Source: Mesorhizobium sp. PAMC28654 (GTDB lineage: Bacteria > Pseudomonadota > Alphaproteobacteria > Rhizobiales > Rhizobiaceae). Taken from it: DNA of 64,000 nt. Position numbers and translations under genes: made by a program. Below, piece by piece: positions 1 through 64,000 of this stretch. The notes beneath the pieces are model-generated. The model saw only the letters and a list, made by a program, of their open reading frames with translations, made no database searches and had not been told where the DNA came from. Position 1 is the stretch's first letter. Each line of letters opens with the position of its first letter. The stretch spans positions 5,193,001-5,257,000 of the forward strand of contig NZ_CP085135.1 in assembly GCF_020616515.1 (NCBI RefSeq), given 5' to 3'.

Positions 1-1507
<1,507 letters not shown>

Positions 1508-1540
1508 CTGGATGCATCCTCTCGGTTTTCTCGCTAATTA

Positions 1541-1556
1541 ATTGGAACGTTCTAAT
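1541..1556. promoter_or_regulatory. Putative LacI-family operator 1
   Basis: ATTGGAACGTTCTAAT is a near-perfect palindrome with the central CG typical of LacI-family operators. It lies 34 bases upstream of the regulator start and shares its core (TTGGAACGTTC) with the second site at 1705-1720. Confidence 0.65.
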
Positions 1557-1704
1557 CACCCCCCGGCATTCGAGTCAATCAGGATTTTTTCTCAACTCGA
1601 ATAATTGATCGATATCGGCTGAACATGGTATCCATCAAGGGCTTGCGTATTGCACCGCAGCATTTCGAGGGTGTCAGGCCCGAAATCATAAAGGTTCTTG
1701 ATTT

Positions 1705-1720
1705 ATTGGAACGTTCCATT
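1705..1720. promoter_or_regulatory. Putative LacI-family operator 2
   Basis: ATTGGAACGTTCCATT contains the perfect palindrome TGGAACGTTCCA. It lies 27 bases upstream of the DUF993 gene, where a bound repressor would block the promoter. The two sites are about 164 bp apart, compatible with looping. Confidence 0.7.
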
Positions 1721-1746
1721 TATAGGCTCCGGGAAGGGAGAGATCG

Positions 1747-2900
1747 ATGGACATTACCTTGCCAGAAGAAGGTGGGCGCGGCGCCCGCTATCAGCTCGTC
1801 GGCCAGCCGGTGCAGCCTGACATCGGCGGGCTGTTTTCGCGCGTCGCCTATGCCGCGGCTCATGTCGTCGCCGATCCCCTGGCGATGACCGATCCGTGGT
1901 CTCGACCGGTTGTCGACTGGGAGAAGACGATGGAATTTCGCCATCATCTGTGGCGGCTCGGCTTCCGCATCGCCGAGGCGATGGACACTTCGCAGCGCGG
2001 CATGGGTTTCGACTGGACAAGCGCCAAGGAATTGATCCGCCGCTCGATCGCCGAGGCGCGGACCGTCGAGGGTGCTAATCTTGCCTCAGGCGCCGGCACG
2101 GACCATCTGGCAGCGAGCGCGGGGAGGACGATCGACGACGTGGTCGCCGCCTATGAGGAACAATTCGCTTTCATCGAAGGGCAGGGCGGCAAGGCGATCA
2201 TGATGGCCAGCCGCGCGCTGGCGGCAGCGGCCAAGGGTCCCGATGATTATGCCCGTGTCTATGACCGTATCCTGTCCCAGGCCTCCGGCAAGGTCATCCT
2301 GCACTGGCTGGGCGACATGTTCGATCCGGCATTGAAGGGATACTGGGGCTCGCATGATTTCGACGCCACGCTCGACACCGTCGTTGGTATCATCGAGCGC
2401 CATGCCGGCAAGGTCGAAGGCATAAAAATCTCGCTGCTGGATGCCGGCAAGGAGGTTGCGCTCAGGAACAGGCTGCCTGAAGGCGTCGTCATGTTCACCG
2501 GTGATGACTTCAACTATCCCGAACTGATCGCTGGCGACGGACACAGACATTCGCACGCCCTGCTTGGCATTTTTGACGCGATCGCGCCGGTCGCCAATGC
2601 AGCGCTGGTGAAACTGGCCGAGGGCGACCGCGCCGGCTACGACGCGCTGATGGCGCCGACGGTGCCGCTATCGCGAAAATCTTCGAGGCGCCGACCGAGT
2701 ACTACAAGGCCGGCATCGTCTTCATGGCATGGCTCAATGGCCATCAGGATCATTTTACCATGGTCGGCGGAATGCAGTCGGCGCGCGGCATCCGCCATTA
2801 TGCCGATATCTTCCGGCTCGCGGACAAGGCTGGGCTGCTTGCCGATCCGGATCTGGCCGTCGCCAGGATGAAAAATCTCTGCGCGATCGCGGGCGTCTGA
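1747..2900 (+). pseudogene. DUF993 family (dihydrodipicolinate synthase-like aldolase), frameshifted near its 3' end
   Basis: Class I aldolase-like TIM-barrel protein of the DUF993 family, seen next to Gfo/Idh dehydrogenases and sugar regulators. The first 310 or so codons are intact (motifs KVILHWLGDMFDPAL and VEGIKISLLD, the latter with the expected Schiff-base Lys). At 2676-2679 a run of four A puts the reading frame out: the annotated frame continues as arginine/serine-rich nonsense to 2871. The +1-shifted frame instead gives a family-like tail (KIFEAPTEYYKAGIVFMAW and GHQDHFTMVGG) ending with TGA at 2898-2900. One missing A explains it. A good ribosome site (GGGAGAGATCG) precedes the ATG. 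Either a recent pseudogene or a sequencing indel. Confidence 0.8.
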
Positions 2901-2950
2901 CCGCGAGTACGGCGACGCTGCAACGCGTTGCCTTGCCGGGTCAAATCTGT

Positions 2951-2968
2951 ATTGGGTACGCACCCAAT
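2951..2968. promoter_or_regulatory. Stem-loop just upstream of gmd
   Basis: ATTGGGT-ACGC-ACCCAAT is a perfect 7-bp inverted repeat immediately before the gmd ribosome-binding site. It could be an operator or a translational hairpin; no regulator is identified. Confidence 0.3.
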
Positions 2969-2980
2969 GTGGAGTGAAGC

Positions 2981-4057
2981 TTGGCAATGAACGATAAAGT
3001 GGCGCTCATAACCGGTGTGACCGGCCAGGACGGGGCCTATCTGGCGCAACTGTTGCTGCAGAAGGGCTACATCGTCCACGGCGTCAAGCGCCGCTCTTCT
3101 TCGTTCAACACCGAGCGTGTCGACGACATCTACGTCGATCCGCATGAGCGCGACACCCGCTTCTTCCTGCACTATGGCGACCTGACGGATGCCACCAATC
3201 TGATCCGCCTGGTGCAGGAGACGCGCCCCAGCGAAATCTACAATCTGGGCGCCCAGAGCCACGTTCAGGTGAGCTTCGAAACACCAGAATATACGGGCAA
3301 TTCCGATGCTCTGGGGACGCTCAGGCTGCTGGAGGCCATCCGGATTCTTCGCCTGGAAAAATCAGTGCGTTTCTACCAGGCGTCGACATCGGAACTTTAC
3401 GGCAAGGCGCAGCAGGTGCCGCAGAGCGAGACCACGCCCTTCCATCCGCGCTCGCCCTATGCGGCGGCCAAGCTCTACGCCTATTGGATCACGGTGAATT
3501 ATCGCGAGGCCTACGGCATGTTTGCCGCCAACGGCATCCTGTTCAACCATGAGAGCCCGACACGGGGCGAAACCTTCGTCACCCGCAAGATCACAAGGGC
3601 CGTCGCCGCGATCGATCGCGGGCTTCAGGAGACGCTCTATCTCGGCAACATCGATGCCAGGCGCGACTGGGGCCATGCGCGCGACTATGTCGAGGGCATG
3701 TGGCGCATCCTCCAGCATGAAGAGCCCGACGATTTCGTGCTGGCGACCGGCGAGACGCATTCCGTGCGCGAATTTGTCGAACTGGCCTTTGCCCAGACCG
3801 GGCGGACCGTTCGCTGGCAAGGACAAGGCGTGGATGAGATCGGCGTCGATGCCGATTCGGGCACCGCGCTCGTGCGTATCGACCCGCGCTACTTCCGGCC
3901 GACCGAGGTCGACCTTCTTCTGGGCGATGCGTCCAAGGCCAAGGCCAGGCTGGGCTGGACGCATACGGTCGGCTTCACGGACTTGGTCGCGGAAATGGTG
4001 CAGGCCGATCTGGCGCGCGCCACCGGCGGCAAATGGCGTGGCGGCCGTACTGTATAG
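2981..4057 (+). CDS. gmd: GDP-mannose 4,6-dehydratase
   Basis: Converts GDP-D-mannose to GDP-4-dehydro-6-deoxy-D-mannose, the first step of GDP-L-fucose synthesis. This is an extended short-chain dehydrogenase of 358 residues with the NADP-binding [14 protein letters not shown] at the N-terminus, the active-site [10 protein letters not shown] (YxxxK) and the family signature [16 protein letters not shown]. The first possible start is TTG at 2981, six bases after GGAG; ATG at 2987 is equally possible and only removes two residues. It is followed eight bases later by fcl, so the two form a GDP-fucose operon. The C-terminus ends cleanly. Function is secure. Confidence 0.97.
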
Positions 4058-4065
4058 GGGTGCTC

Positions 4066-5034
4066 ATGGACGATACATTCGAGCTTCGGGGCAAACGTGT
4101 TTTCGTGGCAGGGCATCGCGGCATGGTCGGCTCGGCCGTTGTGCGCAGGCTCGCGCACGAGGATTGCGAGGTCCTGACAGCATCCCGTGGGGAGCTTGAT
4201 CTCATGGATCAGGCCGGCGTGCGCATTTGGATGGCGGCGCGCCGCCCAGACGCCGTGGTGATGGCGGCGGCCAAGGTCGGCGGCATCCTGGCAAACGACA
4301 GGTTTCCGGTCGACTTCCTCCATGAAAATCTCGTGATGCAGACCAATGTCATCGAAAGCGCTTTCCGCAGCGAGGTGCGGAAGCTGCTGTTTCTTGGGTC
4401 GTCCTGCATCTATCCGAAATTCGCGCCCCAGCCGATCTCCGAGGACGCGCTGCTGACGGGCCCGCTCGAACCCACCAACGAATGGTACGCCATCGCCAAG
4501 ATTGCCGGCCTGAAACTGTGCCAGGCCTACCGGCGCCAATATGGTGTCGACTATATTTCGGCGATGCCGACCAATCTCTACGGCCCCGGCGACAATTTCG
4601 ATCTCAACTCCAGCCATGTCGTGCCCGCGCTGATGCGCAAGGCGCATGAGGCCAAACGCCGAGGCGACAAGTCGCTGGCTGTCTGGGGATCGGGCAAGCC
4701 CATGCGCGAGTTCCTGCATGTCGACGATGCCGCCGATGCCCTTGTCTGGCTGCTGAAGAATTATGCTGGCGATAGCCACGTCAATGTCGGCTCGGGCGAG
4801 GATGTCACCATTGCCGAACTCGCCCGCACGGTTGCAGCCGTGGTCGGCGCCGACGTCGAGGTCACGTTCGACCCGACGAAGCCCGATGGCACGCCGCGCA
4901 AGCTCATGGACGTGTCCAGGCTGTTTGCGACCGGCTGGCGCCCGCGCTACACGCTTCGCGGTGGTTTGGAGGAGACCTATGCCTGGTTTCTCCAGCACAT
5001 TGAAACGGGCGACGTCCGGCTCGGGGCCGCGTGA
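4066..5034 (+). CDS. fcl: GDP-L-fucose synthase
   Basis: NADPH-dependent epimerase/reductase completing GDP-L-fucose synthesis from the Gmd product. The 322-residue protein has the Rossmann motif VAGHRGMVGSA near the N-terminus, the catalytic YAIAKIAG (YxxxK), and the typical GSSCIYPKFAPQPI and PTNLYGPGDNFD segments. ATG at 4066 is chosen over an upstream in-frame ATG at 4033 because AGGGG sits five bases before it and the upstream codons overlap gmd. The C-terminal peptide TYAWFLQHIETGDVRLGAA is repeated almost exactly as a remnant at 7549-7608, evidence for a local duplication. Confidence 0.96.
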   Translation: MDDTFELRGKRVFVAGHRGMVGSAVVRRLAHEDCEVLTASRGELDLMDQAGVRIWMAARRPDAVVMAAAKVGGILANDRFPVDFLHENLVMQTNVIESAFRSEVRKLLFLGSSCIYPKFAPQPISEDALLTGPLEPTNEWYAIAKIAGLKLCQAYRRQYGVDYISAMPTNLYGPGDNFDLNSSHVVPALMRKAHEAKRRGDKSLAVWGSGKPMREFLHVDDAADALVWLLKNYAGDSHVNVGSGEDVTIAELARTVAAVVGADVEVTFDPTKPDGTPRKLMDVSRLFATGWRPRYTLRGGLEETYAWFLQHIETGDVRLGAA

Positions 5035-5040
5035 CGAAAG

Positions 5041-6459
5041 ATGTTGATCGCCACTAACAGGAAAGACGGGCTCGGTGGCCGCCTGCTGGCGATGGCGAAC
5101 GCAAAGGCGCTGGCCGACAGGCTCGGCTATCGTTTCGGCTTCACCTGGAACAGCAGGACAATACTCGACGAGGGGTCCCATACCGTCGACGTGGTCGGGA
5201 AGATATTCAGCGCCGACTTCATCGAGAAGCATTGGCTGGGCGAGAAGATCTCGAGGGCCGGTTTCGGCATTCTTGGCGGCAAGCAATTCACGCCGTCGGA
5301 CCTGGGCGCCGTGGCAAGGCAGGGACGGTTGCGCGGCTGGATCTGCAACGACTTCGATGCCCTCGATTTTTTCCACGACGACAGTGCTGAACCGGTCGCA
5401 CGATCAGAAACGCTGCGGGCTATCGGTTTCTCGCCAGCCGTACGAACGGCGCTGGATGCGGCTGGCAAATGCCGCTTTCCCGGTCCGATGGCGGCATTGC
5501 ATCTTCGCAGTGGCGACATCGTCTACGGTCAAAATCGCAGAAGACTGGTTTTCGCCGAAAAGGTGATCCCCTCGGTCCTGGCCAAGGCGATCATAACGGA
5601 GCTTTCATCAAGGGGGCTGACAACGCTGCTGGTCGGCCAGGATCATGCCACGCTCGACTATCTCAAGGCCGAGACCGGGGCGTTGCGCACCAGCGATTTC
5701 GGGGCCGGCGAATTCAGGGAGGAGACCCTGAATGCATTCTTTGAGATGGCGCTGATGGCAAGGTGTCAACAGATCCATGCCGGCGGCAGCATTTATGCAA
5801 CGATAGCATCGCTGATGGGCGACAAACCTTGCCTCGGCACCAGCGCCTTGTTCAGCAAGTCCCGCGCGGCGGAAATCATCACGGATGAATTGCGGGCGCA
5901 CCAATCCGACTACCATCGGCTTGAGGCGGCTTTTGGCTATCGCTGGGCCTTTCAGTCGCTGGAGGACGAGATCAGTCCGGCGCGAGCGCGGGAGCTTCTG
6001 GGAAAGGCTCAGGCGCTCGATCCGGAAAACGACGGCTACGAGCTGAAAATGGCCGCGGCCTGTTTCCGCGACGGGGATTATGCCGCTGGCGAGGCGATCC
6101 TGAAATCGCTGATGATAGGCCAGTCAGGAAGACGCTCCAGCATTCCATTGCCAATGATGGACATGCTGACCACCCGGCTCGGCGGCTACCGGGCGATGGC
6201 AAACGACTTCGACGTTTTCCTCGCCGCCGCGAGAGCCGGCCACTCTTACGCGATGGCGTGCTCGGCCTATATCCTCGTCGAAGTGTTCGACGACAGGACA
6301 CCGGCGGTGGAGATGGCAGCGAGGCTGGTGGAGATGGAGCCTGGAAATCCGATCTTCAGGAAAATCAGACGGCGGGTGGCAATGGGCAAGAGGCCGGAAT
6401 CCGGTCGGCTGGCGAAGGCAAGATGGCGCCTTGGCGGACTTCGCGGGCTGTGGTCATGA
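5041..6459 (+). CDS. Putative GDP-fucose-dependent glycosyltransferase with HxRxGD motif (copy A)
   Basis: A 472-residue protein starting six bases after the fcl stop, so almost certainly in the same operon. The N-terminal part reads RKDGLGGRLLAMANAKALA, the type of opening seen in NodZ/FUT8-like enzymes. Residues 154-159 are HLRSGD, matching the HxRxGD peptide motif shared by alpha-1,2-, alpha-1,6- and O-fucosyltransferases. A later segment (FFEMALMARCQQIHAGGSI) resembles their third motif. From about residue 300 the protein is helical with a TPR-like pattern. Gene order makes GDP-L-fucose the likely donor; acceptor unknown. Roughly 60% identical by eye and colinear with the copy at 7618-9027. 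Family assignment is by motif only. Confidence 0.6.
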   Translation: MLIATNRKDGLGGRLLAMANAKALADRLGYRFGFTWNSRTILDEGSHTVDVVGKIFSADFIEKHWLGEKISRAGFGILGGKQFTPSDLGAVARQGRLRGWICNDFDALDFFHDDSAEPVARSETLRAIGFSPAVRTALDAAGKCRFPGPMAALHLRSGDIVYGQNRRRLVFAEKVIPSVLAKAIITELSSRGLTTLLVGQDHATLDYLKAETGALRTSDFGAGEFREETLNAFFEMALMARCQQIHAGGSIYATIASLMGDKPCLGTSALFSKSRAAEIITDELRAHQSDYHRLEAAFGYRWAFQSLEDEISPARARELLGKAQALDPENDGYELKMAAACFRDGDYAAGEAILKSLMIGQSGRRSSIPLPMMDMLTTRLGGYRAMANDFDVFLAAARAGHSYAMACSAYILVEVFDDRTPAVEMAARLVEMEPGNPIFRKIRRRVAMGKRPESGRLAKARWRLGGLRGLWS

Positions 6460-6712
6460 GTCTCGCCAGTAGCTCAGGTCTGATAGAGCATGAGCGCAAG
6501 AACCAGTGGATTGCGCTCGACATGGACAAGAAAAGCTAATGGGACGATCGCAAGGATCGGCCGCAAGGATCGGCCGTGAATTCGAGAGCCTCGCCAGGCA
6601 GGCCGCCGATCTTTGCTACCTATGGAAATTGCGGCGGCGGAAGGTCATCCCGTTCAATTATCATGATAGGCGCATTCGTTCGTCCCACCACTGAGAAAAC
6701 GCGCTTTAGAAA
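6460..6712. other. Intergenic spacer inside the fucose block
   Basis: About 250 bases without a convincing gene. It contains a short direct repeat (CAAGGATCGGCCG twice around 6550-6576) and is less GC-rich towards 6712. No terminator or promoter stands out. Confidence 0.5.
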
Positions 6713-7486
6713 ATGTGTCAGATGGCCCTCACTGTAGACTTCACGACGAACTGCTATGAAAATGACTGGCGGATGGTGTTGGGGGAAAAGTACCTGCGCA
6801 CCGTCGTTGGGCGCTGCTCCTACCCTTTTTCAAGCCGCCGCCTTATCATAAACAACGTCAAGGAGCGCGGCATCGTCGAGACAGCCGCAAAGGCAGCGAT
6901 CGATCGCGGCGACATCGACGAATATCTTTTTGAGGAAGACCATGCGGCAGCCGCGTTGGAGTTCTTCCAGATCGACAAAGCGTCCTTCGGTCGCGGCTAT
7001 CTCTACTCGATCAGTGAACTCGTGGCGATTTACGCCAGCAGCGCCGCCTATCTGCTCTACTACATGGGCGACTCGTTCCCCAAGCGCCGCCACCACTGGA
7101 TCGTTCCCGCCCTGGCGTTGATGGAAAGCAGCGCCGATCTTGTTGTCGCAAATCCCTGTTGGAACGATCGATTCAAGGAGGCGAAGAAGGAAAGCCAGGG
7201 GCAGATTGACGATTTCTTCGTCGGCTATGGTTTCTCCGACCAATGCTTCTTGGGAAAGATGTCCGTATTCCGCGCCCCGGTCTACGGAGAGAAGAACCAT
7301 GCGTCGGAGCGGTATCCAGCCTACGCTGACGAACCATTCGAAAAGCGCTTCGATGCCTACATGCGCAATCACGGCCTGAAGCGGCTTACGCATAGATCCG
7401 AGAGCTACATTCATCAGAATATGCCGAAAGCTGGCCTTAAACGAGCTTGGCGGGAAATCAGGCCATTCGTCAGCCCGTGGCTTTAG
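6713..7486 (+). CDS. Hypothetical protein, possible glycosyltransferase
   Basis: A 257-residue protein lying between the two HxRxGD paralogues. No signal peptide or membrane segment is evident. The central part (YYMGDSFPKRRHHWIVPAL then VVANPCWNDRF) has the layout of a GT-A transferase, with GDS where a DxD metal motif would be expected and a following donor-site-like segment, but this is a weak resemblance. The start could be ATG 6713 or ATG 6722; neither has a strong ribosome site. Its location suggests it helps build or modify a fucosylated glycan. It was inserted or retained between the duplicated segments. Function not established. Confidence 0.5.
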   Translation: MCQMALTVDFTTNCYENDWRMVLGEKYLRTVVGRCSYPFSSRRLIINNVKERGIVETAAKAAIDRGDIDEYLFEEDHAAAALEFFQIDKASFGRGYLYSISELVAIYASSAAYLLYYMGDSFPKRRHHWIVPALALMESSADLVVANPCWNDRFKEAKKESQGQIDDFFVGYGFSDQCFLGKMSVFRAPVYGEKNHASERYPAYADEPFEKRFDAYMRNHGLKRLTHRSESYIHQNMPKAGLKRAWREIRPFVSPWL

Positions 7487-7548
7487 GCGCACGCCTTGCG
7501 GTCGGAAGGGGCCACATCCAGTGGCGAAAGCCTGACGCCTGGTACCAA

Positions 7549-7608
7549 ACCTATGCCTGGTTTATCCAGCGCATTGAAAAAGGGGATGTCCGCCTCGGAG
7601 CGGCTTGA
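7549..7608 (+). pseudogene. Remnant of the fcl 3' end (duplicated fragment)
   Basis: The twenty codons ending in TGA at 7606-7608 read TYAWFIQRIEKGDVRLGAA, matching the last 19 residues of fcl (TYAWFLQHIETGDVRLGAA) at all but four positions. The matching frame extends a little upstream but decays. The spacing to the next gene (nine bases before ATG 7618) mirrors the fcl-to-copy-A junction (six bases). This is the scar of duplicating an fcl-glycosyltransferase segment. Confidence 0.85.
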
Positions 7609-7617
7609 GACCAGTCA

Positions 7618-9027
7618 ATGCTAATTGCCGCGACCAGAACCGACGGATTGGGTGGCCGCCTGCTGGCGATGGCCAATGCGAAATCGCTGGCCGACGGGCT
7701 CGGATGCCGTTTCGGCTTCACCTGGAGCGACGAGGCCATCCAGGACAACACATTTCACATCGTCGACGTGGTCAGGAAGATATTCTCCGACGCTTTCATC
7801 GAGAGGTACTGGCTGGGCGAGCAGGTCGACATTTCACGCTTCGGCCTTCTGGATCGTACGATCTTCACGCCAGACAGTCTTGAGGCGGCCGCCAGGCAGC
7901 GGAATCTCGAAGGCTGGATCTGCGACCAGTTCGACATTCTGAGCTCATTTCGCGCGGATGGGGCAAAACCCCTCGCACGATCCGAAGCACTGCGCGGTTT
8001 TGGTTTCTCGGCCGACGTGACGGAGGCGATCAGCGCCGCCGGCGGGGTGCGATTCCCCGGCCCGATGGCGGCGCTGCATCTTCGCAGCGGCGATATCGTT
8101 CATGGCCGTTATCGGACGAGATTGATTTTTGCCGGCAAGGTGATCCCATCCACTCTTGCCAAGGCAATCGTCTCGGAGCTTTCGGCCAGGGGGTTGAACA
8201 CCCTGCTCATTGGCCAGGACCGCGAAACGCTGGAGTATCTGAGGTCCCAAACCGGCGCCTTGCTGACCAGCGATTTGGAGGCCGGAGAATTCGAGGATCG
8301 CACGCTCAAGGATTTCTTTGAAATGGCCCTGATGGCGCGTTGCGAGCAGATCCATGCGGGAAACAGCATCTTTGCGACCGTAGCATCCGTAATGGGTGAT
8401 ATTCCTTGCCTGAATTCCGATGCGCTGTTCAGCAAAGCCAGGGCGGCGGAGATTGTCCTTGAGGAATTGAAAGCCCACGAGCCCGACTATCATCCGCTCG
8501 AGGCCGCCTTTGGCTATCAATTCGCTTTCCTGAACCTTGAGGACAAGATCAGCCTTGCACAAGCAAGGGAAATTCTGGACCGCGCGCTCGCACTCGATCC
8601 GGAGAACTATATCTACGTGCTGAAGATCGTCGCCGCCTATTTCCGCGAGGGCGACTTTCCCTCAGGCGAAGCCCTGCTGAAATCGCTGATGAGCAGGCAG
8701 TTCCAGGCGCGCGCCAAGATCCCCTTGCCGGCGATGCGGGTTCTTACCGAGGTGATTGGGGGCAAGAATGCCATGGCAAGGGATTTCGGACTTCTCTTCG
8801 CCTCGGCACAGGCCGGCCACCCCCACGCCATGGCATGTTCGGCCTATCTTCTTCGCGAATCGGGAGAGCCCAGGCGGGCGCGCGAGATGGCGGCGCGGTT
8901 GGTGGAGGCTCAGCCAGCAAACCCGATGTTCAGGAAAATCAAACGCTGGATAAGGTTGGGTAGAAAACCCGAGACCGGTTTTCTGGCCAGGATCCTATGG
9001 AAGCTTCGACAGCTGAGGCCGTTTTGA
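7618..9027 (+). CDS. Putative GDP-fucose-dependent glycosyltransferase with HxRxGD motif (copy B)
   Basis: A 469-residue paralogue of the gene at 5041-6459, colinear over its whole length with HLRSGD at the same residues 154-159 and the equivalent FFEMALMARCEQIHAGNSI segment. The C-terminal third is again helical and TPR-like (LDRALALDPENYIYVLK). It begins nine bases after the fcl remnant. Divergence of roughly 40% from copy A indicates an old duplication with both copies kept intact, so the two probably use different acceptors or linkages. The donor is inferred to be GDP-fucose from the operon. The gene ends 31 bases before the 3' end of the convergent tRNA-Val. Confidence 0.6.
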   Translation: MLIAATRTDGLGGRLLAMANAKSLADGLGCRFGFTWSDEAIQDNTFHIVDVVRKIFSDAFIERYWLGEQVDISRFGLLDRTIFTPDSLEAAARQRNLEGWICDQFDILSSFRADGAKPLARSEALRGFGFSADVTEAISAAGGVRFPGPMAALHLRSGDIVHGRYRTRLIFAGKVIPSTLAKAIVSELSARGLNTLLIGQDRETLEYLRSQTGALLTSDLEAGEFEDRTLKDFFEMALMARCEQIHAGNSIFATVASVMGDIPCLNSDALFSKARAAEIVLEELKAHEPDYHPLEAAFGYQFAFLNLEDKISLAQAREILDRALALDPENYIYVLKIVAAYFREGDFPSGEALLKSLMSRQFQARAKIPLPAMRVLTEVIGGKNAMARDFGLLFASAQAGHPHAMACSAYLLRESGEPRRAREMAARLVEAQPANPMFRKIKRWIRLGRKPETGFLARILWKLRQLRPF

Positions 9028-9058
9028 GCCGATGCTTACCGGTAAGGAGGGGTCTGGA

Positions 9059-9133
9059 TGGTGGGCGTGACAGGGATTGAACCTGTGACCCCTGCAATGT
9101 CAATGCAGTGCTCTCCCGCTGAGCTACACGCCC
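9059..9133 (-). tRNA. tRNA-Val (GAC)
   Basis: The reverse strand folds as a full cloverleaf: acceptor GGGCGTG/CACGCCC, D-arm GCTC/GAGC, anticodon stem CTGCA/TGCAG with loop TTGACAT (anticodon GAC at 9099-9101), T-arm ACAGG/CCTGT with TTCAATC, discriminator A and an encoded CCA at 9059-9061. Confidence 0.97.
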
Positions 9134-9248
9134 ATCCGACGTCGCGCATACACCATTTTTGAACCAGCGCGTCAATAGCCGGAAAAGCGAAAGAAAGACG
9201 CATGCCACGGCATTGTGGATGACCACCCGGAAGGTGGCCCGAAGTGCG

Positions 9249-9614
9249 TCAGGCGGCCTGCAGCATCTTCTCGACCTCGTTGACGAGATCGCGCAGATGG
9301 AAGGGCTTCGACAGCACCTTGGCGTCCTTCGGTGCCTTGGAATCCGGGTTCAACGCAACGGCGGCGAAACCGGTGATGAACATGACCTTGAGGTCGGGAT
9401 CGATTTCCGTGGCCCGGCGCGCGAGCTCGATGCCGTCCATTTCCGGCATGACGATATCGGTCAGCAGCAGCGAGAAAGGCTCCTCGCGCAACCGCTCATA
9501 GGCGCTGGCGCCATTGTCGAAATCACTAACCTGGTAACCAGCGCGCTCCAGCGCCTTGACGAGGAACCGACGCATATCGTCGTCGTCTTCCGCCAGAAGA
9601 ATGCGTGCCATCAT
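9249..9614 (-). CDS. cpdR: CpdR-like single-domain response regulator
   Basis: A 121-residue stand-alone receiver domain. Acidic residues DDD are at 10-12, the phospho-acceptor is Asp53 in LLLTDIVMPEMDG, Thr81 is in MFITGF and Lys103 in LSKPF. There is no output domain. The sequence closely follows alphaproteobacterial CpdR, which, when unphosphorylated, helps ClpXP degrade cell-cycle proteins including CtrA; in rhizobia it also matters for bacteroid development. A CtrA-like half site (TTAACCAT, 9660-9667) lies upstream. Two ATG codons are adjacent at the start. Orthology to CpdR is inferred from family resemblance and the neighbouring N-formylglutamate amidohydrolase gene. Confidence 0.85.
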   Translation of the reverse strand: MMARILLAEDDDDMRRFLVKALERAGYQVSDFDNGASAYERLREEPFSLLLTDIVMPEMDGIELARRATEIDPDLKVMFITGFAAVALNPDSKAPKDAKVLSKPFHLRDLVNEVEKMLQAA

Positions 9615-9659
9615 ATCCCGTCCGAATCACCCGCCCGAGACTGCCGTCCGGCCAGCCCG

Positions 9660-9667
9660 TTAACCAT
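9660..9667 (+). promoter_or_regulatory. CtrA-like half site upstream of cpdR
   Basis: TTAACCAT about 46 bases upstream of the cpdR start. Similar octamers occur upstream of the beta-barrel gene (40962-40969) and the DUF882 gene (58796-58803). A short motif, so only suggestive. Confidence 0.35.
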
Positions 9668-9903
9668 CCTGTATATGAGGCGGTGACGGTAAACATCAAG
9701 TGAACGCCGAGCCGGCCTATCCACATTTGGCTGGGATATCAGCCTGAAATTCCCAGCATATTGCCGGAAACCGCGGTCCATCGATTGAAAGTGCCGGAGC
9801 ATAATTCGCTGGCCGGATGGACAGGCTGGTCTCCTGGCAATCCGCGTGCCGAAAAGCTGGACATGCGGCCGCCAAGGTGGCACTTTCAAGGGATGATGCA
9901 CTG

Positions 9904-10818
9904 GTGTTTTCGGGTTCGTTCAAAGTGAACACGGCAGCCGAGGACTTTTCGGTCGTTGCCCCCTTCGAAGTCCGATCGGGTGCCGAACAGCGCGTTCCCT
10001 TCCTCTTCAATTCACCGCATAGCGGCCGCTACTATCCGGAGCGGTTCCTGGCCATGGCAAGGCTGGACCGCAACGCCATCCGCCGCTCCGAGGACTGCTA
10101 TGTCGACGAATTGTTCGGCGGCGCCGTCGCGCTCGGCGCGCCGATGCTGGCGGCGCATTTCCCGCGCGCCTACCTGGACGTCAACCGCGAGCCGTGGGAA
10201 CTCGATCCGCGCATGTTCGCCGAGCCGGTGCCGTCCTTCTGCAACATCCGCTCGGCACGCGTGGCCGGTGGCCTTGGCACAGTGCCCAAGCTGGTGGGGG
10301 AGGGACTGGCCATCTATTCAGGCCGCTTGCCGCTGGCGGAGGCCGTCGCCCGCATCGAAGCCGTCTACAAGCCTTATCATGAGACGCTGAAGCGGCTTCT
10401 GACGCGAACGCATGCGCGGTTCGGCTATGCCGTGCTGATCGACTGCCACTCGATGCCGGCGAGCATCAGGGTCGGCGACAGCGGCTTGCGGCCGGACTTC
10501 ATCATTGGCGACCGCTTCGGCATCTCGGCCACGGCGGCATTGACCGAGATGGCAATCGGGGTGCTCACCGCCATGGGCTACACCGTCGCCCACAACAAAC
10601 CTTATGCCGGAGGTTTCATCACCGAGCACTACGGCCGCCCCGCGCGCCATCTCCATGCCTTGCAGATCGAGGTCAATCGGGGGCTCTACATGAATGAGAG
10701 GACGTTCCAGAAAACGGCTGGTTTCGATGCGCTCGCCGATGATCTGACACGTTTCTGCGCCGATCTCATGGCGATGCCGGATCACCATTTTGTCGACCTG
10801 CCGCTGGCCGCGGAGTGA
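9904..10818 (+). CDS. N-formylglutamate amidohydrolase family protein
   Basis: Zinc-dependent amidohydrolase of the HutG/FGase family, hydrolysing N-formyl-L-glutamate or a related amide. The family core is clear: FLFNSPHSGRYYP early, DVNREPWELDPRMF, LIDCHSMPAS and ALQIEVNRGLYMNE. The frame is open from ATG 9817, but residues before NTAAEDFSVVAPFEV look unconserved. GTG at 9904, ten bases after AAGGGA, is preferred and gives 304 residues; a start further downstream is possible. No hut genes are adjacent, so a role in histidine degradation is not supported here. It lies between cpdR and the MmgR-like sRNA. Confidence 0.85.
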   Translation: MFSGSFKVNTAAEDFSVVAPFEVRSGAEQRVPFLFNSPHSGRYYPERFLAMARLDRNAIRRSEDCYVDELFGGAVALGAPMLAAHFPRAYLDVNREPWELDPRMFAEPVPSFCNIRSARVAGGLGTVPKLVGEGLAIYSGRLPLAEAVARIEAVYKPYHETLKRLLTRTHARFGYAVLIDCHSMPASIRVGDSGLRPDFIIGDRFGISATAALTEMAIGVLTAMGYTVAHNKPYAGGFITEHYGRPARHLHALQIEVNRGLYMNERTFQKTAGFDALADDLTRFCADLMAMPDHHFVDLPLAAE

Positions 10819-10844
10819 TATCGATATCCTCGATACAACGCCGT

Positions 10845-10877
10845 AAAAAAAGACCGCATCGTTTTCACGATACGGTC
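10845..10877 (-). terminator. Rho-independent terminator of the sRNA
   Basis: On the reverse strand a 10-bp stem (GACCGTATCG / CGATGCGGTC, one G-U pair) with a six-base loop is followed by seven T residues. Confidence 0.85.
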
Positions 10878-10929
10878 GAAGTCTAGGGAGGAAACGCCCA
10901 AGGAGGGCATGGACAGGAAAACCTGTCCG
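10845..10929 (-). ncRNA. mmgR: MmgR-like (alpha-r8 family) small RNA
   Basis: A reverse-strand transcript of about 80-85 nt is predicted from a promoter at 10936-10963. It would begin with a perfect hairpin GGACAGG-TTTT-CCTGTCC (10928-10911). Next comes a small hairpin with anti-Shine-Dalgarno loop (GCCCTCCTTGGGC), then the single-stranded ten-mer TTTCCTCCCT, and finally a strong Rho-independent terminator. This size, three-hairpin layout and conserved ten-mer match the Sinorhizobium meliloti MmgR family as I know it, which limits polyhydroxybutyrate accumulation. The assignment rests on motif and structure seen here, not on a covariance search. Confidence 0.75.
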
Positions 10930-10935
10930 AGGATG

Positions 10936-10963
10936 AGGGTATTGTGCGCTGCACAAATGTCAA
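10936..10963 (-). promoter_or_regulatory. Predicted sRNA promoter
   Basis: Reverse strand CTTGACA with -35 TTGACA at 10963-10958, a 16-base spacer and TACCCT as the -10 at 10941-10936. Initiation about seven bases on would place the first hairpin at the 5' end of the transcript. The -35 is perfect; the -10 is weak. Confidence 0.55.
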
Positions 10964-11134
10964 GCGAGATCCAGGCCTTTTTAATTCACTCTGATGTGGA
11001 AATTGCACGTTGATGACGCAGGCGTGACATTTGTGCAACGCCTGCAGGTCCATAAAAGTCTCCGCATCCCCTTGTCTTGGCTGAAAACTAGCGGCAAACG
11101 AGGGGTCGGGAATGCCGCAGCGCGGGAGAATAAG

Positions 11135-11908
11135 TTGGATATCAGCATCGATTTCATGCGGCGCATCGCGCAAGCAGCGGCGGCCGAGACCTTGCCGCGC
11201 TTCCGCAGCCAGGGCGCGGTGGCCAACAAGGAGAAGGGCAGTTTCGACCCGGTGACCGAGGCCGATCGCGAGGCCGAGCGGGTCATCCGCGCGCTGATAT
11301 CGGCTGAGTATCCAGACCATGGCATCCTCGGCGAGGAGCATGGCAGCGAGAACATCAACAGCCGGCATGTCTGGGTGATCGATCCAATCGACGGCACGCG
11401 TGCCTTCATTTCCGGCCTGCCGGTATGGGGGACGCTGGTTGGGCTGACGGTCGATGGCGATGCGGTCGCCGGCATGATGTCACAGCCTTTCACCGGCGAA
11501 CTGTTCTATGCCAACGCCTCCGGCTCCCACTATGAGGGGCCGGGCGGACCGCGAAAGCTATCGACCCGCAAAACCACGAAGCTCGCCGAGGCGACGCTGT
11601 TCACCACCACGCCGGCGCTGTTCAAGGGCGAGGCGCGCAAGCGCTACGATGCATTCGAAAAGCAGGTGCAACTCGCCCGCTACGGCACGGATTGCTATGC
11701 CTTCGCCATGGTCGCCGCGGGAAGCGTCGACATCGTCGCCGATCCCGGATTGAAGCCCTACGACATCGTCGCGCTGATCCCGATCATCGAAAAGGCCGGC
11801 GGCGTCGTCACCACCTTCGATGGCGGACCGGCGGAGAATGGCGGCGACGTCGTGGCCGCGGCGACACCGGAGCTTCACGCGGCGGCGATGGCGGCGCTGC
11901 GCGGCTAA
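11135..11908 (+). CDS. hisN: Inositol monophosphatase family protein, histidinol-phosphatase HisN type
   Basis: Metal-dependent phosphatase, 257 residues from the chosen start. The metal-binding motifs are GEEHG and WVIDPIDGTRAF, with the C-terminal motif GLKPYDIVALIPIIEKAGG. The form GTDCYAFAMVAAGSVDIV resembles HisN-type histidinol-phosphatases that finish histidinol synthesis in many actinobacteria and alphaproteobacteria. A longer frame is open from ATG 10994, but its first 47 residues are not family-like and overlap the sRNA promoter side. TTG at 11135, preceded by GGGAG eight bases upstream, gives the usual length. The family is sure; the substrate (histidinol phosphate versus another) is inferred. 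Confidence 0.85.
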   Translation: MDISIDFMRRIAQAAAAETLPRFRSQGAVANKEKGSFDPVTEADREAERVIRALISAEYPDHGILGEEHGSENINSRHVWVIDPIDGTRAFISGLPVWGTLVGLTVDGDAVAGMMSQPFTGELFYANASGSHYEGPGGPRKLSTRKTTKLAEATLFTTTPALFKGEARKRYDAFEKQVQLARYGTDCYAFAMVAAGSVDIVADPGLKPYDIVALIPIIEKAGGVVTTFDGGPAENGGDVVAAATPELHAAAMAALRG

Positions 11909-12080
11909 AGCGGAAAATCCGCTGACTTCTGCCTGAACGCCTTAGCGGAAGCCATAGGCGCGGAGCGTCACCTGACTGCAATGCATGGCCTGATTTCTGC
12001 TTGGGGATTGGTCGCGGTCGCTGCTGGCAGGCGAATCTGGCTTGGCCAAGGATACAGATATTGCCTTCGTGAGTGATGTC

Positions 12081-13217
12081 ATGCGTTTGAGCCGGCTCAT
12101 TCTTCTGCTCTCCCTCGGGCTCGTGCTTTTCGCGAGACCCGGTTTTGCCGACACCGAGGTCCGCGAGGAAAAGCTCTTGTTGCTGATCCACGTCGGGTCT
12201 CATGACGAGAAGATCGAGACGCTGGTGGTGCGTCCCGTGGTTGGGGACAGGTTTCCGATTGCGCTGATCGTCAACGGTTCGGCGGCGGCATCTCCGTCGA
12301 AAATGCATCCCGAATGGCTGGCGCACTTGGCGCATGACTTCGCTCATCGCGGCTGGCTTGCCGCGTCGATCGTGTGGCCGGGTTACGGCAACTCCACCGG
12401 AAAATTCATGAACCGGGCCGGGACCTGCGCCGCCCCCAACGTCGCCATGTTTCTCGATGCGCATGGGAACGAGCTCGCGGCGGCGTTGACGGCGCTTCGA
12501 AAACGTACCGACGTTGATCGATCCGTCGTATTGGGCGTCGGCGTATCGATTGGCGGCGCGTCCATCCTGGATCTGTCGGCGCGCCCCGGTCGGCCATTGA
12601 CGGCGGCCATCAACATTTCCGGCGGGGTCTATCACTATGACAGAGTGGGCGTCCCCACCCCCGGCTGCGCCTTGTTCAAGGCGGACCTCGTGGGAAACAT
12701 GGCGCGTTTCGGCAAAGACAACCCCACGCCCACCCTCTGGTTCTACGCCGCGAACGATCCGTATTTCGGGCCGGATCTCGCCAGGCGGATGGTGGCGGCT
12801 TACCGCTCCCGGGGCGGGCAGGCCGATTTCGTCGCGCTTCCGCCGTTCGGCACGGATGGACATACGCTTTTCAAGCAGAAGGCCAGTCCGCTGATGGCGC
12901 CAGGGATCGACGCGTTCCTGCGACGGAACGGTCTTCCGGCAATGGATGACGCGGCTTTGACGCCCATCCTCTCCCGGCTCGGGCCAGCGGATCGGGCCAG
13001 CGCCGAACTGTACCTGAAAAATGATGCCGAAAAAGCCATGGCAATGCCGGAGAAAGCCAGGGGCATCTATTGGCACTATGGTGCGCGTTCCCTCGACGAT
13101 GCGCGGAAACAGGCTCTTGCCACGTGCCAAAAGGCGACCAGCCGGAAGTGTCATCTCGTCGCGGAGAACACACATCCGGCGGATGGATGGCAACGGGTGG
13201 TTGCTGGCAAGGAATGA
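12081..13217 (+). CDS. Exported alpha/beta hydrolase, dienelactone-hydrolase-like
   Basis: A 378-residue protein with a classical signal peptide (MRLSRLILLLSLGLVLFA, cleavage after GFA before DTEV), so it acts in the periplasm or beyond. The fold is alpha/beta hydrolase: an oxyanion-side strand ALIVNGSAAASP, nucleophile elbow LGVGVSIGGAS (G-V-S-I-G), a later acid-strand region FYAANDPYFG and His in GTDGHTLF. The ORF is open further upstream, but ATG 12081 begins the signal peptide. The substrate cannot be told; homologues include esterases and lipoprotein-like hydrolases. Convergent with the frameshifted hydrolase downstream. Confidence 0.75.
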   Translation: MRLSRLILLLSLGLVLFARPGFADTEVREEKLLLLIHVGSHDEKIETLVVRPVVGDRFPIALIVNGSAAASPSKMHPEWLAHLAHDFAHRGWLAASIVWPGYGNSTGKFMNRAGTCAAPNVAMFLDAHGNELAAALTALRKRTDVDRSVVLGVGVSIGGASILDLSARPGRPLTAAINISGGVYHYDRVGVPTPGCALFKADLVGNMARFGKDNPTPTLWFYAANDPYFGPDLARRMVAAYRSRGGQADFVALPPFGTDGHTLFKQKASPLMAPGIDAFLRRNGLPAMDDAALTPILSRLGPADRASAELYLKNDAEKAMAMPEKARGIYWHYGARSLDDARKQALATCQKATSRKCHLVAENTHPADGWQRVVAGKE

Positions 13218-13220
13218 CGT

Positions 13221-14176
13221 TCAAGCCGCGTCGTCGGTTCCGGGAATGAAGGCGTCGAAGGCGGCCAGGAACGGCTCGCGATAGATGTCGGCTTCCTGCA
13301 GGATTTCGTGGCGCGCACCGTCGATCATCAGCAGCGAGCCGAGACGCAGATGCCGGGCATAGGCCTCCACGGCTTTGGTCGAAACGACCTGGTCGGTCCC
13401 GGCGGCGATTATCAGCAGGGGAATCTGGATCCTGGCCATGAAGTCCGGGTCGCTGACGGCTTCGGCTGCCTGCGCCGCCGCCCTCAGCCATCGGATCGTC
13501 GGGCCGCCGAGCGCCAGTTGCGGATAGGTCTGGTAGAGCTGCGTGTTTCGTGCGAACCGCGCCGGGTCGGTGGTCACCTTGTTGGTGGCGAAGGGCGGCG
13601 GCTGTTTCTTCCGCGGTCCCCACGCGGCGTAGAGACGGCCGAGCCCAAGGAAACAGAAAATGAGCAGACGCGCCGCACCGTGGATATCGAGACGGGCAGG
13701 CCCGGCAAGGTGAAAAATGGCGCGATCAGCACCATGCGCCGCACCCGGTTCACCATCGATGGCGCGGCAAGCAGCGCAATGACCGCCCCCGCGGAGTGGG
13801 CCAGTATGTAGTAAGGCCCACGGCAGTCGGGCAGCACGATCTCCTCGAAGAACTGCTCGAGATCGCTGGTGTAGTCGTGGAAACTGCGGACATAGCCGCG
13901 CTGGCGGTCGCGGATCATGCGGTCGGAGCCACCCTGGCCGCGCCAGTCGAGAGTGGCAACGCCAAGACCCCGGTCGGCCAGGTCGCGGATGGTCTCGAAA
14001 TATTTCTCGATGCATTCGTTGCGGCCGGTCAGGACCACCACCGTGCCCTTCATCGGGCGGCCGGTGGCAGGAAAGAGGCCATAACGGATCTTCTTGCCGT
14101 CGCGCGTGGTGAAGAAGCCGCCGGCGGCATTTTCCGGCGTCGGGTTGCCTGGAATTTCGTGGAAGAGGTCCGTCAT
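13221..14176 (-). pseudogene. Alpha/beta hydrolase (lysophospholipase-like), frameshifted
   Basis: A monoacylglycerol-lipase or lysophospholipase-type hydrolase split by one frameshift. The N-terminal part starts at ATG 14176 (MTDLFHEIPGNPTPENAAGG) and carries LDWRGQGGSDR and the nucleophile elbow YILAHSAGAVI. The C-terminal part, in another frame, runs from ARLLIFCFLGLGRLYAAWG to TGA at 13221 and supplies the acid (AAGTDQVVS) and the His (GARHEI). The break is at about 13675-13679. Adding one G to the reverse-strand GTG-CGG junction would give STVAARLLIF and join the halves into a protein of about 318 residues. Either a pseudogene or a sequencing indel. Confidence 0.8.
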
Positions 14177-14589
14177 TCGGGCTTCGTTATTCTGTGTCGA
14201 GCCTGACCCTGCGAGGCGCTGACATGGTGATAGACGCCAACGCGCCAAAAGCAAAGGATTTCCAGGTGTACGGAGCTCCGGGCACGCCGTGCCAACGAGC
14301 AAGGCCGGAAGCCGCCATTGGCGTGCTTCCGGTCTCTGTCGATCCGGGAGGAAGGGACGTTACACCCGGTTCGGCCTCGTCGCGGCGCCTTGTCCGGCGC
14401 CGCCTGTTCCTTGAACTTGGGTGCATTCTAGCGCCGCCAGTCTGAACGAGCGCCGAAGCCCCGGTTCATCTGGCGTTCATCGAGACCGGGGCCGCCCCGT
14501 CATTTCATCGAAAAACAAAATCTTGAAATGCTTTCGGCCGCTCCCCAAATGTCGGTTGCGGTCGCCAATGTCGGGTCCGCTGGTCCATC
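14177..14589. other. Intergenic region between the hydrolase and hsp20
   Basis: No convincing gene. Short ORFs on both strands (about 80 codons) have no recognisable composition or ribosome site. The region holds two strong inverted repeats: CCGGAAG...CTTCCGG around 14306-14333, and GCGGCGCC-TTGTCC-GGCGCCGC around 14394-14415. A TCCCTTCCTCCC stretch on the reverse strand lies between them. These could be a structured RNA or terminators. Confidence 0.4.
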
Positions 14590-14656
14590 CGAAACGCCGC
14601 TCAAGGGTTTCGCACCGGCCATACGCAAACCATGTTGCTCAACAGGAGAACACCCT
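14590..14656 (+). promoter_or_regulatory. ROSE-like RNA thermometer in the hsp20 leader
   Basis: The ribosome-binding site AGGAG (14644-14648) is masked by an imperfect hairpin just before the ATG: GTT (14634-14636) and CTC (14638-14640) pair with AAC (14649-14651) and GAG (14646-14648), leaving G14637 bulged. The TTGCT sequence with a bulged G opposite the Shine-Dalgarno is the hallmark of rhizobial ROSE elements before small heat-shock genes. A second hairpin CGAAAC/GTTTCG lies at 14590-14612. The 5' limit of the element and the transcription start are not known. Confidence 0.65.
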
Positions 14657-15127
14657 ATGCGTCACGTTGATTTTTCCCCGCTTTATCGTTCGACCGTCGG
14701 CTTCGACCGCCTTTTCACCATGCTCGATTCGCTTGCGCAGCCGGATGGCGGCGCGCAGACCTATCCGCCATACAACATCGAGCGCACCGGTGAAGATTCC
14801 TACCGGATTTCGATGGCTGTCGCCGGCTTCTCGGACGACGAGATCTCGATCGAGGCCCATCGCAACGTGCTGACCGTCAAGGGTGAGCGCAAGGATGAGG
14901 GCACCGGCGAAGGCTCCGAACTGCTCTATCGCGGCATTGCCTCCAGGTCCTTCGAGCGCCGCTTCCAGCTTGCCGATCACGTCGACGTCGTCGGCGCTTC
15001 GCTGAAGAACGGCCTGCTCTTCGTCGACCTCAAGCGCAACATCCCCGAGGAACTGAAGCCCCGCAAGATCGCCATTACGGCGTCTTCGGAGAAGGCCAAG
15101 CAGATCGAGGCCAAGACCACCGCGTAA
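14657..15127 (+). CDS. Small heat shock protein, Hsp20/IbpA family
   Basis: ATP-independent holdase chaperone of 156 residues in the cytoplasm. The alpha-crystallin domain occupies about residues 35-130, with YNIERTGEDSYRISMAVAGF at its start and the closing motif GLLFVDLKRNIPEELKP, where the family's conserved I-P-E-E tail is visible. ATG 14657 is used because AGGAGA lies eight bases upstream; the frame is open to 14528, but that extension covers the thermometer. Expression is likely heat-controlled at translation by the ROSE-like hairpin and ends at a strong terminator downstream. Confidence 0.95.
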   Translation: MRHVDFSPLYRSTVGFDRLFTMLDSLAQPDGGAQTYPPYNIERTGEDSYRISMAVAGFSDDEISIEAHRNVLTVKGERKDEGTGEGSELLYRGIASRSFERRFQLADHVDVVGASLKNGLLFVDLKRNIPEELKPRKIAITASSEKAKQIEAKTTA

Positions 15128-15171
15128 TCGCGAAGGTCCGCAACGCAACAGACACGTCTCCTCCCGAGACG

Positions 15172-15199
15172 AAGCGGCGCCGAAAGGCGCCGCTTTCTT
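15172..15199 (+). terminator. Rho-independent terminator after hsp20
   Basis: Perfect 8-bp stem GCGGCGCC / GGCGCCGC with a GAAA tetraloop, followed by TTTCTT. Confidence 0.9.
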
Positions 15200-15298
15200 G
15201 TTGGCAGCCCGCCTGTGCCACTCCCAACCCATGGTACTGGCCCTTCCTCCGAATGCCGCGCTGCGTCAGGCTTCGGCACTTGGAATGGATCAAGGGCG

Positions 15299-16051
15299 AT
15301 GTCTGATTTTTCCTGGGCGCTGACGGGCACCGTCGCCATCACCTTTCTGCTGGCCGGCATCGTCAAGGGCGTGACCGGCATGGGCCTGCCGACGCTGGCC
15401 ATGGGCCTCTTGGGCACCATCATGCCGCCGGTCGCCGCCGCCTCGCTGCTGGTCGTGCCGTCCTTCGTCACCAACATCTGGCAGTTGTTCGCGGGACCGA
15501 GTTTCGCGCCGATCCTGCGCCGGCTGTGGCTGATGATGATCGGCATCCTGATCGGCACGCTTGGCGGGGCTTGGCTGCTGGCCAGCGACAACGTCAAATG
15601 GACGACCGCCGGCCTTGGCGCCGCCCTGATCGTCTATGCCGCCTACACCTTGCTTGCCCGGCAATTGAGCATTCCGGCAGCCGCCGAGCGCTGGGCTTCG
15701 CCCTTCGTCGGGCTCCTCACCGGTCTTGTCACGGGCGGCACCGGGGTCTTCGTCGTCCCGGCCGTTCCCTACATCCAGGCGCTGGGCCTGGGCAGGGAAG
15801 ACCTGATCCAGGCTCTCGGCCTTTCCTTCACCGTATCCACCATCGCACTCGCCGCCGGCCTTGCGTCGAATGGCGCCTTCCAGATCGAGCATATCGCCAT
15901 GTCGGCGCTAGCAGTCGCGCCGGCACTGCTAGGCATGTGGCTGGGCCAGCTTCTGCGGCAGCGGATCAGTCCGGAAACCTTCCGCCGCTGGTTCCTGGTG
16001 TTCCTGATCCTGCTTGGGCTCGAGCTCCTGGTGCGGCCATTCGTTGGCTAG
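15299..16051 (+). CDS. TauE/SafE family membrane transporter
   Basis: A 250-residue integral membrane protein with about eight hydrophobic segments. The two-fold family repeat is visible as GIVKGVTGMGLPTLAMGLLG near the N-terminus and GLVTGGTGVFVVPAVPYIQ in the middle. Members export or take up small sulfonates, sulfoacetate, sulfite or other organic anions; the substrate here is unknown. ATG 15299 is chosen because the first transmembrane segment starts right after it; the frame is open from 15215. It converges on the threonine aldolase-like gene with only 25 bases between the stops. Confidence 0.9.
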   Translation: MSDFSWALTGTVAITFLLAGIVKGVTGMGLPTLAMGLLGTIMPPVAAASLLVVPSFVTNIWQLFAGPSFAPILRRLWLMMIGILIGTLGGAWLLASDNVKWTTAGLGAALIVYAAYTLLARQLSIPAAAERWASPFVGLLTGLVTGGTGVFVVPAVPYIQALGLGREDLIQALGLSFTVSTIALAAGLASNGAFQIEHIAMSALAVAPALLGMWLGQLLRQRISPETFRRWFLVFLILLGLELLVRPFVG

Positions 16052-16076
16052 GGCGTGATGCCCCGGACGAGAACGC

Positions 16077-17141
16077 TCACGCTTCCGATCCCGCCCCCAG
16101 CAATGCCTCGAACCGCGCGATGCTTTCATCCGTCGTCGCAAAACTGGTGACGAAGCGGTAGAGCGCCTCGTCTTCGCCGATATGGCCGTCGAAACCATGC
16201 GGCCTGTGCCAGTCATAGAAGGCGGCGCCCGCTGCCATCAGCCTGTCAGCCTCGGCTTTTTTCATCACCGCGAAGACCTCGTTGGCCTGCGGCAGCCAGG
16301 CCAGTTGCGCCGATGCGGAATCCTCGATCGCCGCTGCCAGGCGCGCGGCCATGGCGTTGGCGTGACGGGCCGTGTCCAGCCACAGGTCGTCCTTGAAATA
16401 GGCCTCGAACTGCGCGGCAATGAAGCGCGACTTGGAGAATAGTTGTGCTGCGCGCTTGCGCAGGAAAGCCAGTTCCTTGGCGCGGTCGAGATCGAACAGC
16501 ACGACGGCTTCGGCGCACCAGCAGCCGTTCTTGGTGCCACCGAAGGAGACGATGTCGACACCGCGCTTCCATGTCATTTCCGCTGGCGTTGTTTCGAGTG
16601 CGACCAGAGCGTTGGCGAAACGCGCGCCGTCCATGTGCAGCGGTACCTTGTGATGCCTGGCGATCGATGCGATGGCATCGATGTCATCCAGCCCATACAC
16701 CGTGCCGACTTCGGTCGACTGGGTGATCGAGACGGCCATCGGCCGCCCCCAATGGACGACCTCAGGAGCGAAACGGCCGATGATCCGCTCCAGATTGTGC
16801 GGGTCGATCTTGCCCAGCGCGCCGTCGATGGCATGGAGGCGCGAGCCGCCGCTGAAATATTCCGGCGCGCCGCATTCATCCTCGATGACATGTGATTCGC
16901 GATGGGCGAAGGAAATGCCGCCTGGCTTGTTGTAGGTGGCCAGCGACAGGGAGTTGGCGGCGGTGCCGGTCGCCACGAAAAACACCGCGACCTCGCGTTC
17001 GAAGATCTCGCTGAAACGCTGGTAAACGGCCTGGTCAAGAGCGCCATCGCCATAGGCGGTCGAAAAGCCCCCGGCGTTGGCCGACAGGCCGGCGGCAATA
17101 TTGGGATGGGCGCCTGCCCAATTGTCGGAAGCGAAAAACAT
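16077..17141 (-). CDS. Low-specificity threonine aldolase family, PLP enzyme
   Basis: Fold-type I PLP enzyme of 354 residues that cleaves L-threonine/L-allo-threonine or related beta-hydroxy amino acids to glycine plus aldehyde. Features seen: FFVATGTAANSLSLATYNKP for cofactor phosphate binding, FAHRESHVIEDECGAPEYF, HMDGARFANAL (the Asp that contacts the PLP nitrogen) and the Schiff-base lysine in FGGTKNGCWCAEAV. ATG 17141 is used; an upstream frame to 17201 adds a non-conserved 20 residues. The variant GCWCAEAVVLFD suggests the beta-eliminating/threonine aldolase branch common in rhizobia. Exact substrate preference is not readable. Confidence 0.88.
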   Translation of the reverse strand: MFFASDNWAGAHPNIAAGLSANAGGFSTAYGDGALDQAVYQRFSEIFEREVAVFFVATGTAANSLSLATYNKPGGISFAHRESHVIEDECGAPEYFSGGSRLHAIDGALGKIDPHNLERIIGRFAPEVVHWGRPMAVSITQSTEVGTVYGLDDIDAIASIARHHKVPLHMDGARFANALVALETTPAEMTWKRGVDIVSFGGTKNGCWCAEAVVLFDLDRAKELAFLRKRAAQLFSKSRFIAAQFEAYFKDDLWLDTARHANAMAARLAAAIEDSASAQLAWLPQANEVFAVMKKAEADRLMAAGAAFYDWHRPHGFDGHIGEDEALYRFVTSFATTDESIARFEALLGAGSEA

Positions 17142-17609
17142 GCATCTGCCTATGTTGGGGAAATCGGCGCGAGCTTGCCCGGTTTTGCAGGCCGATCGCA
17201 AGAGCCAGAGGCCGGAAAACAGGTAAAGCCAGCGAACACGGCAGGGCGTAGGCTGGCGACTTTAGCTTACGTTTTTTCTCCACTTCACGCAATTTTCTGT
17301 CGCCGGAGCCCCAAGTTTTTTGTGAATCGGTCTTGTGTGCTCCGGGGATTTCTGTCATAAAAATTTAGGACAGTAGTGCTGTCTTATTTTGTCGCACAAA
17401 ACAGGCTGGATTGGCGTATCATTTGGGCCTCTCCGGCTGTTGCCGCGAGCGACAGATGGACGGCCGAGACTGGCCTGTATGAATGCGAGCCATGCGGAAA
17501 GCCGTTTGGTTCGGCAAGGAATTCGCAAGACGTGCCGCAAGGATCAGGGTGAGCCAAGCGCTTGCCGAGGCAAACCAGCGCCTGAAGGGCTGGGAATGGA
17601 GGACAGGAG
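17142..17609. other. Upstream region of gltB
   Basis: About 470 bases between divergent genes with no convincing ORF. It is AT-richer around 17260-17400 and contains an inverted repeat GACAG-TAGTG-CTGTC at 17369-17383 followed by TTATTTTG, which may be a regulator site or weak hairpin. The gltB promoter must lie here but no canonical -35/-10 pair is clear. Confidence 0.5.
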
Positions 17610-20600
17610 ATGACGGACATGACGCACTCTGCGACGAACGGCCAGGCCGCGCAGACGAAAGCGGCTACCGTCAAAAATACGTTTCGAACCAATACCGGTT
17701 TCTCCGCCCACGGCCTTTACGATCCGCGCAATGAGCATGACGGCTGCGGCGTCGGCTTCATCGTCAACATGAAGGGCGTGAAGTCGCATCAGATCGTCGT
17801 GGACGGGCTTGCCGTGCTCGAGAACCTGACGCATCGCGGTGCCGTCGGCGCCGATCCGCTGGTCGGCGATGGTGCGGGCGTGCTGGTGCAGATTCCCGAT
17901 CTTTTCTTCCGCCAGGAGTTGGCGGCCCAGGGCATCGAACTGCCGCCGGCGGGCCAGTATGGCGTTGGGCACTGGTTCATGCCGCAGGACGCCGCCCTTC
18001 GCGCCCATATCGAGGAGATCATCGCCGAATCGGCGCAGTCCGAAGGGCTGCCGCTCATCGGCTTCCGCGACGTACCCGTCGACAATTCATCGCTGTCGAA
18101 GGCGCCTGATATCGTGGCGTCCGAGCCGTTCCATCGCCAGGTCTTCATCGGCCGTACCGCCGACATTCCCGACGACGAGGAGTACGAGGCCAGGCTCTAT
18201 CTGCTGCGCAAGGTCGTATCGGGACGCATCTATGCCGAGAACGACAACAAGGACATCGGCGCCTATTGCGTGTCGCTGTCGGCGCGCACCATCGTCTACA
18301 AGGGCATGTTCCTGGCCTATCAGGTCGGCGCCTATTACAAGGACCTGACCGATCCGCGCTTCGATACCGCGCTGATCCTCGTCCACCAGCGCTTCTCGAC
18401 CAACACCTTCCCGTCGTGGAAGCTGGCGCATCCCTACCGCATGGTCGCGCATAATGGCGAGATCAACACCGTGCGCGGCAACAACAACTGGATGGCGGCG
18501 CGCCAGGCGTCCGTCGATTCCGAACTGTTCGGCAACAACATCTCGAAGCTCTGGCCGATCTCCTACGAAGGCCAGTCCGACACCGCGTGCTTCGACAACG
18601 CGCTCGAGTTCCTGTTCCAGGGCGGCTACAGCCTCAGCCACGCCATGATGATGCTGATCCCGGAAGCGTGGGCCGGCAACAAGCTCATGGATGCCGACCG
18701 CAAGGCTTTCTACGAATACCATGCGGCACTCATGGAGCCGTGGGACGGACCGGCGGCTGTCATCTTCACCGATGGCCGCCAGATCGGCGCCACGCTCGAC
18801 CGCAACGGACTGCGCCCGGCCCGCTATATCGTCACCGACGACGACCGCGTCATCATGGCCTCGGAAGCCGGCGTGCTGCCGGTGCCGGAGGAGAGGATTG
18901 TCAAGAAGTGGCGGCTGCAGCCCGGCCGCATGCTCTTGATCGACCTTGCAAAGGGCCGCATCGTTTCCGACGAGGAGATCAAGTCGGAGATCGCGACCAA
19001 GCATCCCTACAAGACCTGGCTCAGCAACACGCAGCTTATCCTGGAGGACCTGAAGCCGGTCGAACCGCGCGCGCTGCGCAGGGACGTCAGCCTGCTCGAT
19101 CGCCAGCAGGCTTTCGGCTACACCCAGGAAGACACCAAGCTGCTGATGTCGCCGATGGCGACCACCGGCCAGGAAGCCGTGGGATCGATGGGAACGGACA
19201 CGCCGATCTCGGCGATGTCGGACAGGTCGAAGCTGCTCTACACCTATTTCAAGCAGAACTTCGCCCAGGTCACCAACCCGCCGATCGACTCGATCCGCGA
19301 GGAGCTGGTGATGAGCCTGGTGTCCTTCATCGGACCGCGGCCGAACATCTTCGACCTTGTCGGCAATTCGCGCCGCAAGCGGCTTGAGGTGCGCCAGCCG
19401 ATCCTGACCAATGGCGATCTCGAAAAGATACGCTCCATCGGCCACACCGAAGACCGCTTCGACACCAAGACGATCGACATCACCTACGCCGCGAGCGAGG
19501 GCGCGGCCGGCATGCAGGGGGCCATCGACCGCCTGTGCGAGCGGGCGGAAGCAGCGGTCGCCGGCGGCTACAACATCATCATCCTGTCCGATCGCCAGCT
19601 CGGACCGGACCGCATCGCCATTCCAGCACTGCTGGCGACGGCGGCCGTGCATCACCACCTGATCCGCAAGGGCCTGCGCACGTCGGTCGGCCTCGTCGTC
19701 GAATCCGGCGAGCCGCGCGAGGTGCATCATTTCTGCTGCCTGGCCGGCTATGGCGCGGAAGCGATCAATCCCTATCTTGCCTTCGACACGCTCACCGACA
19801 TGCACAAGCGCGGCGAACTGCCGGAAGAGGTCGACGCCTACGAAGTCGTCTCCCGCTACATCAAGTCGATCGGCAAGGGCATCCTCAAGGTGATGTCCAA
19901 GATGGGCATCTCGACCTACCAGTCCTATTGTGGCGCGCAGATATTCGACGCCATCGGGCTGAAGTCCGAGTTCGTGCAGCAGTATTTCACCGGCACCGCG
20001 ACGCTGATCGAAGGCGTCGGGCTGGATGAGGTCGCGGGCGAAACCGTCAGCCGTCACGCCGACGGTTTCGGCAACGATCCGGTGCTGCGCAGCAGCCTGG
20101 AGGTCGGTGGCGAATATCTGTTCCGCATGCGCGGCGAGGCGCATATGTGGTCGCCCGACGCGGTCGCCACCTTGCAGCATGCCGTGCGCCAGGGCTCATG
20201 GGATACGTTCAAGGATTATTCCGCGCAGATCGACAGCGAGACAGCTCGCGCACAGGCCATTCGAGGCCTGTTCAAGATCAAGATGGCTGAAGAGACCGGC
20301 CGCGAGAAGGTCGCGCTCAACGACGTCATGCCGGCCGCCGAGATCGTCAAGCGCTTCTCGACCGGCGCCATGTCCTTCGGCTCGATCTCCAGGGAAGCGC
20401 ACACCACGCTGGCGCGCGCCATGAACGCCATCGGCGGCAAGTCGAACACCGGCGAGGGCGGCGAAGAGGCAGATCGTTACCTGCCGCTGCCCGGTGGCGG
20501 CAAGAACCCGGAACGTTCGGCGATCAAGCAGGTCGCCTCGGGTCGTTTCGGTGTGACCGCCGAATACCTCGTCAATTCCGATGTCATGCAGATCAAGGTG

Positions 20601-22328
20601 GCGCAGGGCGCCAAGCCCGGCGAGGGCGGCCAGTTGCCCGGCCACAAGGTCGACGCCACCATCGCCAAGGTCCGGCACTCGACGCCGGGCGTCGGCCTGA
20701 TCTCGCCGCCGCCGCATCATGACATCTATTCGATCGAGGATCTGGCGCAGCTGATCTACGACCTGAAGAACGTCAATCCGGCGGCCGACGTGTCGGTCAA
20801 GCTGGTGTCCGAAGTCGGTGTCGGCACGGTCGCGGCTGGCGCCAAGGCGCGGGCCGACCACATCACCATTTCCGGATATGATGGCGGCACTGGCGCTTCG
20901 CCGCTGACCTCGCTCAAGCATGCCGGCAGCCCGTGGGAAATGGGCTTGGCCGAGACGCACCAGACCCTGGTGCTGAACGGCCTGCGCTCACGCGTGGCGC
21001 TGCAGGTCGATGGTGGCCTGCGCACCGGCCGCGACGTCATCATCGGCGCGCTTCTCGGCGCCGACGAGTTCGGCTTCTCGACCGCGCCGCTGATCGCGGC
21101 CGGCTGCATCATGATGCGCAAGTGCCATCTCAACACCTGCCCGGTCGGCGTCGCGACGCAGGACCCGGTGCTGCGCAAGCGCTTCAAGGGCACGCCCGAG
21201 CATGTCATCAACTTCTTCTTCTACGTGGCCGAGGAGGTGAGGGGCCTGCTCGCCGAAATGGGCTTTACCCATATCGACCAGATCATCGGCGACACCGACC
21301 TCCTGGAAAAGCGCGAGCTGATCCATCACTGGAAGGCGCAGGGTCTTGATTTCAGCAAGATGTTCTACAAGCCCGATGCACCGCACGAATTGGTGCACTG
21401 GACCGAGCGGCAGAAGCATCCGATCGACGACGTGCTCGACCGCAAGCTGATCGAATTGGCGAAGCCAGCACTCGAGAACAAGCAGCCGGTCAAGATCGAG
21501 GTCGACATCCGCAATGTCGACCGTTCGACGGGCGCCATGCTGTCGGGCGAAGTCGCCAAGCGCTTCAAGCACAAGGGCCTGCGCGAGGACACGATCCAGG
21601 TGAAGCTCACCGGCACGGCTGGCCAGTCGTTCGGCGCCTTCCTGGCACGCGGCATCTCGTTCGAGCTTGTCGGCGCCGCCAACGACTATGTCGGCAAAGG
21701 CCTGTCGGGTGGGCGCATCATCATCCGGCCGCCGGAAGAGGCCAGGATCGTCGCGGCCGACTCCATCATCGTGGGCAATACGGTGCTCTATGGCGCGACC
21801 GAGGGCGAGGCCTATTTTGCCGGCGTTGCAGGCGAGCGTTTCGCGGTGCGCAATTCAGGCGTGGCGGCGGTTGTCGAAGGCGTCGGCGACCATGGCTGCG
21901 AATACATGACCGGGGGCATCGTCGTCGTCATCGGCCAGACCGGCCGCAACTTCGCCGCCGGCATGTCGGGCGGCGTCGCCTATGTGCTGGACGAAGCCGG
22001 CGATTTCGCCGAGCGCTGCAACATGGCGATGGTCGAGCTGGAGCCGGTTCCGGAAGAAGACGATCTCATGGAAAGGCTGCTGCATCATGGCGGTGACCTC
22101 GACCACAAGGGTCGCGTCGACGTGTCCGGCGACATGACCAGCCATGATGAGGAGCGGCTCTACCAGCTGATCTCCAACCATGTGCACTACACGGGTTCGG
22201 TGCGCGGTCGCGAGATTCTCGACGACTGGACGACATTCCGGCCGAAATTCCGCAAGATCATGCCGGTCGAATACCGCCGCGCGTTGATCGAGATGGAACG
22301 CATGCGCATGGGCGTGGCCGCGGAATAG
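17610..22328 (+). CDS. gltB: Glutamate synthase (NADPH) large subunit
   Basis: Transfers the glutamine amide to 2-oxoglutarate to give two glutamates, with GltD supplying electrons. The 1572-residue length is standard. After a 45-residue propeptide, Cys46 in [10 protein letters not shown] is the expected nucleophile of the N-terminal amidotransferase domain (to about residue 430). The FMN domain lies in the second half ([35 protein letters not shown]). Cys1166, Cys1172 and Cys1177 in [12 protein letters not shown] bind the 3Fe-4S cluster. The C-terminal beta-helix with Gly-rich repeats follows. The start has a good ribosome site (ACAGGAG). gltD follows after 142 bases. Confidence 0.99.
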
Positions 22329-22470
22329 ACTTTGCAATTGCCGGGGAGCCCAGGCTTCCCGGCCCCACTTTCATCGACAGTTTGACCTCAAGCGGAAGGT
22401 TGCCACGGCGGCCTCAAGAGGTTAACGGGTGCGGCGAAAACCGTACCATCTGGACAGCAGGAACTGGACT

Positions 22471-23925
22471 ATGGGCAAGGTAACAGGCTTTCTTGAAATC
22501 GACCGGCAGGTGCACAAGTACCAGCCGGCCTCCGACCGCATCCGGCATTTCCGTGAGTTCACGCTGCCGATGTCGGACAAGGAGGTCGAGAAACAGGCGG
22601 CGCGCTGCATGGATTGCGGCATTCCGTTCTGCCACGGACCGACGGGCTGCCCGATCCACAACCAGATCCCCGACTGGAACGACCTCGTCTACAATGGCGA
22701 CTGGGACAACGCGATCCGCAACCTGCACTCGACCAACAATTTCCCGGAGTTCACCGGCCGCATCTGCCCCGCGCCTTGCGAGGAAGCCTGCACGCTGAAC
22801 CTCGAGGACATTCCGGTCGCCATCAAGACGGTCGAGCAGGCGATCGCCGACAAGGCCTACGAAACCGGCCATATCCGGCCCTATCCGCCGGAAAAAAAGA
22901 CCGGAAAGCGCGTTGCCATCATCGGTTCCGGACCGGCCGGCATGGCGGCTGCCCAGCAGTTGGGCCGCGCCGGCCACGACGTCCACGTCTATGAGCGCGA
23001 GAGCCGGCCGGGCGGCCTGATGCGCTACGGCATTCCAGACTTCAAGATCGAGAAGCACTATATCGACCGGCGCATCGAACAGATGCAGGGCGAAGGCGTG
23101 ACCTTCCATTGCGGCGTCAATGTCGGCGTCGACAAGCCTGTTGCCGAACTGCTCGCCGAGTACGACGCCGTGCTCTATTGCGGCGGTTCGGAAACGCCGC
23201 GCGCGGCCGACATTCCGGGCGACGATCTCGGCGGCGTCTATGATGCGATGCCGTATCTGGTGCAGCAGAACAAGCGCGTCGGCGGCGAGCCGATCCAGTC
23301 GGTGGCGTGGCCGTCGCATCCGATCATCGCCGGCGGGCAGCATGTCGTCGTCGTCGGCGGCGGCGATACCGCATCCGATTGTGTCGGTACTGCTTTCCGG
23401 CAGGGTGCGGTGCGCGTGACGCAGCTCGACATCCGTCCGCAGCCGCCGGAGAAGGAAGACAAGCTTTCGGTCTGGCCCTACTGGGCAACGAAGATGCGCA
23501 CCTCGTCCTCGCAGGCCGAAGGCGCCGAGCGCGAATTCCAGGTGGCGACGCTTGAATTCATCGGGGAAGAAGGCCAGCTGACCGGCGTGAAATGCTGCGA
23601 GGTCGACGAAAAGCGCAAGCCGATCGCCGGTTCGGAATTCGTCATTCGCGCCGATCTCGCCTTCATCGCCATCGGCTTTGCCGGGCCGACCACGGCCGGA
23701 CTGGTGACTGAATTGGATGGTCAGATGAAGATCACCACCGACAGCCGCCGCTCGAAGAACGTCGAGGCCAATGACCGCGACTACAGGACCAGCGTCGACA
23801 AGCTCTATGCGGCGGGCGACGTGCGTCGCGGCCAGTCGCTGGTCGTCTGGGCGATCCGCGAGGGCCGCCAGGCGGCGCGCTCGATCGACGAGGCGCTGAT
23901 GGGGTCGAGCGTCCTGCCGCGCTGA
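22471..23925 (+). CDS. gltD: Glutamate synthase (NADPH) small subunit
   Basis: FAD-containing NADPH oxidase subunit that feeds electrons to GltB; 484 residues. N-terminal cysteines C46, C49, C54, C60 and C99, C103, C107 fit the low-potential 4Fe-4S clusters. The FAD site is VAIIGSGPAGMAAAQQL (about residues 148-164), and the NADPH site is VVVVGGGDTASDC in the second half. ATG 22471 is preferred, with AGGAA seven bases upstream; the GTG at 22429 would add fourteen unconserved residues. It is co-oriented with gltB and probably co-transcribed. The C-terminus (LVVWAIREGRQAARSID) is typical. Confidence 0.98.
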   Translation: MGKVTGFLEIDRQVHKYQPASDRIRHFREFTLPMSDKEVEKQAARCMDCGIPFCHGPTGCPIHNQIPDWNDLVYNGDWDNAIRNLHSTNNFPEFTGRICPAPCEEACTLNLEDIPVAIKTVEQAIADKAYETGHIRPYPPEKKTGKRVAIIGSGPAGMAAAQQLGRAGHDVHVYERESRPGGLMRYGIPDFKIEKHYIDRRIEQMQGEGVTFHCGVNVGVDKPVAELLAEYDAVLYCGGSETPRAADIPGDDLGGVYDAMPYLVQQNKRVGGEPIQSVAWPSHPIIAGGQHVVVVGGGDTASDCVGTAFRQGAVRVTQLDIRPQPPEKEDKLSVWPYWATKMRTSSSQAEGAEREFQVATLEFIGEEGQLTGVKCCEVDEKRKPIAGSEFVIRADLAFIAIGFAGPTTAGLVTELDGQMKITTDSRRSKNVEANDRDYRTSVDKLYAAGDVRRGQSLVVWAIREGRQAARSIDEALMGSSVLPR

Positions 23926-24082
23926 TACCGTCGTCGGATCAGAACACGTCGCTTTGGATGGCGATGTGTTCCAAATCGTGCGTATCCCTGTATCCCGAAA
24001 TCGCTTCGGGCTTGGGCGGCCTCCTTGAGGACCTTTCGAAAACCGTCGCGGGTTCTCGAAAGGTGGCGCCGTGGCGCGGAGT
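23926..24082. repeat. Intergenic palindromic sequence after gltD
   Basis: The 157-base gap between two convergent genes contains an imperfect inverted repeat, CCTTTCGAAAACC (24032-24044) against GGTTCTCGAAAGG (24051-24063), able to form a long hairpin on either strand. It resembles the mosaic palindromes elsewhere in the window and may terminate transcription. Confidence 0.5.
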
Positions 24083-25726
24083 TCAGCTCTCCAGCCAGAC
24101 CTTGTCCAGCTGTATCTGGTCGAGCGGATGGGCATGGCGGTTATTCACCGCGGCGACGAAGTGAACGAAAATCTTGCGCCAGTAGGGCTGGATGATCACC
24201 GCTGAATCCTGGAGGATCTTCTCCACGTCCTGCATGGCGGCGCGACGTTTTTCAAGGTCGGCGATGGACAGGGCCTCATTGAGCTTCGCATCGAATTCGG
24301 GGTTGGAGAAGCTGGTTTCGTTCCAGGCCTCGCCGCTCCGGTAGGCAAGCGCCAGGACCTGCACGCCCAGCGGCCGCATCGTCCAGCCGGTCAGCGAGAA
24401 CGGATACTTCGTCCAGTCCGTCCAGAACGTCGAGCTGGGCAGCACGGTGCGCTTGACCTTGAAGCCGGCTTCCCGGAGCTGTCCGGCGATCGCGTCGGCC
24501 GTGTCCTTATGCCAGTCGTCGTCGTCACTGATCAAATCGTGCTCGAAATCCAGCTGGCCCGCCTCCTTCATCAACGCCTTCGCCTTGTCGAGGTCCCGCT
24601 CCACTTTCGGCAACGGGAAATATTCGGGGTGGATCGGGCAGACATGGTGGTTTTCGGCCGGGGTGCCGCGGTTGCTGTAGCCGAGGGTCAGGACGGCGGC
24701 ATTGTCGACGGCCAGCTGCATGGCCCTGCGCACCCGCTGATCGTCATAGGGCTTCCTGGTCACGTTGAAGCGGGCAACGGCGGTCGCCGCGGTCTGCGCC
24801 TCGCTGCGCTGAAGGCCCAGGGAATCAAGGACATCGATCTGGTTGCCGGTGGTTTCGAAATTGCAGTGGACTTCGCCAGCCTCGAAGGCGCTTGCCACCG
24901 CGTTGGGGTCGGTCCCGTAGTCGATGAATTCCACACCGTCGAGATGTACTTCGCCGCCCCACCAGGGGCTTTCGCGCCGCTTGTACACCGCGCGGGTCGA
25001 GGTCTCGAAGGAGACGAGTTCGAAGGGGCCGGTGCCGATCGGGTGCTTCACGAGGTTGGAGCCGGTTTGCTCAAAACTACGATGCACCAGCAGTGCGGGG
25101 AAATCCGCGAAATTGGCGATGAGCGAGATGTCGGACTTGGACAGCAGCAGCTTGATCGTATGGTCATCGACCCTGACGATGGCGCCTTCGCGCGCCTTAC
25201 CGGTCTTGGCGTCGACGAGCGCGGCCATGCGGCCTGCCATCGAGTTGCCCGGCGCCTTCTCGCACCAGCGGTTGAGATTGAACAACGCGTCCTCGGCGGT
25301 GAAGTCGTCGCCATTGTTCCATTTCACGCCCTTGCGCAGATGCAGGACATATTCGGTGGCGTTGTCGTTGATCTCCCAGCTCTCAAGCAGCTTGGGCTGG
25401 AAGGTGAAGTCGGCGGTGTATTCGACGAACGGCTCCAGGAACTGGCGTCCCAGATTGCCCATCTCGCCCCAGTCGAAGGTGCGCGGGTCCTTGAGTTCCT
25501 TGACCAGCATGGCGATCTTGAGGACGCCGCCCTTCTTCGGTTCCTCCGCCCGTGCCGGCATTGGCGCCGCCAGGCCGATCAGGCCGTACGCGCCTGCCGC
25601 GCTCACGCCCATGATGCTGGCGATGGCGAGGAATTCGCGCCGGTCCATCCTGCTTTCCCGAACCATGGCCGCCATCTGTGTGACAGGCGCCGGAACCGGC
25701 TTTTCGGGGCTATTGCGGGTGTTCAT
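24083..25726 (-). CDS. ABC transporter substrate-binding protein, family 5 (peptide/nickel/opine type)
   Basis: Periplasmic solute-binding protein of 547 residues. The export signal is long and Tat-like: [21 protein letters not shown] with a twin arginine near residue 33 and cleavage near PARA-EEP. The body has family features such as [20 protein letters not shown], the [16 protein letters not shown] segment and [16 protein letters not shown] 25726 is chosen because GGGAG lies nine bases upstream; ATG 25741 is alternative. No permease or ATPase genes lie nearby, so it must work with transporter parts elsewhere. It closes an operon with a hydratase and a quinone reductase. Confidence 0.9.
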
Positions 25727-25810
25727 CTGTTGTTCTCCCATGACCGACCAAGCCGTCGGGTTTCTAAAGTCGCATCGCGTGGCAACCGGCGACGACCGGA
25801 GGATGATCGC

Positions 25811-26641
25811 TCACGTGAACGAAACATCCAGTGTGCCGTACTGGTTGAAATCGGCCTTGAAGACGTCTCCGCTTGCGACGGGCAAGGCTCGTGCGAAGGC
25901 GCCCGACATGACGATGTCGCCCTCGGCCAGATGTTCACCCCGCTTGAGCAGAGTATTGGCAAGCCAGGCCACGCACGTGGCGGGATGACCCATGCCGATG
26001 ACCGACAAGCCCGTCTCTTCCACGACACCGTTGCGCGACAGAGTGGCGCCGACCCAGCGGCTGTCGATGTCATCAGGCCGGAAGCGCTGTTCGGCCAGGA
26101 TCACCCCCGCAAAGGCCGAATTATCAGCGACCGTATCCGCCACGATGCGCGGTGGCGCCATCCGGTGGTCGACGAGTTCCAGCGCGGGCACGATGCGATC
26201 CGTCGCGGCAAGGACCTCGTCGAGATTTTCGATGGGACGATCGATGTCCCGGCCCATGATGAAGGCGAGCTCGACCTCGACATGCGGCTTTACGAGACGC
26301 TTCGCCGACAGGCTAGCACCGCTCTGGTGGACGGCATGGCGCAGGATCCGCCCATGGATCGGCGCGTCGAGATCGCAGGCGATCTGCGTCGTCAGCCACG
26401 TCAGGCCGATCTTGTAGCCGGCGAGAGCGATGCCTTGCTGTTGCCGCATCCGCGTCAGCAGGTCCTGGATGCGATAGGCGTCATCGAGGCTGAGCCCGGA
26501 ATGCTGGCCGCTGAGCGGCGGCATGGCCTCGCCCTCGCGCTCGGCGCGCAGGATCGCCTCCGCCGCGTTGCGGATATCCAGTTCCGTCAGTCCGCCCAGT
26601 TCCGTCAGTCCGCTCGGTGCCTCGACCATCGTCAGCCTCAC
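25811..26641 (-). CDS. 2-keto-4-pentenoate hydratase / 2-oxohepta-3-ene-1,7-dioate hydratase family
   Basis: Adds water to a 2-hydroxy-dienoate produced by meta-cleavage of aromatics; about 276 residues. Seen: LAGYKIGLTWLTTQ, KPHVEVELAFIMGRDI (the acidic metal ligands), PALELVDHRM and the closing GDIVMSGAFARALPVASGDVF. It starts with GTG at 26641, overlapping the upstream TGA (GTGA), so it is coupled to the quinone reductase; ATG 26629 is an alternative. Closest in pattern to HpaH-like enzymes of 4-hydroxyphenylacetate degradation, but no other hpa genes are here, so the pathway is unknown. Confidence 0.85.
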   Translation of the reverse strand: MRLTMVEAPSGLTELGGLTELDIRNAAEAILRAEREGEAMPPLSGQHSGLSLDDAYRIQDLLTRMRQQQGIALAGYKIGLTWLTTQIACDLDAPIHGRILRHAVHQSGASLSAKRLVKPHVEVELAFIMGRDIDRPIENLDEVLAATDRIVPALELVDHRMAPPRIVADTVADNSAFAGVILAEQRFRPDDIDSRWVGATLSRNGVVEETGLSVIGMGHPATCVAWLANTLLKRGEHLAEGDIVMSGAFARALPVASGDVFKADFNQYGTLDVSFT

Positions 26642-27621
26642 ATCAGATCCACAACGACTTTGCCGAGTGCTCGTCCGCTTTCAAGATGGCGAAAGGCATC
26701 GGCGAGTTGCTCCAGCCCAAATCGGGCGGGATCGACCAATGGCCGCACCTTGCCGGCATCCGCCAGGACCGCGATTTCCCGCATGATGCGTCCGTGATCC
26801 TCCCGGCCAATGTTTTCAAGCAGGGGAATGAGCATGAAGACGACATGCAGCGACAGCGCCTTGGCGTGCAAGGGCGACAAATCGTGCGTGCTGCGCGCGG
26901 CGGTTGCGGCAATGCGGCCGCCAATTGCCGCCGCCTGGAAGGAGCGATCGAGGTTTTCCCCACCCACGGTGTCGATCACGACGTCGAACCCACGGCCCTC
27001 GGTCAAGCGACCAACATAATCCGCGACGCTCTCCTGGCCGTAGAGGACAGTGTGGTCGGCGCCAAGGTCGTGCGCGATGACAGCTTTTTCAGGTGTGGAA
27101 ACGGTGGCGGTGACGCGTGCGCCCCGCGCCTTTGCCAATTGCAGGGCGATGTGGCCGACGCCTCCGCAGCCGGCATGCACCAGGACGTGGTCGGTGGCGC
27201 GGACATCCGCTCTCGCCATGCAGTTCCAGGCGGTGATCGATACCAGTGGCATGGCGGCGGCTTCGCGCATCGAAAGATGGCTGGGCTTTCGGGCCAGCAA
27301 GCGGGCGTCGGCCGCGATATAGTCGGCGAAGCTGCCGCCCAACCCTCGCACGCCTCCGGCGCAGCCATAGACCTCATCGCCCGGGGACAGGCCGGAAACG
27401 TCATCTCCAACGGCTTCGACCGTTCCGGACAGGTCTGCGCCGAGGACCGCCGGCAGAGCGGGGCCGATCGGCAATCCGTTGCGAATGCGGGCATCAACCG
27501 GGTTGAGTGCGCTGGCGTGCACACGCACCAGCACGTCTCCAGGACCTGGGTGAGGCATGTCGATCTCGGTCAGTTCGAAATTCTCCGGCCCGCCGACAGC
27601 CTTCAGTACCATTGCACGCAT
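26638..27621 (-). CDS. Zinc-free alcohol dehydrogenase / NADPH:quinone reductase family protein
   Basis: Medium-chain reductase of 327 residues. The N-terminal GroES-like part (VRVHASALNPVDARIRNG, then VLGADLSGTVEAVGDDV) lacks the usual zinc-ligand cysteines, as in quinone oxidoreductases. The NADPH Rossmann motif is HAGCGGVGHIALQLAKARGA. ATG 27621 matches the family start; the open frame beyond it is antisense to the LysR gene and is not coding. It is first in a three-gene operon with the hydratase and the solute-binding protein and is divergent from the LysR regulator, which probably controls it. The substrate may be an unsaturated carbonyl intermediate. Confidence 0.85.
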   Translation of the reverse strand: MRAMVLKAVGGPENFELTEIDMPHPGPGDVLVRVHASALNPVDARIRNGLPIGPALPAVLGADLSGTVEAVGDDVSGLSPGDEVYGCAGGVRGLGGSFADYIAADARLLARKPSHLSMREAAAMPLVSITAWNCMARADVRATDHVLVHAGCGGVGHIALQLAKARGARVTATVSTPEKAVIAHDLGADHTVLYGQESVADYVGRLTEGRGFDVVIDTVGGENLDRSFQAAAIGGRIAATAARSTHDLSPLHAKALSLHVVFMLIPLLENIGREDHGRIMREIAVLADAGKVRPLVDPARFGLEQLADAFRHLESGRALGKVVVDLM

Positions 27622-27756
27622 TCGATATTCCCGACCCGAGTAGACCACGGGCGAACTCTGCCGCTTCGGCTGGTTCAACGGAAACGCATAAATCTTATGG
27701 TATCGATCTGGAACGTTTCTAGCTAAGAGTCGGGCCTCGGCATCAAAGGAAGCCCG

Positions 27757-28641
27757 ATGCGATACCCCGACCTGGAAATCGATCTCCTGCGCGCATTCAC
27801 CACGGTGGCGGAGACGGGCAGCTTTACGGCCGCGGCCGACGTGGTCGGCAGGTCGCAATCCGCTGTCAGCCAGAAGATCATCCGCCTGGAGGAACTGCTG
27901 GGATGCCCGCTGTTCAATCGGACGAGCCGGTCGCTGGTTCTCACCGGGGAAGGCGAACGATTGCTGTCGGCGGCGCGCCGCATGCTTGAATTCAATGACA
28001 TCGCGGTGCGCACGCTGGTCGAGCCGGCCGACGTCAAGCGCCTTCGCATCGGCATTTCGGAGGACTTCGTTCCGCACCATCTGCCAGCGCTCCTGGCAAA
28101 ATTCGCCGCGCTTTGCCCGGCCGTGCGGCTTGAACTGATGACCGGCCTGAGCTGCCACCTGCTGGCCGCCTACGAGGATGAAGGGCTCGATGTGGTGATC
28201 GCGAAGAAGGACGGCCGTGCCCAGCGCGGCCGTGTCATCTGGCGTGAGCCTTTGGTGTGGATCGCTTCGGCGGGCTATGACCACCAATCGCCCGAAACTG
28301 TCCCGCTGGTGCTTCTGCCGACGCCTTGCACCTATCGCGGCGTCGCTATCCGGGCCCTGGATTCAATACGGCGCGACTGGGGCGTGACGTGTACGGTGAA
28401 CAGCCTGAACGGCGCGCGGGCGGCCGTGGCGGGAGGTTTCGGCGTCACGGTGCTGGGACGATCCTTCGTCCAGGAGGGGCTTTGCATCATCCCGCCGTCC
28501 GAACTGTGGCCGGTGCTGCCGATGACGGAGATCGTGGTGATCGGCGAGGAGACGATGGAGGCACGCATCGTGCAACCTCTGCTCTCGTTCCTGACCGAAA
28601 CCCTGTCTCGCGGCAATGGAGCGAGCGCCTTGCCTGCCTGA
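27757..28641 (+). CDS. LysR family transcriptional regulator
   Basis: A 294-residue LysR-type regulator. The N-terminal winged helix-turn-helix reads AETGSFTAAADVVGRSQSAV and continues to FNRTSRSLVLTGEGERLL; the effector-binding domain follows from about residue 90. It is transcribed divergently from the quinone reductase-hydratase-SBP operon across 135 bases, the classic arrangement for a regulator of the adjacent operon. The coinducer is unknown, presumably the compound that operon handles. The predicted effector domain is of the DmlR/CbbR-like general type; nothing more specific can be claimed. Confidence 0.92.
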   Translation: MRYPDLEIDLLRAFTTVAETGSFTAAADVVGRSQSAVSQKIIRLEELLGCPLFNRTSRSLVLTGEGERLLSAARRMLEFNDIAVRTLVEPADVKRLRIGISEDFVPHHLPALLAKFAALCPAVRLELMTGLSCHLLAAYEDEGLDVVIAKKDGRAQRGRVIWREPLVWIASAGYDHQSPETVPLVLLPTPCTYRGVAIRALDSIRRDWGVTCTVNSLNGARAAVAGGFGVTVLGRSFVQEGLCIIPPSELWPVLPMTEIVVIGEETMEARIVQPLLSFLTETLSRGNGASALPA

Positions 28642-28679
28642 CCAACTGCTGAAGGCATTCCATCAAACACGCGGGTGCT

Positions 28680-29881
28680 TCAGGGGATCGTCGGCGCCGT
28701 CGTGCTGGCGGTGGCTGCTGTTGTCGCGGGCGATGCCTTTGGTGGCCAGGAGAAGTCATCGGCTCGGCCGGGGGAGGCGTCGGACGCCTTGCCCTTGATG
28801 ATGAGCTTTTCGCCGGGCAGGTTCACATCAGCCTTCGCCGGAGGTGCTGCGCCAAGCAGTTCCGAGCCGCCATCGAGCGCCGGATCGTTGAGCAGCATCG
28901 GCACGGTGCGGTCGACGATGACTGGCACCGGCGCGGGAGCCGGCGCCTCGACAGGGGCTCCCGCCGGTGCCGAGACCGTGACGGCGCTTCCCGGTGTGGT
29001 CAGCCCAAGGATCTTCATCAGCGGCTTTTCGGTATAGAAGGCAAGCTTGCGCTTTCCGGCCTTCGACACGTTGATACCGTCATCGGCGCGCAGCCGTACC
29101 GCCTGGCCGTTGATGTCGGGTCCGCTGGCGACGAAGGCGCCGTTCTCGTCGACGAACCCTTCCCAGACATCGACGAACTCACCGCCATGGCTTTCGGCGG
29201 ACGAGTGATAGATGTCGTTGAAGGCCAGCATGTCCGAGGTCATCTTGGATACCCGGAACGCCGGCATGCCGACCCACAGGAAGGGCACTTTGGTCGCGGC
29301 GATGGCTTGCCCGAACGCGTCGGTCCGGCGCTCGTACTCCTTGGTCCAGTTCTCGGACCGGGGTTGCTCGCGCACGTCGCCGACGCGCATCTGCTGGCGG
29401 TCGTTGGATCCCAGCATGACGACAACGGCAGCGGGCTTTTCGGTCTCGATCAGCGACTTGATCTGTTTGGGCCAGTCGTAGAAGTCGTCACGCACGAAGC
29501 CGGACGAGCCGTTGCTGCGGGAGACGATCCTGACCCCGGCATTGTCGGCAAAAGCCGTATCGAGACCCTCGGCGAGGCCCGAGGCCATGAAATCGCCGAC
29601 CACCAGCACGACGCGGGCATCGGGCGCCTTCTCGACGATCGGCGTTTCCGGTGCGGCCGGCTCCTGCGGAGGCCTGGCTTTCTTCACCTTGGGCCTCGGC
29701 CTTGGCTGCTGCAACTCGGCTGGCGGCTCGACCCGTTCACTCCTGCGTGGAAACAGGAGGTCGCGCAGCGACCAGCCATGGGTCTGCTGATCCTGTGCCA
29801 TGGCCGGAGCATGAAAGGCGCTGATCCGGCGGCGAGCAGGATGACGGCCAGAATCAGAATCGGCGCGCGGCGAAAGAGCAT
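28680..29881 (-). pseudogene. SGNH/GDSL hydrolase family (DUF459) protein, frameshifted in the signal peptide
   Basis: Predicted exported SGNH hydrolase, thought to act on cell-envelope esters. The mature part has the motif blocks VVLVVGDFMASGLAEGL, VVVMLGSNDRQQ (block III) and RADDGINVSKAGKRKLAF (D-x-x-H-like block, here DDGIN without an obvious His). A Pro/Ala linker follows. The signal peptide start MLFRRAPILILAVILLAAG (ATG 29881) is in a different frame from the body. Adding one G at the reverse-strand GG of 29826-29827 would give LLAAGISAFHAPAMA-QDQQ, a perfect signal peptide. Without repair, translation could start only at ATG 29801, giving an unexported 373-residue protein. Confidence 0.75.
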
Positions 29882-30023
29882 CCTGATACGCGCAGCCGAA
29901 ACCAATCGCTCCTCCCTTGGCCCATGACCCGAAACCGGAATCGATCCCGATGACCGGTCATGCACGGATCAAAGTGCTACAGCGTCCTCCGGGCGTCCCG
30001 CCCATCGCTGTAGGTCTGCGGCT

Positions 30024-31247
30024 CTATTTCTGGCGGAGCCATTTGAGCACTTCCATGCTCGGATAGCCGTCCTGGGTCAAGCCAGCCTTCGCCTGGAAGG
30101 CCAGGATCGCGTTTTTCGATCCGTCACCGATCTTGCCGTCGAACTTGCCGTCATAGAGACCATGCTGCGAAAGCCGCTTCTGAAGCTCCTGCCGTTCCTC
30201 GAAGGTGAGCTTGGTGAAGGGGCGCTTCCAGTCCTGCACGAGACCGCTGGAACCGCCGATTTCATCGGCAAGAAGACCGACGGCAAGCGCGTATTTGTCG
30301 GCATTGTTGTAGGCCTTGATGACCGAGAAATTCTTGACCATCAGGAAGGCCGGCCCACCACGGCCATCCAGGACCTTCAGCGTCGCCTTGTCGGCGCCGT
30401 TCTTGAACGGCTTGCCGTTGGCCCTGACAACGCCGAGCGCCTGCCATTGCGACAAGGTCTTGGAACCGCTGGGGAGTTTACCGGCCGGAAGCTTGACCTC
30501 GTAGCCCCAGGTCTTGCCTGCCTGCCAGCCGTTCTTCTTGAGCAGATTGGCGGCGGTCGCCAGCGCATCGGGTATGGAACTCCAGATGTCGCGCTTGCCG
30601 TTGCCGTCCATGTCGACGGCGTAGTGCTGGTAGCTGGTCGGGATGAATTGGGTCTGGCCCATGGCGCCGGCCCAGGAGCCCATGAGGTGGCTTTCGTCAA
30701 TGTCGCCGGTCTGCAGGATCTTCAGCGCGGCGACAAGCTGGGTACGGGCGTATTTCGACCGCTTCGGATCGGCGTAGGCCAGGGTCGCCAGGGAACTCAC
30801 GACATTGCGCATGATGTCGTCGCGCTTCAGGATCTCGCCGTAGTTCGATTCCATCGACCAGATGGCCAGCAGGATGTTGCGGTCGACGCCAAATCTCGCT
30901 TCGATCCTGTCCAGCCACGGTCCCCATTTCTTGGCCATCTGCCGGCCAACGGCGACCGATTGGTCATGGACGCGGTTGTCGAAATAGTCCCAGGCGGGAG
31001 CCGTGAATTCGGGCTGCGTGCGGGCTTTTTCCAGCACCACCGGGTCGATGTCCTTGATGTCCCGGAAGGCCTTGTCGTAGACGGCGCCAGAAACGCCACC
31101 CTCCACCGCGGTGGCGCGGAAGCCGGCGACCCACTGCCGGAAACCGGCATCGGCGAAGGCGGGCCCGCTGGACATGAGCAGGGCGAGCGAAAGGCTGGCG
31201 GCCGTCATGACGCTTGTAAAACGCTTCGCGGCATTTCGAACGGGCAT
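30024..31247 (-). CDS. Lytic murein transglycosylase (MltB-like) with peptidoglycan-binding domain
   Basis: Cleaves the glycan strand of peptidoglycan in the periplasm. The 407-residue protein has a signal peptide ending near GPAFA-DAGF. A SLT_2/MltB domain covers about residues 40-330, with the catalytic Glu in AIWSMESNYGEI, the AMGQTQFIPTSY and the VDMDGNGKRDIW segments. A C-terminal PG_binding_1 repeat follows (LQKRLSQHGLYDGKFDGKIG). ATG 31247 has an excellent ribosome site (AAGGAGGAAAAG), so the open frame to 31283 is not used. It lies next to the SGNH protein on the same strand, 142 bases away; a joint role in envelope remodelling is plausible. Confidence 0.93.
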   Translation of the reverse strand: MPVRNAAKRFTSVMTAASLSLALLMSSGPAFADAGFRQWVAGFRATAVEGGVSGAVYDKAFRDIKDIDPVVLEKARTQPEFTAPAWDYFDNRVHDQSVAVGRQMAKKWGPWLDRIEARFGVDRNILLAIWSMESNYGEILKRDDIMRNVVSSLATLAYADPKRSKYARTQLVAALKILQTGDIDESHLMGSWAGAMGQTQFIPTSYQHYAVDMDGNGKRDIWSSIPDALATAANLLKKNGWQAGKTWGYEVKLPAGKLPSGSKTLSQWQALGVVRANGKPFKNGADKATLKVLDGRGGPAFLMVKNFSVIKAYNNADKYALAVGLLADEIGGSSGLVQDWKRPFTKLTFEERQELQKRLSQHGLYDGKFDGKIGDGSKNAILAFQAKAGLTQDGYPSMEVLKWLRQK

Positions 31248-31628
31248 CTTTTCCTCCTTCTTTGTCACAGGAAGATCATTCATCGCCGAACCAGGTTATG
31301 AATTAGTTTACCATAGGTGCCGTCGGGAACGAAAAGGCAGTTTGATGATTGTTGAAGCGGGCGACCCACGCGGGACGTCATCCCTTTCAGTTGCGATGCC
31401 GGCATGAAAATTTCCCAGCGTGCATTTCGGGATACAATAGTTGACTTGCAGACGGTTCCGGAATGCGGCTTCAACGGGAAAGAGATGCTGGGATAGTTGC
31501 CGGAGCCGGAGTCTTAACTCTTGTCGAGTTATGGGATAATGCAAAATGGCAGCTATTTGCCGGCCTTAGGGCGCCGTTCATTTTGAACGGATCGATGAGT
31601 TCTGACCTTCAGATGGATAGTTGACAGC
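31248..31628. other. Intergenic region upstream of galU
   Basis: About 380 bases between the divergent transglycosylase and galU genes, without a credible ORF. It includes a short palindrome AACTC-TTGTC-GAGTT near 31516-31530 followed by GGATAATG, which could be part of the galU promoter. Confidence 0.4.
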
Positions 31629-32534
31629 ATGAAGAGAGTTCGCAAGGCAGTTTTCCCGGTCGCCGGTCTCGGCACGCGGTTTCTCCCGGCCACCAAGGCT
31701 GTTCCCAAGGAAATGCTGACCGTCGTCGACAGGCCGGTCATCCAGTATGTGGTGGACGAGGCGCGCGAGGCGGGCATCGAGCATTTCATCTTCGTGACCG
31801 GCCGCAACAAGGCGGTCATCGAGGACCATTTCGATATCCAGTTCGAGCTCTATGACACGCTGGCACAGCGTGGCAAGGACGAGCAGCTTGCCCGCCTGCA
31901 GCGGCTGCAGCCCGCGCCGGGCCAGACCAGCTTCACCCGCCAGCAGGTGCCGATGGGTCTCGGCCATGCCGTCTGGTGTGCACGCGAACTGGTCGGCGAC
32001 GAGCCCTTCGCGCTTCTATTGCCCGACATGATCATGCAGTCGGAGAAGAGCTGCATGAAGTCGATGGTCGAACTCTACGAGGAGACCGGCAACAACATCA
32101 TCGCGGTGCAGGAATGCGACCCGCTTGAAGCGCATAAATATGGCATTGTCGGCCGCGGCGAGGATGCGCATCACGGCTTCCGCATCACCGAGATGGTGGA
32201 GAAGCCGAAGACGGGCACCGCGCCTTCCAACCTCTATATCAACGGGCGCTACATCCTGCAGCCGGAGATCTTCAAGATCCTCGAAGGCCAGGAGAAAGGC
32301 GCCGGCAACGAGATCCAGCTCACCGACGCGATGCTGAAGCTGGAAAAGCAGCAGCCATTCTACGGCTACCACTATCAGGGGCGCACGTTCGATTGCGGCT
32401 CGCCCGAGGGGTTCGTCGAGGCCAATGTGGCCTTTGCCTTGTGGCGCAGCGACATGAACCAGAACATGGCAGGCGTCATCCGCACGCTTCTCGATGAGCT
32501 CAAGCCATCCGAACGGCGCGGCGCGGCGTTCTAG
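31629..32534 (+). CDS. galU: UTP-glucose-1-phosphate uridylyltransferase
   Basis: Makes UDP-glucose from UTP and glucose-1-phosphate, a precursor for exopolysaccharide, lipopolysaccharide, cyclic glucans and UDP-galactose. The 301-residue length is typical. The nucleotide-binding signature [20 protein letters not shown] sits at the N-terminus, followed by [32 protein letters not shown] and the [11 protein letters not shown] segment, all diagnostic. No strong ribosome site precedes the ATG. The gene stands alone and is followed by mosaic palindromic repeats and an IS5-type element. Called exoN in some rhizobia. Confidence 0.97.
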
Positions 32535-32641
32535 AACGGTTCTGCGTTTCACGGAAACGCTGAACCCAGAATCACTCTGATTCTTCGTTTTGGCGCAATT
32601 CCGGACGGAAAACCGTTTCACGCCTTTCCCGGAATTGCTCC
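32533..32641. repeat. Type B intergenic palindromic element (copy 1)
   Basis: Contains the pair CAATTCCGGACGGAAAACCG ... CCCGGAATTG after a GTTTCACGGAAAC hairpin. It is about 100 bp and highly similar to 37808-37908 and 45064-45163. It resembles rhizobial intergenic mosaic elements and lies immediately after galU. Confidence 0.75.
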
Positions 32642-32644
32642 ACG

Positions 32645-32739
32645 GCCTGTTCCATCCCGACGGTATCGGGATGGGGTTTGATATGTTTGTTTGAGCCTGA
32701 TCCTTTCCGAAAACCGGATTCATTTTTTGGATCATGCTG
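32645..32739 (+). repeat. Type A intergenic palindromic element (copy 1)
   Basis: Begins with a CCATCCCGA...TCGGGATGG hairpin, then TTTGTTTGAGC, then TCCGAAAACCG and GGATCATGC. It is the inverted counterpart of the element at 61947-62046 and abuts the left side of the IS element. Confidence 0.7.
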
Positions 32740-32775
32740 CTGGGTCAATCGCTGAACGGCGATTGCTTTGTCAGA

Positions 32776-33703
32776 GTCTGACTCATAATATTTCTGATGG
32801 ATATCATGGATTTGCGATGCGCCGTGTCATGAGTTGAACGGATGCGAGGAGCAGCCAAGCCGTGGAGCTTTCGATGGTCTGCTCGAAGTCCTTGGACAGG
32901 CGTCGGTTGCGGCCGAACCAGGCGAAGGTTCGTTCCACCACCCACCGGCGCGGGAGCAGGACGAAGCCTTTTGCGGCGTCGGATCGCTTGATGATTTCGA
33001 GGGTCCAGCCACCTTTTCCCCTGAGCGCGGTCTGGAGTTTTTCACCGGCGTAGCCGCCATCGGCGAAGACGTGGCGCAGCCAGGGAAAGCTTTCCCGAAT
33101 AGAAGCCAGAACCTCGGGGGCGCCGTCTCGGTCCTGGATGTCAGCGGTATGGACGATCGCGCCGACCAGCAGGCCCAAGGTGTCGGTCAGGATATGGCGC
33201 TTTCGGCCTTTGATCTTCTTGCCCGCATCGTAGCCACAAAGCCCGCCGCTTTCAGTGGTTTTCACGCTTTGGCTGTCGATTACGCCGGCGCTGGGCGACG
33301 CCTCCCGACCTGCGGCGACACGCACGGCCACCAGCAGCAGGTGGTTGATCGTGTTCCAAAGGCCGCTGTCGCGCCAAGCGTAGAAATAGCGCTGCACCGT
33401 CGATACCGGCGGCAAGTCCCTGGGCAGCATTCGCCAAGGCAGACCGCTACGCAGCACATAAAACACGCCCTCCATGATAGACCGCTGCGACCATTTCGGC
33501 GGGCGGCCAAGCGCCGAGCGAGGCGGAAGCAGCGGTTCCAGAACCATCCATTCCGCGTCCGTCAAATCGCTTGAATAACGTAGTCCCTTTCGGGCATGCT
33601 TGGCGCGGGTGATATCAGTCCACATGTGATGCTCCGTCGAGGCTTCGCAACTCCGATTGAATCACAAGTCATTGATAGCACCCAACTTCTTTTTGGGTCA
33701 GAC
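32776..33703. mobile_element. IS5-family insertion sequence (about 930 bp)
   Basis: A single-transposase element. The ends carry imperfect inverted repeats: GTCTGACTCATAA at 32776-32788 on the left and GTCTGACCCAAAAA read inward from 33703 on the right. Target duplications are not clear (a possible 3-bp CAG on each side). It sits between galU with its palindromic repeats and the autotransporter gene, and looks intact enough to be active. Confidence 0.7.
32804..33625 (-). CDS. IS5 family transposase
   Basis: DDE transposase of 273 residues in a single reading frame. The N-terminal DUF4096-like part reads SDLTDAEWMVLEPLLPP, followed by the RSIMEGVFYVLRSGLPWRML segment typical of this IS5 branch. 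The DDE catalytic core includes the first Asp in AGVIDSQSVKTTE, the second in HVFADGGYAG, and the terminal Glu in RRWVVERTFAWFGRNRRLSKD. All three catalytic residues are present, so the enzyme may be functional. The ATG at 33625 lies about 80 bases inside the right terminal repeat. Confidence 0.93.
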   Translation of the reverse strand: MWTDITRAKHARKGLRYSSDLTDAEWMVLEPLLPPRSALGRPPKWSQRSIMEGVFYVLRSGLPWRMLPRDLPPVSTVQRYFYAWRDSGLWNTINHLLLVAVRVAAGREASPSAGVIDSQSVKTTESGGLCGYDAGKKIKGRKRHILTDTLGLLVGAIVHTADIQDRDGAPEVLASIRESFPWLRHVFADGGYAGEKLQTALRGKGGWTLEIIKRSDAAKGFVLLPRRWVVERTFAWFGRNRRLSKDFEQTIESSTAWLLLASVQLMTRRIANP

Positions 33704-34152
33704 ACTCAGGTAGAAATTCAGTCGTCTTGGGGCTTGGCGCTTTTGTGTCGCAGGCGAGAATGTCTATTTGAGCGCACGCACGACGTGTTCAATCCTGATC
33801 AAGCCTGATCTGTATCGTGGCGCAACGACGTCAGTTCATTGAAATTCTTCTGTGTTGTTGTGAGCCGCCACGACTATGGGTTTGTTTCATGACCGCGATG
33901 CTGTCGGCTCCTCTTGAGAAATCCAAAATCGACAAGCCGTATAATCCGGTTTTTGAATTCTTTTAGATGGCCGATATTTTTATCCGATAGTCGATGTCGA
34001 CACGGTAAAAAGTAGGCGCCCCGAGTTTGTTGTCGATGTTGCCGAATTGTCACGGCAACTTATTATCATTAGCTTCAGATCAAGAATCCTTCGACTCGAA
34101 TTGCAATTTTCCCGTGCAGGTTTATCCATTGCTGCGCGGAGGGTACTGAAAA
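33704..34152. other. AT-rich region between the IS element and the autotransporter
   Basis: About 450 bases that are notably AT-richer than the surroundings. A 25-codon ORF (33889-33966) has no clear ribosome site and is probably chance. The region must carry the autotransporter promoter; insertion of the IS just upstream may have altered its regulation. No recognisable operator was found. Confidence 0.45.
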
Positions 34153-34745
34153 ATGCATCAGCCTACATCGAAGGTCGCGTTCATTCGCGGCGGGGTGGAA
34201 CTGCGTCCAAAGCGTCGCCGGCTGCTTTTGCTGGGCACGGCGCTCGGCTCGACGCTGATGGCGCTCTCTTCCCAATCATTCGCGGCCAGCTGTACGCAGC
34301 CGGCATCGCCAGCTCCAATCACCGTCAGTGGCGCTGCAGCGCCGATATCATGCACCAATACCGATCCGCGTACGGCGACGGTGGCCGGTGACAATGCGAT
34401 CGGCATCACGACTACCGGCAACGGAAACACCGTCGACATCACCAACAGCGGGTCGCTGACGACGGATTCGAGCTCGCTAATCCCTAATCCGGTGTTCTCG
34501 CAGTCGACAGGCGCGCGGCATCTATGCCGGCACGAACGGGGTCGGCGCCAACATCACGATCAACAACACCGGCGACATCAACTCGTACAGCGACAGCATC
34601 AAGGCGACCGATGCCGCCACGAACGGTGCAGTTGACAGCAGCAACACGCACATCACGATCACCAATTCGGGCAATCTGACAGCCGGCCCCAACGCCGAGG
34701 GCATCTTCGGCCGCGCCAGCTATGGCTCAGGCAATGTCGTGACCA

Positions 34746-35130
34746 TCAACAACAGCGGCAGCATTGACACCGGCTACAGCGCATCGACGTCCGGCACCTC
34801 GACGGGCATCGTCGGCAATGTCGGCGGCGACAATGGGCTGGTAAACATCACCAACAGCGGCGCCATCACCACATCGGGTGTGAGCGCCGGCGGTATTTCA
34901 GCGATCGCCAGCTATTACCATGGCGACGGTAGCAGCATCGTCATCGACAATAAGCAGGGCGGGGTTATTACAGCCACGGGCTCCGGTGCCTATGGCATCT
35001 TCGCCCAGGCGGGCAGTGTCGCTCCCCATGGCGCAGACCCCAACCATGACAATGGCGGCACAGTCAGCGTCACCAACGCTGCAACCATCCATTCCGGCTA
35101 CATCGGTATCGGTGCCTTCACCTATGGTAG
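34746..35130 (+). repeat. Passenger super-repeat unit 1
   Basis: Codes for a block of about 128 residues from NNSGSIDTG through GISAIASYYHGDGSS and GIFAQAG to GIGAFTY. The same order of motifs recurs at 35442-35802, showing an intragenic duplication larger than the basic beta-helix rung. Confidence 0.7.
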
Positions 35131-35441
35131 CGGCGGCGACATCACCATCACCAACAAGGCCGCCATCACTTCCGGTACAGGCGCTGGTCACCCAGCCTAC
35201 TCCGACGGCATCAAGGCTGTAGCCAATGTTGGCGATACGACCATCAGCGTCACCAACAGCGGCGCCATCGACACCACGGCAGGTGGCAACAAATCCGCCG
35301 GCATTGAGGCCATTAACGGTGGCGGTTTTACTGGCTCCGACCTGCACATCTCGGTGACCAATACCGGCGATATAAAAACCGGTATCAATTCCGTCGGCAT
35401 CTTCGCCCGCTCGGCCGGCGCCAACGGCATCGTGACGGTCG

Positions 35442-35802
35442 ACAACAGTGGCAATATCCAGACTGGTTCCAGCAGCTCGTCGAGCGGCGGCTCGACCGGC
35501 ATCTTCGCCGATGCGGACGGCGACAACAGCAAGGTGAGCGTCACCAACAACGGCTCGATCACCACGATCGGCACCAGCGCGGCGGGCATTTCGGCGATCG
35601 CCAATTTCTACAATGGCGACAGCAGCAGCGTTGTCGTCAACAACAAGGCCGGCGGCACGATCACCACGGCAGGCACCCAAGCTTTCGGCATCTTCGCGCA
35701 GGCCGGTACTCCTGGCAACCATGACAATGGCGGCACGGTCAGCGTTACAAACGCCGCGACGATCAATTCGGGCGGCAAGGGTATCGGCGCCTATACATAC
35801 GC
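35442..35802 (+). repeat. Passenger super-repeat unit 2
   Basis: Second copy, from DNSGNIQTG through GISAIANFYNGDSSS and GIFAQAG to GIGAYTY. It lacks a five-residue insertion (HGADP) present in unit 1 and has diverged at many positions. Confidence 0.7.
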
Positions 35803-37807
35803 CACTGACGGGACTGTGACCGTCACCAACAGCGGCGCGATCTCCTCCGCGAACCGCCAGGCGATCTTTGCCGCGTCGTACGGCGACGACAGCAGCGTCA
35901 CGATCACCAACAGTGCTTCCGTCAGCTCGGGGAGCGGCCGCGCCGCGATCGCGGCTTATTCGGCTGGCGCAAACAGCGACATCTCGATCGGCATCACAGG
36001 CAAGAACAGCTTCATCAACGGCAGCGGTTTTGGCGTGATTGCCGAAGCGACTGGGGATGCGAGCACTGTCGTCATCAACAGTGGCGCCGATATCTATGGC
36101 GCGACCGGCGGCATCAAGGTCAACTCGACCGGCGGATCGACCGTCAACATCAAATCCGGTGGCTATGTGGGCGCCGAAAATTACCTCGCCATCACATCGA
36201 CCGCCGGAACGGCCGAAATCAACGTCGATGGCATAGTTGCCGGCAGGGTCGTGCTGAGCGATGACGGAAACGTCATGACTATCAATGACAAGGGTCTGTT
36301 CCGGGCGAAAACGAACAGCAATTTCGGCTCGGGCGACAACACGCTCAACAATTCCGGCACGATCAACGCGTCGGGAAGCTATTTCGGCGCGTCGCCAAAC
36401 ACTGTCAGCTTCCTTGGCCTTACAAGCTTCGTCAACGGCAGCACCGGCTCGGGAGCCGGCCTGACGACGATGATCGATGGGGTGGTGGGTGACAGCCTGA
36501 CCACGAGCGGCAATTTCACCGGACAGGGCAATTCGAAGCTCGGCGTCGACGTCAATTTTGCGACCAGCGCAGCCGACACGTTCACAATAGGCGGCAATTC
36601 CTACGGACATACCAATCTGGTGGTGAACGTCACCGCTATTCCCGTCGGCGTGCCGTCGACCTCGACATTCATCCCTGTCGTGACTGTGGATGGCGACACG
36701 GACGCCAGCAATTTCGGCGTTGCCGCTCCCGTCAATGCCGGCCTGTTCGCCTACGATCTGTTCCTGCAGGGCGACCAGTTTGGCCTGCGCTCAGTCGGTC
36801 TTGGCAATGCGGCGTTCGAACTGCCCGGTGGCATGACGGGCGCGCAGAATGTGTGGCAAGACACCACCGACTTCTGGCAGGACCGCATGGCGGACCTGCG
36901 CACCGAGGCGAGCGGCATGCACAATGCCGACATCGTCGTGTCGACACCCACCCCGCGCATGGGCGGCCTTTGGGCACGCGCGGCAGGCGACTGGTCCGAT
37001 CAGGATGGCAGTGTCACCTATCTCGACCCGACCAGCCACAACCCCGAGACTCTCGATCTCCATCGCAGGCAGAACACGGGTGCGTTCCTGGGCGGCGTCG
37101 ACATGGGCATCGAAGGTGTCGCCGGCGGCGATGTCATGTTCGGCCTGATGGCCGGCTATGTCACCTCGACCCTCGACTTCACCGCGACGGGCGACAGCTG
37201 GAAGTACAAGGGCGGCACGGTTGGCGCCTATGCGACCTACCTGAATGGCGGTTTCTATCTCGATGGCCTGCTCAAGGCGGACTTCCTGAGTGTCGATATC
37301 AACGATCAGGGCGGTGTGCCGGGCAGTGCAAGCACCAACGCCACCAATATCGGCGTGCGCCTGGATACCGGCTATCGTTTCGCGACCGGCTGGGGCTTCA
37401 TCGAGCCCCAGGCGAGCCTGGAGTGGGTCCACACGCAGATGGATTCCTTGTCCATCTTCGGCGGCGATGTCTCCTTCGACAATGGCGGCAGCGGCCGTGG
37501 CCGGGTCGGCGTGCGTGTCGGAAAGGACATGCAGATGAACGGCATGACCGTCACGCCGGACCTGACGCTGAGTGTCTGGAACCATTTCGGCAGCAGCAAC
37601 AGTGTCGGCATCAATTTTCCTGGAAACGCCTTCTCGGCCTCCGACAGTACGGGTAATGGCACGTTCGGGGAGGTCGGCGCCGGTGTGAGCGTGGCGAGCG
37701 CCAACAACTGGTCGGGCGTTGTCCGTGGCAGCTACCGGTTCGGCGACGGATCAAATGCCGGATCCCTCGGCGCGACGCTGCGTTACAACTGGTAGTCCGA
37801 TATTTTA

Positions 37808-37908
37808 GAGCAGTTCACCGTTTCACGGAAACAGCAAACCGCTCTAACTCTTTGTTTTGACGCAATTCCGGACGGAAAACCGTTTCACACTTTTCCTGGA
37901 ATTGCTCT
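37808..37908. repeat. Type B intergenic palindromic element (copy 2)
   Basis: Opens with GAGCAGTTCACCGTTTCACG and closes with TCCTGGAATTGCTCT; the internal CGGACGGAAAACCGTTTCAC is shared with 32533-32641 and 45064-45163. Just after the autotransporter stop, where it may act as a terminator. Confidence 0.75.
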
Positions 37909-37982
37909 AACCCTTGCGCCGGCCCTCGTGGCCGGCGTAGTCGTTGGAGGATTTCCTTCGGGGCGGCGGTGCATTCCAACAC

Positions 37983-39095
37983 ATGGGAAGCGATAGCGTG
38001 AGCAATTCCACGACCGGCGAGATCGCGGCAAAACCGACGGAGACGTCGGCCGCCGCAGAGGAGCAGCAGACCAATGTTTCGTTGTCGCGCGGCTTCGTCA
38101 ACTGGATGGAGGCGGCGCAGTGTTCGCTGGCCTTCACCTCATATCAGAGCGGGCAGCTGTTCATGGTTGGCCTGACCGGCGACAAGAAGGCATCGATCCA
38201 CCAGACCAACTTCACCCGCGCCATGGGTATCACCATCGCCGGACAGCGCATCCTGCTTGCCTCGGACACGGCGATATGGCGTCTGGAAAACATCCTGGGT
38301 CCCGAACAGGTCGCCAACAATGTCCATGATCGCATGTATATGCCGCGCGCGGCGTCCTACACCGGTGATCTCGACATCCATGAACTGGCCGTTCGCGATG
38401 ATGGGCAGATCGTGTTCATCAACACCAAATTCTCCTGCCTGGCGACGCTCAGCCCGACGCATTCCTTCCGGCCGCTGTGGAAGCCCTCCTTCATCAGCAA
38501 GCTGGTGCCGGAGGACCGCTGCCATCTCAACGGCCTGGCCATGCAGAACGGCCGGGCGCGTTATGTCACCGCCATCAGCCGTTCGGATTCGGTCGGCGGC
38601 TGGCGCGACCGTCGCTGGGAAGGCGGCATGATCATCGACATCACGGAGGACAAGGTCGTCGTCGAAGACCTGTCGATGCCGCATTCGCCGCGCTTCCATG
38701 ACGGTGCGCTCTGGGTGCTCGATTCCGGTCGTGGCTTCCTGGTCCGCATCGACCCCAAGACCAATGAGAAGCAGAACATCGCCTTCTGCCCCGGCTTCCT
38801 GCGCGGCCTGAGCTTCTTCGGCCGCTTTGCGCTGGTGACGACGTCGCTGCCGCGCGACGGGCTTTTCAAGGACCTGCCGCTGCAGGCCAATCTCGAGACG
38901 CGCGACGCCGAGCCCCGCTGCGCGATCTACATCATCGACCTGCACACGGGCGGTATCGCCGAATGGATCGAGCTCAAGGGACATATCACCGAGCTGTTCG
39001 ATGTCGCGGTCATGCCGGGATGCCGCTGCCCCTCGTCGGTGCCGTTGAACAGCCCGAACATGGCGTCGCTGATAACGATTGATACCGATGGCTGA
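37983..39095 (+). CDS. TIGR03032-like conserved hypothetical protein
   Basis: A 370-residue protein with the pattern of TIGR03032/DUF4915: a beta-propeller-like arrangement with FNRAMGI-type N-terminal strand (here TNFTRAMGITIAGQRILLAS), YMPRAASYTGDLDIHELAV, LVPEDRCHLNGLAM, VTAISRSDSVGGWRDR, then DVAVMPGCRCPSSV near the end. No signal peptide or membrane segment is seen. TTG 37944 would extend the frame by thirteen residues; ATG 37983 is preferred, although its ribosome site is weak. Biological role unknown; homologues often lie near large secreted or surface proteins, as here next to an autotransporter. Confidence 0.8.
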   Translation: MGSDSVSNSTTGEIAAKPTETSAAAEEQQTNVSLSRGFVNWMEAAQCSLAFTSYQSGQLFMVGLTGDKKASIHQTNFTRAMGITIAGQRILLASDTAIWRLENILGPEQVANNVHDRMYMPRAASYTGDLDIHELAVRDDGQIVFINTKFSCLATLSPTHSFRPLWKPSFISKLVPEDRCHLNGLAMQNGRARYVTAISRSDSVGGWRDRRWEGGMIIDITEDKVVVEDLSMPHSPRFHDGALWVLDSGRGFLVRIDPKTNEKQNIAFCPGFLRGLSFFGRFALVTTSLPRDGLFKDLPLQANLETRDAEPRCAIYIIDLHTGGIAEWIELKGHITELFDVAVMPGCRCPSSVPLNSPNMASLITIDTDG

Positions 39096-39144
39096 AGCCT
39101 GATCCATGCTGACCGAGACGGGTCGGCGTTCTCCTGCCTATTGT

Positions 39145-40914
39145 TCAGCGCTGCAGCTTCAGGCCGAGGAAGATGCTGTTGGCCGTGTAGTTGCGTCCCG
39201 GCAGGTTGCTGGTCAGTTTCTCGGTCCGGGCGCGGCTGGTCAGGCCAACATAGCGGTTCAGCCACCATGTCAGGCCGGCCTCGGCGCTCAGCGTCAGGTC
39301 GTGGCCGTCGGAGCCGGTATAGTCACGCCAGTCCAGGCCCAACGCCGCATTGCCAGTGAGATTGGCGCGGATTTGCCGCTCGCCGGTAAGCCGTCCTGAA
39401 TAGAGGATGTCGCCGCTCTGGCCGGCGGTGGTCGAATCCTCGATGACCGTCTGCCCGGTCAGGCCGATGATGGTGCCGCGCTCGGGCGACCATTTCACAT
39501 CGGCATTGATCGATGGTCCCGAAATGGCCGGCAGGTTGGCATCGTCGATCGCCTCGCGCAGCCATCCGACCGAAAATTCGCCGGCCAGTTTCTCGCCAAG
39601 GTCAAGCTTCGTTCCCACCCTGGCACCGAGCGTGGTCGAGGACCGGTCGAAGCCGCTGCTGTCCACACCCAGGTCATAGACCCTGCGGCCAAGCTCGACC
39701 TCGGTGAAGGGCGTGAGCGCCGGGGAGATTTCGTAGCCGGTGCGCAGCTTCATCGAATAGAGGGTGGAATCGCGATCCTTCTGCGACAGCGAGGTACCGT
39801 CATCAAGCTTCGCGTTGCCATAGGTATCGTGCGCGATGGCTGACGTCACCGTGAACTGCATCTTGCCGACATCTTTTTCGAGGCCGAGGCTGCCGTCCAC
39901 GGTCTGGCGCACCGGCTGCGAACTCGAATCGGGAACGGCGCCCGGCGCGGATGCCGATTCCGGCACGGCTTCATAACCGAGCTTCGCGATGGCGCGCAGT
40001 TCATTGTCGAGATCGACATTGAGCTGGCCTTCGATGCGGCCCTGCGCGTCATGCACCTGCTCGCCCGACAAGGTCTCGCGGAAGATACCGTAGCCATCGA
40101 TGGTCGCCGAATTCTCCCGCCAGTCGGAGACGGCATTGAAACGCAGCGCGGTTTCCGAAAGCAGGGCAGAGCCGCCGCCGGCGCTGGAGTCCGCATTCGA
40201 CGATGCGGTGATGCCCTGTTCGAGCGTCGGCCTGATGGTGAAGGAACCCCATTTGACGCCAGTGGCGGCAAAGGGGTCGTCCTCGGCTTTCCTGTTCTGG
40301 CCTTCGATCGCCGTCGTGCGCTCGGCGCCGGGATCAAGCTTCAGCCTGTCGGCGGAATCGACGCTGAGGGCGCGAGTGTTGGCCGGCTCCTGGCCAGTCT
40401 CTGTTGCGTCGATATCACCCGTCGCGGCGTTATCCGCCGCCGTGGCTGTCGTGGCCTTCTTCGCCTTCTTGTTGTCGGCGGTCTGCTTGGCGGCCTTGGC
40501 CTTGTCCTGATCGGCGGTACGCTGCCTTGCCGCCGCCGACTGGCGTGGCTTCGGCGGCGCCGGGGTGTCAGCGGATGTGTCGTCGGGGATTGTCGGTGGG
40601 TCGAAGATGCTGCCGGTTGTGGGCGTTGCATCGGCATCGGGCACCGCGCCGGCGCTGGCCGGCAGATAGGTGCGTGGGCTTTCCTGCGTCGGAGCGTTGG
40701 CCGGTGCAGCCTGACCCTGGCCGGACAGGGCCCTTTTCTGCTGGTCGGCCAGGATAGCCGATTCCGAAACCTCGCCGCGCAGGTCCGTTTCCTGGGCGTA
40801 AAGCAAGGCTGGCCGCAGCAGGCCGAAGACGCTCGTCGCCAGCAGCAAGGCGCAGACCGCTCTGCCCCTTCGTCCTCTTCGTTTTTCTGGCTGGACCCCG
40901 GACATCGCCACCAC
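39145..40914 (-). CDS. Outer membrane beta-barrel protein (BBP2-like)
   Basis: A 589-residue exported protein. A signal peptide ends near LLYA-QETD. A long low-complexity Ala/Lys/Pro/Thr-rich stretch follows to about residue 200 (AKAAKQTADNKKAKKATTA). The rest is a series of amphipathic beta strands ending NYTANSIFLGLKLQR, as in putative beta-barrel porin family 2. Such proteins are found with polysaccharide export loci or as stand-alone porin-like proteins. A CtrA-like half site lies upstream (40962-40969). It is convergent with the TIGR03032 gene, 49 bases apart. Function not established beyond outer membrane location. Confidence 0.75.
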   Translation of the reverse strand: MVAMSGVQPEKRRGRRGRAVCALLLATSVFGLLRPALLYAQETDLRGEVSESAILADQQKRALSGQGQAAPANAPTQESPRTYLPASAGAVPDADATPTTGSIFDPPTIPDDTSADTPAPPKPRQSAAARQRTADQDKAKAAKQTADNKKAKKATTATAADNAATGDIDATETGQEPANTRALSVDSADRLKLDPGAERTTAIEGQNRKAEDDPFAATGVKWGSFTIRPTLEQGITASSNADSSAGGGSALLSETALRFNAVSDWRENSATIDGYGIFRETLSGEQVHDAQGRIEGQLNVDLDNELRAIAKLGYEAVPESASAPGAVPDSSSQPVRQTVDGSLGLEKDVGKMQFTVTSAIAHDTYGNAKLDDGTSLSQKDRDSTLYSMKLRTGYEISPALTPFTEVELGRRVYDLGVDSSGFDRSSTTLGARVGTKLDLGEKLAGEFSVGWLREAIDDANLPAISGPSINADVKWSPERGTIIGLTGQTVIEDSTTAGQSGDILYSGRLTGERQIRANLTGNAALGLDWRDYTGSDGHDLTLSAEAGLTWWLNRYVGLTSRARTEKLTSNLPGRNYTANSIFLGLKLQR

Positions 40915-40961
40915 TGCTCGCGCGGCGCACGCGCGCCATACTTACCGAACCGTAAATGGGG

Positions 40962-40969
40962 ATGGTTAA
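40962..40969 (-). promoter_or_regulatory. CtrA-like half site upstream of the beta-barrel gene
   Basis: TTAACCAT on the reverse strand, 48 bases upstream of the gene start. Same octamer as upstream of cpdR and the DUF882 gene. Confidence 0.35.
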
Positions 40970-41179
40970 CGGAGGGTTGAGGCGGCGGCTGATCAGTGTG
41001 CTAAAGCGCTGCATGTTCGAAAGGATTTCGCGGCCTGTTCCAAGTCTTCTGTTCTCACCCATCGCGTCATGCGAGGACCGCCCAACATCCTGGGGTGAGG
41101 CCAAAAGGGCCTTGGACGACATGCATCACGTGGTATTTCCGTTGGACACGAACGCGGCAAAGCGTTAATCGCATCTCCC

Positions 41180-42181
41180 ATGCATGCGGGATCCCTAGAA
41201 AAGAAGCAGCTGGACAGGCAGGCTTCGATTGCCTCGGCGCTGCGAACGGTAGCGACCGAACAGGCCGGTATCGCGGCGTTGGCCGCGGCGCTCGAGAACG
41301 GATTGGCCGAGCCCTTCGCGCGAGCCGTCGACCTTGTGTCGAAGATCAAAGGTCGGATCATCATCACTGGTGTCGGCAAGAGCGGCCATATCGGCTCGAA
41401 GATCGCGGCCACATTCGCCTCGACCGGCACGCCGGCCTTCTTTGTCCATCCAGCCGAAGCCAATCATGGCGACCTCGGCATGATCGCCAGGGACGACGCC
41501 ATCATTGCCCTGTCATGGTCGGGCGAGAGCAAGGAACTCCAGGGTATCGTCGCTTATTCGCGGCGCTTCTCCATCCCGCTGATCGCGGTCACCGCAGGCG
41601 AGACCTCGGCGCTGGCGCGCGCGGCGGACGTGGTGCTGTTGCTGCCGCGCGTGCCGGAGGCTTGCCCGCATGGCCTGGCGCCGACGACATCGACGCTGCT
41701 GCAACTGGTCATGGGTGATGCGCTGGCCATCGCGCTGCTCGAAGCGCGCGGCTTCACGCCGGATCATTTCCGCACGTTTCATCCTGGCGGCCAGCTTGGC
41801 GCCAACCTGACGCAGATCCGCGAGATCATGCATGTCGGCGACAGGCTGCCTCTGGTGGCCTCGGGCACGGGCATGCAGGACGCGATCTTGGAACTGTCGC
41901 GCAAGGGCTTTGGCTGCGTGGCGGTGACATCAGCGGATGGTGCGCTGATCGGCATCGTCACCGATGGCGACATCAGGCGCCACATCGGCAGCGATCTTCT
42001 GGCGATGAGCGTCGATCAAGTCATGACCAAAGGGCCGAAGACGGCCGGGCCAGATACGCTGGTGGCGACGGCATTGCAGACGATCAACACATCGGCGATC
42101 ACCAGCCTGATGGTGGTGGAGGGCACGCGGCCGATCGGGCTTGTCCACCTCCACGACCTGCTGCGCATCGGCGCGGCCTGA
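41180..42181 (+). CDS. kdsD: Arabinose-5-phosphate isomerase
   Basis: Interconverts D-ribulose-5-phosphate and D-arabinose-5-phosphate, first step of KDO synthesis for lipopolysaccharide. The 333-residue protein has a sugar isomerase (SIS) domain at the N-terminus (IITGVGKSGHIGSKIAATFA, VHPAEANHGDLGMI, ALSWSGESKEL, TTSTLLQLVMGDALA). Two CBS domains follow from about residue 205 (MHVGDRLPLV and DQVMTKGPKTAGPDTLV). Domain order and length match KdsD/KpsF. The family is sure; whether it serves core LPS or a capsule is not. It is convergent with the NfeD gene, four bases separating the stops. Confidence 0.95.
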   Translation: MHAGSLEKKQLDRQASIASALRTVATEQAGIAALAAALENGLAEPFARAVDLVSKIKGRIIITGVGKSGHIGSKIAATFASTGTPAFFVHPAEANHGDLGMIARDDAIIALSWSGESKELQGIVAYSRRFSIPLIAVTAGETSALARAADVVLLLPRVPEACPHGLAPTTSTLLQLVMGDALAIALLEARGFTPDHFRTFHPGGQLGANLTQIREIMHVGDRLPLVASGTGMQDAILELSRKGFGCVAVTSADGALIGIVTDGDIRRHIGSDLLAMSVDQVMTKGPKTAGPDTLVATALQTINTSAITSLMVVEGTRPIGLVHLHDLLRIGAA

Positions 42182-42185
42182 ACGC

Positions 42186-42650
42186 TCAGACCGGCTCGAC
42201 CGTCAGCTCCAGATCCGTGTCGGCCGCGCCTACGACGCGCACCTGCGTGCCGGCCGGCAGATCAGGGCCGGAGACGCGCCACAGCGTATCGCCGAGTTTT
42301 ATGCGGCCGCGGCCATCCCTGATCGGTTCGGCAAGTGTCGCCATCCGGCCGATCAATTGCTGGCCGCGCCGGTTGAGCAGGGGCTGGTCGGTTGGAACAT
42401 TGCGCCCGCCCACCAGCTTCTTGCCGACGAAGGCCGAGATCACCGATAGCACCAGGAAGGCGAGAACCTGGACCTGCCACGTCCAGATGGCCGCGTCCCA
42501 GATGAGCAGCGAGACCACGCCGATCAGCAACGCGGCGATGCCGATCCACAGCATGAAAACGCCTGGCGCGATGACTTCCATCACCAGCAGGACGAAGCCC
42601 AGAACCATCCAGTTCCATGGGCCAAGTTCGGAAACTATACGGTCGAGCAT
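42186..42650 (-). CDS. NfeD family membrane protein
   Basis: Short NfeD-like protein of 154 residues. The N-terminal half holds three closely packed hydrophobic segments (MVLGFVLLVMEVIAPGVFML, LIGVVSLLIW, VLAFLVLSVISAFVG). The C-terminal half is an OB-fold domain (LIGRMATLAEPIRDGRGRIK). NfeD proteins pair with SPFH/stomatin proteins in membrane microdomains, and the SPFH gene is directly upstream. AGGAG lies nine bases before the ATG. A partial type A palindrome separates the two genes. Confidence 0.93.
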   Translation of the reverse strand: MLDRIVSELGPWNWMVLGFVLLVMEVIAPGVFMLWIGIAALLIGVVSLLIWDAAIWTWQVQVLAFLVLSVISAFVGKKLVGGRNVPTDQPLLNRRGQQLIGRMATLAEPIRDGRGRIKLGDTLWRVSGPDLPAGTQVRVVGAADTDLELTVEPV

Positions 42651-42674
42651 TGGAGGGTGCTCCTACTTTCTGTT

Positions 42675-42721
42675 GAGCATGATCTTTCCGAAAACCGGTT
42701 CCCGGTTTTCGCGATCAGCTC
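42675..42721. repeat. Partial type A palindromic element
   Basis: GAGCATGATCTTTCCGAAAA and, inverted, CGGTTTTCGCGATCAGCTC form a near-complete hairpin between the SPFH and NfeD genes; shares its arms with 32645-32739 and 61947-62046. Confidence 0.7.
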
Positions 42722-42729
42722 CGACGATC

Positions 42730-43680
42730 TCAGCTATCGCTCGGGCGAACCACCGGCGGGCGGGCAGCCTGCCGCGCGGCGCCAGCGGTGCCTTCGCTCC
42801 TGAAGACCTCCTTGGCAATCTCGCCGATGCCGCCAAGCGTGCCGATCAGCGCCGAGGCTTCCATCGGCATCAGCACAACCTTGCTGTTCGTGGCCGTGCC
42901 GATCCTGCCCAGCGCTTCGGTGTATTTCAGCGCGACGAAATAGTTCAGCGCCTGCACGTCGCCCTTGGAGATGGCTTCCGACACGACCTGCGTGGCGCGG
43001 GCTTCGGCCTCGGCGGAGCGTTCGCGCGCCTCGGCGTCGCGGAAAGCGGCTTCCTTGCGGCCCTCGGCTTCAAGGATCTGCGACTGCTTGAGGCCTTCGG
43101 CGGCGAGGATCTGTGCGCGTTTGTTACGCTCGGCGGTCATCTGGCGGCCCATCGATTCTATGAGGTTGGCCGGCGGGTTGATGTCCTTGATCTCGACGCG
43201 GGTGATTTTGATGCCCCACGGATGCGCGGCTTCGTCGACGACGCGCAGCAGGCGTTCGTTGATGGCGTCGCGGTTCGACAGCAATTCGTCGAGGTCCATC
43301 GAGCCCATGACGGTACGGATGTTGGTCATCGTCAGGTTGAGGATGGCGTTCTGCAGGCCGGAGACCTGGTAGGCGGCCTGTGGCGCATTGAGGATCTGGA
43401 AGAAGGCGATGCCGTCGACGCCGACGATGGCGTTGTCGCGGGTGATGATTTCCTGGCTCGGAACATCCAGGACCTGCTCCATCATGTTCATCTTGGCGCC
43501 GATGCGATCGACGAAGGGCACGATGAGATTGAGGCCGGGTGTCAGTGTCCTGGTGTAACGCCCGAAGCGCTCCACCGTATAGTTGTAGCCTTGCGGGATT
43601 GTCTTGATGCCCTTGAAAAGCACCAGCACGATAAGGAAAGCGAGAACAATAATCGCTATATCGAAACCACTGAAATTCAT
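42730..43680 (-). CDS. SPFH/band 7 (stomatin-like, paraslipin) protein
   Basis: Membrane-anchored scaffold of 316 residues. One N-terminal transmembrane segment ([17 protein letters not shown]) is followed by the SPFH domain ([39 protein letters not shown]) and an Ala/Glu-rich coiled coil ([19 protein letters not shown]). It organises membrane microdomains or assists membrane-protein quality control together with NfeD. ATG 43680 is used, with GAGGGAGAG upstream; the frame extends to 43725 without conserved residues. The pair is co-oriented, separated by 79 bases carrying the palindrome. Confidence 0.95.
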
Positions 43681-43801
43681 TTGGCTCTCCCTCGGACGCC
43701 GGCCGCGCGAGCCACTCTCGCGCAACCAGCCTCACCAAAGACTTAAGTGTGTTTCAGCAGCGTTACAATCTGGTGATGAGGGATTGTTTTGCCGTTTGCA
43801 C

Positions 43802-45013
43802 TCAGCGGTTGAATGCAAACAGCGGTGCATCCGCGTCGTCCAGCCCGTTGATCGAGGCGGATACAATCTCGGAAGCGATCTGCGAGAAGGTTATGCCGTT
43901 GCCTCCATAGCCCATCACGGCATGGATGCGTGGATGGCGGGGAATGGCGCCGATATAGGGCAGGCCGGTGGTGGTGGTGCCGAATGAGCCGGTCCAGGCG
44001 AATTGGGGTCTCGTATCGAGCTGCGGGAACAGCCGGCCAAGCTTTTCGGCGATGCGCTCGCTCTTGGCGGCAAGCAGCGCATCGCGCCGAGCCTCGTCAA
44101 CGAAATCCTCGTCCTCGCCGCCGCAGATGACCCTGCCGTCGGTGGTCGCGCGCATATAAAGATAGGGATCCGAAGCCTCCCAGATGAACGCTCTGCCCGG
44201 CCAGAGCTTTCGCGGCTGCGGTCGCGTGGCGATCGCCCATGTCGAGATGATCCGGTGGGCCGCCGGGGGCACGATGTCGGTCAACTCGTAACCTGTCGCC
44301 AGAACCAGATGCTTCGCCGTGATGGTCGGGCCGTCACTGGTGGCAACGATCACCTCGTCCACGCTGTCCTCGATCCCTGTTGCTTCGACGGGCGCATGGA
44401 AGCGCGCCTTGCGCTCCCGCGCCTTGAGCAGCAGCCCGGCGGTGAGCTTGCGGGGATCGAGCGCCATGTTGCCATGGCTGAGAATGGCGCCATCGCGGTC
44501 GACGCCGAATTGCTCGGCCAGCGGGCCGGGGGTGAGATAGGTCGCGGCGATGCCCGCCTGGCGTCGCGCGTCGGCCTCGTCACGCAGATCGGACGGGCCG
44601 AGCACGGTGCCGGCCAGATAGAGAGACTGCGTGCGGGTCGGGCAGCAATTGATGGAAAGCCGGTCTATGCGGGCGGCAAGATTGGAGACGGCGAGGCGCG
44701 AGCGCCGCCAGGCCTGTTGCGCCGACGTCCCGCCGATCATCTTGGCGAGTGTCGCCAACGGCTGGTCGATCTCGAACTGCACCAGTGCCGTGGTTGCCGA
44801 TGTAGAGCCCTTCAGCGGGCCGCGCCGGTCGATGCAAACAACCGAGTGGCCGTCGGCCGTCAGCGTTTCGGCCATCATTCCGCCGCTGATGCCCATGCCG
44901 ACGATCAGCACGTCGGCCTTGATATCGCGCGTCAGCGGTTCGGTCGGGACGGCGGGTGCACGATAGGCGGACCAGACGGGTCGGCCGCTTCTGAGGTCGA
45001 GTTTGCGGGGCAT
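43802..45013 (-). CDS. FAD-dependent oxidoreductase (DAO family)
   Basis: Flavoprotein of 403 residues. The FAD-binding motif is VLIVGMGISGGMMAETL (about residues 35-52), preceded by a short lead (SGRPVWSAYRAP). Other features are GSTSATTALVQFEID near residue 70, VLATGYE and the C-terminal MGYGGNGITFSQIASEI typical of glycine/sarcosine-oxidase-like enzymes. Members oxidise amines or amino acids to imines with release of H2O2. The substrate is unknown; no operon partner is apparent. GGAG lies just before the ATG. A type B palindrome separates it from hemH. Confidence 0.88.
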   Translation of the reverse strand: MPRKLDLRSGRPVWSAYRAPAVPTEPLTRDIKADVLIVGMGISGGMMAETLTADGHSVVCIDRRGPLKGSTSATTALVQFEIDQPLATLAKMIGGTSAQQAWRRSRLAVSNLAARIDRLSINCCPTRTQSLYLAGTVLGPSDLRDEADARRQAGIAATYLTPGPLAEQFGVDRDGAILSHGNMALDPRKLTAGLLLKARERKARFHAPVEATGIEDSVDEVIVATSDGPTITAKHLVLATGYELTDIVPPAAHRIISTWAIATRPQPRKLWPGRAFIWEASDPYLYMRATTDGRVICGGEDEDFVDEARRDALLAAKSERIAEKLGRLFPQLDTRPQFAWTGSFGTTTTGLPYIGAIPRHPRIHAVMGYGGNGITFSQIASEIVSASINGLDDADAPLFAFNR

Positions 45014-45063
45014 CTAATTCTCCGGAAGGCGCCCATGAACGCCCCGGCGTGCCGCTTGTTCCT

Positions 45064-45163
45064 GGAGCGGTCATCGTTTCAAGGAAACGCAGAACCGCTC
45101 CATCTCTCTGTTTGACGCAATCCCGGACGGAAAACCGTTTCACACTTTTCCTGGAATTGCTCT
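45064..45163. repeat. Type B intergenic palindromic element (copy 3)
   Basis: GGAGCGGTCATCGTTTCAAG to TCCTGGAATTGCTCT with the shared CGGACGGAAAACCGTTTCAC. Located between hemH (stop at 45168) and the DAO-family gene. Confidence 0.75.
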
Positions 45164-45167
45164 GATG

Positions 45168-46226
45168 TCAGACCCAGCCGGACAATTCCCGGCGCACCAT
45201 CGCCTCGATCACCGCCATGCCCTCCGGGCTGTCGTTGAGGCAGGGGATGTGCGCGAATTTTTCGCCGCCCGCATGGTGGAAGGTTTCCGCCACCTCGCGG
45301 CCGATCTCATCCAGCGTCTCGATGCAGTCGACCGAAAAGCCCGGATTGAGGATGGCGATCGACTTCACGCCCTCCTTGCCCAGCTTGTCGACCGTCTTGT
45401 CGGTGTAGGGCTGCAGCCATTCCTGCGCGCCGAAACGCGACTGGAAGGTGGTGATCAGCTTCTTCTCGCTCCAGCCGAGCTTTTCACGCAGCAGGCGCGT
45501 CGTCTCAAGGCAATGGGCTTGATAGGGATCGCCCTTGTCGGAATAAGGTTTCGGGATGCCGTGATAGGAGGTGATGACCACTTCCGGTTCGAAATCCAGC
45601 CTTGCCAGATGCCGCTTGAGCGAATGGGCGAGCGCCTCGATGTAGACCGGCTCGTTGTAATAGGGAGGCACGCTGCGGACGGCGGGTGCTGCGCGCATCT
45701 TCATCAGGGCGCGAAACAGCTGGTCGTTGGCGGTTGCGGTCGTCGTCGCCGAATATTGCGGATAGAGCGGAAATGACAGGATGCGGTCGCAGCCTTGCGC
45801 AACCAGTTTCCTTGTCACGCTCTCGGTTGACGGGTTGCCATAGCGCATCGCCCAGTCGACGACGACATTGGGCTGATCGCTGAGCGACTGGGCGAGCTTC
45901 TCACCTTGCGCGCGTGTGAAGGTGCGCAGCGGCGACTCGTTCTTTTCCCGGTTCCAGATCCTGGCGTAGTTGGCGCCGGACTTCTTCGGCCGCGTGGTGA
46001 GTACAAGGCCGTAGAGGATCGGGTACCAGATCGCCCGGTTGAGTTCGATGACGCGCGGGTCGGACAGGAACTCCCTGAGATAGCGCCACATCGGCTTGAA
46101 ATCGGTGCCGTCCGGGGTGCCCAGATTGACCAGCATGACCCCGACCTTGCCGGTGCCGGCCGACCCTGCGGGCTGCGGACGTTTCAGCTTGGCGGAATTG
46201 GTGTCGATAGCGGTGGACAGGGTCAT
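45168..46226 (-). CDS. hemH: Ferrochelatase
   Basis: Inserts Fe(2+) into protoporphyrin IX, the last step of protoheme synthesis, at the inner membrane. The 352-residue protein has the N-terminal GVMLVNLGTPDGTDF, the active-site His in VVITSYHGIPKPYSDKGDPY and the acidic active-site strand NPGFSVDCIETLDEIGREV, all diagnostic. Length agrees with alphaproteobacterial ferrochelatases. It stands alone between a palindromic repeat and the terminator of the 5'-nucleotidase gene. High demand for heme in bacteroids makes this gene important in rhizobia (known biology). Confidence 0.97.
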   Translation of the reverse strand: MTLSTAIDTNSAKLKRPQPAGSAGTGKVGVMLVNLGTPDGTDFKPMWRYLREFLSDPRVIELNRAIWYPILYGLVLTTRPKKSGANYARIWNREKNESPLRTFTRAQGEKLAQSLSDQPNVVVDWAMRYGNPSTESVTRKLVAQGCDRILSFPLYPQYSATTTATANDQLFRALMKMRAAPAVRSVPPYYNEPVYIEALAHSLKRHLARLDFEPEVVITSYHGIPKPYSDKGDPYQAHCLETTRLLREKLGWSEKKLITTFQSRFGAQEWLQPYTDKTVDKLGKEGVKSIAILNPGFSVDCIETLDEIGREVAETFHHAGGEKFAHIPCLNDSPEGMAVIEAMVRRELSGWV

Positions 46227-46315
46227 CAGGGTTTCTCCGAGACCGCGAACCTAGCGATATTACTGGCGCTTTCAATGCCACGCGTGGCCGCACCTTATCG
46301 CGCTTCAGCCGGAAA

Positions 46316-46345
46316 CAGAAAACCCGCCCGGTTTCCCGGGCGGGT
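46316..46345 (-). terminator. Rho-independent terminator after the 5'-nucleotidase gene
   Basis: Reverse strand: perfect 10-bp stem ACCCGCCCGG / CCGGGCGGGT with a GAAA loop, followed by TTTTCTG. Lies 24 bases after the stop. Confidence 0.9.
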
Positions 46346-46368
46346 GCGATGAATTCCTTGGGACCGGC

Positions 46369-48423
46369 CTATTTCGCGGCGGGTGGGATCGTCAAGGTCG
46401 CGCCAAGCGGGAGCCGATGGGGCTGGTAACCCTTGTTGGCGCCCGAGATCAACTTCCACTTGGTGGCGTCGCCATAGGCCTTCCTGGCCAACTCCCAGTA
46501 GGTGTCGCCGGCAACGATCACGTGGCTGGCTTCAGCCGGTGCGGCCTCAGCGGGCTTGGCCGGTTCCGCGGGTGCGGTTGCCGTGTCGGCTGGCGCGGGA
46601 GCAGGCGCCGGTGCCTGCTGAGCGGGCGGGGATGGAGGCGCAGGCGCCGTTTCTGTCGATATGGCCGGCGGGGTGTTGGCGATATCGCCGGAATTGGTCG
46701 GCAATTCGGGCATTGCGGGCGCCGCGTCCGCCGGTTTGGCGGGCTGAGCTGCCGGGGCAGGTGCTGCCTCGGCCGGCTTGATCGCATCAGCCACAGGTGC
46801 CGCGGCAACGGTGGCGGCGATCTCCGTGATGCGGCCATCGAGCTTGGGCGTATAGGGTCGGTGCGCGGCAAGATAGTCGGCGACCACCTGTTCGAGGCCC
46901 GGACCATAATCGTAGGCGTTCCTGGCCTTGTCGGCGAAGATCTTGTAGCCGTCGCCGCCCTGGCGGACGTAGTTGTTGGTGGCGACAAGATAGTCCTTGT
47001 CCGGCTTGATCGGCGTCCACGCGCCGCCTTCCATGACCTCGACCGACTTGAGGCGGCCGGCGTTGGGCGCGACCGACTTGTCGAACGAGTATTTCAGGCC
47101 GGCAACCTGGGGGAAGCGTCCGGCGCCATCCTCGATCTGGCTCAGACCACCCTCGAGGCCGGCAACCAGATCCTTGCCGGAAATCTGGAAGGTCGCCAGC
47201 GTGTTCTGGAACGGCAGCACGGTCAGCACCTCACCCATGGTGACCGTGCCCTTGTCGATCGAGGCGCGCAGGCCGCCGCCATTCGAAATGGCGATCTCGA
47301 CGCCCTGTCCCTTGACGCGGTCGAGGATGGCGTCGGAAACGAGGTTGCCCATCGAGCATTCGTGGACGCGGCAGCTCTGGCGGCTGCCGTCGATCACGTC
47401 GGTGGTCTCGGCTACTTCCTTGTTCTTCAGCGCCTCGATCGGCGCGCCAAGCTCCTTGATGCGGGCAAGCACGGCAGGATCGGGCGTGATCGACTTGTCG
47501 AGAGGGATTGGATTGCCGCTGGCTTCCTTGACCTTGCCGTTGTCGTCGAACACGACCTTGAATTCGCCGAGATATTTCGAATAGGCCTCCGCTTGCACGA
47601 CCGGCACCTTGTAGCCGCCGGGGTTGTCGACCATCGTCGGGTAGGGGCCTTCGGCCTTCGGATCGGTGTTGGACAGCAGCGAATGGCTGTGACCGCCAAC
47701 CACAACGTCGATGCCCGGTATCTTGGCGATGACGTCACGCTCGCGCGGATAGCCGATATGGGTCACGGCGATGATCTTGTTGACGCCTTGCGCCTGCAGC
47801 TTCTCGACCTCGGCGGTGATCGACTTGACGTCATTCTCGATGGTGATGTTCGGGCCCGGTGACGAGAGTTCCGGGGTGTCGTTGGTGACGGCGCCGATGA
47901 TGCCGATCTTCTGGCCGCCGACCTCGATCACGATCGACGGCTTGACCCGGTCGCCAAGCTTGGACTGGGCGTTGGCCTTCACATTGGCGCCGAGCACCGG
48001 AAACTTGATCATGTCGAGGAAGGGCGCAAGGGCCGCCTCGCCATCGTCGAACTCGTGATTGCCGAGCGCCATGGCGTCGAACTTCATTTCGTTGAGGAAC
48101 TCGCCTTCGATCTTGCCCTTGTAGGTCGTGTAGAAGAGCGATCCCTGGAAATTGTCGCCGGCGCTGAGCAGAAGCACATTCTGGCCCTCCAGCCTCTTGC
48201 GCTCCTGGGCGATCGCCGTGACGAGACGGGCCGCGCCGCCAATGCACTCGCCCTTGGTCTCCTCGTCGGCCGAGCAGGTCGTTTCGTATTTGTTGTTGCC
48301 CTCGATGCGGCTGTGCCAGTCGTTGATGTGCAGGATGTTCAGTGTGTAGTCGGCAAAGGATGTGCCGGCCGACAGGCCGAGCGTGGATACCGAAAGTGCG
48401 GCAATGGCGGCGATCTTCTTCAT
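46369..48423 (-). CDS. Periplasmic 5'-nucleotidase/metallophosphatase with C-terminal LysM domain
   Basis: UshA/NadN-like enzyme of 684 residues that dephosphorylates nucleotides or nucleotide sugars outside the cytoplasm. The signal peptide MKKIAAIAALSVSTLGLSAG ends at SFA-DYT. The metallophosphatase domain has ILHINDWHSRIEG, LSAGDNFQGS, ALGNHEFDDGE and VGGHSHSLL. The 5'-nucleotidase C-terminal domain follows (NLVSDAILDRVKGQ, SNGGGLRASI). A Pro/Ala-rich linker leads to a terminal LysM (VIVAGDTYWELARKAYGD), suggesting peptidoglycan attachment. The fusion to LysM is less common than the bare enzyme. ATG 48423 has GGGAGA upstream. Confidence 0.93.
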   Translation of the reverse strand: MKKIAAIAALSVSTLGLSAGTSFADYTLNILHINDWHSRIEGNNKYETTCSADEETKGECIGGAARLVTAIAQERKRLEGQNVLLLSAGDNFQGSLFYTTYKGKIEGEFLNEMKFDAMALGNHEFDDGEAALAPFLDMIKFPVLGANVKANAQSKLGDRVKPSIVIEVGGQKIGIIGAVTNDTPELSSPGPNITIENDVKSITAEVEKLQAQGVNKIIAVTHIGYPRERDVIAKIPGIDVVVGGHSHSLLSNTDPKAEGPYPTMVDNPGGYKVPVVQAEAYSKYLGEFKVVFDDNGKVKEASGNPIPLDKSITPDPAVLARIKELGAPIEALKNKEVAETTDVIDGSRQSCRVHECSMGNLVSDAILDRVKGQGVEIAISNGGGLRASIDKGTVTMGEVLTVLPFQNTLATFQISGKDLVAGLEGGLSQIEDGAGRFPQVAGLKYSFDKSVAPNAGRLKSVEVMEGGAWTPIKPDKDYLVATNNYVRQGGDGYKIFADKARNAYDYGPGLEQVVADYLAAHRPYTPKLDGRITEIAATVAAAPVADAIKPAEAAPAPAAQPAKPADAAPAMPELPTNSGDIANTPPAISTETAPAPPSPPAQQAPAPAPAPADTATAPAEPAKPAEAAPAEASHVIVAGDTYWELARKAYGDATKWKLISGANKGYQPHRLPLGATLTIPPAAK

Positions 48424-48556
48424 CTTCGTCTCCCGGATGAGCTGACCAGAGGCGTTTAACGCCCTTGCTTGACTGCGATGCGACAGCAGCTTTTCCAGCA
48501 TGTTCCCATCGCGTTCCCGGTGATGCAAGCAGAAAACCGGGAGCCTTTTGCCGGCA

Positions 48557-48589
48557 CAAAAAAGAATGGCGGCCATTGGCCGCCATTCT
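48557..48589 (-). terminator. Rho-independent terminator after omp10
   Basis: Reverse strand: perfect 12-bp stem AGAATGGCGGCC / GGCCGCCATTCT with a three-base loop, followed by a run of T. Confidence 0.92.
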
Positions 48590-48611
48590 CAAGTCAAAAC
48601 TACCTGGGTGT

Positions 48612-48989
48612 TCAGGTGCGCCTGGTCAGCACGAAGTTCTGACCGCTGGAGCTGGTGCAGTTAAGCTGGCTGGTGGAGACCATCAGGCAGTTGAAGCTGA
48701 CCGGCGTCTGGCGGATCAGCGAGGTACCATTGATCTGGACCGATGTGGCGCCGGTCATGGTGTAGCTGCCATTGGACAGTTTCTGGCCGGTGTCGGTGGC
48801 GACGGTTGTGAACGTGCCGCCGGCGAAGGTCGACAGACCCGTGCCCTTGGCGTCGATCCATGAACCTTCGACCCCCTTGGGCGCCGCCGCCATTGGCGGT
48901 TCGCTTGGGCCGGTCGTGTTGCAGGCGGCAAGGGCGACAGCCATGGCCGAGGCAATGCCGGCCGAAAGCAGTTTGCGCGCAATCGTCAT
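48612..48989 (-). CDS. omp10: Omp10-like outer membrane lipoprotein
   Basis: Small lipoprotein of 125 residues. The signal peptide (TIARKLLSAGIASAMAVALA) ends in a lipobox LAAC, with the lipidated Cys at about residue 23. The mature part carries GVEGSWIDAKG, KLSNGSYTMTG and the C-terminal LNCTSSSGQNFVLTRR, matching my recollection of Brucella Omp10 (similar spacing and LNCTSSAG segment). It is not the Inh/Omp19 family, though it is about that size. ATG 48989 is preferred, with GAGAGGA eight bases upstream; the open frame extends to 49016. Monocistronic with its own terminator. Confidence 0.85.
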   Translation of the reverse strand: MTIARKLLSAGIASAMAVALAACNTTGPSEPPMAAAPKGVEGSWIDAKGTGLSTFAGGTFTTVATDTGQKLSNGSYTMTGATSVQINGTSLIRQTPVSFNCLMVSTSQLNCTSSSGQNFVLTRRT

Positions 48990-49074
48990 TCTGAAAATCC
49001 TCTCGTATGTCCGCAACCTTCAATCACCCGATTTCCGGGTGATTGCAAGGCGGTGAGGCATGCTGGCAGGAGTG

Positions 49075-50520
49075 CTATCGAACCAGTATGTTGCGGAATT
49101 GCCACGGATCGTTTTCGTCCAGGTCTTCCGGGAACAGGCCGGGACGATTGTCCAGCGGCGTCCAGTCCGTGTAGTAGCCCTTGACCGGGCCGAGATAGGG
49201 CGACTGCACTTCCAGGCAGCGCTTGTAATCCATCTCGTCGGCCTCGACGATGCCTGCCTCTGGATTTTCCAGCGCCCAGACCATGCCGGACAGCACCGCC
49301 GAGGTGACCTGCATGCCGGTGGCGTTCTGGTAGGGCGCCAGCTTGCGGGCCTCGCCAAGCGACAGTTGCGAGCCGTACCAGTAGGCGTTCTTGTCGTGGC
49401 CGTAGAGCAACACGCCGAGTTCGTCGACGCCGTCGACCAGCTCGTTTTCGTCGAGCACACGGTAAGCCGCCTGCGGCTTACCGGCGGCGCCGAATATCTC
49501 GTGCATCGACAGCACCGCGTCGTTGCAGGGATGGTAGGCATAGTGGCAGGTCGGGCGGTAATGCACCTTGCCCTTCTTGCCGCGCACGGTGAAGAAATCG
49601 GCGATCGAGATCGCTTCGTTGTGCGTTACCAGGAAGCCGTACTGCGGCCCCGGCGTCGGGCACCAGCTGCGCACACGCGTGTTGGCGCCGGGCTGCTCCA
49701 GGTAGATCGCGGCCTTGGAACCATGCTTGTGCTTCTTGGCGTTCTTCGGCATCCACGTCTCATGCGTGCCCCAGCCGAGTTCGGCCGGCTGCATGCCTTC
49801 CGAAACGAAGCCTTCGACCGACCACGTGTTCCAGAACACATTCATCGGCTTGGGCTTCTTGGTGCGCTGCGTGTCGCGCTCGGCGATGTGGATGCCCTTG
49901 ACGCCGGCCTTCTTCATCAGCTTGGCCCAGCCTTCGCGGTCGTCCTGCGCGGGTTCCCAGAACTCAAGGCCAAGATCGGTGGCAAGGTTCACCAGCGCCT
50001 GCTTGACGAGCCAGGAGACCATGCCGGGATTGGCGCCGCAGGTGGAGATCGCGGTCGTGCCGCCGGGGTTGTCGTGCTTTTCCTTGAGCAGCGACTCGCG
50101 CAGCGCGTAGTTGGTGCGGCTGGCATTGTCGGCTTCGGTGTCGAAGTAAAAGCCGAGCCACGGCTCGATGACCGTGTCGATGTAAAGCACGCCGAGCTTG
50201 CGGCAGAGATGCATCAGGTCCACCGAACCGGTGTCGACCGACAGGTTGACGCAAAAGCCCTGGCCGCCGCCATTGGTCAGCAGTGGCGTCAGCAGCTTCT
50301 TGTAATTCTTCTCGGTCACCGCCTCCTGGACGAAAGCGATGCCGCGTTCGTCGAGCAGCTTGCGGTCGGTGTCGCGGGGGTCGATGACGGTCATCCGCGA
50401 CTTGTCGAACTTGAAATGGCGTTCGATGAGCGGCAGCGTTCCCCGGCCGATCGAGCCGAAGCCGATCATCACCACGGGGCCGCTGATTTCACCGTAAACA
50501 GGCCAGTTTTCATTCGCCAT
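49075..50520 (-). CDS. Homospermidine synthase
   Basis: NAD-dependent enzyme making sym-homospermidine from putrescine, the main long polyamine of many rhizobia; 481 residues. The NAD-binding motif VVMIGFGSIGRGTLPLIERH is close to the N-terminus. Family-typical segments include NLSVDTGSVDLMHLCRKLG, TCGANPGMVSWLVKQAL and YGSQLSLGEARKLAPYQNAT. ATG 50520 matches the family start, and the upstream extension to 50580 is not conserved. No ornithine decarboxylase gene is adjacent, unlike in some rhizobia. A terminator upstream separates it from the DUF3445 gene, so it has its own promoter. Confidence 0.95.
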   Translation of the reverse strand: MANENWPVYGEISGPVVMIGFGSIGRGTLPLIERHFKFDKSRMTVIDPRDTDRKLLDERGIAFVQEAVTEKNYKKLLTPLLTNGGGQGFCVNLSVDTGSVDLMHLCRKLGVLYIDTVIEPWLGFYFDTEADNASRTNYALRESLLKEKHDNPGGTTAISTCGANPGMVSWLVKQALVNLATDLGLEFWEPAQDDREGWAKLMKKAGVKGIHIAERDTQRTKKPKPMNVFWNTWSVEGFVSEGMQPAELGWGTHETWMPKNAKKHKHGSKAAIYLEQPGANTRVRSWCPTPGPQYGFLVTHNEAISIADFFTVRGKKGKVHYRPTCHYAYHPCNDAVLSMHEIFGAAGKPQAAYRVLDENELVDGVDELGVLLYGHDKNAYWYGSQLSLGEARKLAPYQNATGMQVTSAVLSGMVWALENPEAGIVEADEMDYKRCLEVQSPYLGPVKGYYTDWTPLDNRPGLFPEDLDENDPWQFRNILVR

Positions 50521-50565
50521 TTTATAGAGCACTCCTTCAAAGCCGGCAGGACCGGGCAGACACGC

Positions 50566-50589
50566 GCAAAAGCCGGGCATTTGCCCGGC
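50566..50589 (-). terminator. Rho-independent terminator after the DUF3445 gene
   Basis: Reverse strand: 7-bp stem GCCGGGC / GCCCGGC with a short loop followed by TTTTG. Confidence 0.75.
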
Positions 50590-50647
50590 GACCCAGCGCT
50601 ACATCACAGATCATTGTCACAAACCAGCGAAAAGCGCCAACCAGCGG

Positions 50648-51595
50648 CTAGGCGTCACTGGCCATGTGGTTAAGAACAGCGACCAGCCGGTCGCGATCGG
50701 ATGTCATGCCCTTGTAGTCGAGCTGGGCGAGATCGAGGGTTTTCAGCTGCGCCGCGAAAGACACTGCCAGAGCCGCGCGGTCGTGATGACCAGCCAGCAC
50801 CCGCAACGGATCTAGATGGATGCGGATGGTGAACAGGATATCGCGGGATGTGGGGAGTTTGCGCAGCGTCTGTCGCTCGACGCGGATGAAGGCGTGGGCG
50901 TTGATGTCGCCGTCCGGGAATCTGGAGGGGCGGTTGGTGGCGCGGTCGATGCGCTGGACGTCGGAGAGCGGATGGTAGAGCGCGTTACCTGACTGGATCG
51001 ACCAGTTGTAGCGTTCGACGGCCTGGCCCTGGAGACCGTCGAACATGCGGTTGATCAGCTCCGCCGGACGCGTGCCCGGACCGAAACCCGGCACCGGCGC
51101 GTGGATCTCCTGCAGCGGCCGGCCGAATTTTTCGATCAGCGACCATGATGATGGAAAGCACAGCGAGCCGGCGACGAGCCGCCAGCCGCTCTCGTCGCGG
51201 CGCATGATGACCAGATCTTCCTGGACGAGAAGGGATGCGGCGACAAGCGGTGCATCCCCGAATTCGCCGGCACCGATGCCGCTGTCCGAATTGCCGTCCG
51301 CGCCAACCACCTCGATGCCGTTACTGGTACGGCGATGGGTTTGCGGGAAATGCGTCGGCAGGTGCTCCGCAAGCAGGTCGAGCACCTCACGCTGCGCGTC
51401 GCGGGTGCCATCCTCCTCGACAAAGACCCGCTCAGGGATCTCCGCGTAAAGCCGGCGCTTCTCGGCGAGGTAGGGCAGCAGATGGTCGTCAACCTCGATC
51501 CATCTGTCCGGATCGAGCGGCTTCAGCCCGATGGTGAACAGTTTCGAGGAACCGTAATAGGGCGTATGGGTGGGCACGGTCTGGCGCTGGTTCAT
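50648..51595 (-). CDS. DUF3445 protein, heme-dependent oxidative N-demethylase-like
   Basis: A 315-residue protein of the DUF3445 family. Members resemble the alpha subunit of heme-dependent oxidative N-demethylase (HODM) and bind heme. Visible family blocks are VASLLVQEDLVIMRRDES-like strand (ASLLVQEDLVIMRRDESGWR), LVAGSLCFPSSWSLIEKFGR, IHAPVPGFG, RYNWSIQSGNALYHP, RVERQTLRKLP and TIRIHLDPL. No partner flavoprotein subunits (HODM beta, gamma, delta) lie nearby. It stands alone with its own terminator. Function unproven; amine demethylation or another heme role is inference. Confidence 0.85.
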   Translation of the reverse strand: MNQRQTVPTHTPYYGSSKLFTIGLKPLDPDRWIEVDDHLLPYLAEKRRLYAEIPERVFVEEDGTRDAQREVLDLLAEHLPTHFPQTHRRTSNGIEVVGADGNSDSGIGAGEFGDAPLVAASLLVQEDLVIMRRDESGWRLVAGSLCFPSSWSLIEKFGRPLQEIHAPVPGFGPGTRPAELINRMFDGLQGQAVERYNWSIQSGNALYHPLSDVQRIDRATNRPSRFPDGDINAHAFIRVERQTLRKLPTSRDILFTIRIHLDPLRVLAGHHDRAALAVSFAAQLKTLDLAQLDYKGMTSDRDRLVAVLNHMASDA

Positions 51596-51661
51596 GATTG
51601 TCCGCCGGCGTTTGCCGCGATGTATCGTCCCTCGGTCAGAACGCTCTCCTTCCGACCTGCG

Positions 51662-52324
51662 TCAGGCCAGCCTTGCGGGCATCAGGCCACGCAGCGAATT
51701 GCCGACAAAGATTGCCTTGGCGGATTTCAGTTTGTCCCATGTGTAGACGGCTTCATGGGCACGGCCTTCATCCAGAAGTTCACCGCGCAATACGCCAGGC
51801 AACAGGCCGCAATCGAGCCGGGGGGTTGCCAGCGTGCCGTCGCCGAAATCGGCGAAGATGTTGGTGATCGTGCCCTCGCATACCTCGCCGCGCTCATTGG
51901 CCAGCACAACCTCGTCGGCCTGGCTGATGAGGAATTCGGCGCGCGCCTTCTGGTAGGCATCGCGCCGGCTGGTCTTGTGACGCAACAGCGCGTCGGTTGA
52001 ATCGAGGCGCGTGCGTGCAAGCTGCAGCCGCCAGACCTTGTCGGCTACGGATTGCTCATACGGCTGTGCCGAGGCCGTGACATGGCCGCTATCGGACAGG
52101 ACAAGGCGCAGGCGCATCGCGGCCCTGGCGCCGTCGACAGCCTGTTTCAAGGCGTCGGCGATCTTTACCGGGTCAAAGGTGAAATCCAGCTCCGTCGCCG
52201 AAGCATGGAGACGTGCAAGATGGCGGTGGAGGCGAAGGAAGCCGGAACCCGGCTGCCAACGCATGGTTTCGATCAGCTCGAAGCCGGCTTTGTTCCCGTC
52301 GCGAAGCGCGCCTTGAGCAGACAC
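51662..52324 (-). CDS. pabC: Aminodeoxychorismate lyase-like (class IV aminotransferase fold)
   Basis: PLP enzyme converting 4-amino-4-deoxychorismate to p-aminobenzoate for folate; 220 residues, slightly short for the family. The PLP lysine is in ALLRHKTSRRDAY and the cofactor-binding segment is GEVCEGTITNIFA. The N-terminal part LIETMRWQPGSGFLRLHRHL has the class IV pattern. Its start overlaps the end of pabB by 52 bases, so the two are co-transcribed and probably coupled, the classic pabB-pabC arrangement. Gene context strengthens the call over a generic class IV aminotransferase. Confidence 0.85.
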   Translation of the reverse strand: MSAQGALRDGNKAGFELIETMRWQPGSGFLRLHRHLARLHASATELDFTFDPVKIADALKQAVDGARAAMRLRLVLSDSGHVTASAQPYEQSVADKVWRLQLARTRLDSTDALLRHKTSRRDAYQKARAEFLISQADEVVLANERGEVCEGTITNIFADFGDGTLATPRLDCGLLPGVLRGELLDEGRAHEAVYTWDKLKSAKAIFVGNSLRGLMPARLA

Positions 52325-53415
52325 TCCTGATACTCCTCCTCAGCCGTCGAATCAAAGACGACGCCGCCGCCGACATTGTAGACGGCCTCGCCGCTGGAGA
52401 AGAGCGAGATGGTGCGGATCGCCACGGAAAAGCGCATCGTGCCCCCTGGCGCGATCCAGCCTGTGGCGCCGCAATAAACGTCTCGTGGCGTCCCTTCAAG
52501 ACCGTGCAGGATTTCCATGGCGCGAATTTTTGGCGCGCCGGTAATCGAGCCGCAGGGAAACAGCGCCGCGAAGATGCGGCGGATGGTGAGGCCGGGCAGC
52601 AGTTTCGCCCGCACGTCGCTGACCATCTGGTGGACGGTCGGATAGCTCTCGATGCGAAACAGCGCGGGCACTTCCAGCGTGCCGACTTCGCTGATCAGCG
52701 AGATGTCGTTGCGCAGGAGGTCGACGATCATCCGGTTCTCGGCCTGGTTCTTCTCGTCGTTGCGCAGGAAATCCTTCTGCCGCTGGTCTTCCTCGGGGGT
52801 CGCGCCGCGCGGTGCGGTGCCCTTCATCGGATGCGTCTCGATCATGCCCGTGGCGTCGATCTCGAAGAAGAGTTCGGGTGAGCGCGACAGGACGATGGGA
52901 TCACTGAGCGTGATCAGCGCGCCATATTTGACAGGCTGGCGCTCGGTCAGCGCGTCGAATGCGGCGAGCGGATCGCCCGACCATTGCGCATGGATCGGAA
53001 AGGTGAGGTTGGCCTGATAGCAGTCGCCCTCGCGGATGTGTCGGTGGACCCCTGAGAAGCGCTCTTCATAATCCGCCGGCGACCATGTCGCCCTGGCGTC
53101 GAAGATCGGCCCGTTGGTGGGCGCTGCCGCGGGGACGACGGGTTCATCGACGGGCGCGTCGAAGACGCCGAGGCAGACAAGCGGGGCGCGACGTCCGCCT
53201 GGCAGCAGCGGAACGAGCTTTGGTTCAAGCAGGTAGCCGGCTTCGTAGGAGACATAGCCGGCCAGCCATTTGCCGGCCTCGTGCGCGGCCTGCGCGGCCT
53301 CGAATGCGGGTTCGAAATCCTCTGGCCCATACGCCGTGATGATTTCGGCCGGACGGTCAAAGACCAGCTGGCGCGCGCTCTCATCATTGCGGAATATCGC
53401 GGAGGGCAGGGACAT
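52273..53415 (-). CDS. pabB: Aminodeoxychorismate synthase component I
   Basis: Uses ammonia from PabA to convert chorismate to 4-amino-4-deoxychorismate; 380 residues, the short rhizobial type lacking a long N-terminal domain. Chorismate-binding blocks seen: ECP-type QANLTFPIHAQW region, VLSRSPELFFE, ETHPMKGTAPRG (the PIKGT-like motif with its active-site Lys), AENRMIVDLLRNDISLI, YPTVHQMVSDV and ALFPCGSITGAPKIRAMEIL. It precedes pabC with a 52-base overlap. The absence of a nearby pabA is common. The ATG at 53415 lacks a strong ribosome site. Confidence 0.95.
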   Translation of the reverse strand: MSLPSAIFRNDESARQLVFDRPAEIITAYGPEDFEPAFEAAQAAHEAGKWLAGYVSYEAGYLLEPKLVPLLPGGRRAPLVCLGVFDAPVDEPVVPAAAPTNGPIFDARATWSPADYEERFSGVHRHIREGDCYQANLTFPIHAQWSGDPLAAFDALTERQPVKYGALITLSDPIVLSRSPELFFEIDATGMIETHPMKGTAPRGATPEEDQRQKDFLRNDEKNQAENRMIVDLLRNDISLISEVGTLEVPALFRIESYPTVHQMVSDVRAKLLPGLTIRRIFAALFPCGSITGAPKIRAMEILHGLEGTPRDVYCGATGWIAPGGTMRFSVAIRTISLFSSGEAVYNVGGGVVFDSTAEEEYQECLLKARFATGTKPASS

Positions 53416-53587
53416 GGGACTCGGGCGTTGAGGTCGATGAAGACGTCGACCGCTCTATATGGGGACCCGTTCCAGTGCAATCGAGGGAGCGGCGTCGGAA
53501 GACGCAAAGGCGGCCTCCCGGCAGATGCCAACCGGCGACACCCAAGGGGGGCGCCGCCAGGCCGTTGGTTGATGCCGGCAGAACCGG

Positions 53588-54397
53588 TCAGGTGTTGCTG
53601 GAGGTTCCCGCCGACGGGAAGCGGCGGGCGAATTCCTTTTCGTCGCCGGCTGCAAGCAGCTTCGCCTGGTCGACCCAGTGTTCGCGCTCGACGCGGCCAC
53701 CGAATTGCAGGGCATGTTCGATCCGCTCTATTTCGGCGGGCGTCCATGCGGCGATCTGGGCGAAGGTGGTGACGCCTTGCCCCTTGAGCAGTTTCTCGTT
53801 GACCGGGCCGATGCCGATCAGCCGGCGCAGATTGTCGGGCTTGCTGGTCGTGGCGGCCTTGGCAGGCGCGGGTGCGGCCTTCTTGGCCGCGGTTGCCGGC
53901 TTTGCCACTGCCGGCTTGGCCACTGCAGGCTTTGCCGCTGCGGGCTTCGGTGCGGCCGCTTTCGGCGCGCTTGCATTCGCCGCCGCTGCTGCTGGCGCGG
54001 CCTTTGCCGCCGCTGGCTTGGCCGCCGGCTTTGCCGGAGCAGGCTTTGCTGGAGCAGGCTTTGCTGGAGCAGGCTTGGCAGGCGCGGATTTGGCTGGTGC
54101 CGGGCTCGACATCACGGCCGCCGGCGCCTGGCTTGCCGCCTTCGCGGGGCCTGTGCTTGCCGCGGAGGTCGTGCTGGCCGCGGGAGCTGTCTGCGCCTCA
54201 CGCAGCCGGCGCTCGAGATCGGCGCGGGTCTTGCCACATGCATCCAGTTCGCCGGTCAGGCGGTCGCTGTCGGCGCGCAACCTGTCGCGCTCGCTGCGCG
54301 TGCGATCCAGATCTCCACGCAGGCTATCGAGTTCGCCGCGCAAACGTCCCCAGATGAACCAGCCCACCAACACACCTACCAGGAACGCCACGAGCAA
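53588..54397 (-). CDS. Membrane-anchored Ala/Lys/Pro-rich protein with C-terminal helix-hairpin-helix domain
   Basis: About 269 residues. The N-terminus is one transmembrane segment (AFLVGVLVGWFIWGRL), then a coiled coil (SLRGDLDRTRSERDRLRADS). A long low-complexity Ala/Lys/Pro tract with repeated AKPAP units follows (about residues 85-185), and finally a helix-hairpin-helix-like domain (LRRLIGIGPVNEKLLKGQGV, then IAAWTPAEIERIE). Such C-terminal domains occur in NuoE-like tails and predicted DNA-binding proteins. The start is unsure: TTG 54397 or GTG 54391, with no ATG upstream before a stop. Function unknown; a DNA or nucleoid tether to the membrane is speculation. Confidence 0.7.
   Translation of the reverse strand: MLVAFLVGVLVGWFIWGRLRGELDSLRGDLDRTRSERDRLRADSDRLTGELDACGKTRADLERRLREAQTAPAASTTSAASTGPAKAASQAPAAVMSSPAPAKSAPAKPAPAKPAPAKPAPAKPAAKPAAAKAAPAAAAANASAPKAAAPKPAAAKPAVAKPAVAKPATAAKKAAPAPAKAATTSKPDNLRRLIGIGPVNEKLLKGQGVTTFAQIAAWTPAEIERIEHALQFGGRVEREHWVDQAKLLAAGDEKEFARRFPSAGTSSNT
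54033..54086. repeat. Coding tandem repeat (18-bp unit)
   Basis: Three near-identical 18-bp units (GGAGCAGGCTTTGCT on the forward strand) encode the AKPAPAKPAP tract of the HhH protein. The array is prone to slippage, so its length may vary between strains. Confidence 0.7.
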
Positions 54398-54837
54398 ATA
54401 GAAAATTCCTATTTTCTCTCTCCAGTCGGATCCGTCCGCCGTGGCATGGAGTCATGACGTTCGGCGAAGGACCATTCGATGGTGGTTCCGCTATTGGCGG
54501 AACTGCCGGCTTCGATCGAGCTGTCGGGGATCGGCTTTGCTTGCCATAGCCGACGGCCATTGTCGCGTCTGCCAGAAACGCCGCGGTCGGCGAAGATATC
54601 CTCGGCCCGATCCGCATTTGCTCCGGCTGAGCTTGAGGGCGGAGGCTATCATACAGCTTGCGGAAAGCTATCGGAAAACGTTCGTGCAGAGTTATTCAAG
54701 AACAAATATTCAGGACAAGAATAGAGCGATTCCCTACATGCATTCCGGCTCGGCTGTTCTGCCGGTCCCGCCTGCAAGCACGGTGTGCGGGATGCCTATT
54801 CGGCATCGCCCACCGATGCCGGTTGTCGGCGCATGGG
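54398..54837. other. Intergenic region between the HhH protein and the M3 peptidase
   Basis: About 440 bases without a convincing gene. A possible ORF of 81 codons on the forward strand (54479-54724) lacks a ribosome site and recognisable composition. No terminator or tRNA seen. Confidence 0.45.
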
Positions 54838-56676
54838 CTAACGATCCAGGGCTTCGAGCTCGTCGATCAGGCCGCTGATGACACCAAGGCCGATCTGCCA
54901 GAAGGCCGGGTCGGTGGCGTCAAGGCCGAAGGGCGCCAGCAGCTCCGAATGATGCTTGGTGCCACCGGCGCGCAACATCTCGAAATACTTGTCCTGGAAG
55001 CCGCGCTCGGCATTCTGGTAGACCGCGTAGAGCGAGTTCACCAGGCAGTCGCCGAAGGCATAGGCGTAGACATAGAAAGGCGAATGGATGAAGTGCGGGA
55101 TATAGGTCCAGAAGACCTCGTAGCCCTCGCGCAGCTTGATCGCCGGTCCCAGACTTTCGGCCTGCACCTCCAGCCAGAACTGGCCGAGCTTGTCGGAGGT
55201 CAGTTCGCCGTTCTTGCGTTCGGCGTGCACCTTGCGCTCGAATTCGTAGAAGGCGATCTGGCGCACGACCGTGTTGATCATGTCCTCCACCTTCTGGGCC
55301 AGCATCGCCTTGCGCTCGCGCTTGTCGGTGGTCTGGTCGAGCAGCGAGCGGAAGGTCAGCATCTCGCCGAATACCGATGCCGTCTCGGCCAGCGTCAGCG
55401 GCGTCGAGGCCATCAGCGCTCCCTGGCCGGCTGCCAGCACCTGGTGCACGCCGTGGCCGAGCTCGTGGGCCAGCGTCATCACATCGCGCGGCTTGCCCAT
55501 GTAGTTCAGCAGCACGTATGGATGCGCCGACGGCACGGTCGGATGGGCGAAGGCCCCGGGCGACTTGCCCGGACGTACCGGTGCGTCGATCCAGTTGCGA
55601 TCGAAGAAGGTCCGCGCGATCTCAGCCATGTCGGGTGAGAAGCGCTGATAGGCCGACAGCACCGTGTCCCTGGCTTCATCCCAGCCGATCACGGCCTGCG
55701 GGGTCTCGGGCAGCGGGGCGTTGCGGTCCCAGTGGTTCATCACCTCCATGCCGAGCCAGCGCGCCTTCATCGCGTAGTAGCGGTGCGACAGGCGCGGATA
55801 GGCCTCGCGCACCGCGAGCGCCAATGCGTCCACGACGCTGCGCTCGACGCGGTTGGCGAGATGGCGTGAATCGGCGATATCCTTGAAGCCGCGCCAGCGG
55901 TCGGAAATCTCCTTGTCCTTGGCTAGCGTGTTGGTGATCAGCGTGAAGGTGCGCAGGTTCTTGCGGAAGGTCGCGCCCAGCGCCTCGGAGGCCCTGCGAC
56001 GCACCTCGCCATCCGCGTCCTGAAGGCGGTTGAGCGCCGGCTCGAGCGTCGTCTCCTCGCCGTCAATGTCGAAACGCAGGTCGGTCATCGTCTCGTCGAA
56101 CAGGCGATTCCAGGCGCCGCGCCCTGTGATCGACTTCTCGTGGAAGAGCTGCTCGACGCGGTCCTCGAGCTGATAGGGCTTGTCCATGCGCAGGTCGAGC
56201 ACCCATGGCCGGTAGTGACCGAAAACAAAGTCGGTGGCGAGCGCGCTCTCGATCACGGCATCGTCGATCATGTTCAGTTCGAGCGCGAAGAACAGAAGAT
56301 GCGCGCTGGCATCGGTCATCTTCTCCTGGATGTCGCCATAAAGCTTGGCTCGCTGCGGATCGGCCGTGTTGCCGGCATAGACCAGCCCGGCATAGGAGAC
56401 GATGCGACCGATCAGTTCTTCCAGCGCCTCATAGGCCTTGAGCGCCTCGCCAAGCCTGCCTTCGCCGCCGTGTGCGGCCTCGGTGGCGAGCGTGCCTTTC
56501 CAGCGGTTCTCGAAGCTGGTCGCGTCCGTGGCGGCTTTCGCTATGTCGCGCTTCAGCTCCGGCGCGTCCATGCCGGGGTAGAGATCGTTGAGATTCCATT
56601 CCGGCAGGTTGCCAAGCTCCGCCGCACCCTGACCGGATGCCGATGGCGCAAGCTGCCGAGCTAAAACCATATGCAT
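54838..56676 (-). CDS. pepF: M3 family oligoendopeptidase
   Basis: Cytoplasmic zinc metallopeptidase of 612 residues that degrades short peptides. The zinc motif HELGH is in TLAHELGHGVHQVLA at about residue 400, followed by the third-ligand Glu region LAETASVFGEML. The N-terminal part has the PepF pattern (LPEWNLNDLYPGMD, IVSYAGLVYAGNT). GGAAGG precedes ATG 56676 by seven bases; ATG 56670 is a second option. It is divergent from the sigma-54 regulator gene across 157 bases. The family assignment is firm; its natural peptides are unknown. Confidence 0.95.
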   Translation of the reverse strand: MHMVLARQLAPSASGQGAAELGNLPEWNLNDLYPGMDAPELKRDIAKAATDATSFENRWKGTLATEAAHGGEGRLGEALKAYEALEELIGRIVSYAGLVYAGNTADPQRAKLYGDIQEKMTDASAHLLFFALELNMIDDAVIESALATDFVFGHYRPWVLDLRMDKPYQLEDRVEQLFHEKSITGRGAWNRLFDETMTDLRFDIDGEETTLEPALNRLQDADGEVRRRASEALGATFRKNLRTFTLITNTLAKDKEISDRWRGFKDIADSRHLANRVERSVVDALALAVREAYPRLSHRYYAMKARWLGMEVMNHWDRNAPLPETPQAVIGWDEARDTVLSAYQRFSPDMAEIARTFFDRNWIDAPVRPGKSPGAFAHPTVPSAHPYVLLNYMGKPRDVMTLAHELGHGVHQVLAAGQGALMASTPLTLAETASVFGEMLTFRSLLDQTTDKRERKAMLAQKVEDMINTVVRQIAFYEFERKVHAERKNGELTSDKLGQFWLEVQAESLGPAIKLREGYEVFWTYIPHFIHSPFYVYAYAFGDCLVNSLYAVYQNAERGFQDKYFEMLRAGGTKHHSELLAPFGLDATDPAFWQIGLGVISGLIDELEALDR

Positions 56677-56833
56677 CGCCGATACCTTCCAGAATCAATA
56701 TTTAAAGGGAGGAGCAGGAAGCCGATCAAATCCTAAGGAATTCGTTCACCGGGTTTTTTGAAACCTTATTTAGAACCCTGTGCCAAGATGATCCACAGGG
56801 CGAATTTCCTCGGGCGGGCGTTGTTTATCAGTC

Positions 56834-58375
56834 ATGACAGGTTCCATACTCATAGTCGATGACGATCCCGTGCAGCGCCGGCTGCTCGAGGCCGCTGTGA
56901 CGAAATTCGGCCACACGGCAATCGTCGCGGATGGCGGCGAGGTGGGTCTCGATATACTGGACGGTCCCGGCGCGCGCGACGTTTCGGTGGTCATACTCGA
57001 TCTCGTCATGCCCGGCCTCGACGGCATCGGCGTGCTGAAGGCGATGCGCGAGCGCGGCATCCACATCCCGGTCATCGTGCAGACATCCCAGGGTGGCATC
57101 GAGACGGTCGTTTCGGCCATGCGCCACGGCGCCTTTGATTTCGTCGTCAAGCCGGCCTCTCCAGACAAGCTGCAGGCATCGATCGGCAACGCGCTCAAGG
57201 TTGAGGCGATCGAGGGCGAGGTGCGGCGAACATCACGCCGCAAGGGCGGCCATCTGACGTTCAAGGACATGATCACGCAGAGCCCGGCGATGGACCGCGT
57301 CATTCGCCTTGGCCAGAAGGCGGCGGCGTCCAACATCCCGATCCTGATCGAGGGTGAATCGGGTGTCGGCAAGGAACTGGTGGCGCGCGCCATCCAGGGC
57401 ACTGGCGACCGGCGTTCAAAACCCTTCGTCACCGTCAATTGCGGCGCCATCCCGGACAATCTGGTCGAGTCGATCCTGTTTGGTCACGAGAAGGGTTCGT
57501 TCACCGGCGCCACCGACAAACACACCGGCAAGTTCGTCGAGGCCCACTCGGGAACGCTGTTCCTCGACGAGATCGGCGACCTGCCGCTCGACGTGCAGGT
57601 CAAATTGCTGCGCGCCGTGCAGGACGGTGAGGTCGATCCGGTCGGCGGGCGCTCGACTGTCCGCGTCGACATCAGGCTGATCTCGGCGACGCACCGCAAC
57701 CTTTTGCAGCAGGTCAAGGACGGCAAGTTTCGCGAGGACCTGTTCTACCGCCTCAACGTCTATCCGATCTTCGTGCCGCCGCTGCGCGACCGCCGCGACG
57801 ACATCCCCTACCTTGTCGAGCATTTCATGGAGAAGGTCGCGCCCGCGAATACGCACCACCGGCTTCACGGCATCTCGGCCGGAGCCCTTGCCATGCTGCG
57901 GGCCTATGACTGGCCGGGAAACATAAGGCAGTTGGAAAACGCCGTCTTCCGCGCTTCGGTGCTCTGCGACGGCGACGTGCTGACCGAGGAGGAGTTCCCA
58001 CAGATCCGGGCGCAGGTCAGCGGCACGGTCAACCTCGACGCGCAGGGTGCGCAGCCGCAGGTCCCATTGCCGCCGGACACGCCCGTGGGTGAAGACAACG
58101 CAAGGCAAGGTGAGGGGACCGCCATGCCCGGTCCGGATCCACAGGTGAGGCTCCAGCCCCGCTTCGGCACGCTGCGCGCGCTCGATGAACGCGGCAATGT
58201 GCGCGCCCTTGCCGATGTCGAACTCGAGATGATCAAGCTCGCCATCGATCACTATAACGGCCAGATGAGCGAAGTCGCCCGCCGTCTCGGCATCGGCCGC
58301 TCCACGCTGTACCGGAAGCTCAAGGAGTACGGCATCGACCCGGAAACCGGCCGCATCGAGCGGCTCGCATCCTAG
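56834..58375 (+). CDS. Sigma-54-dependent response regulator (receiver-AAA+-Fis)
   Basis: A 513-residue NtrC-family activator. The receiver domain spans residues 1-125 with acidic DDD at 9-11 and phospho-acceptor Asp56 in VVILDLVMPGLDG. The AAA+ domain has Walker A GESGVGKE (about 174-181) and the sigma-54 contact loop as GSFTGA (about 221-226) rather than the consensus GAFTGA. The C-terminal Fis-type helix-turn-helix is MSEVARRLGIGRSTLYRKLK. No sensor kinase gene is adjacent, so it is an orphan regulator. The GS variant of the loop is known in functional family members. Targets unknown. Confidence 0.95.
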   Translation: MTGSILIVDDDPVQRRLLEAAVTKFGHTAIVADGGEVGLDILDGPGARDVSVVILDLVMPGLDGIGVLKAMRERGIHIPVIVQTSQGGIETVVSAMRHGAFDFVVKPASPDKLQASIGNALKVEAIEGEVRRTSRRKGGHLTFKDMITQSPAMDRVIRLGQKAAASNIPILIEGESGVGKELVARAIQGTGDRRSKPFVTVNCGAIPDNLVESILFGHEKGSFTGATDKHTGKFVEAHSGTLFLDEIGDLPLDVQVKLLRAVQDGEVDPVGGRSTVRVDIRLISATHRNLLQQVKDGKFREDLFYRLNVYPIFVPPLRDRRDDIPYLVEHFMEKVAPANTHHRLHGISAGALAMLRAYDWPGNIRQLENAVFRASVLCDGDVLTEEEFPQIRAQVSGTVNLDAQGAQPQVPLPPDTPVGEDNARQGEGTAMPGPDPQVRLQPRFGTLRALDERGNVRALADVELEMIKLAIDHYNGQMSEVARRLGIGRSTLYRKLKEYGIDPETGRIERLAS

Positions 58376-58452
58376 GGCATTGTTCCCGAAGAGTGGCTCA
58401 AACAAGCAAGCAGGCAAAGCCCTGTCCCGATCCTGTCACGATGGGGCAGGGT

Positions 58453-58556
58453 CTAAAGCGCGTCGCGTCGAAACGGATTCACGCGACGCGCTTTAGGTCT
58501 TTTGTTTTATGCATGTCGTTCTCCCAAAACCGAGGTCACTTTTGGGCGACATGCAT
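58453..58556. repeat. Type C intergenic palindromic element
   Basis: Two hairpins in tandem: CTAAAGCGCGTCGCGT / ACGCGACGCGCTTTAG (16 bp perfect arms at 58453-58468 and 58481-58496), then ATGCATGTCG...CCCAAAA / TTTTGGGCGACATGCAT (58509-58556). It is preceded by a type A-like half (58392-58452). Resembles repeats common in Mesorhizobium intergenic DNA; may terminate the sigma-54 regulator gene. Confidence 0.75.
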
Positions 58557-58795
58557 TAGACGCAATGTCGGTTCCAGCTTCCCGATATAGTGTCATCGTC
58601 TTGCGAAGCGCGGACTGTCCAAGCAAGGCGATGCGCCACGGGCTGTTCACGCATTTAAGGCAAACCGTAACAGATCGTGTATCGAGTAACGACCGAATCG
58701 TGATCTAAACCAGTGGTTTACCAAGAAGCGTTGTACACAATTTTTGACGGGATATCGCCACGGTGTTACCGCATTTCGGCTTCAATAAGTGATGA

Positions 58796-58803
58796 TTAAC
58801 CAT
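58796..58803 (+). promoter_or_regulatory. CtrA-like half site upstream of the DUF882 gene
   Basis: TTAACCAT followed by TAGGGTTGA, close to a two-half-site CtrA box with seven-base spacing (TTAA-N7-GGTT). 126 bases before the chosen start. Confidence 0.4.
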
Positions 58804-58928
58804 TAGGGTTGATATTCGGATGCGATCCTGACGCATCTGTTTGGGGAAATCCGGGGACAGAAGACAGCCTGCAAGGCCTTTTGATTTTGAACAGAATCGA
58901 ACGACACACAAACGGGCGATCCTACCGT

Positions 58929-60797
58929 ATGCGCGTCTGGCCGAGATGGCTGGCAGCTATGGTTGTTGCCTTGGGGTTCCTCACAGCGGCCGCGACCGGC
59001 GCCAGCGCTGAAACACGTTCGCTGAAGCTTTATCACCTGCACACACACGAAAAGGCGGAGATCGTCTACAAGCGCAATGGCCGCTACGATCCCGAAGGTC
59101 TCAGGAAGATCAACATCATCCTGCGCGACTGGCGCCGCAACGAACCGACCAAGATGGATCCGCGCCTGCTGGACCTGGTCTGGGAAGCGTACCGTGAAAG
59201 CGGCGCGACCGACTACATCCAGGTCGTCTGCGGCTATCGCTCGCCGTCCACGAACTCGCTGCTGCGCAGCCGCAGCCGGGGCGTTGCCGAGAAAAGCCAG
59301 CATATGCTGGGCAAGGCGATGGACTTCTACATTCCCGGCGTGCCGCTGAAGAAGCTGCGCAACATTGGCCTCAAGATGCAGGGCGGCGGCGTCGGCTACT
59401 ATCCGACCTCCGGCTCGCCCTTCGTCCACATGGATGTCGGCAATGTGCGCCACTGGCCCGGCATCAGCCGCCAGGAACTGGTGAGCGTGTTCCCCAATGG
59501 CAAGACGCTGCATGTGCCGAGCGACGGCAAGCCGCTGCCTGGCTATGAACAGGCGCTCGCAGCCTACAAGTCGCGCGTCGGTTCCGGAGCTCCGGCCATC
59601 GAAGTGGCCAGCGCTGGCGGCGGCACCAGGAAATCCGGCGGCCTGCTGGCGGCCCTCTTTGGCGGCGGTTCAGACGAGGCTGACGACAGCGCCGATGTCG
59701 CTTCCGATGAGCCCGCGCCAAAGCCGAGGACCGCGAAGCCGGCGCCTGCCGCCAAGAGCACCTTGCCGGGCATAGCCATCGTGGCGCCGCAGGATGCCAA
59801 GCGCGCCGAAATTCCGCAGATCGCCGACGCGTCGGCTTCGGAACCGGAGCAGGACACGCCGGAGACGATCATCGCGGCGCTGCCGGCCCGCGATGTTCCA
59901 GTTCCTGACTTTGCTCCGCGTCCGAAGGCCGATGTTGGTGCCCAGCAGCCGGAGAATGTGCCGTTTGCCGTCGCCGATGCGTCCGCCACGACCGAGCGGA
60001 CGGTCGCTACCGCGCAAGCGCCGGAAAACGTTCCTTTTGGCACGACCGATCAATCGGACGCGCCTGACCAGGCACGGGTCGCGGTCAACAACGTGCCGCT
60101 GCCGACATGGCGCCCCGAACATGCGCCGGTCACTACCGCGGCCGATCTGACGCCGCCGAGCAAGGATGTGCTGCTGGCGCTCGCCGATACGGCTGAGCAG
60201 GGCAATACCGCCACCGACGCGTTCTCCGTGCTGCCGACGGCGCGGCCTGACACGGGCCGGACGGACGAGGTCAAGGCCGTTCTCGAACAGGTCGATGCGC
60301 AGCCGGCAATGACGGCTTCCTCGGTGTCCAAGGCTCCTAGCGTCGCGACGCCCGCCGTGAAGGATGTCTATCAGGTTGCTTCGCTGTCGGAGCCCCGCTC
60401 GGCCTTCAACGACCCGGATGGCGTCGATGCCGCATCGCCTCGCCAGGCGATCGTTGCACGCCCCGCCGGTACGGATCCGGTCGCGGCGATCGGCGCCGGC
60501 GTGAAGACGACGCGCAAGGAGTCACGGGCCACGGTGCGCGACCAGAAGCCTGGACCGAAGACCGTGGTGGTTGCCGCCGCGCCGCAGGCCGCCCGCTGGG
60601 CGCTGGGCAGCGGCGAGACCATCACCACCGTTTCCAGTTCGACGACAGCGCCGGGTTACGCCTATAACATCGTGCATACGCCGCCGAGCGAGGTCTACAC
60701 GGCCGGTTTCCAGGCGGACAACCAGATGGCTGATGCCAACCGGTTCAGCGGCAATGCCGTAAAGTTCCTTTCGGTCGCCCGCTTCCAGACCAAGTAA
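58929..60797 (+). CDS. DUF882 domain exported protein (YcbK-like peptidase M15 fold)
   Basis: A 622-residue envelope protein. The signal peptide is MRVWPRWLAAMVVALGFLTA to GASA-ETRS. The DUF882/Peptidase_M15_2 domain (about 30-215) has VVCGYRSPSTNSLLRSRS, the zinc-ligand region KSQHMLGKAMDFYIPGV (H-x-x-G-x-A-x-D) and SPFVHMDVGNVRHWP (the H-x-D ligand pair). A long unstructured Ala/Pro/Asp-rich tail of over 400 residues follows, ending in a short ordered region. The frame is open from 58809, so the true start may lie up to 40 codons upstream. Likely a cell-wall-associated metallopeptidase; the substrate is inferred. Confidence 0.85.
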   Translation: MRVWPRWLAAMVVALGFLTAAATGASAETRSLKLYHLHTHEKAEIVYKRNGRYDPEGLRKINIILRDWRRNEPTKMDPRLLDLVWEAYRESGATDYIQVVCGYRSPSTNSLLRSRSRGVAEKSQHMLGKAMDFYIPGVPLKKLRNIGLKMQGGGVGYYPTSGSPFVHMDVGNVRHWPGISRQELVSVFPNGKTLHVPSDGKPLPGYEQALAAYKSRVGSGAPAIEVASAGGGTRKSGGLLAALFGGGSDEADDSADVASDEPAPKPRTAKPAPAAKSTLPGIAIVAPQDAKRAEIPQIADASASEPEQDTPETIIAALPARDVPVPDFAPRPKADVGAQQPENVPFAVADASATTERTVATAQAPENVPFGTTDQSDAPDQARVAVNNVPLPTWRPEHAPVTTAADLTPPSKDVLLALADTAEQGNTATDAFSVLPTARPDTGRTDEVKAVLEQVDAQPAMTASSVSKAPSVATPAVKDVYQVASLSEPRSAFNDPDGVDAASPRQAIVARPAGTDPVAAIGAGVKTTRKESRATVRDQKPGPKTVVVAAAPQAARWALGSGETITTVSSSTTAPGYAYNIVHTPPSEVYTAGFQADNQMADANRFSGNAVKFLSVARFQTK

Positions 60798-60812
60798 AGG
60801 GCTGTATATTCG

Positions 60813-60854
60813 AACCAGAAGCCGCGCCGGGCGACCAGCGCGGCTTCTGGTTTC
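60813..60854 (+). terminator. Hairpin after the DUF882 gene
   Basis: Perfect 15-bp arms AACCAGAAGCCGCGC / GCGCGGCTTCTGGTT with a ten-base loop and a short TTTC tail; a likely terminator with a weak T tract. Confidence 0.65.
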
Positions 60855-60995
60855 GGGATCATGCAGCGGCTACGGGTATACGATTTTCCGGCAGCGGGCG
60901 CCGGTAGCATCACGCCTGTCTGACATTCCCGTGATCGTGGAACGCCTCGCCCTTTCGCGGCTTTTACCCTTGTTCGTTCAAACCCGGGGAAATCC

Positions 60996-61187
60996 ATGAA
61001 AAAGATACTATTGGCATCGCTCATTTCGCTTGCGGCAGCTTCGGCGGCTATCGGTCCCACTCAGGCCGATACAATGGTCGTCAAGGGCCATGACCATATG
61101 CATATGAGAAAGCATTGCCACATGCAGACGGTCACGCATTGGCGTCACCATCACAAGGTCGTCGAACAGGTCAAGGTTTGTAACTGA
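60996..61187 (+). CDS. Small exported His-rich protein
   Basis: A 63-residue protein. A signal peptide (MKKILLASLISLAAASAAIG, cleaved near TQA-DTM) leaves a mature chain of about 38 residues with nine histidines, clustered in GHDHMHMRKHCHMQ and HWRHHHK, plus two cysteines. The composition suggests a metal-binding periplasmic peptide (copper, nickel or zinc), but no family is recognised. It is followed by its own terminator, so it is a monocistronic gene. Start ATG with a leading AAATCC; the ribosome site is GGGGAAATCC-like and weak. Confidence 0.7.
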   Translation: MKKILLASLISLAAASAAIGPTQADTMVVKGHDHMHMRKHCHMQTVTHWRHHHKVVEQVKVCN

Positions 61188-61207
61188 TCGTTCGAAGTCG
61201 GTTCAAC

Positions 61208-61245
61208 AAGACCCGGTCGATGCAAGTCGGCCGGGTTCTTTTTTA
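61208..61245 (+). terminator. Rho-independent terminator after the His-rich gene
   Basis: Stem ACCCGG...CCGGGT (61211-61216 / 61231-61236) extended by flanking pairs, followed by TCTTTTTT. Confidence 0.85.
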
Positions 61246-61291
61246 TACCGACAGGCGCTGAAAGATGATGTGGCGGGAGATGCCCCAAAGG

Positions 61292-61930
61292 CTATTTTGC
61301 GAGCTTGCTCGCCGCGCGTGCCAGCGCTTCGATCTCGTCCCACTTGCCTGCCTTGACCATGTCGTCGGGCGCCACCCAGGAGCCGCCGACGCAGATGACG
61401 TTGGGCAGGCCGAGATAGTCGGCGGCGTTCTTGCTGGTGATGCCGCCGGTCGGGCAGAACTTCACATCGGCGAGCGGCGAGGCGAATGCCTTGAGCGAAG
61501 CGATGCCGCCCGACTGCTCGGCCGGGAAGAATTTGAGGAAGCGCAAGCCGGCCTCCCGCGCGGCCATGATCTCGCCGGGCGTGATGGCGCCTGGCAGCAG
61601 TGGAACCTCACTATCCCCAGCCGCCGCCAAAAGCTCACGGGTGATACCGGGGCTGACGATAAATCTCGAGCCAGCCGCCGCTGCCTCCTCGAACTGCCGG
61701 GCGTCAAGAATGGTGCCGGCGCCGACGATGGCCTCCTCGACCTCGCCCGCCACCCGACGGATCGCTTCCAGTGCGTCGGCGGTGCGAAGCGTGATCTCGA
61801 TCGCCGGCAGGCCGCCACGGGCAAGCGCGCGCGCCAGCGGCACCGCGTCGGCGACATCAGCGATCTTCAGCACCGGGATGACCGGCTGGCCGTTGAGGAG
61901 CGACAGGAGTTTTTCGGTCTTGCTGGGCAC
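61292..61930 (-). CDS. eda: 2-keto-3-deoxy-6-phosphogluconate aldolase
   Basis: Splits KDPG to pyruvate and glyceraldehyde-3-phosphate in the Entner-Doudoroff pathway, the main sugar route of rhizobia. The 212-residue class I aldolase has PVLKIADVADAVPLARAL, the active-site Glu in AIEITLRTADALEAI, IVSPGITRELL, the Schiff-base Lys in RFLKFFPAEQSGG and FCPTGGI. It starts with GTG at 61930, six bases after GGAGAG. The gene stands alone (no edd or zwf nearby). It could also act on related 2-keto-3-deoxy acids, but the KDPG pattern is strong. Confidence 0.95.
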   Translation of the reverse strand: MPSKTEKLLSLLNGQPVIPVLKIADVADAVPLARALARGGLPAIEITLRTADALEAIRRVAGEVEEAIVGAGTILDARQFEEAAAAGSRFIVSPGITRELLAAAGDSEVPLLPGAITPGEIMAAREAGLRFLKFFPAEQSGGIASLKAFASPLADVKFCPTGGITSKNAADYLGLPNVICVGGSWVAPDDMVKAGKWDEIEALARAASKLAK

Positions 61931-61946
61931 TTGTTCTCTCCACGTC

Positions 61947-62046
61947 TAAAGCATGATCCCGAAAAGTGGACGTCGGTTTTCGGAAAAGATCATGCTCAAA
62001 CAAACAGATAGAGCCCCATCCCGATTCATCGGGATGGAACAGGCTC
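61947..62046 (-). repeat. Type A intergenic palindromic element (copy 2)
   Basis: GCATGATCCCGAAAAGTGG / GGAAAAGATCATGC arms, then CAAACAAACAGATAGAGC and a CCATCCCGA...TCGGGATGG hairpin; inverted relative to 32645-32739. Confidence 0.75.
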
Positions 62047-62222
62047 TTATAGGTAATTCAACCGATTAGCAGACGGGTGTTTTCCTGTCCACGAAACGAA
62101 GCGTGTCGCGATGTCACGCGCCGTGGAACGGTTTTGCCGCCACGACCATCAAGGATGATGACGGGGTGATGAAATCCGCTTTACCTTGAATCGGCTGCCG
62201 CGAGCGTCTAGTTGCCTTGGCA

Positions 62223-63152
62223 ATGACATCGTCCACGCCAACAAAACCTATCCGTGTCGCCGCGCTTTACCGGTTCGCCCGGCTCGAAGCCTTCGAGGAA
62301 TTGCGCGCGCCGCTCGCCGCCTTCTGTTGCGGGCGCGGCATCAAGGGCACGCTGCTCCTGGCGCATGAGGGCATCAACGGCACTGTCGCTGGCAGCGAAG
62401 CGGACATCGCCGCGCTGATCGAGCATCTCGAATCCATCGAGGGCCTTGCCGGCCTCGAGGTGAAATACAGCGCCGCCGCCGAAATGCCGTTCCATCGCAT
62501 GAAGGTGCGGCTGAAGCGCGAGATCGTCACCATGGGTGTCGAGGATATCGACCCGGCCAAAAGCGCGGGAACCTATGTCGCGCCGGCCGACTGGAACGCG
62601 CTGGTTTCCGATCCGGACACGATCGTCATCGACACGCGCAATACCTACGAAGTTTCGATCGGCACCTTCAAGGGCGCGGTCGATCCCGCCACCAGCAGCT
62701 TTCGTGAGTTTCCAGCCTGGGTGGAGGCGCATCGCGCGGAGCTGGACGGGCGGAAGATCGCGATGTTCTGCACCGGCGGCATACGCTGCGAAAAGGCGAC
62801 GGCCTATGTGAAGTCGCTCGGCTTCGAGGACGTGTTCCATCTCAAGGGCGGTATCCTGAAATACCTCGAAGAGGTGCCCGCCGAGCAGAGCCTTTGGCAG
62901 GGCGAATGCTTCGTCTTCGACGAACGCGTTTCGGTGTCGCATGGCCTGGTCGAGGGGGAGGCCGAGCTCTGCCGCGCCTGCCGGCATCCGCTGACGGGCG
63001 ACGACCGGCAGTCACCGAAATATGCCGCCGGCGTCTCCTGCCCGCATTGCTTCGACGACCGTTCGGATGAGGATCGCCAGCGTTATGCCGAGCGTCAGCG
63101 CCAGGTCGAACTGGCGCAGGCGCAGGGCAGGGGCCCGCATATCGGGCGCTAG
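62223..63152 (+). CDS. trhO: tRNA uridine(34) hydroxylase, rhodanese-like
   Basis: Rhodanese-fold protein of 309 residues of the TrhO/YceA family, which adds a hydroxyl to U34 of certain tRNAs using oxygen. The N-terminal acylphosphatase-like domain contains [19 protein letters not shown]. The rhodanese domain has [19 protein letters not shown] and the active-site Cys in [22 protein letters not shown]-terminal Cys-rich tail follows ([21 protein letters not shown]). ATG 62223 is chosen; the upstream TTG at 62217 is only two codons earlier. The NTF2-like gene converges on it with its stop one base away. Confidence 0.93.
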
Positions 63153-63153
63153 C

Positions 63154-63519
63154 TCAGGGCCACGCAACCGAGAATCGATCGATGACCCAAAGCCATGCCC
63201 CGTCGCCCTGCCGGCGGGCGACCTCGGTTGTTATCGTGCCATCGGGAAGTCTGGTCGATGTGAGTGCGAGGTCTCCATTGACGACGGCCGGGCGCTGGTC
63301 GCCTGCAGCAAACTTTCGCCCCGTTGCGGTGATCTCCGAGAACAGTGCCTGGATCGCGTCACGGCCAAGTATCAGTTTCCCATCGCCGCTATCGACGATG
63401 GCGTGCGGCTCAAAAAGCGCTGCCATTCCGTCGATGTCTCCCACCCATTGTCGGGCAATCAGCAAACGCTCGAGATCCTGAGGATCACGCGCCGGCTCGC
63501 GGCTTGGTTCGTCGGTCAT
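63154..63519 (-). CDS. NTF2-like / SnoaL-fold protein (DUF4440 type)
   Basis: A 121-residue protein of the NTF2-like cone-fold superfamily. It has an N-terminal helix (QDLERLLIARQWVGDIDGM), then AALFEPHAIVDSGDGKLILG and the strand-rich remainder ending WLWVIDRFSVAWP. It has no signal peptide. Members serve as small isomerases, hydrolases or binding proteins, and the sequence gives no substrate. ATG 63519 with GGAG seven bases upstream is preferred over the longer open frame to 63594. Its stop is adjacent to that of trhO, so the two are tail to tail. Confidence 0.75.
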   Translation of the reverse strand: MTDEPSREPARDPQDLERLLIARQWVGDIDGMAALFEPHAIVDSGDGKLILGRDAIQALFSEITATGRKFAAGDQRPAVVNGDLALTSTRLPDGTITTEVARRQGDGAWLWVIDRFSVAWP

Positions 63520-63672
63520 GGTGGCGCTCCAGTCGAGGCTGGACGGTACCCGAAATCGAAGCCGGTTTCGACACATCGAACGAGGATACGTCATTGTATT
63601 GTCAACGTGCGGGACCTACCTCTTCGGCGTTCGAAACCTGCCCGTTCGGCCGGGCAAATCTGGAGGCACTGA

Positions 63673-64000
63673 ATGTTCGATCCCAAGAAGCTTCTCGACG
63701 ATCTGCTCGGCTCGCAAATTCCCGGAACGGACTCCACGGTTCGCGACAAGGCGGGACAGGCCGTTCAGATGGCCAAGGACAATCCGCTTGCCGCCGGCGC
63801 AATTGCCGCCGTGCTGCTGGGAACCGGGGCCGGTCGCGAGGTGACGGGTGCCGCCGTGAGGCTCGGCGGCCTGGCCGCCATCGGGGGGCTCGCCTACAAG
63901 GCCTACCAGAACTACAAGAGCGGCAACGCACCCGCCGAGGCGCCCGCGGCCGGCGAGCCGGAATTGCTGCCGCCGCCGAAGGACACCGCCTTCCACCCCT
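63673..64000 (+). CDS. DUF533-like membrane protein (5' part, truncated by window)
   Basis: Starts at ATG 63673 after TGGAGG. The visible 109 residues have FDPKKLLDDLLG at the N-terminus, a glycine-rich hydrophobic stretch (AAGAIAAVLLGTGAGRE, then AAIGGLAYKAYQNYK) and a Pro/Ala/Glu-rich segment, matching the start of DUF533/YebE-type TerB-like inner membrane proteins. The C-terminal TerB-like domain would lie beyond the window. Function unknown; homologues often respond to envelope stress. Confidence 0.8.
   Translation, partial: MFDPKKLLDDLLGSQIPGTDSTVRDKAGQAVQMAKDNPLAAGAIAAVLLGTGAGREVTGAAVRLGGLAAIGGLAYKAYQNYKSGNAPAEAPAAGEPELLPPPKDTAFHP

Follow-up and report, generated by a model that had tools for sequence, protein, structure and literature searches.

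The window, i.e. the whole stretch of 64,000 nucleotides that was analysed of Mesorhizobium sp. PAMC28654, a soil relative of the root-nodule bacteria, carries a cluster starting with gmd and fcl and including two paralogous genes, named here FT1 and FT2 (Table 1). The sequence-only reading had proposed gmd and fcl as a pair for GDP-L-fucose, and this was confirmed, as both exceed the cut-offs of the curated models. The listed start of gmd is a TTG, and the ATG at 2987, 6 bases further in, is the likelier one; fcl as listed overlaps gmd, and its likelier start is the ATG at 4066. A single gmd match (E <= 1e-100) and one fcl match (E <= 1e-60) were found in this genome. Gmd and Fcl would convert GDP-mannose to GDP-L-fucose in the cytosol. 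As also noticed earlier, FT1 starts directly behind fcl, six bases past its stop, the HLRSGD motif and the FFEMALMARC block are both present in its product, and a colinear paralogue follows 2.6 kb on: FT2 starts 2.58 kb past the FT1 start, and the two proteins share 63% identity.

Table 1. Features of the probable fucosylation gene cluster, with positions in the window
Feature	Position	Strand	Basis or remark
gmd	2981..4057	+	TIGR01472, 601.5 bits (cut-off 415)
fcl, GDP-L-fucose synthase	4033..5034	+	NF047922, 525 bits (cut-off 500)
FT1	5041..6459	+	predicted GT-B fucosyltransferase-superfamily domain (residues 1-280) and C-terminal TPR-like domain (residues 273-471)
HLRSGD motif I, FT1 residues 154-159	5500..5517	+	aligns with NodZ HVRHGN
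FFEMALMARC block, FT1 residues 233-242	5737..5766	+	aligns with NodZ LxxMYLLxRC
orf257, predicted GT-A (GT2-like) glycosyltransferase	6713..7486	+	predicted model; no Pfam family
fcl 3' end remnant (QTYAWFIQRIEKGDVRLGAA stop)	7546..7608	+	precedes FT2
FT2	7618..9027	+	FT1 paralogue, old duplicate
tRNA-Val (GAC)	9059..9133	-	ARAGORN, Rfam RF00005; adjoins FT2

Between FT1 and FT2 lies orf257, which was absent from the earlier reading, as were the fcl remnant and the tRNA-Val, and which shows a GT-A fold in the predicted model. The dN/dS values against the nearest orthologue were 0.17 for orf257 and 0.27 for FT1. The fcl remnant ahead of FT2 was left by a tandem duplication that took in FT and the end of fcl. 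Matches to the fcl tail also precede the second FT copy in two other loci (L033 and L054).

The FT locus in Mesorhizobium occupies a fixed slot between DUF993 and a response regulator gene, here also next to the tRNA-Val, which is taken as the boundary of the variable slot. Some of the genes in the slot have no obvious connection with glycans. Genes were mapped in the loci with a rough caller based on composition, which overlooked some real ones, and statements on adjacency come from tblastn. FT was located at most 200 bases from the fcl stop in 29 of 29 loci; a scripted count had given 27, and the remaining two were added because the tblastn match coordinates place the gaps at about 43 (L034) and 17 bases (L061). 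In 9 of the 29 loci gmd is not beside fcl.

With one genome considered per species, FT was detected in 40 of 146 Mesorhizobium genomes, i.e. in about a quarter of the species. Full-length FT occurs in 40 of the 67 genomes with fcl over the cut-off versus none of the 79 others, and the remaining 27 of the 67 have fcl over the cut-off and no full-length FT. Both fcl and FT lie in one slot and can be lost together. The FT family was also found beyond the genus: in a second genus of Rhizobiaceae, in further families of the order, in other parts of the class and in an Opitutus MAG. Among eight FT relatives examined outside the genus, neither gmd nor fcl was seen within about 10 kb in five (G362, G397, G627, G957 and Opitutus). 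The claim that the family occurs in rhizobia was loosely worded, since NodA and NodZ were not found in this genome at E <= 0.001 and NodA was not found in 13 of the 40 FT-bearing Mesorhizobium genomes; the family moreover reaches the Opitutus MAG. Across the genus, FT and NodZ do not exclude each other: NodZ was present in 14 of the 40 genomes with FT and in 20 of the 106 without.

The AF2 model of FT1 (pLDDT 91.9) was compared with solved structures by Foldseek and VIA-align. It displays a predicted GT-B fold, and the closest solved structures are GDP-fucosyltransferases, POFUT1 and POFUT2 among them. Foldseek gave low TM-scores (0.29-0.39 when scaled to the query length), and the VIA-align superpositions with AtFUT1, FUT8, POFUT1 and POFUT2 correspond to 9-14% identity over aligned residues. 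The proposed comparison with GT11, GT23, GT65, GT68 and GT74 was answered in part: GT23, GT65 and GT68 enzymes were among the nearest, and no GT11, GT74 or GT41 fold appeared among the 50 fold-search matches listed, which excludes nothing.

By sequence, NodZ comes nearest among the solved structures, and homology to it was detectable with widened profiles. A clear match required bridging far relatives in the profile (a control comparison was run alongside), and its best single stretch reached an i-E of only 0.0058. Earlier, narrower profiles met NodZ weakly, with E of 0.046 and 1.1 and hhalign probabilities of 4% and 18%. In the profile-profile alignment, HLRSGD falls on HVRHGN of NodZ, and strand 150-154 precedes the motif, in agreement with the nucleotide-binding position expected for it. 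In the model, this strand was interpreted as opening the second Rossmann domain. Two of the refuting conditions set with the sequence-only reading, a fold other than GT-B and an HLRSGD outside a nucleotide-binding position, thus did not arise for the predicted structure, and the interpretation was supported. Motif I thus takes the form HxRxG(D/N) in the alignment with this known member, with an invariant arginine, and HxRxGD is kept in 115 of 115 homologues found in a search that scored only the best 8000 candidates. Motif and predicted fold agree with those of the HxRxGD GDP-fucosyltransferase superfamily (GT11/23/37/65/68/74), to which FT1 and FT2 would belong.

Searches of FT1 and FT2 against Pfam, NCBIfam and PHROGs returned TPR-type or insignificant rows only. 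In Pfam at E <= 10, neither protein gave a row for PF01531, PF00852 or PF10250 (GT11, GT10 and O-FucT), nor was there a row for the GT41 family. PF05830 (NodZ/GT23) gave no row at E <= 10 or E <= 1, with HMMER filters dropping most rows above 0.1. NCBIfam rows named after T3SS (E 0.17 for FT1, 0.0083 for FT2) were far under the cut-offs and were attributed to chance or to cross-matching of TPRs. A phmmer search of FT1 against the PDB yielded TPR and unrelated rows only, and a second profile search for far relatives added nothing new except three fragments and one TPR-rich protein (E 1.6). Named members of the family are annotated as 'hypothetical protein' or 'tetratricopeptide repeat protein', and no study of it was found in the literature searched. 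The suggestion that the family is undescribed holds as far as Pfam, NCBIfam, PHROGs and the literature searched go: it is new to these sources, with a chemistry of known kind.

The C-terminal helical, TPR-like domain was indeed present, but is somewhat longer than the 170 residues first estimated (helices about 273-471 in the FT1 model). FT2 passes the gathering scores of TPR_19 (30.3 bits, cut-off 25) and TPR_14 (26.7 bits, cut-off 23.5), and FT1 stays under that of TPR_19 (18.5 bits against 25). The last 22 residues carry a net charge of at least +3 in 68 of the 70 closest homologues (P0001-P0070) but in only 19 of 44 homologues further away. Over the last 18 residues the hydrophobic moment is low (0.10 and 0.21), while 14-residue windows from residue 437-438 reach up to 0.71 in FT1 and 0.92 in FT2. 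These sequence features are no more than suggestive of a membrane-binding helix in the tail.

FT1 and FT2 differ from NodZ, a GT23 alpha-1,6-fucosyltransferase with detectable profile homology to FT1, in having no PF05830 match, in HLRSGD (FT1) instead of HVRHGN and in an additional TPR-like domain, about 200 residues long. NodZ moreover belongs to a nod-gene context, which the genome described here lacks as far as NodA and NodZ are concerned. AtFUT1 (GT37), FUT8 (GT23), POFUT1 (GT65) and POFUT2 (GT68) are eukaryotic, and FT1 and FT2 do not match their Pfam families. With the GT11 alpha-1,2-fucosyltransferases they presumably share an HxRRGDY-like motif I and the general order of motifs, yet have no PF01531 match; GT11 enzymes are not known to carry a TPR domain. 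The plant enzyme SPINDLY (GT41) is likewise a GT-B fucosyltransferase joined to TPRs (PMC9715652), but its TPRs are N-terminal while the TPR-like part of FT1 and FT2 is C-terminal and no GT41 Pfam match was obtained.

The segment is probably a fucosylation module in which FT1 and FT2 are fucosyltransferases of a new family acting on a cell-surface glycan. Very probably they transfer activated fucose, and a cell-surface sugar chain is the most likely recipient. They would be GT-B enzymes forming a new family within the HxRxGD (alpha-1,2 / alpha-1,6 / protein-O) superfamily, and the HLRSGD arginine would bind the pyrophosphate of GDP like its counterpart in POFUT1. L-fucose is inferred as the donor sugar from indirect evidence, namely that the FT genes are linked to gmd and fcl. 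FT1, FT2 and the GT-A enzyme orf257 would jointly attach L-fucose to the glycan, probably along with one further sugar. Acceptor, linkage and the role of the TPR part are guesses: the acceptor may be LPS, capsule or EPS, or its lipid-linked precursor at the inner face of the membrane, and the TPR-like domain with the cationic tail may position the enzyme on the acceptor or on a partner complex. Fucose reported in Mesorhizobium O-chains is not necessarily L-fucose, D-fucose being given for M. huakuii S-52 (PMC8698959).

The best surviving alternative, which we consider unlikely, is that FT1 and FT2 act in the cytoplasm as protein O-fucosyltransferases whose C-terminal TPR grips a protein. The proximity of the POFUT1 and POFUT2 folds fits this, as does the recurrence of the TPR-like part through the family (TPR_19 match in 14 of 20 members of one family alignment, E <= 10). 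Parallels are the SPINDLY TPRs, which bind the substrate (PMC9715652), and Caulobacter FlmG, which according to PMC7591256 glycosylates flagellins in the cytosol with specificity set by an N-terminal flagellin-binding domain. The TPRs of FT1 and FT2 are C-terminal, however, and in G120 and G607 the genes around FT are of kinds that serve glycan assembly (GT2, GT4, GT8, FkbM methyltransferase, pyruvyl transferase). A GT4-like stretch is fused to the domain in the Opitutus MAG (by eye), and the turnover of paralogues and the changing cargo of the slot resemble glycan diversification. There is an equally small chance that FT1 and FT2 represent a bacterial class of cytosolic TPR-guided protein O-fucosyltransferases, in which the TPR would pick one defined protein of soil Mesorhizobium for fucosylation, either a flagellin or a protein of the envelope. 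If true, a SPINDLY-like arrangement would have been reached with a NodZ/POFUT-type catalytic domain.

Somewhat less likely still is a donor other than GDP-L-fucose, namely a different GDP-6-deoxyhexose derived from what Gmd produces, e.g. GDP-perosamine. The fold leaves the sugar less constrained than the GDP site. Beside the FT relative of G852 lie genes for ManC and Gmd, one for a DegT-type aminotransferase and an fcl homologue under the cut-off (286 bits); given this weak homologue and the aminotransferase, its donor may be such a sugar. Against this, fcl exceeds the GDP-L-fucose synthase cut-off in the same cluster in Mesorhizobium, G120 and G607, and no aminotransferase was seen in the operon of the window (by eye).

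It is improbable that FT1 and FT2 are GT-B enzymes with a non-fucose donor (e.g. GT9-type heptosyltransferases) standing beside fcl by chance: all 43 better-ranked VIA-align entries are GDP-fucosyltransferases, NodZ-type motifs align colinearly, and FT accompanies fcl as counted above. Fucosylation of Nod factors, suggested by the sequence proximity of NodZ and by the alpha-1,3 fucose reported for the M. loti NZP2213 Nod factor (reference title cited in PMC4103564), is very improbable. Provided that no NodA escaped the search, it was rejected for the strain described here, as NodA and NodZ were not found at E <= 0.001, NodA was not found in 13 of the 40 FT-bearing genomes and the locus is the DUF993/response regulator slot and not a nod cluster.

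By 2012, cloning and characterisation had reached only a few of the fucosyltransferases of bacteria (PMC4103564). A bacterial family of TPR-tailed GDP-fucosyltransferases would be a new tool for making fucosylated glycans, and would place a bacterial relative of the NodZ/POFUT fold outside nodulation. An anonymous locus present in about a quarter of Mesorhizobium species would become a testable system of surface-glycan or protein fucosylation.

The two paralogous putative fucosyltransferases FT1 and FT2 (hereafter the FT family), each composed of a predicted GT-B domain and a C-terminal TPR-like domain, were analysed together with their neighbouring genes in the 6.70-Mb, single-contig genome of Mesorhizobium sp. 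PAMC28654. No other match to the gmd and fcl genes of the window was obtained in this genome at E <= 1e-100 and E <= 1e-60, respectively. Among the matches listed, the nearest named FT relatives came from Mesorhizobium. The product of orf257 is predicted to be a GT-A glycosyltransferase from a family without Pfam entry, the named sources of which include Mesorhizobium, Dysgonomonas, Plebeiibacterium, a marine bacterium and a Patescibacteria MAG.

Features of the gmd-fcl-FT region (window coordinates)
Feature	Position	Strand	Remark
gmd	2981-4057	+	above NCBI equivalog cut-off for GDP-mannose dehydratase
fcl	4033-5034	+	above NCBI equivalog cut-off for GDP-L-fucose synthase
FT1	start 6 bases past fcl	+
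orf257	6713-7486	+	257 aa, 3' of FT1
fcl C-terminal remnant	7546-7608		ahead of FT2
FT2	7618-9027	+	3' of orf257
tRNA-Val	next after FT2	-	opposite to FT2

Upstream of gmd, the DUF993 gene (1747-2871) goes out of frame with its relatives at about codon 311, owing to either a frameshift mutation or a sequencing error. The frame continues past that point in locus L033, and most of 29 related loci display a two-frame pattern against the window protein. A suhB/mmgR sRNA (Rfam RF00519) was located on the minus strand at 10837-10915, in the FGase/IMPase interval.

The link between FT and NodZ, the Nod-factor alpha-1,6-fucosyltransferase, was marginal with Mesorhizobium-heavy profiles. The gap was bridged by adding relatives from outside Mesorhizobium: one from another genus of the same family (G120), four from other families of the same order (G607, G397, G362, G627), two from the same class (G852, G957) and one from an Opitutus MAG. 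Three of these eight (G627, G852, G957) display P-(P/T)-x-S-(A/G)-F-S blocks resembling PPSSAFS of NodZ. A profile of 12 GT domains (the eight relatives and four from Mesorhizobium) was searched against 177,635 PDB sequences, where NodZ ranked first with a chain E of 4.5e-7, its best single stretch reaching an i-E of only 0.0058. Seven weak further rows followed (E 0.37-1.6), four of which are POFUT1, POFUT2 (twice) and a plant fucosyltransferase. Direct comparison of this profile with a NodZ alignment by hhalign gave 97% (E 1e-10, 245 columns), against 0.2% (E 0.38) for the orf257 family as control. HLRSGD, GQD and FFEMALMARC..S.. of FT were paired with HVRHGN, CTD and LxxMYLLxRC..SxF of NodZ. 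According to PMC3180450, POFUT1 relies on the arginine of the HLRSGD-type motif as the key residue for GDP binding, and counterparts are reported in alpha-1,2 and alpha-1,6 enzymes.

Thirty FT loci from named genomes were compared, 29 of which belong to Mesorhizobium or, for one MAG, Hyphomicrobiales. These 29 share one slot with the order LacI, DUF993, (gmd), fcl, FT and variable genes, closed by a response regulator gene in 26. FT directly follows fcl in all 29 (27 by script, two by hit coordinates), gmd is immediately upstream of fcl in 20, and two FT copies are present in six. The cargo includes a Stf0 sulfotransferase, a GT8 and an alginate-lyase family protein (one member each scanned), besides genes with no evident glycan tie. 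The alginate-lyase family (PF05426) recurs beside FT in Mesorhizobium as a protein of 757 aa whose N-terminal half is unassigned (L050 11411-13684, minus strand, and relatives), and as a separate gene near FT in G607 (L133 10761-11831). In one genome (G218, 4813505 and 4852293; L122, L113) the slot and FT are split: fcl and FT lie ~38 kb apart on opposite strands with other genes between, the response regulator gene still adjoining FT.

Among 146 Mesorhizobium genomes, 52 gave an FT match, of which 40 are full-length or nearly so (including the stop-interrupted FT of G216) and 12 are fragments. All 40 fall within the 67 genomes with fcl over the cut-off and none within the other 79; such an fcl is also present in 11 of the 12 genomes with fragments only. 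A gmd match at E <= 1e-100, at any position in the genome, was present in 39 of the 40. Since fcl and FT occupy one slot and may be lost jointly, the Fisher value of 3e-18 for their association overstates independence. Some of the 67 fcl genes lie outside the slot: in G203 and G204 (L116, L117), NodZ is accompanied by a gmd-fcl pair of another kind, which shares 72% and 62-63% identity with that of the window. FT is decayed or absent in 27 of the 67 genomes (L094-L112, L114-L121); fcl is in the DUF993 slot in 25 of these maps, gmd having gone from the slot in 19 of these 25, and in all 27 genomes gmd is still matched (E <= 1e-100) at some position.

Beyond the genus, FT of G120 has gmd and fcl less than 5 kb away, amid GT4, GT8, GT2 and FkbM genes. 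In G607, gmd and fcl are on the FT contig at 11-12 kb, PGM/PMM- and ManC-like ORFs were recognised by eye in the interval, and GT2, methyltransferase, alginate-lyase and pyruvyl-transferase genes also occur. In G852, gmd adjoins FT, followed by ManC, a DegT-type aminotransferase and an fcl-like gene below the cut-off. Neither gmd nor fcl was found within ~10 kb of FT in the other five relatives. An fcl-type gene was detected at E <= 1e-60 in all seven FT-bearing genomes tested, six over the cut-off. In the order sample, fcl was present in 6/6 FT-bearing genomes against a base rate of 108/397, and in 4/4 when Mesorhizobium was removed, two of these four sharing one genus. In the Opitutus MAG (L062 9572-11143), a GT4-like stretch is followed by the FT domain in what is, by eye, a single open frame, adjoining a TPR / CDP-glycerol glycerophosphotransferase gene.

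Because an fcl C-terminal remnant precedes FT2, an FT copy must have been duplicated in the past together with the 3' end of fcl. In the midpoint-rooted FT tree (47 rows), FT1 and FT2 do not group as sisters. Eleven FT1-type rows form a clade that excludes FT2 and its M. shangrilense orthologue, and in other genomes with two copies the second one belongs to a different lineage. Two M. qingshengii genomes likewise carry an fcl C-terminal remnant ahead of their second FT copy (L033 9904-9987; L054 9907-9990). The dN/dS values were 0.27 for FT1 and its nearest orthologue, 0.24 for FT1 and FT2, and 0.19 for FT2 and FT of locus L039; purifying selection acts on the FT sequences.

Fold, homology and gene order argue strongly for GDP-L-fucose as the predicted donor of FT. 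As acceptor, a surface polysaccharide or its lipid-linked precursor is favoured by the genes that flank FT elsewhere and by the interchangeable cargo of the slot. In view of the TPR domain, a protein may also be the target: SPINDLY (PMC9715652) and FlmG (PMC7591256), which belong to other enzyme families than FT, offer precedents for cytosolic glycosylation guided by a binding domain. Nod factor was rejected as acceptor in PAMC28654, since neither NodA nor NodZ was found in its genome (E <= 0.001). No prior description of FT was found in the literature within reach of the search, including passages of PMC8698959 and PMC4103564, CAZy and most subscription papers lying beyond that reach. FT is proposed as a new family within a known superfamily, its domain arrangement also being new.
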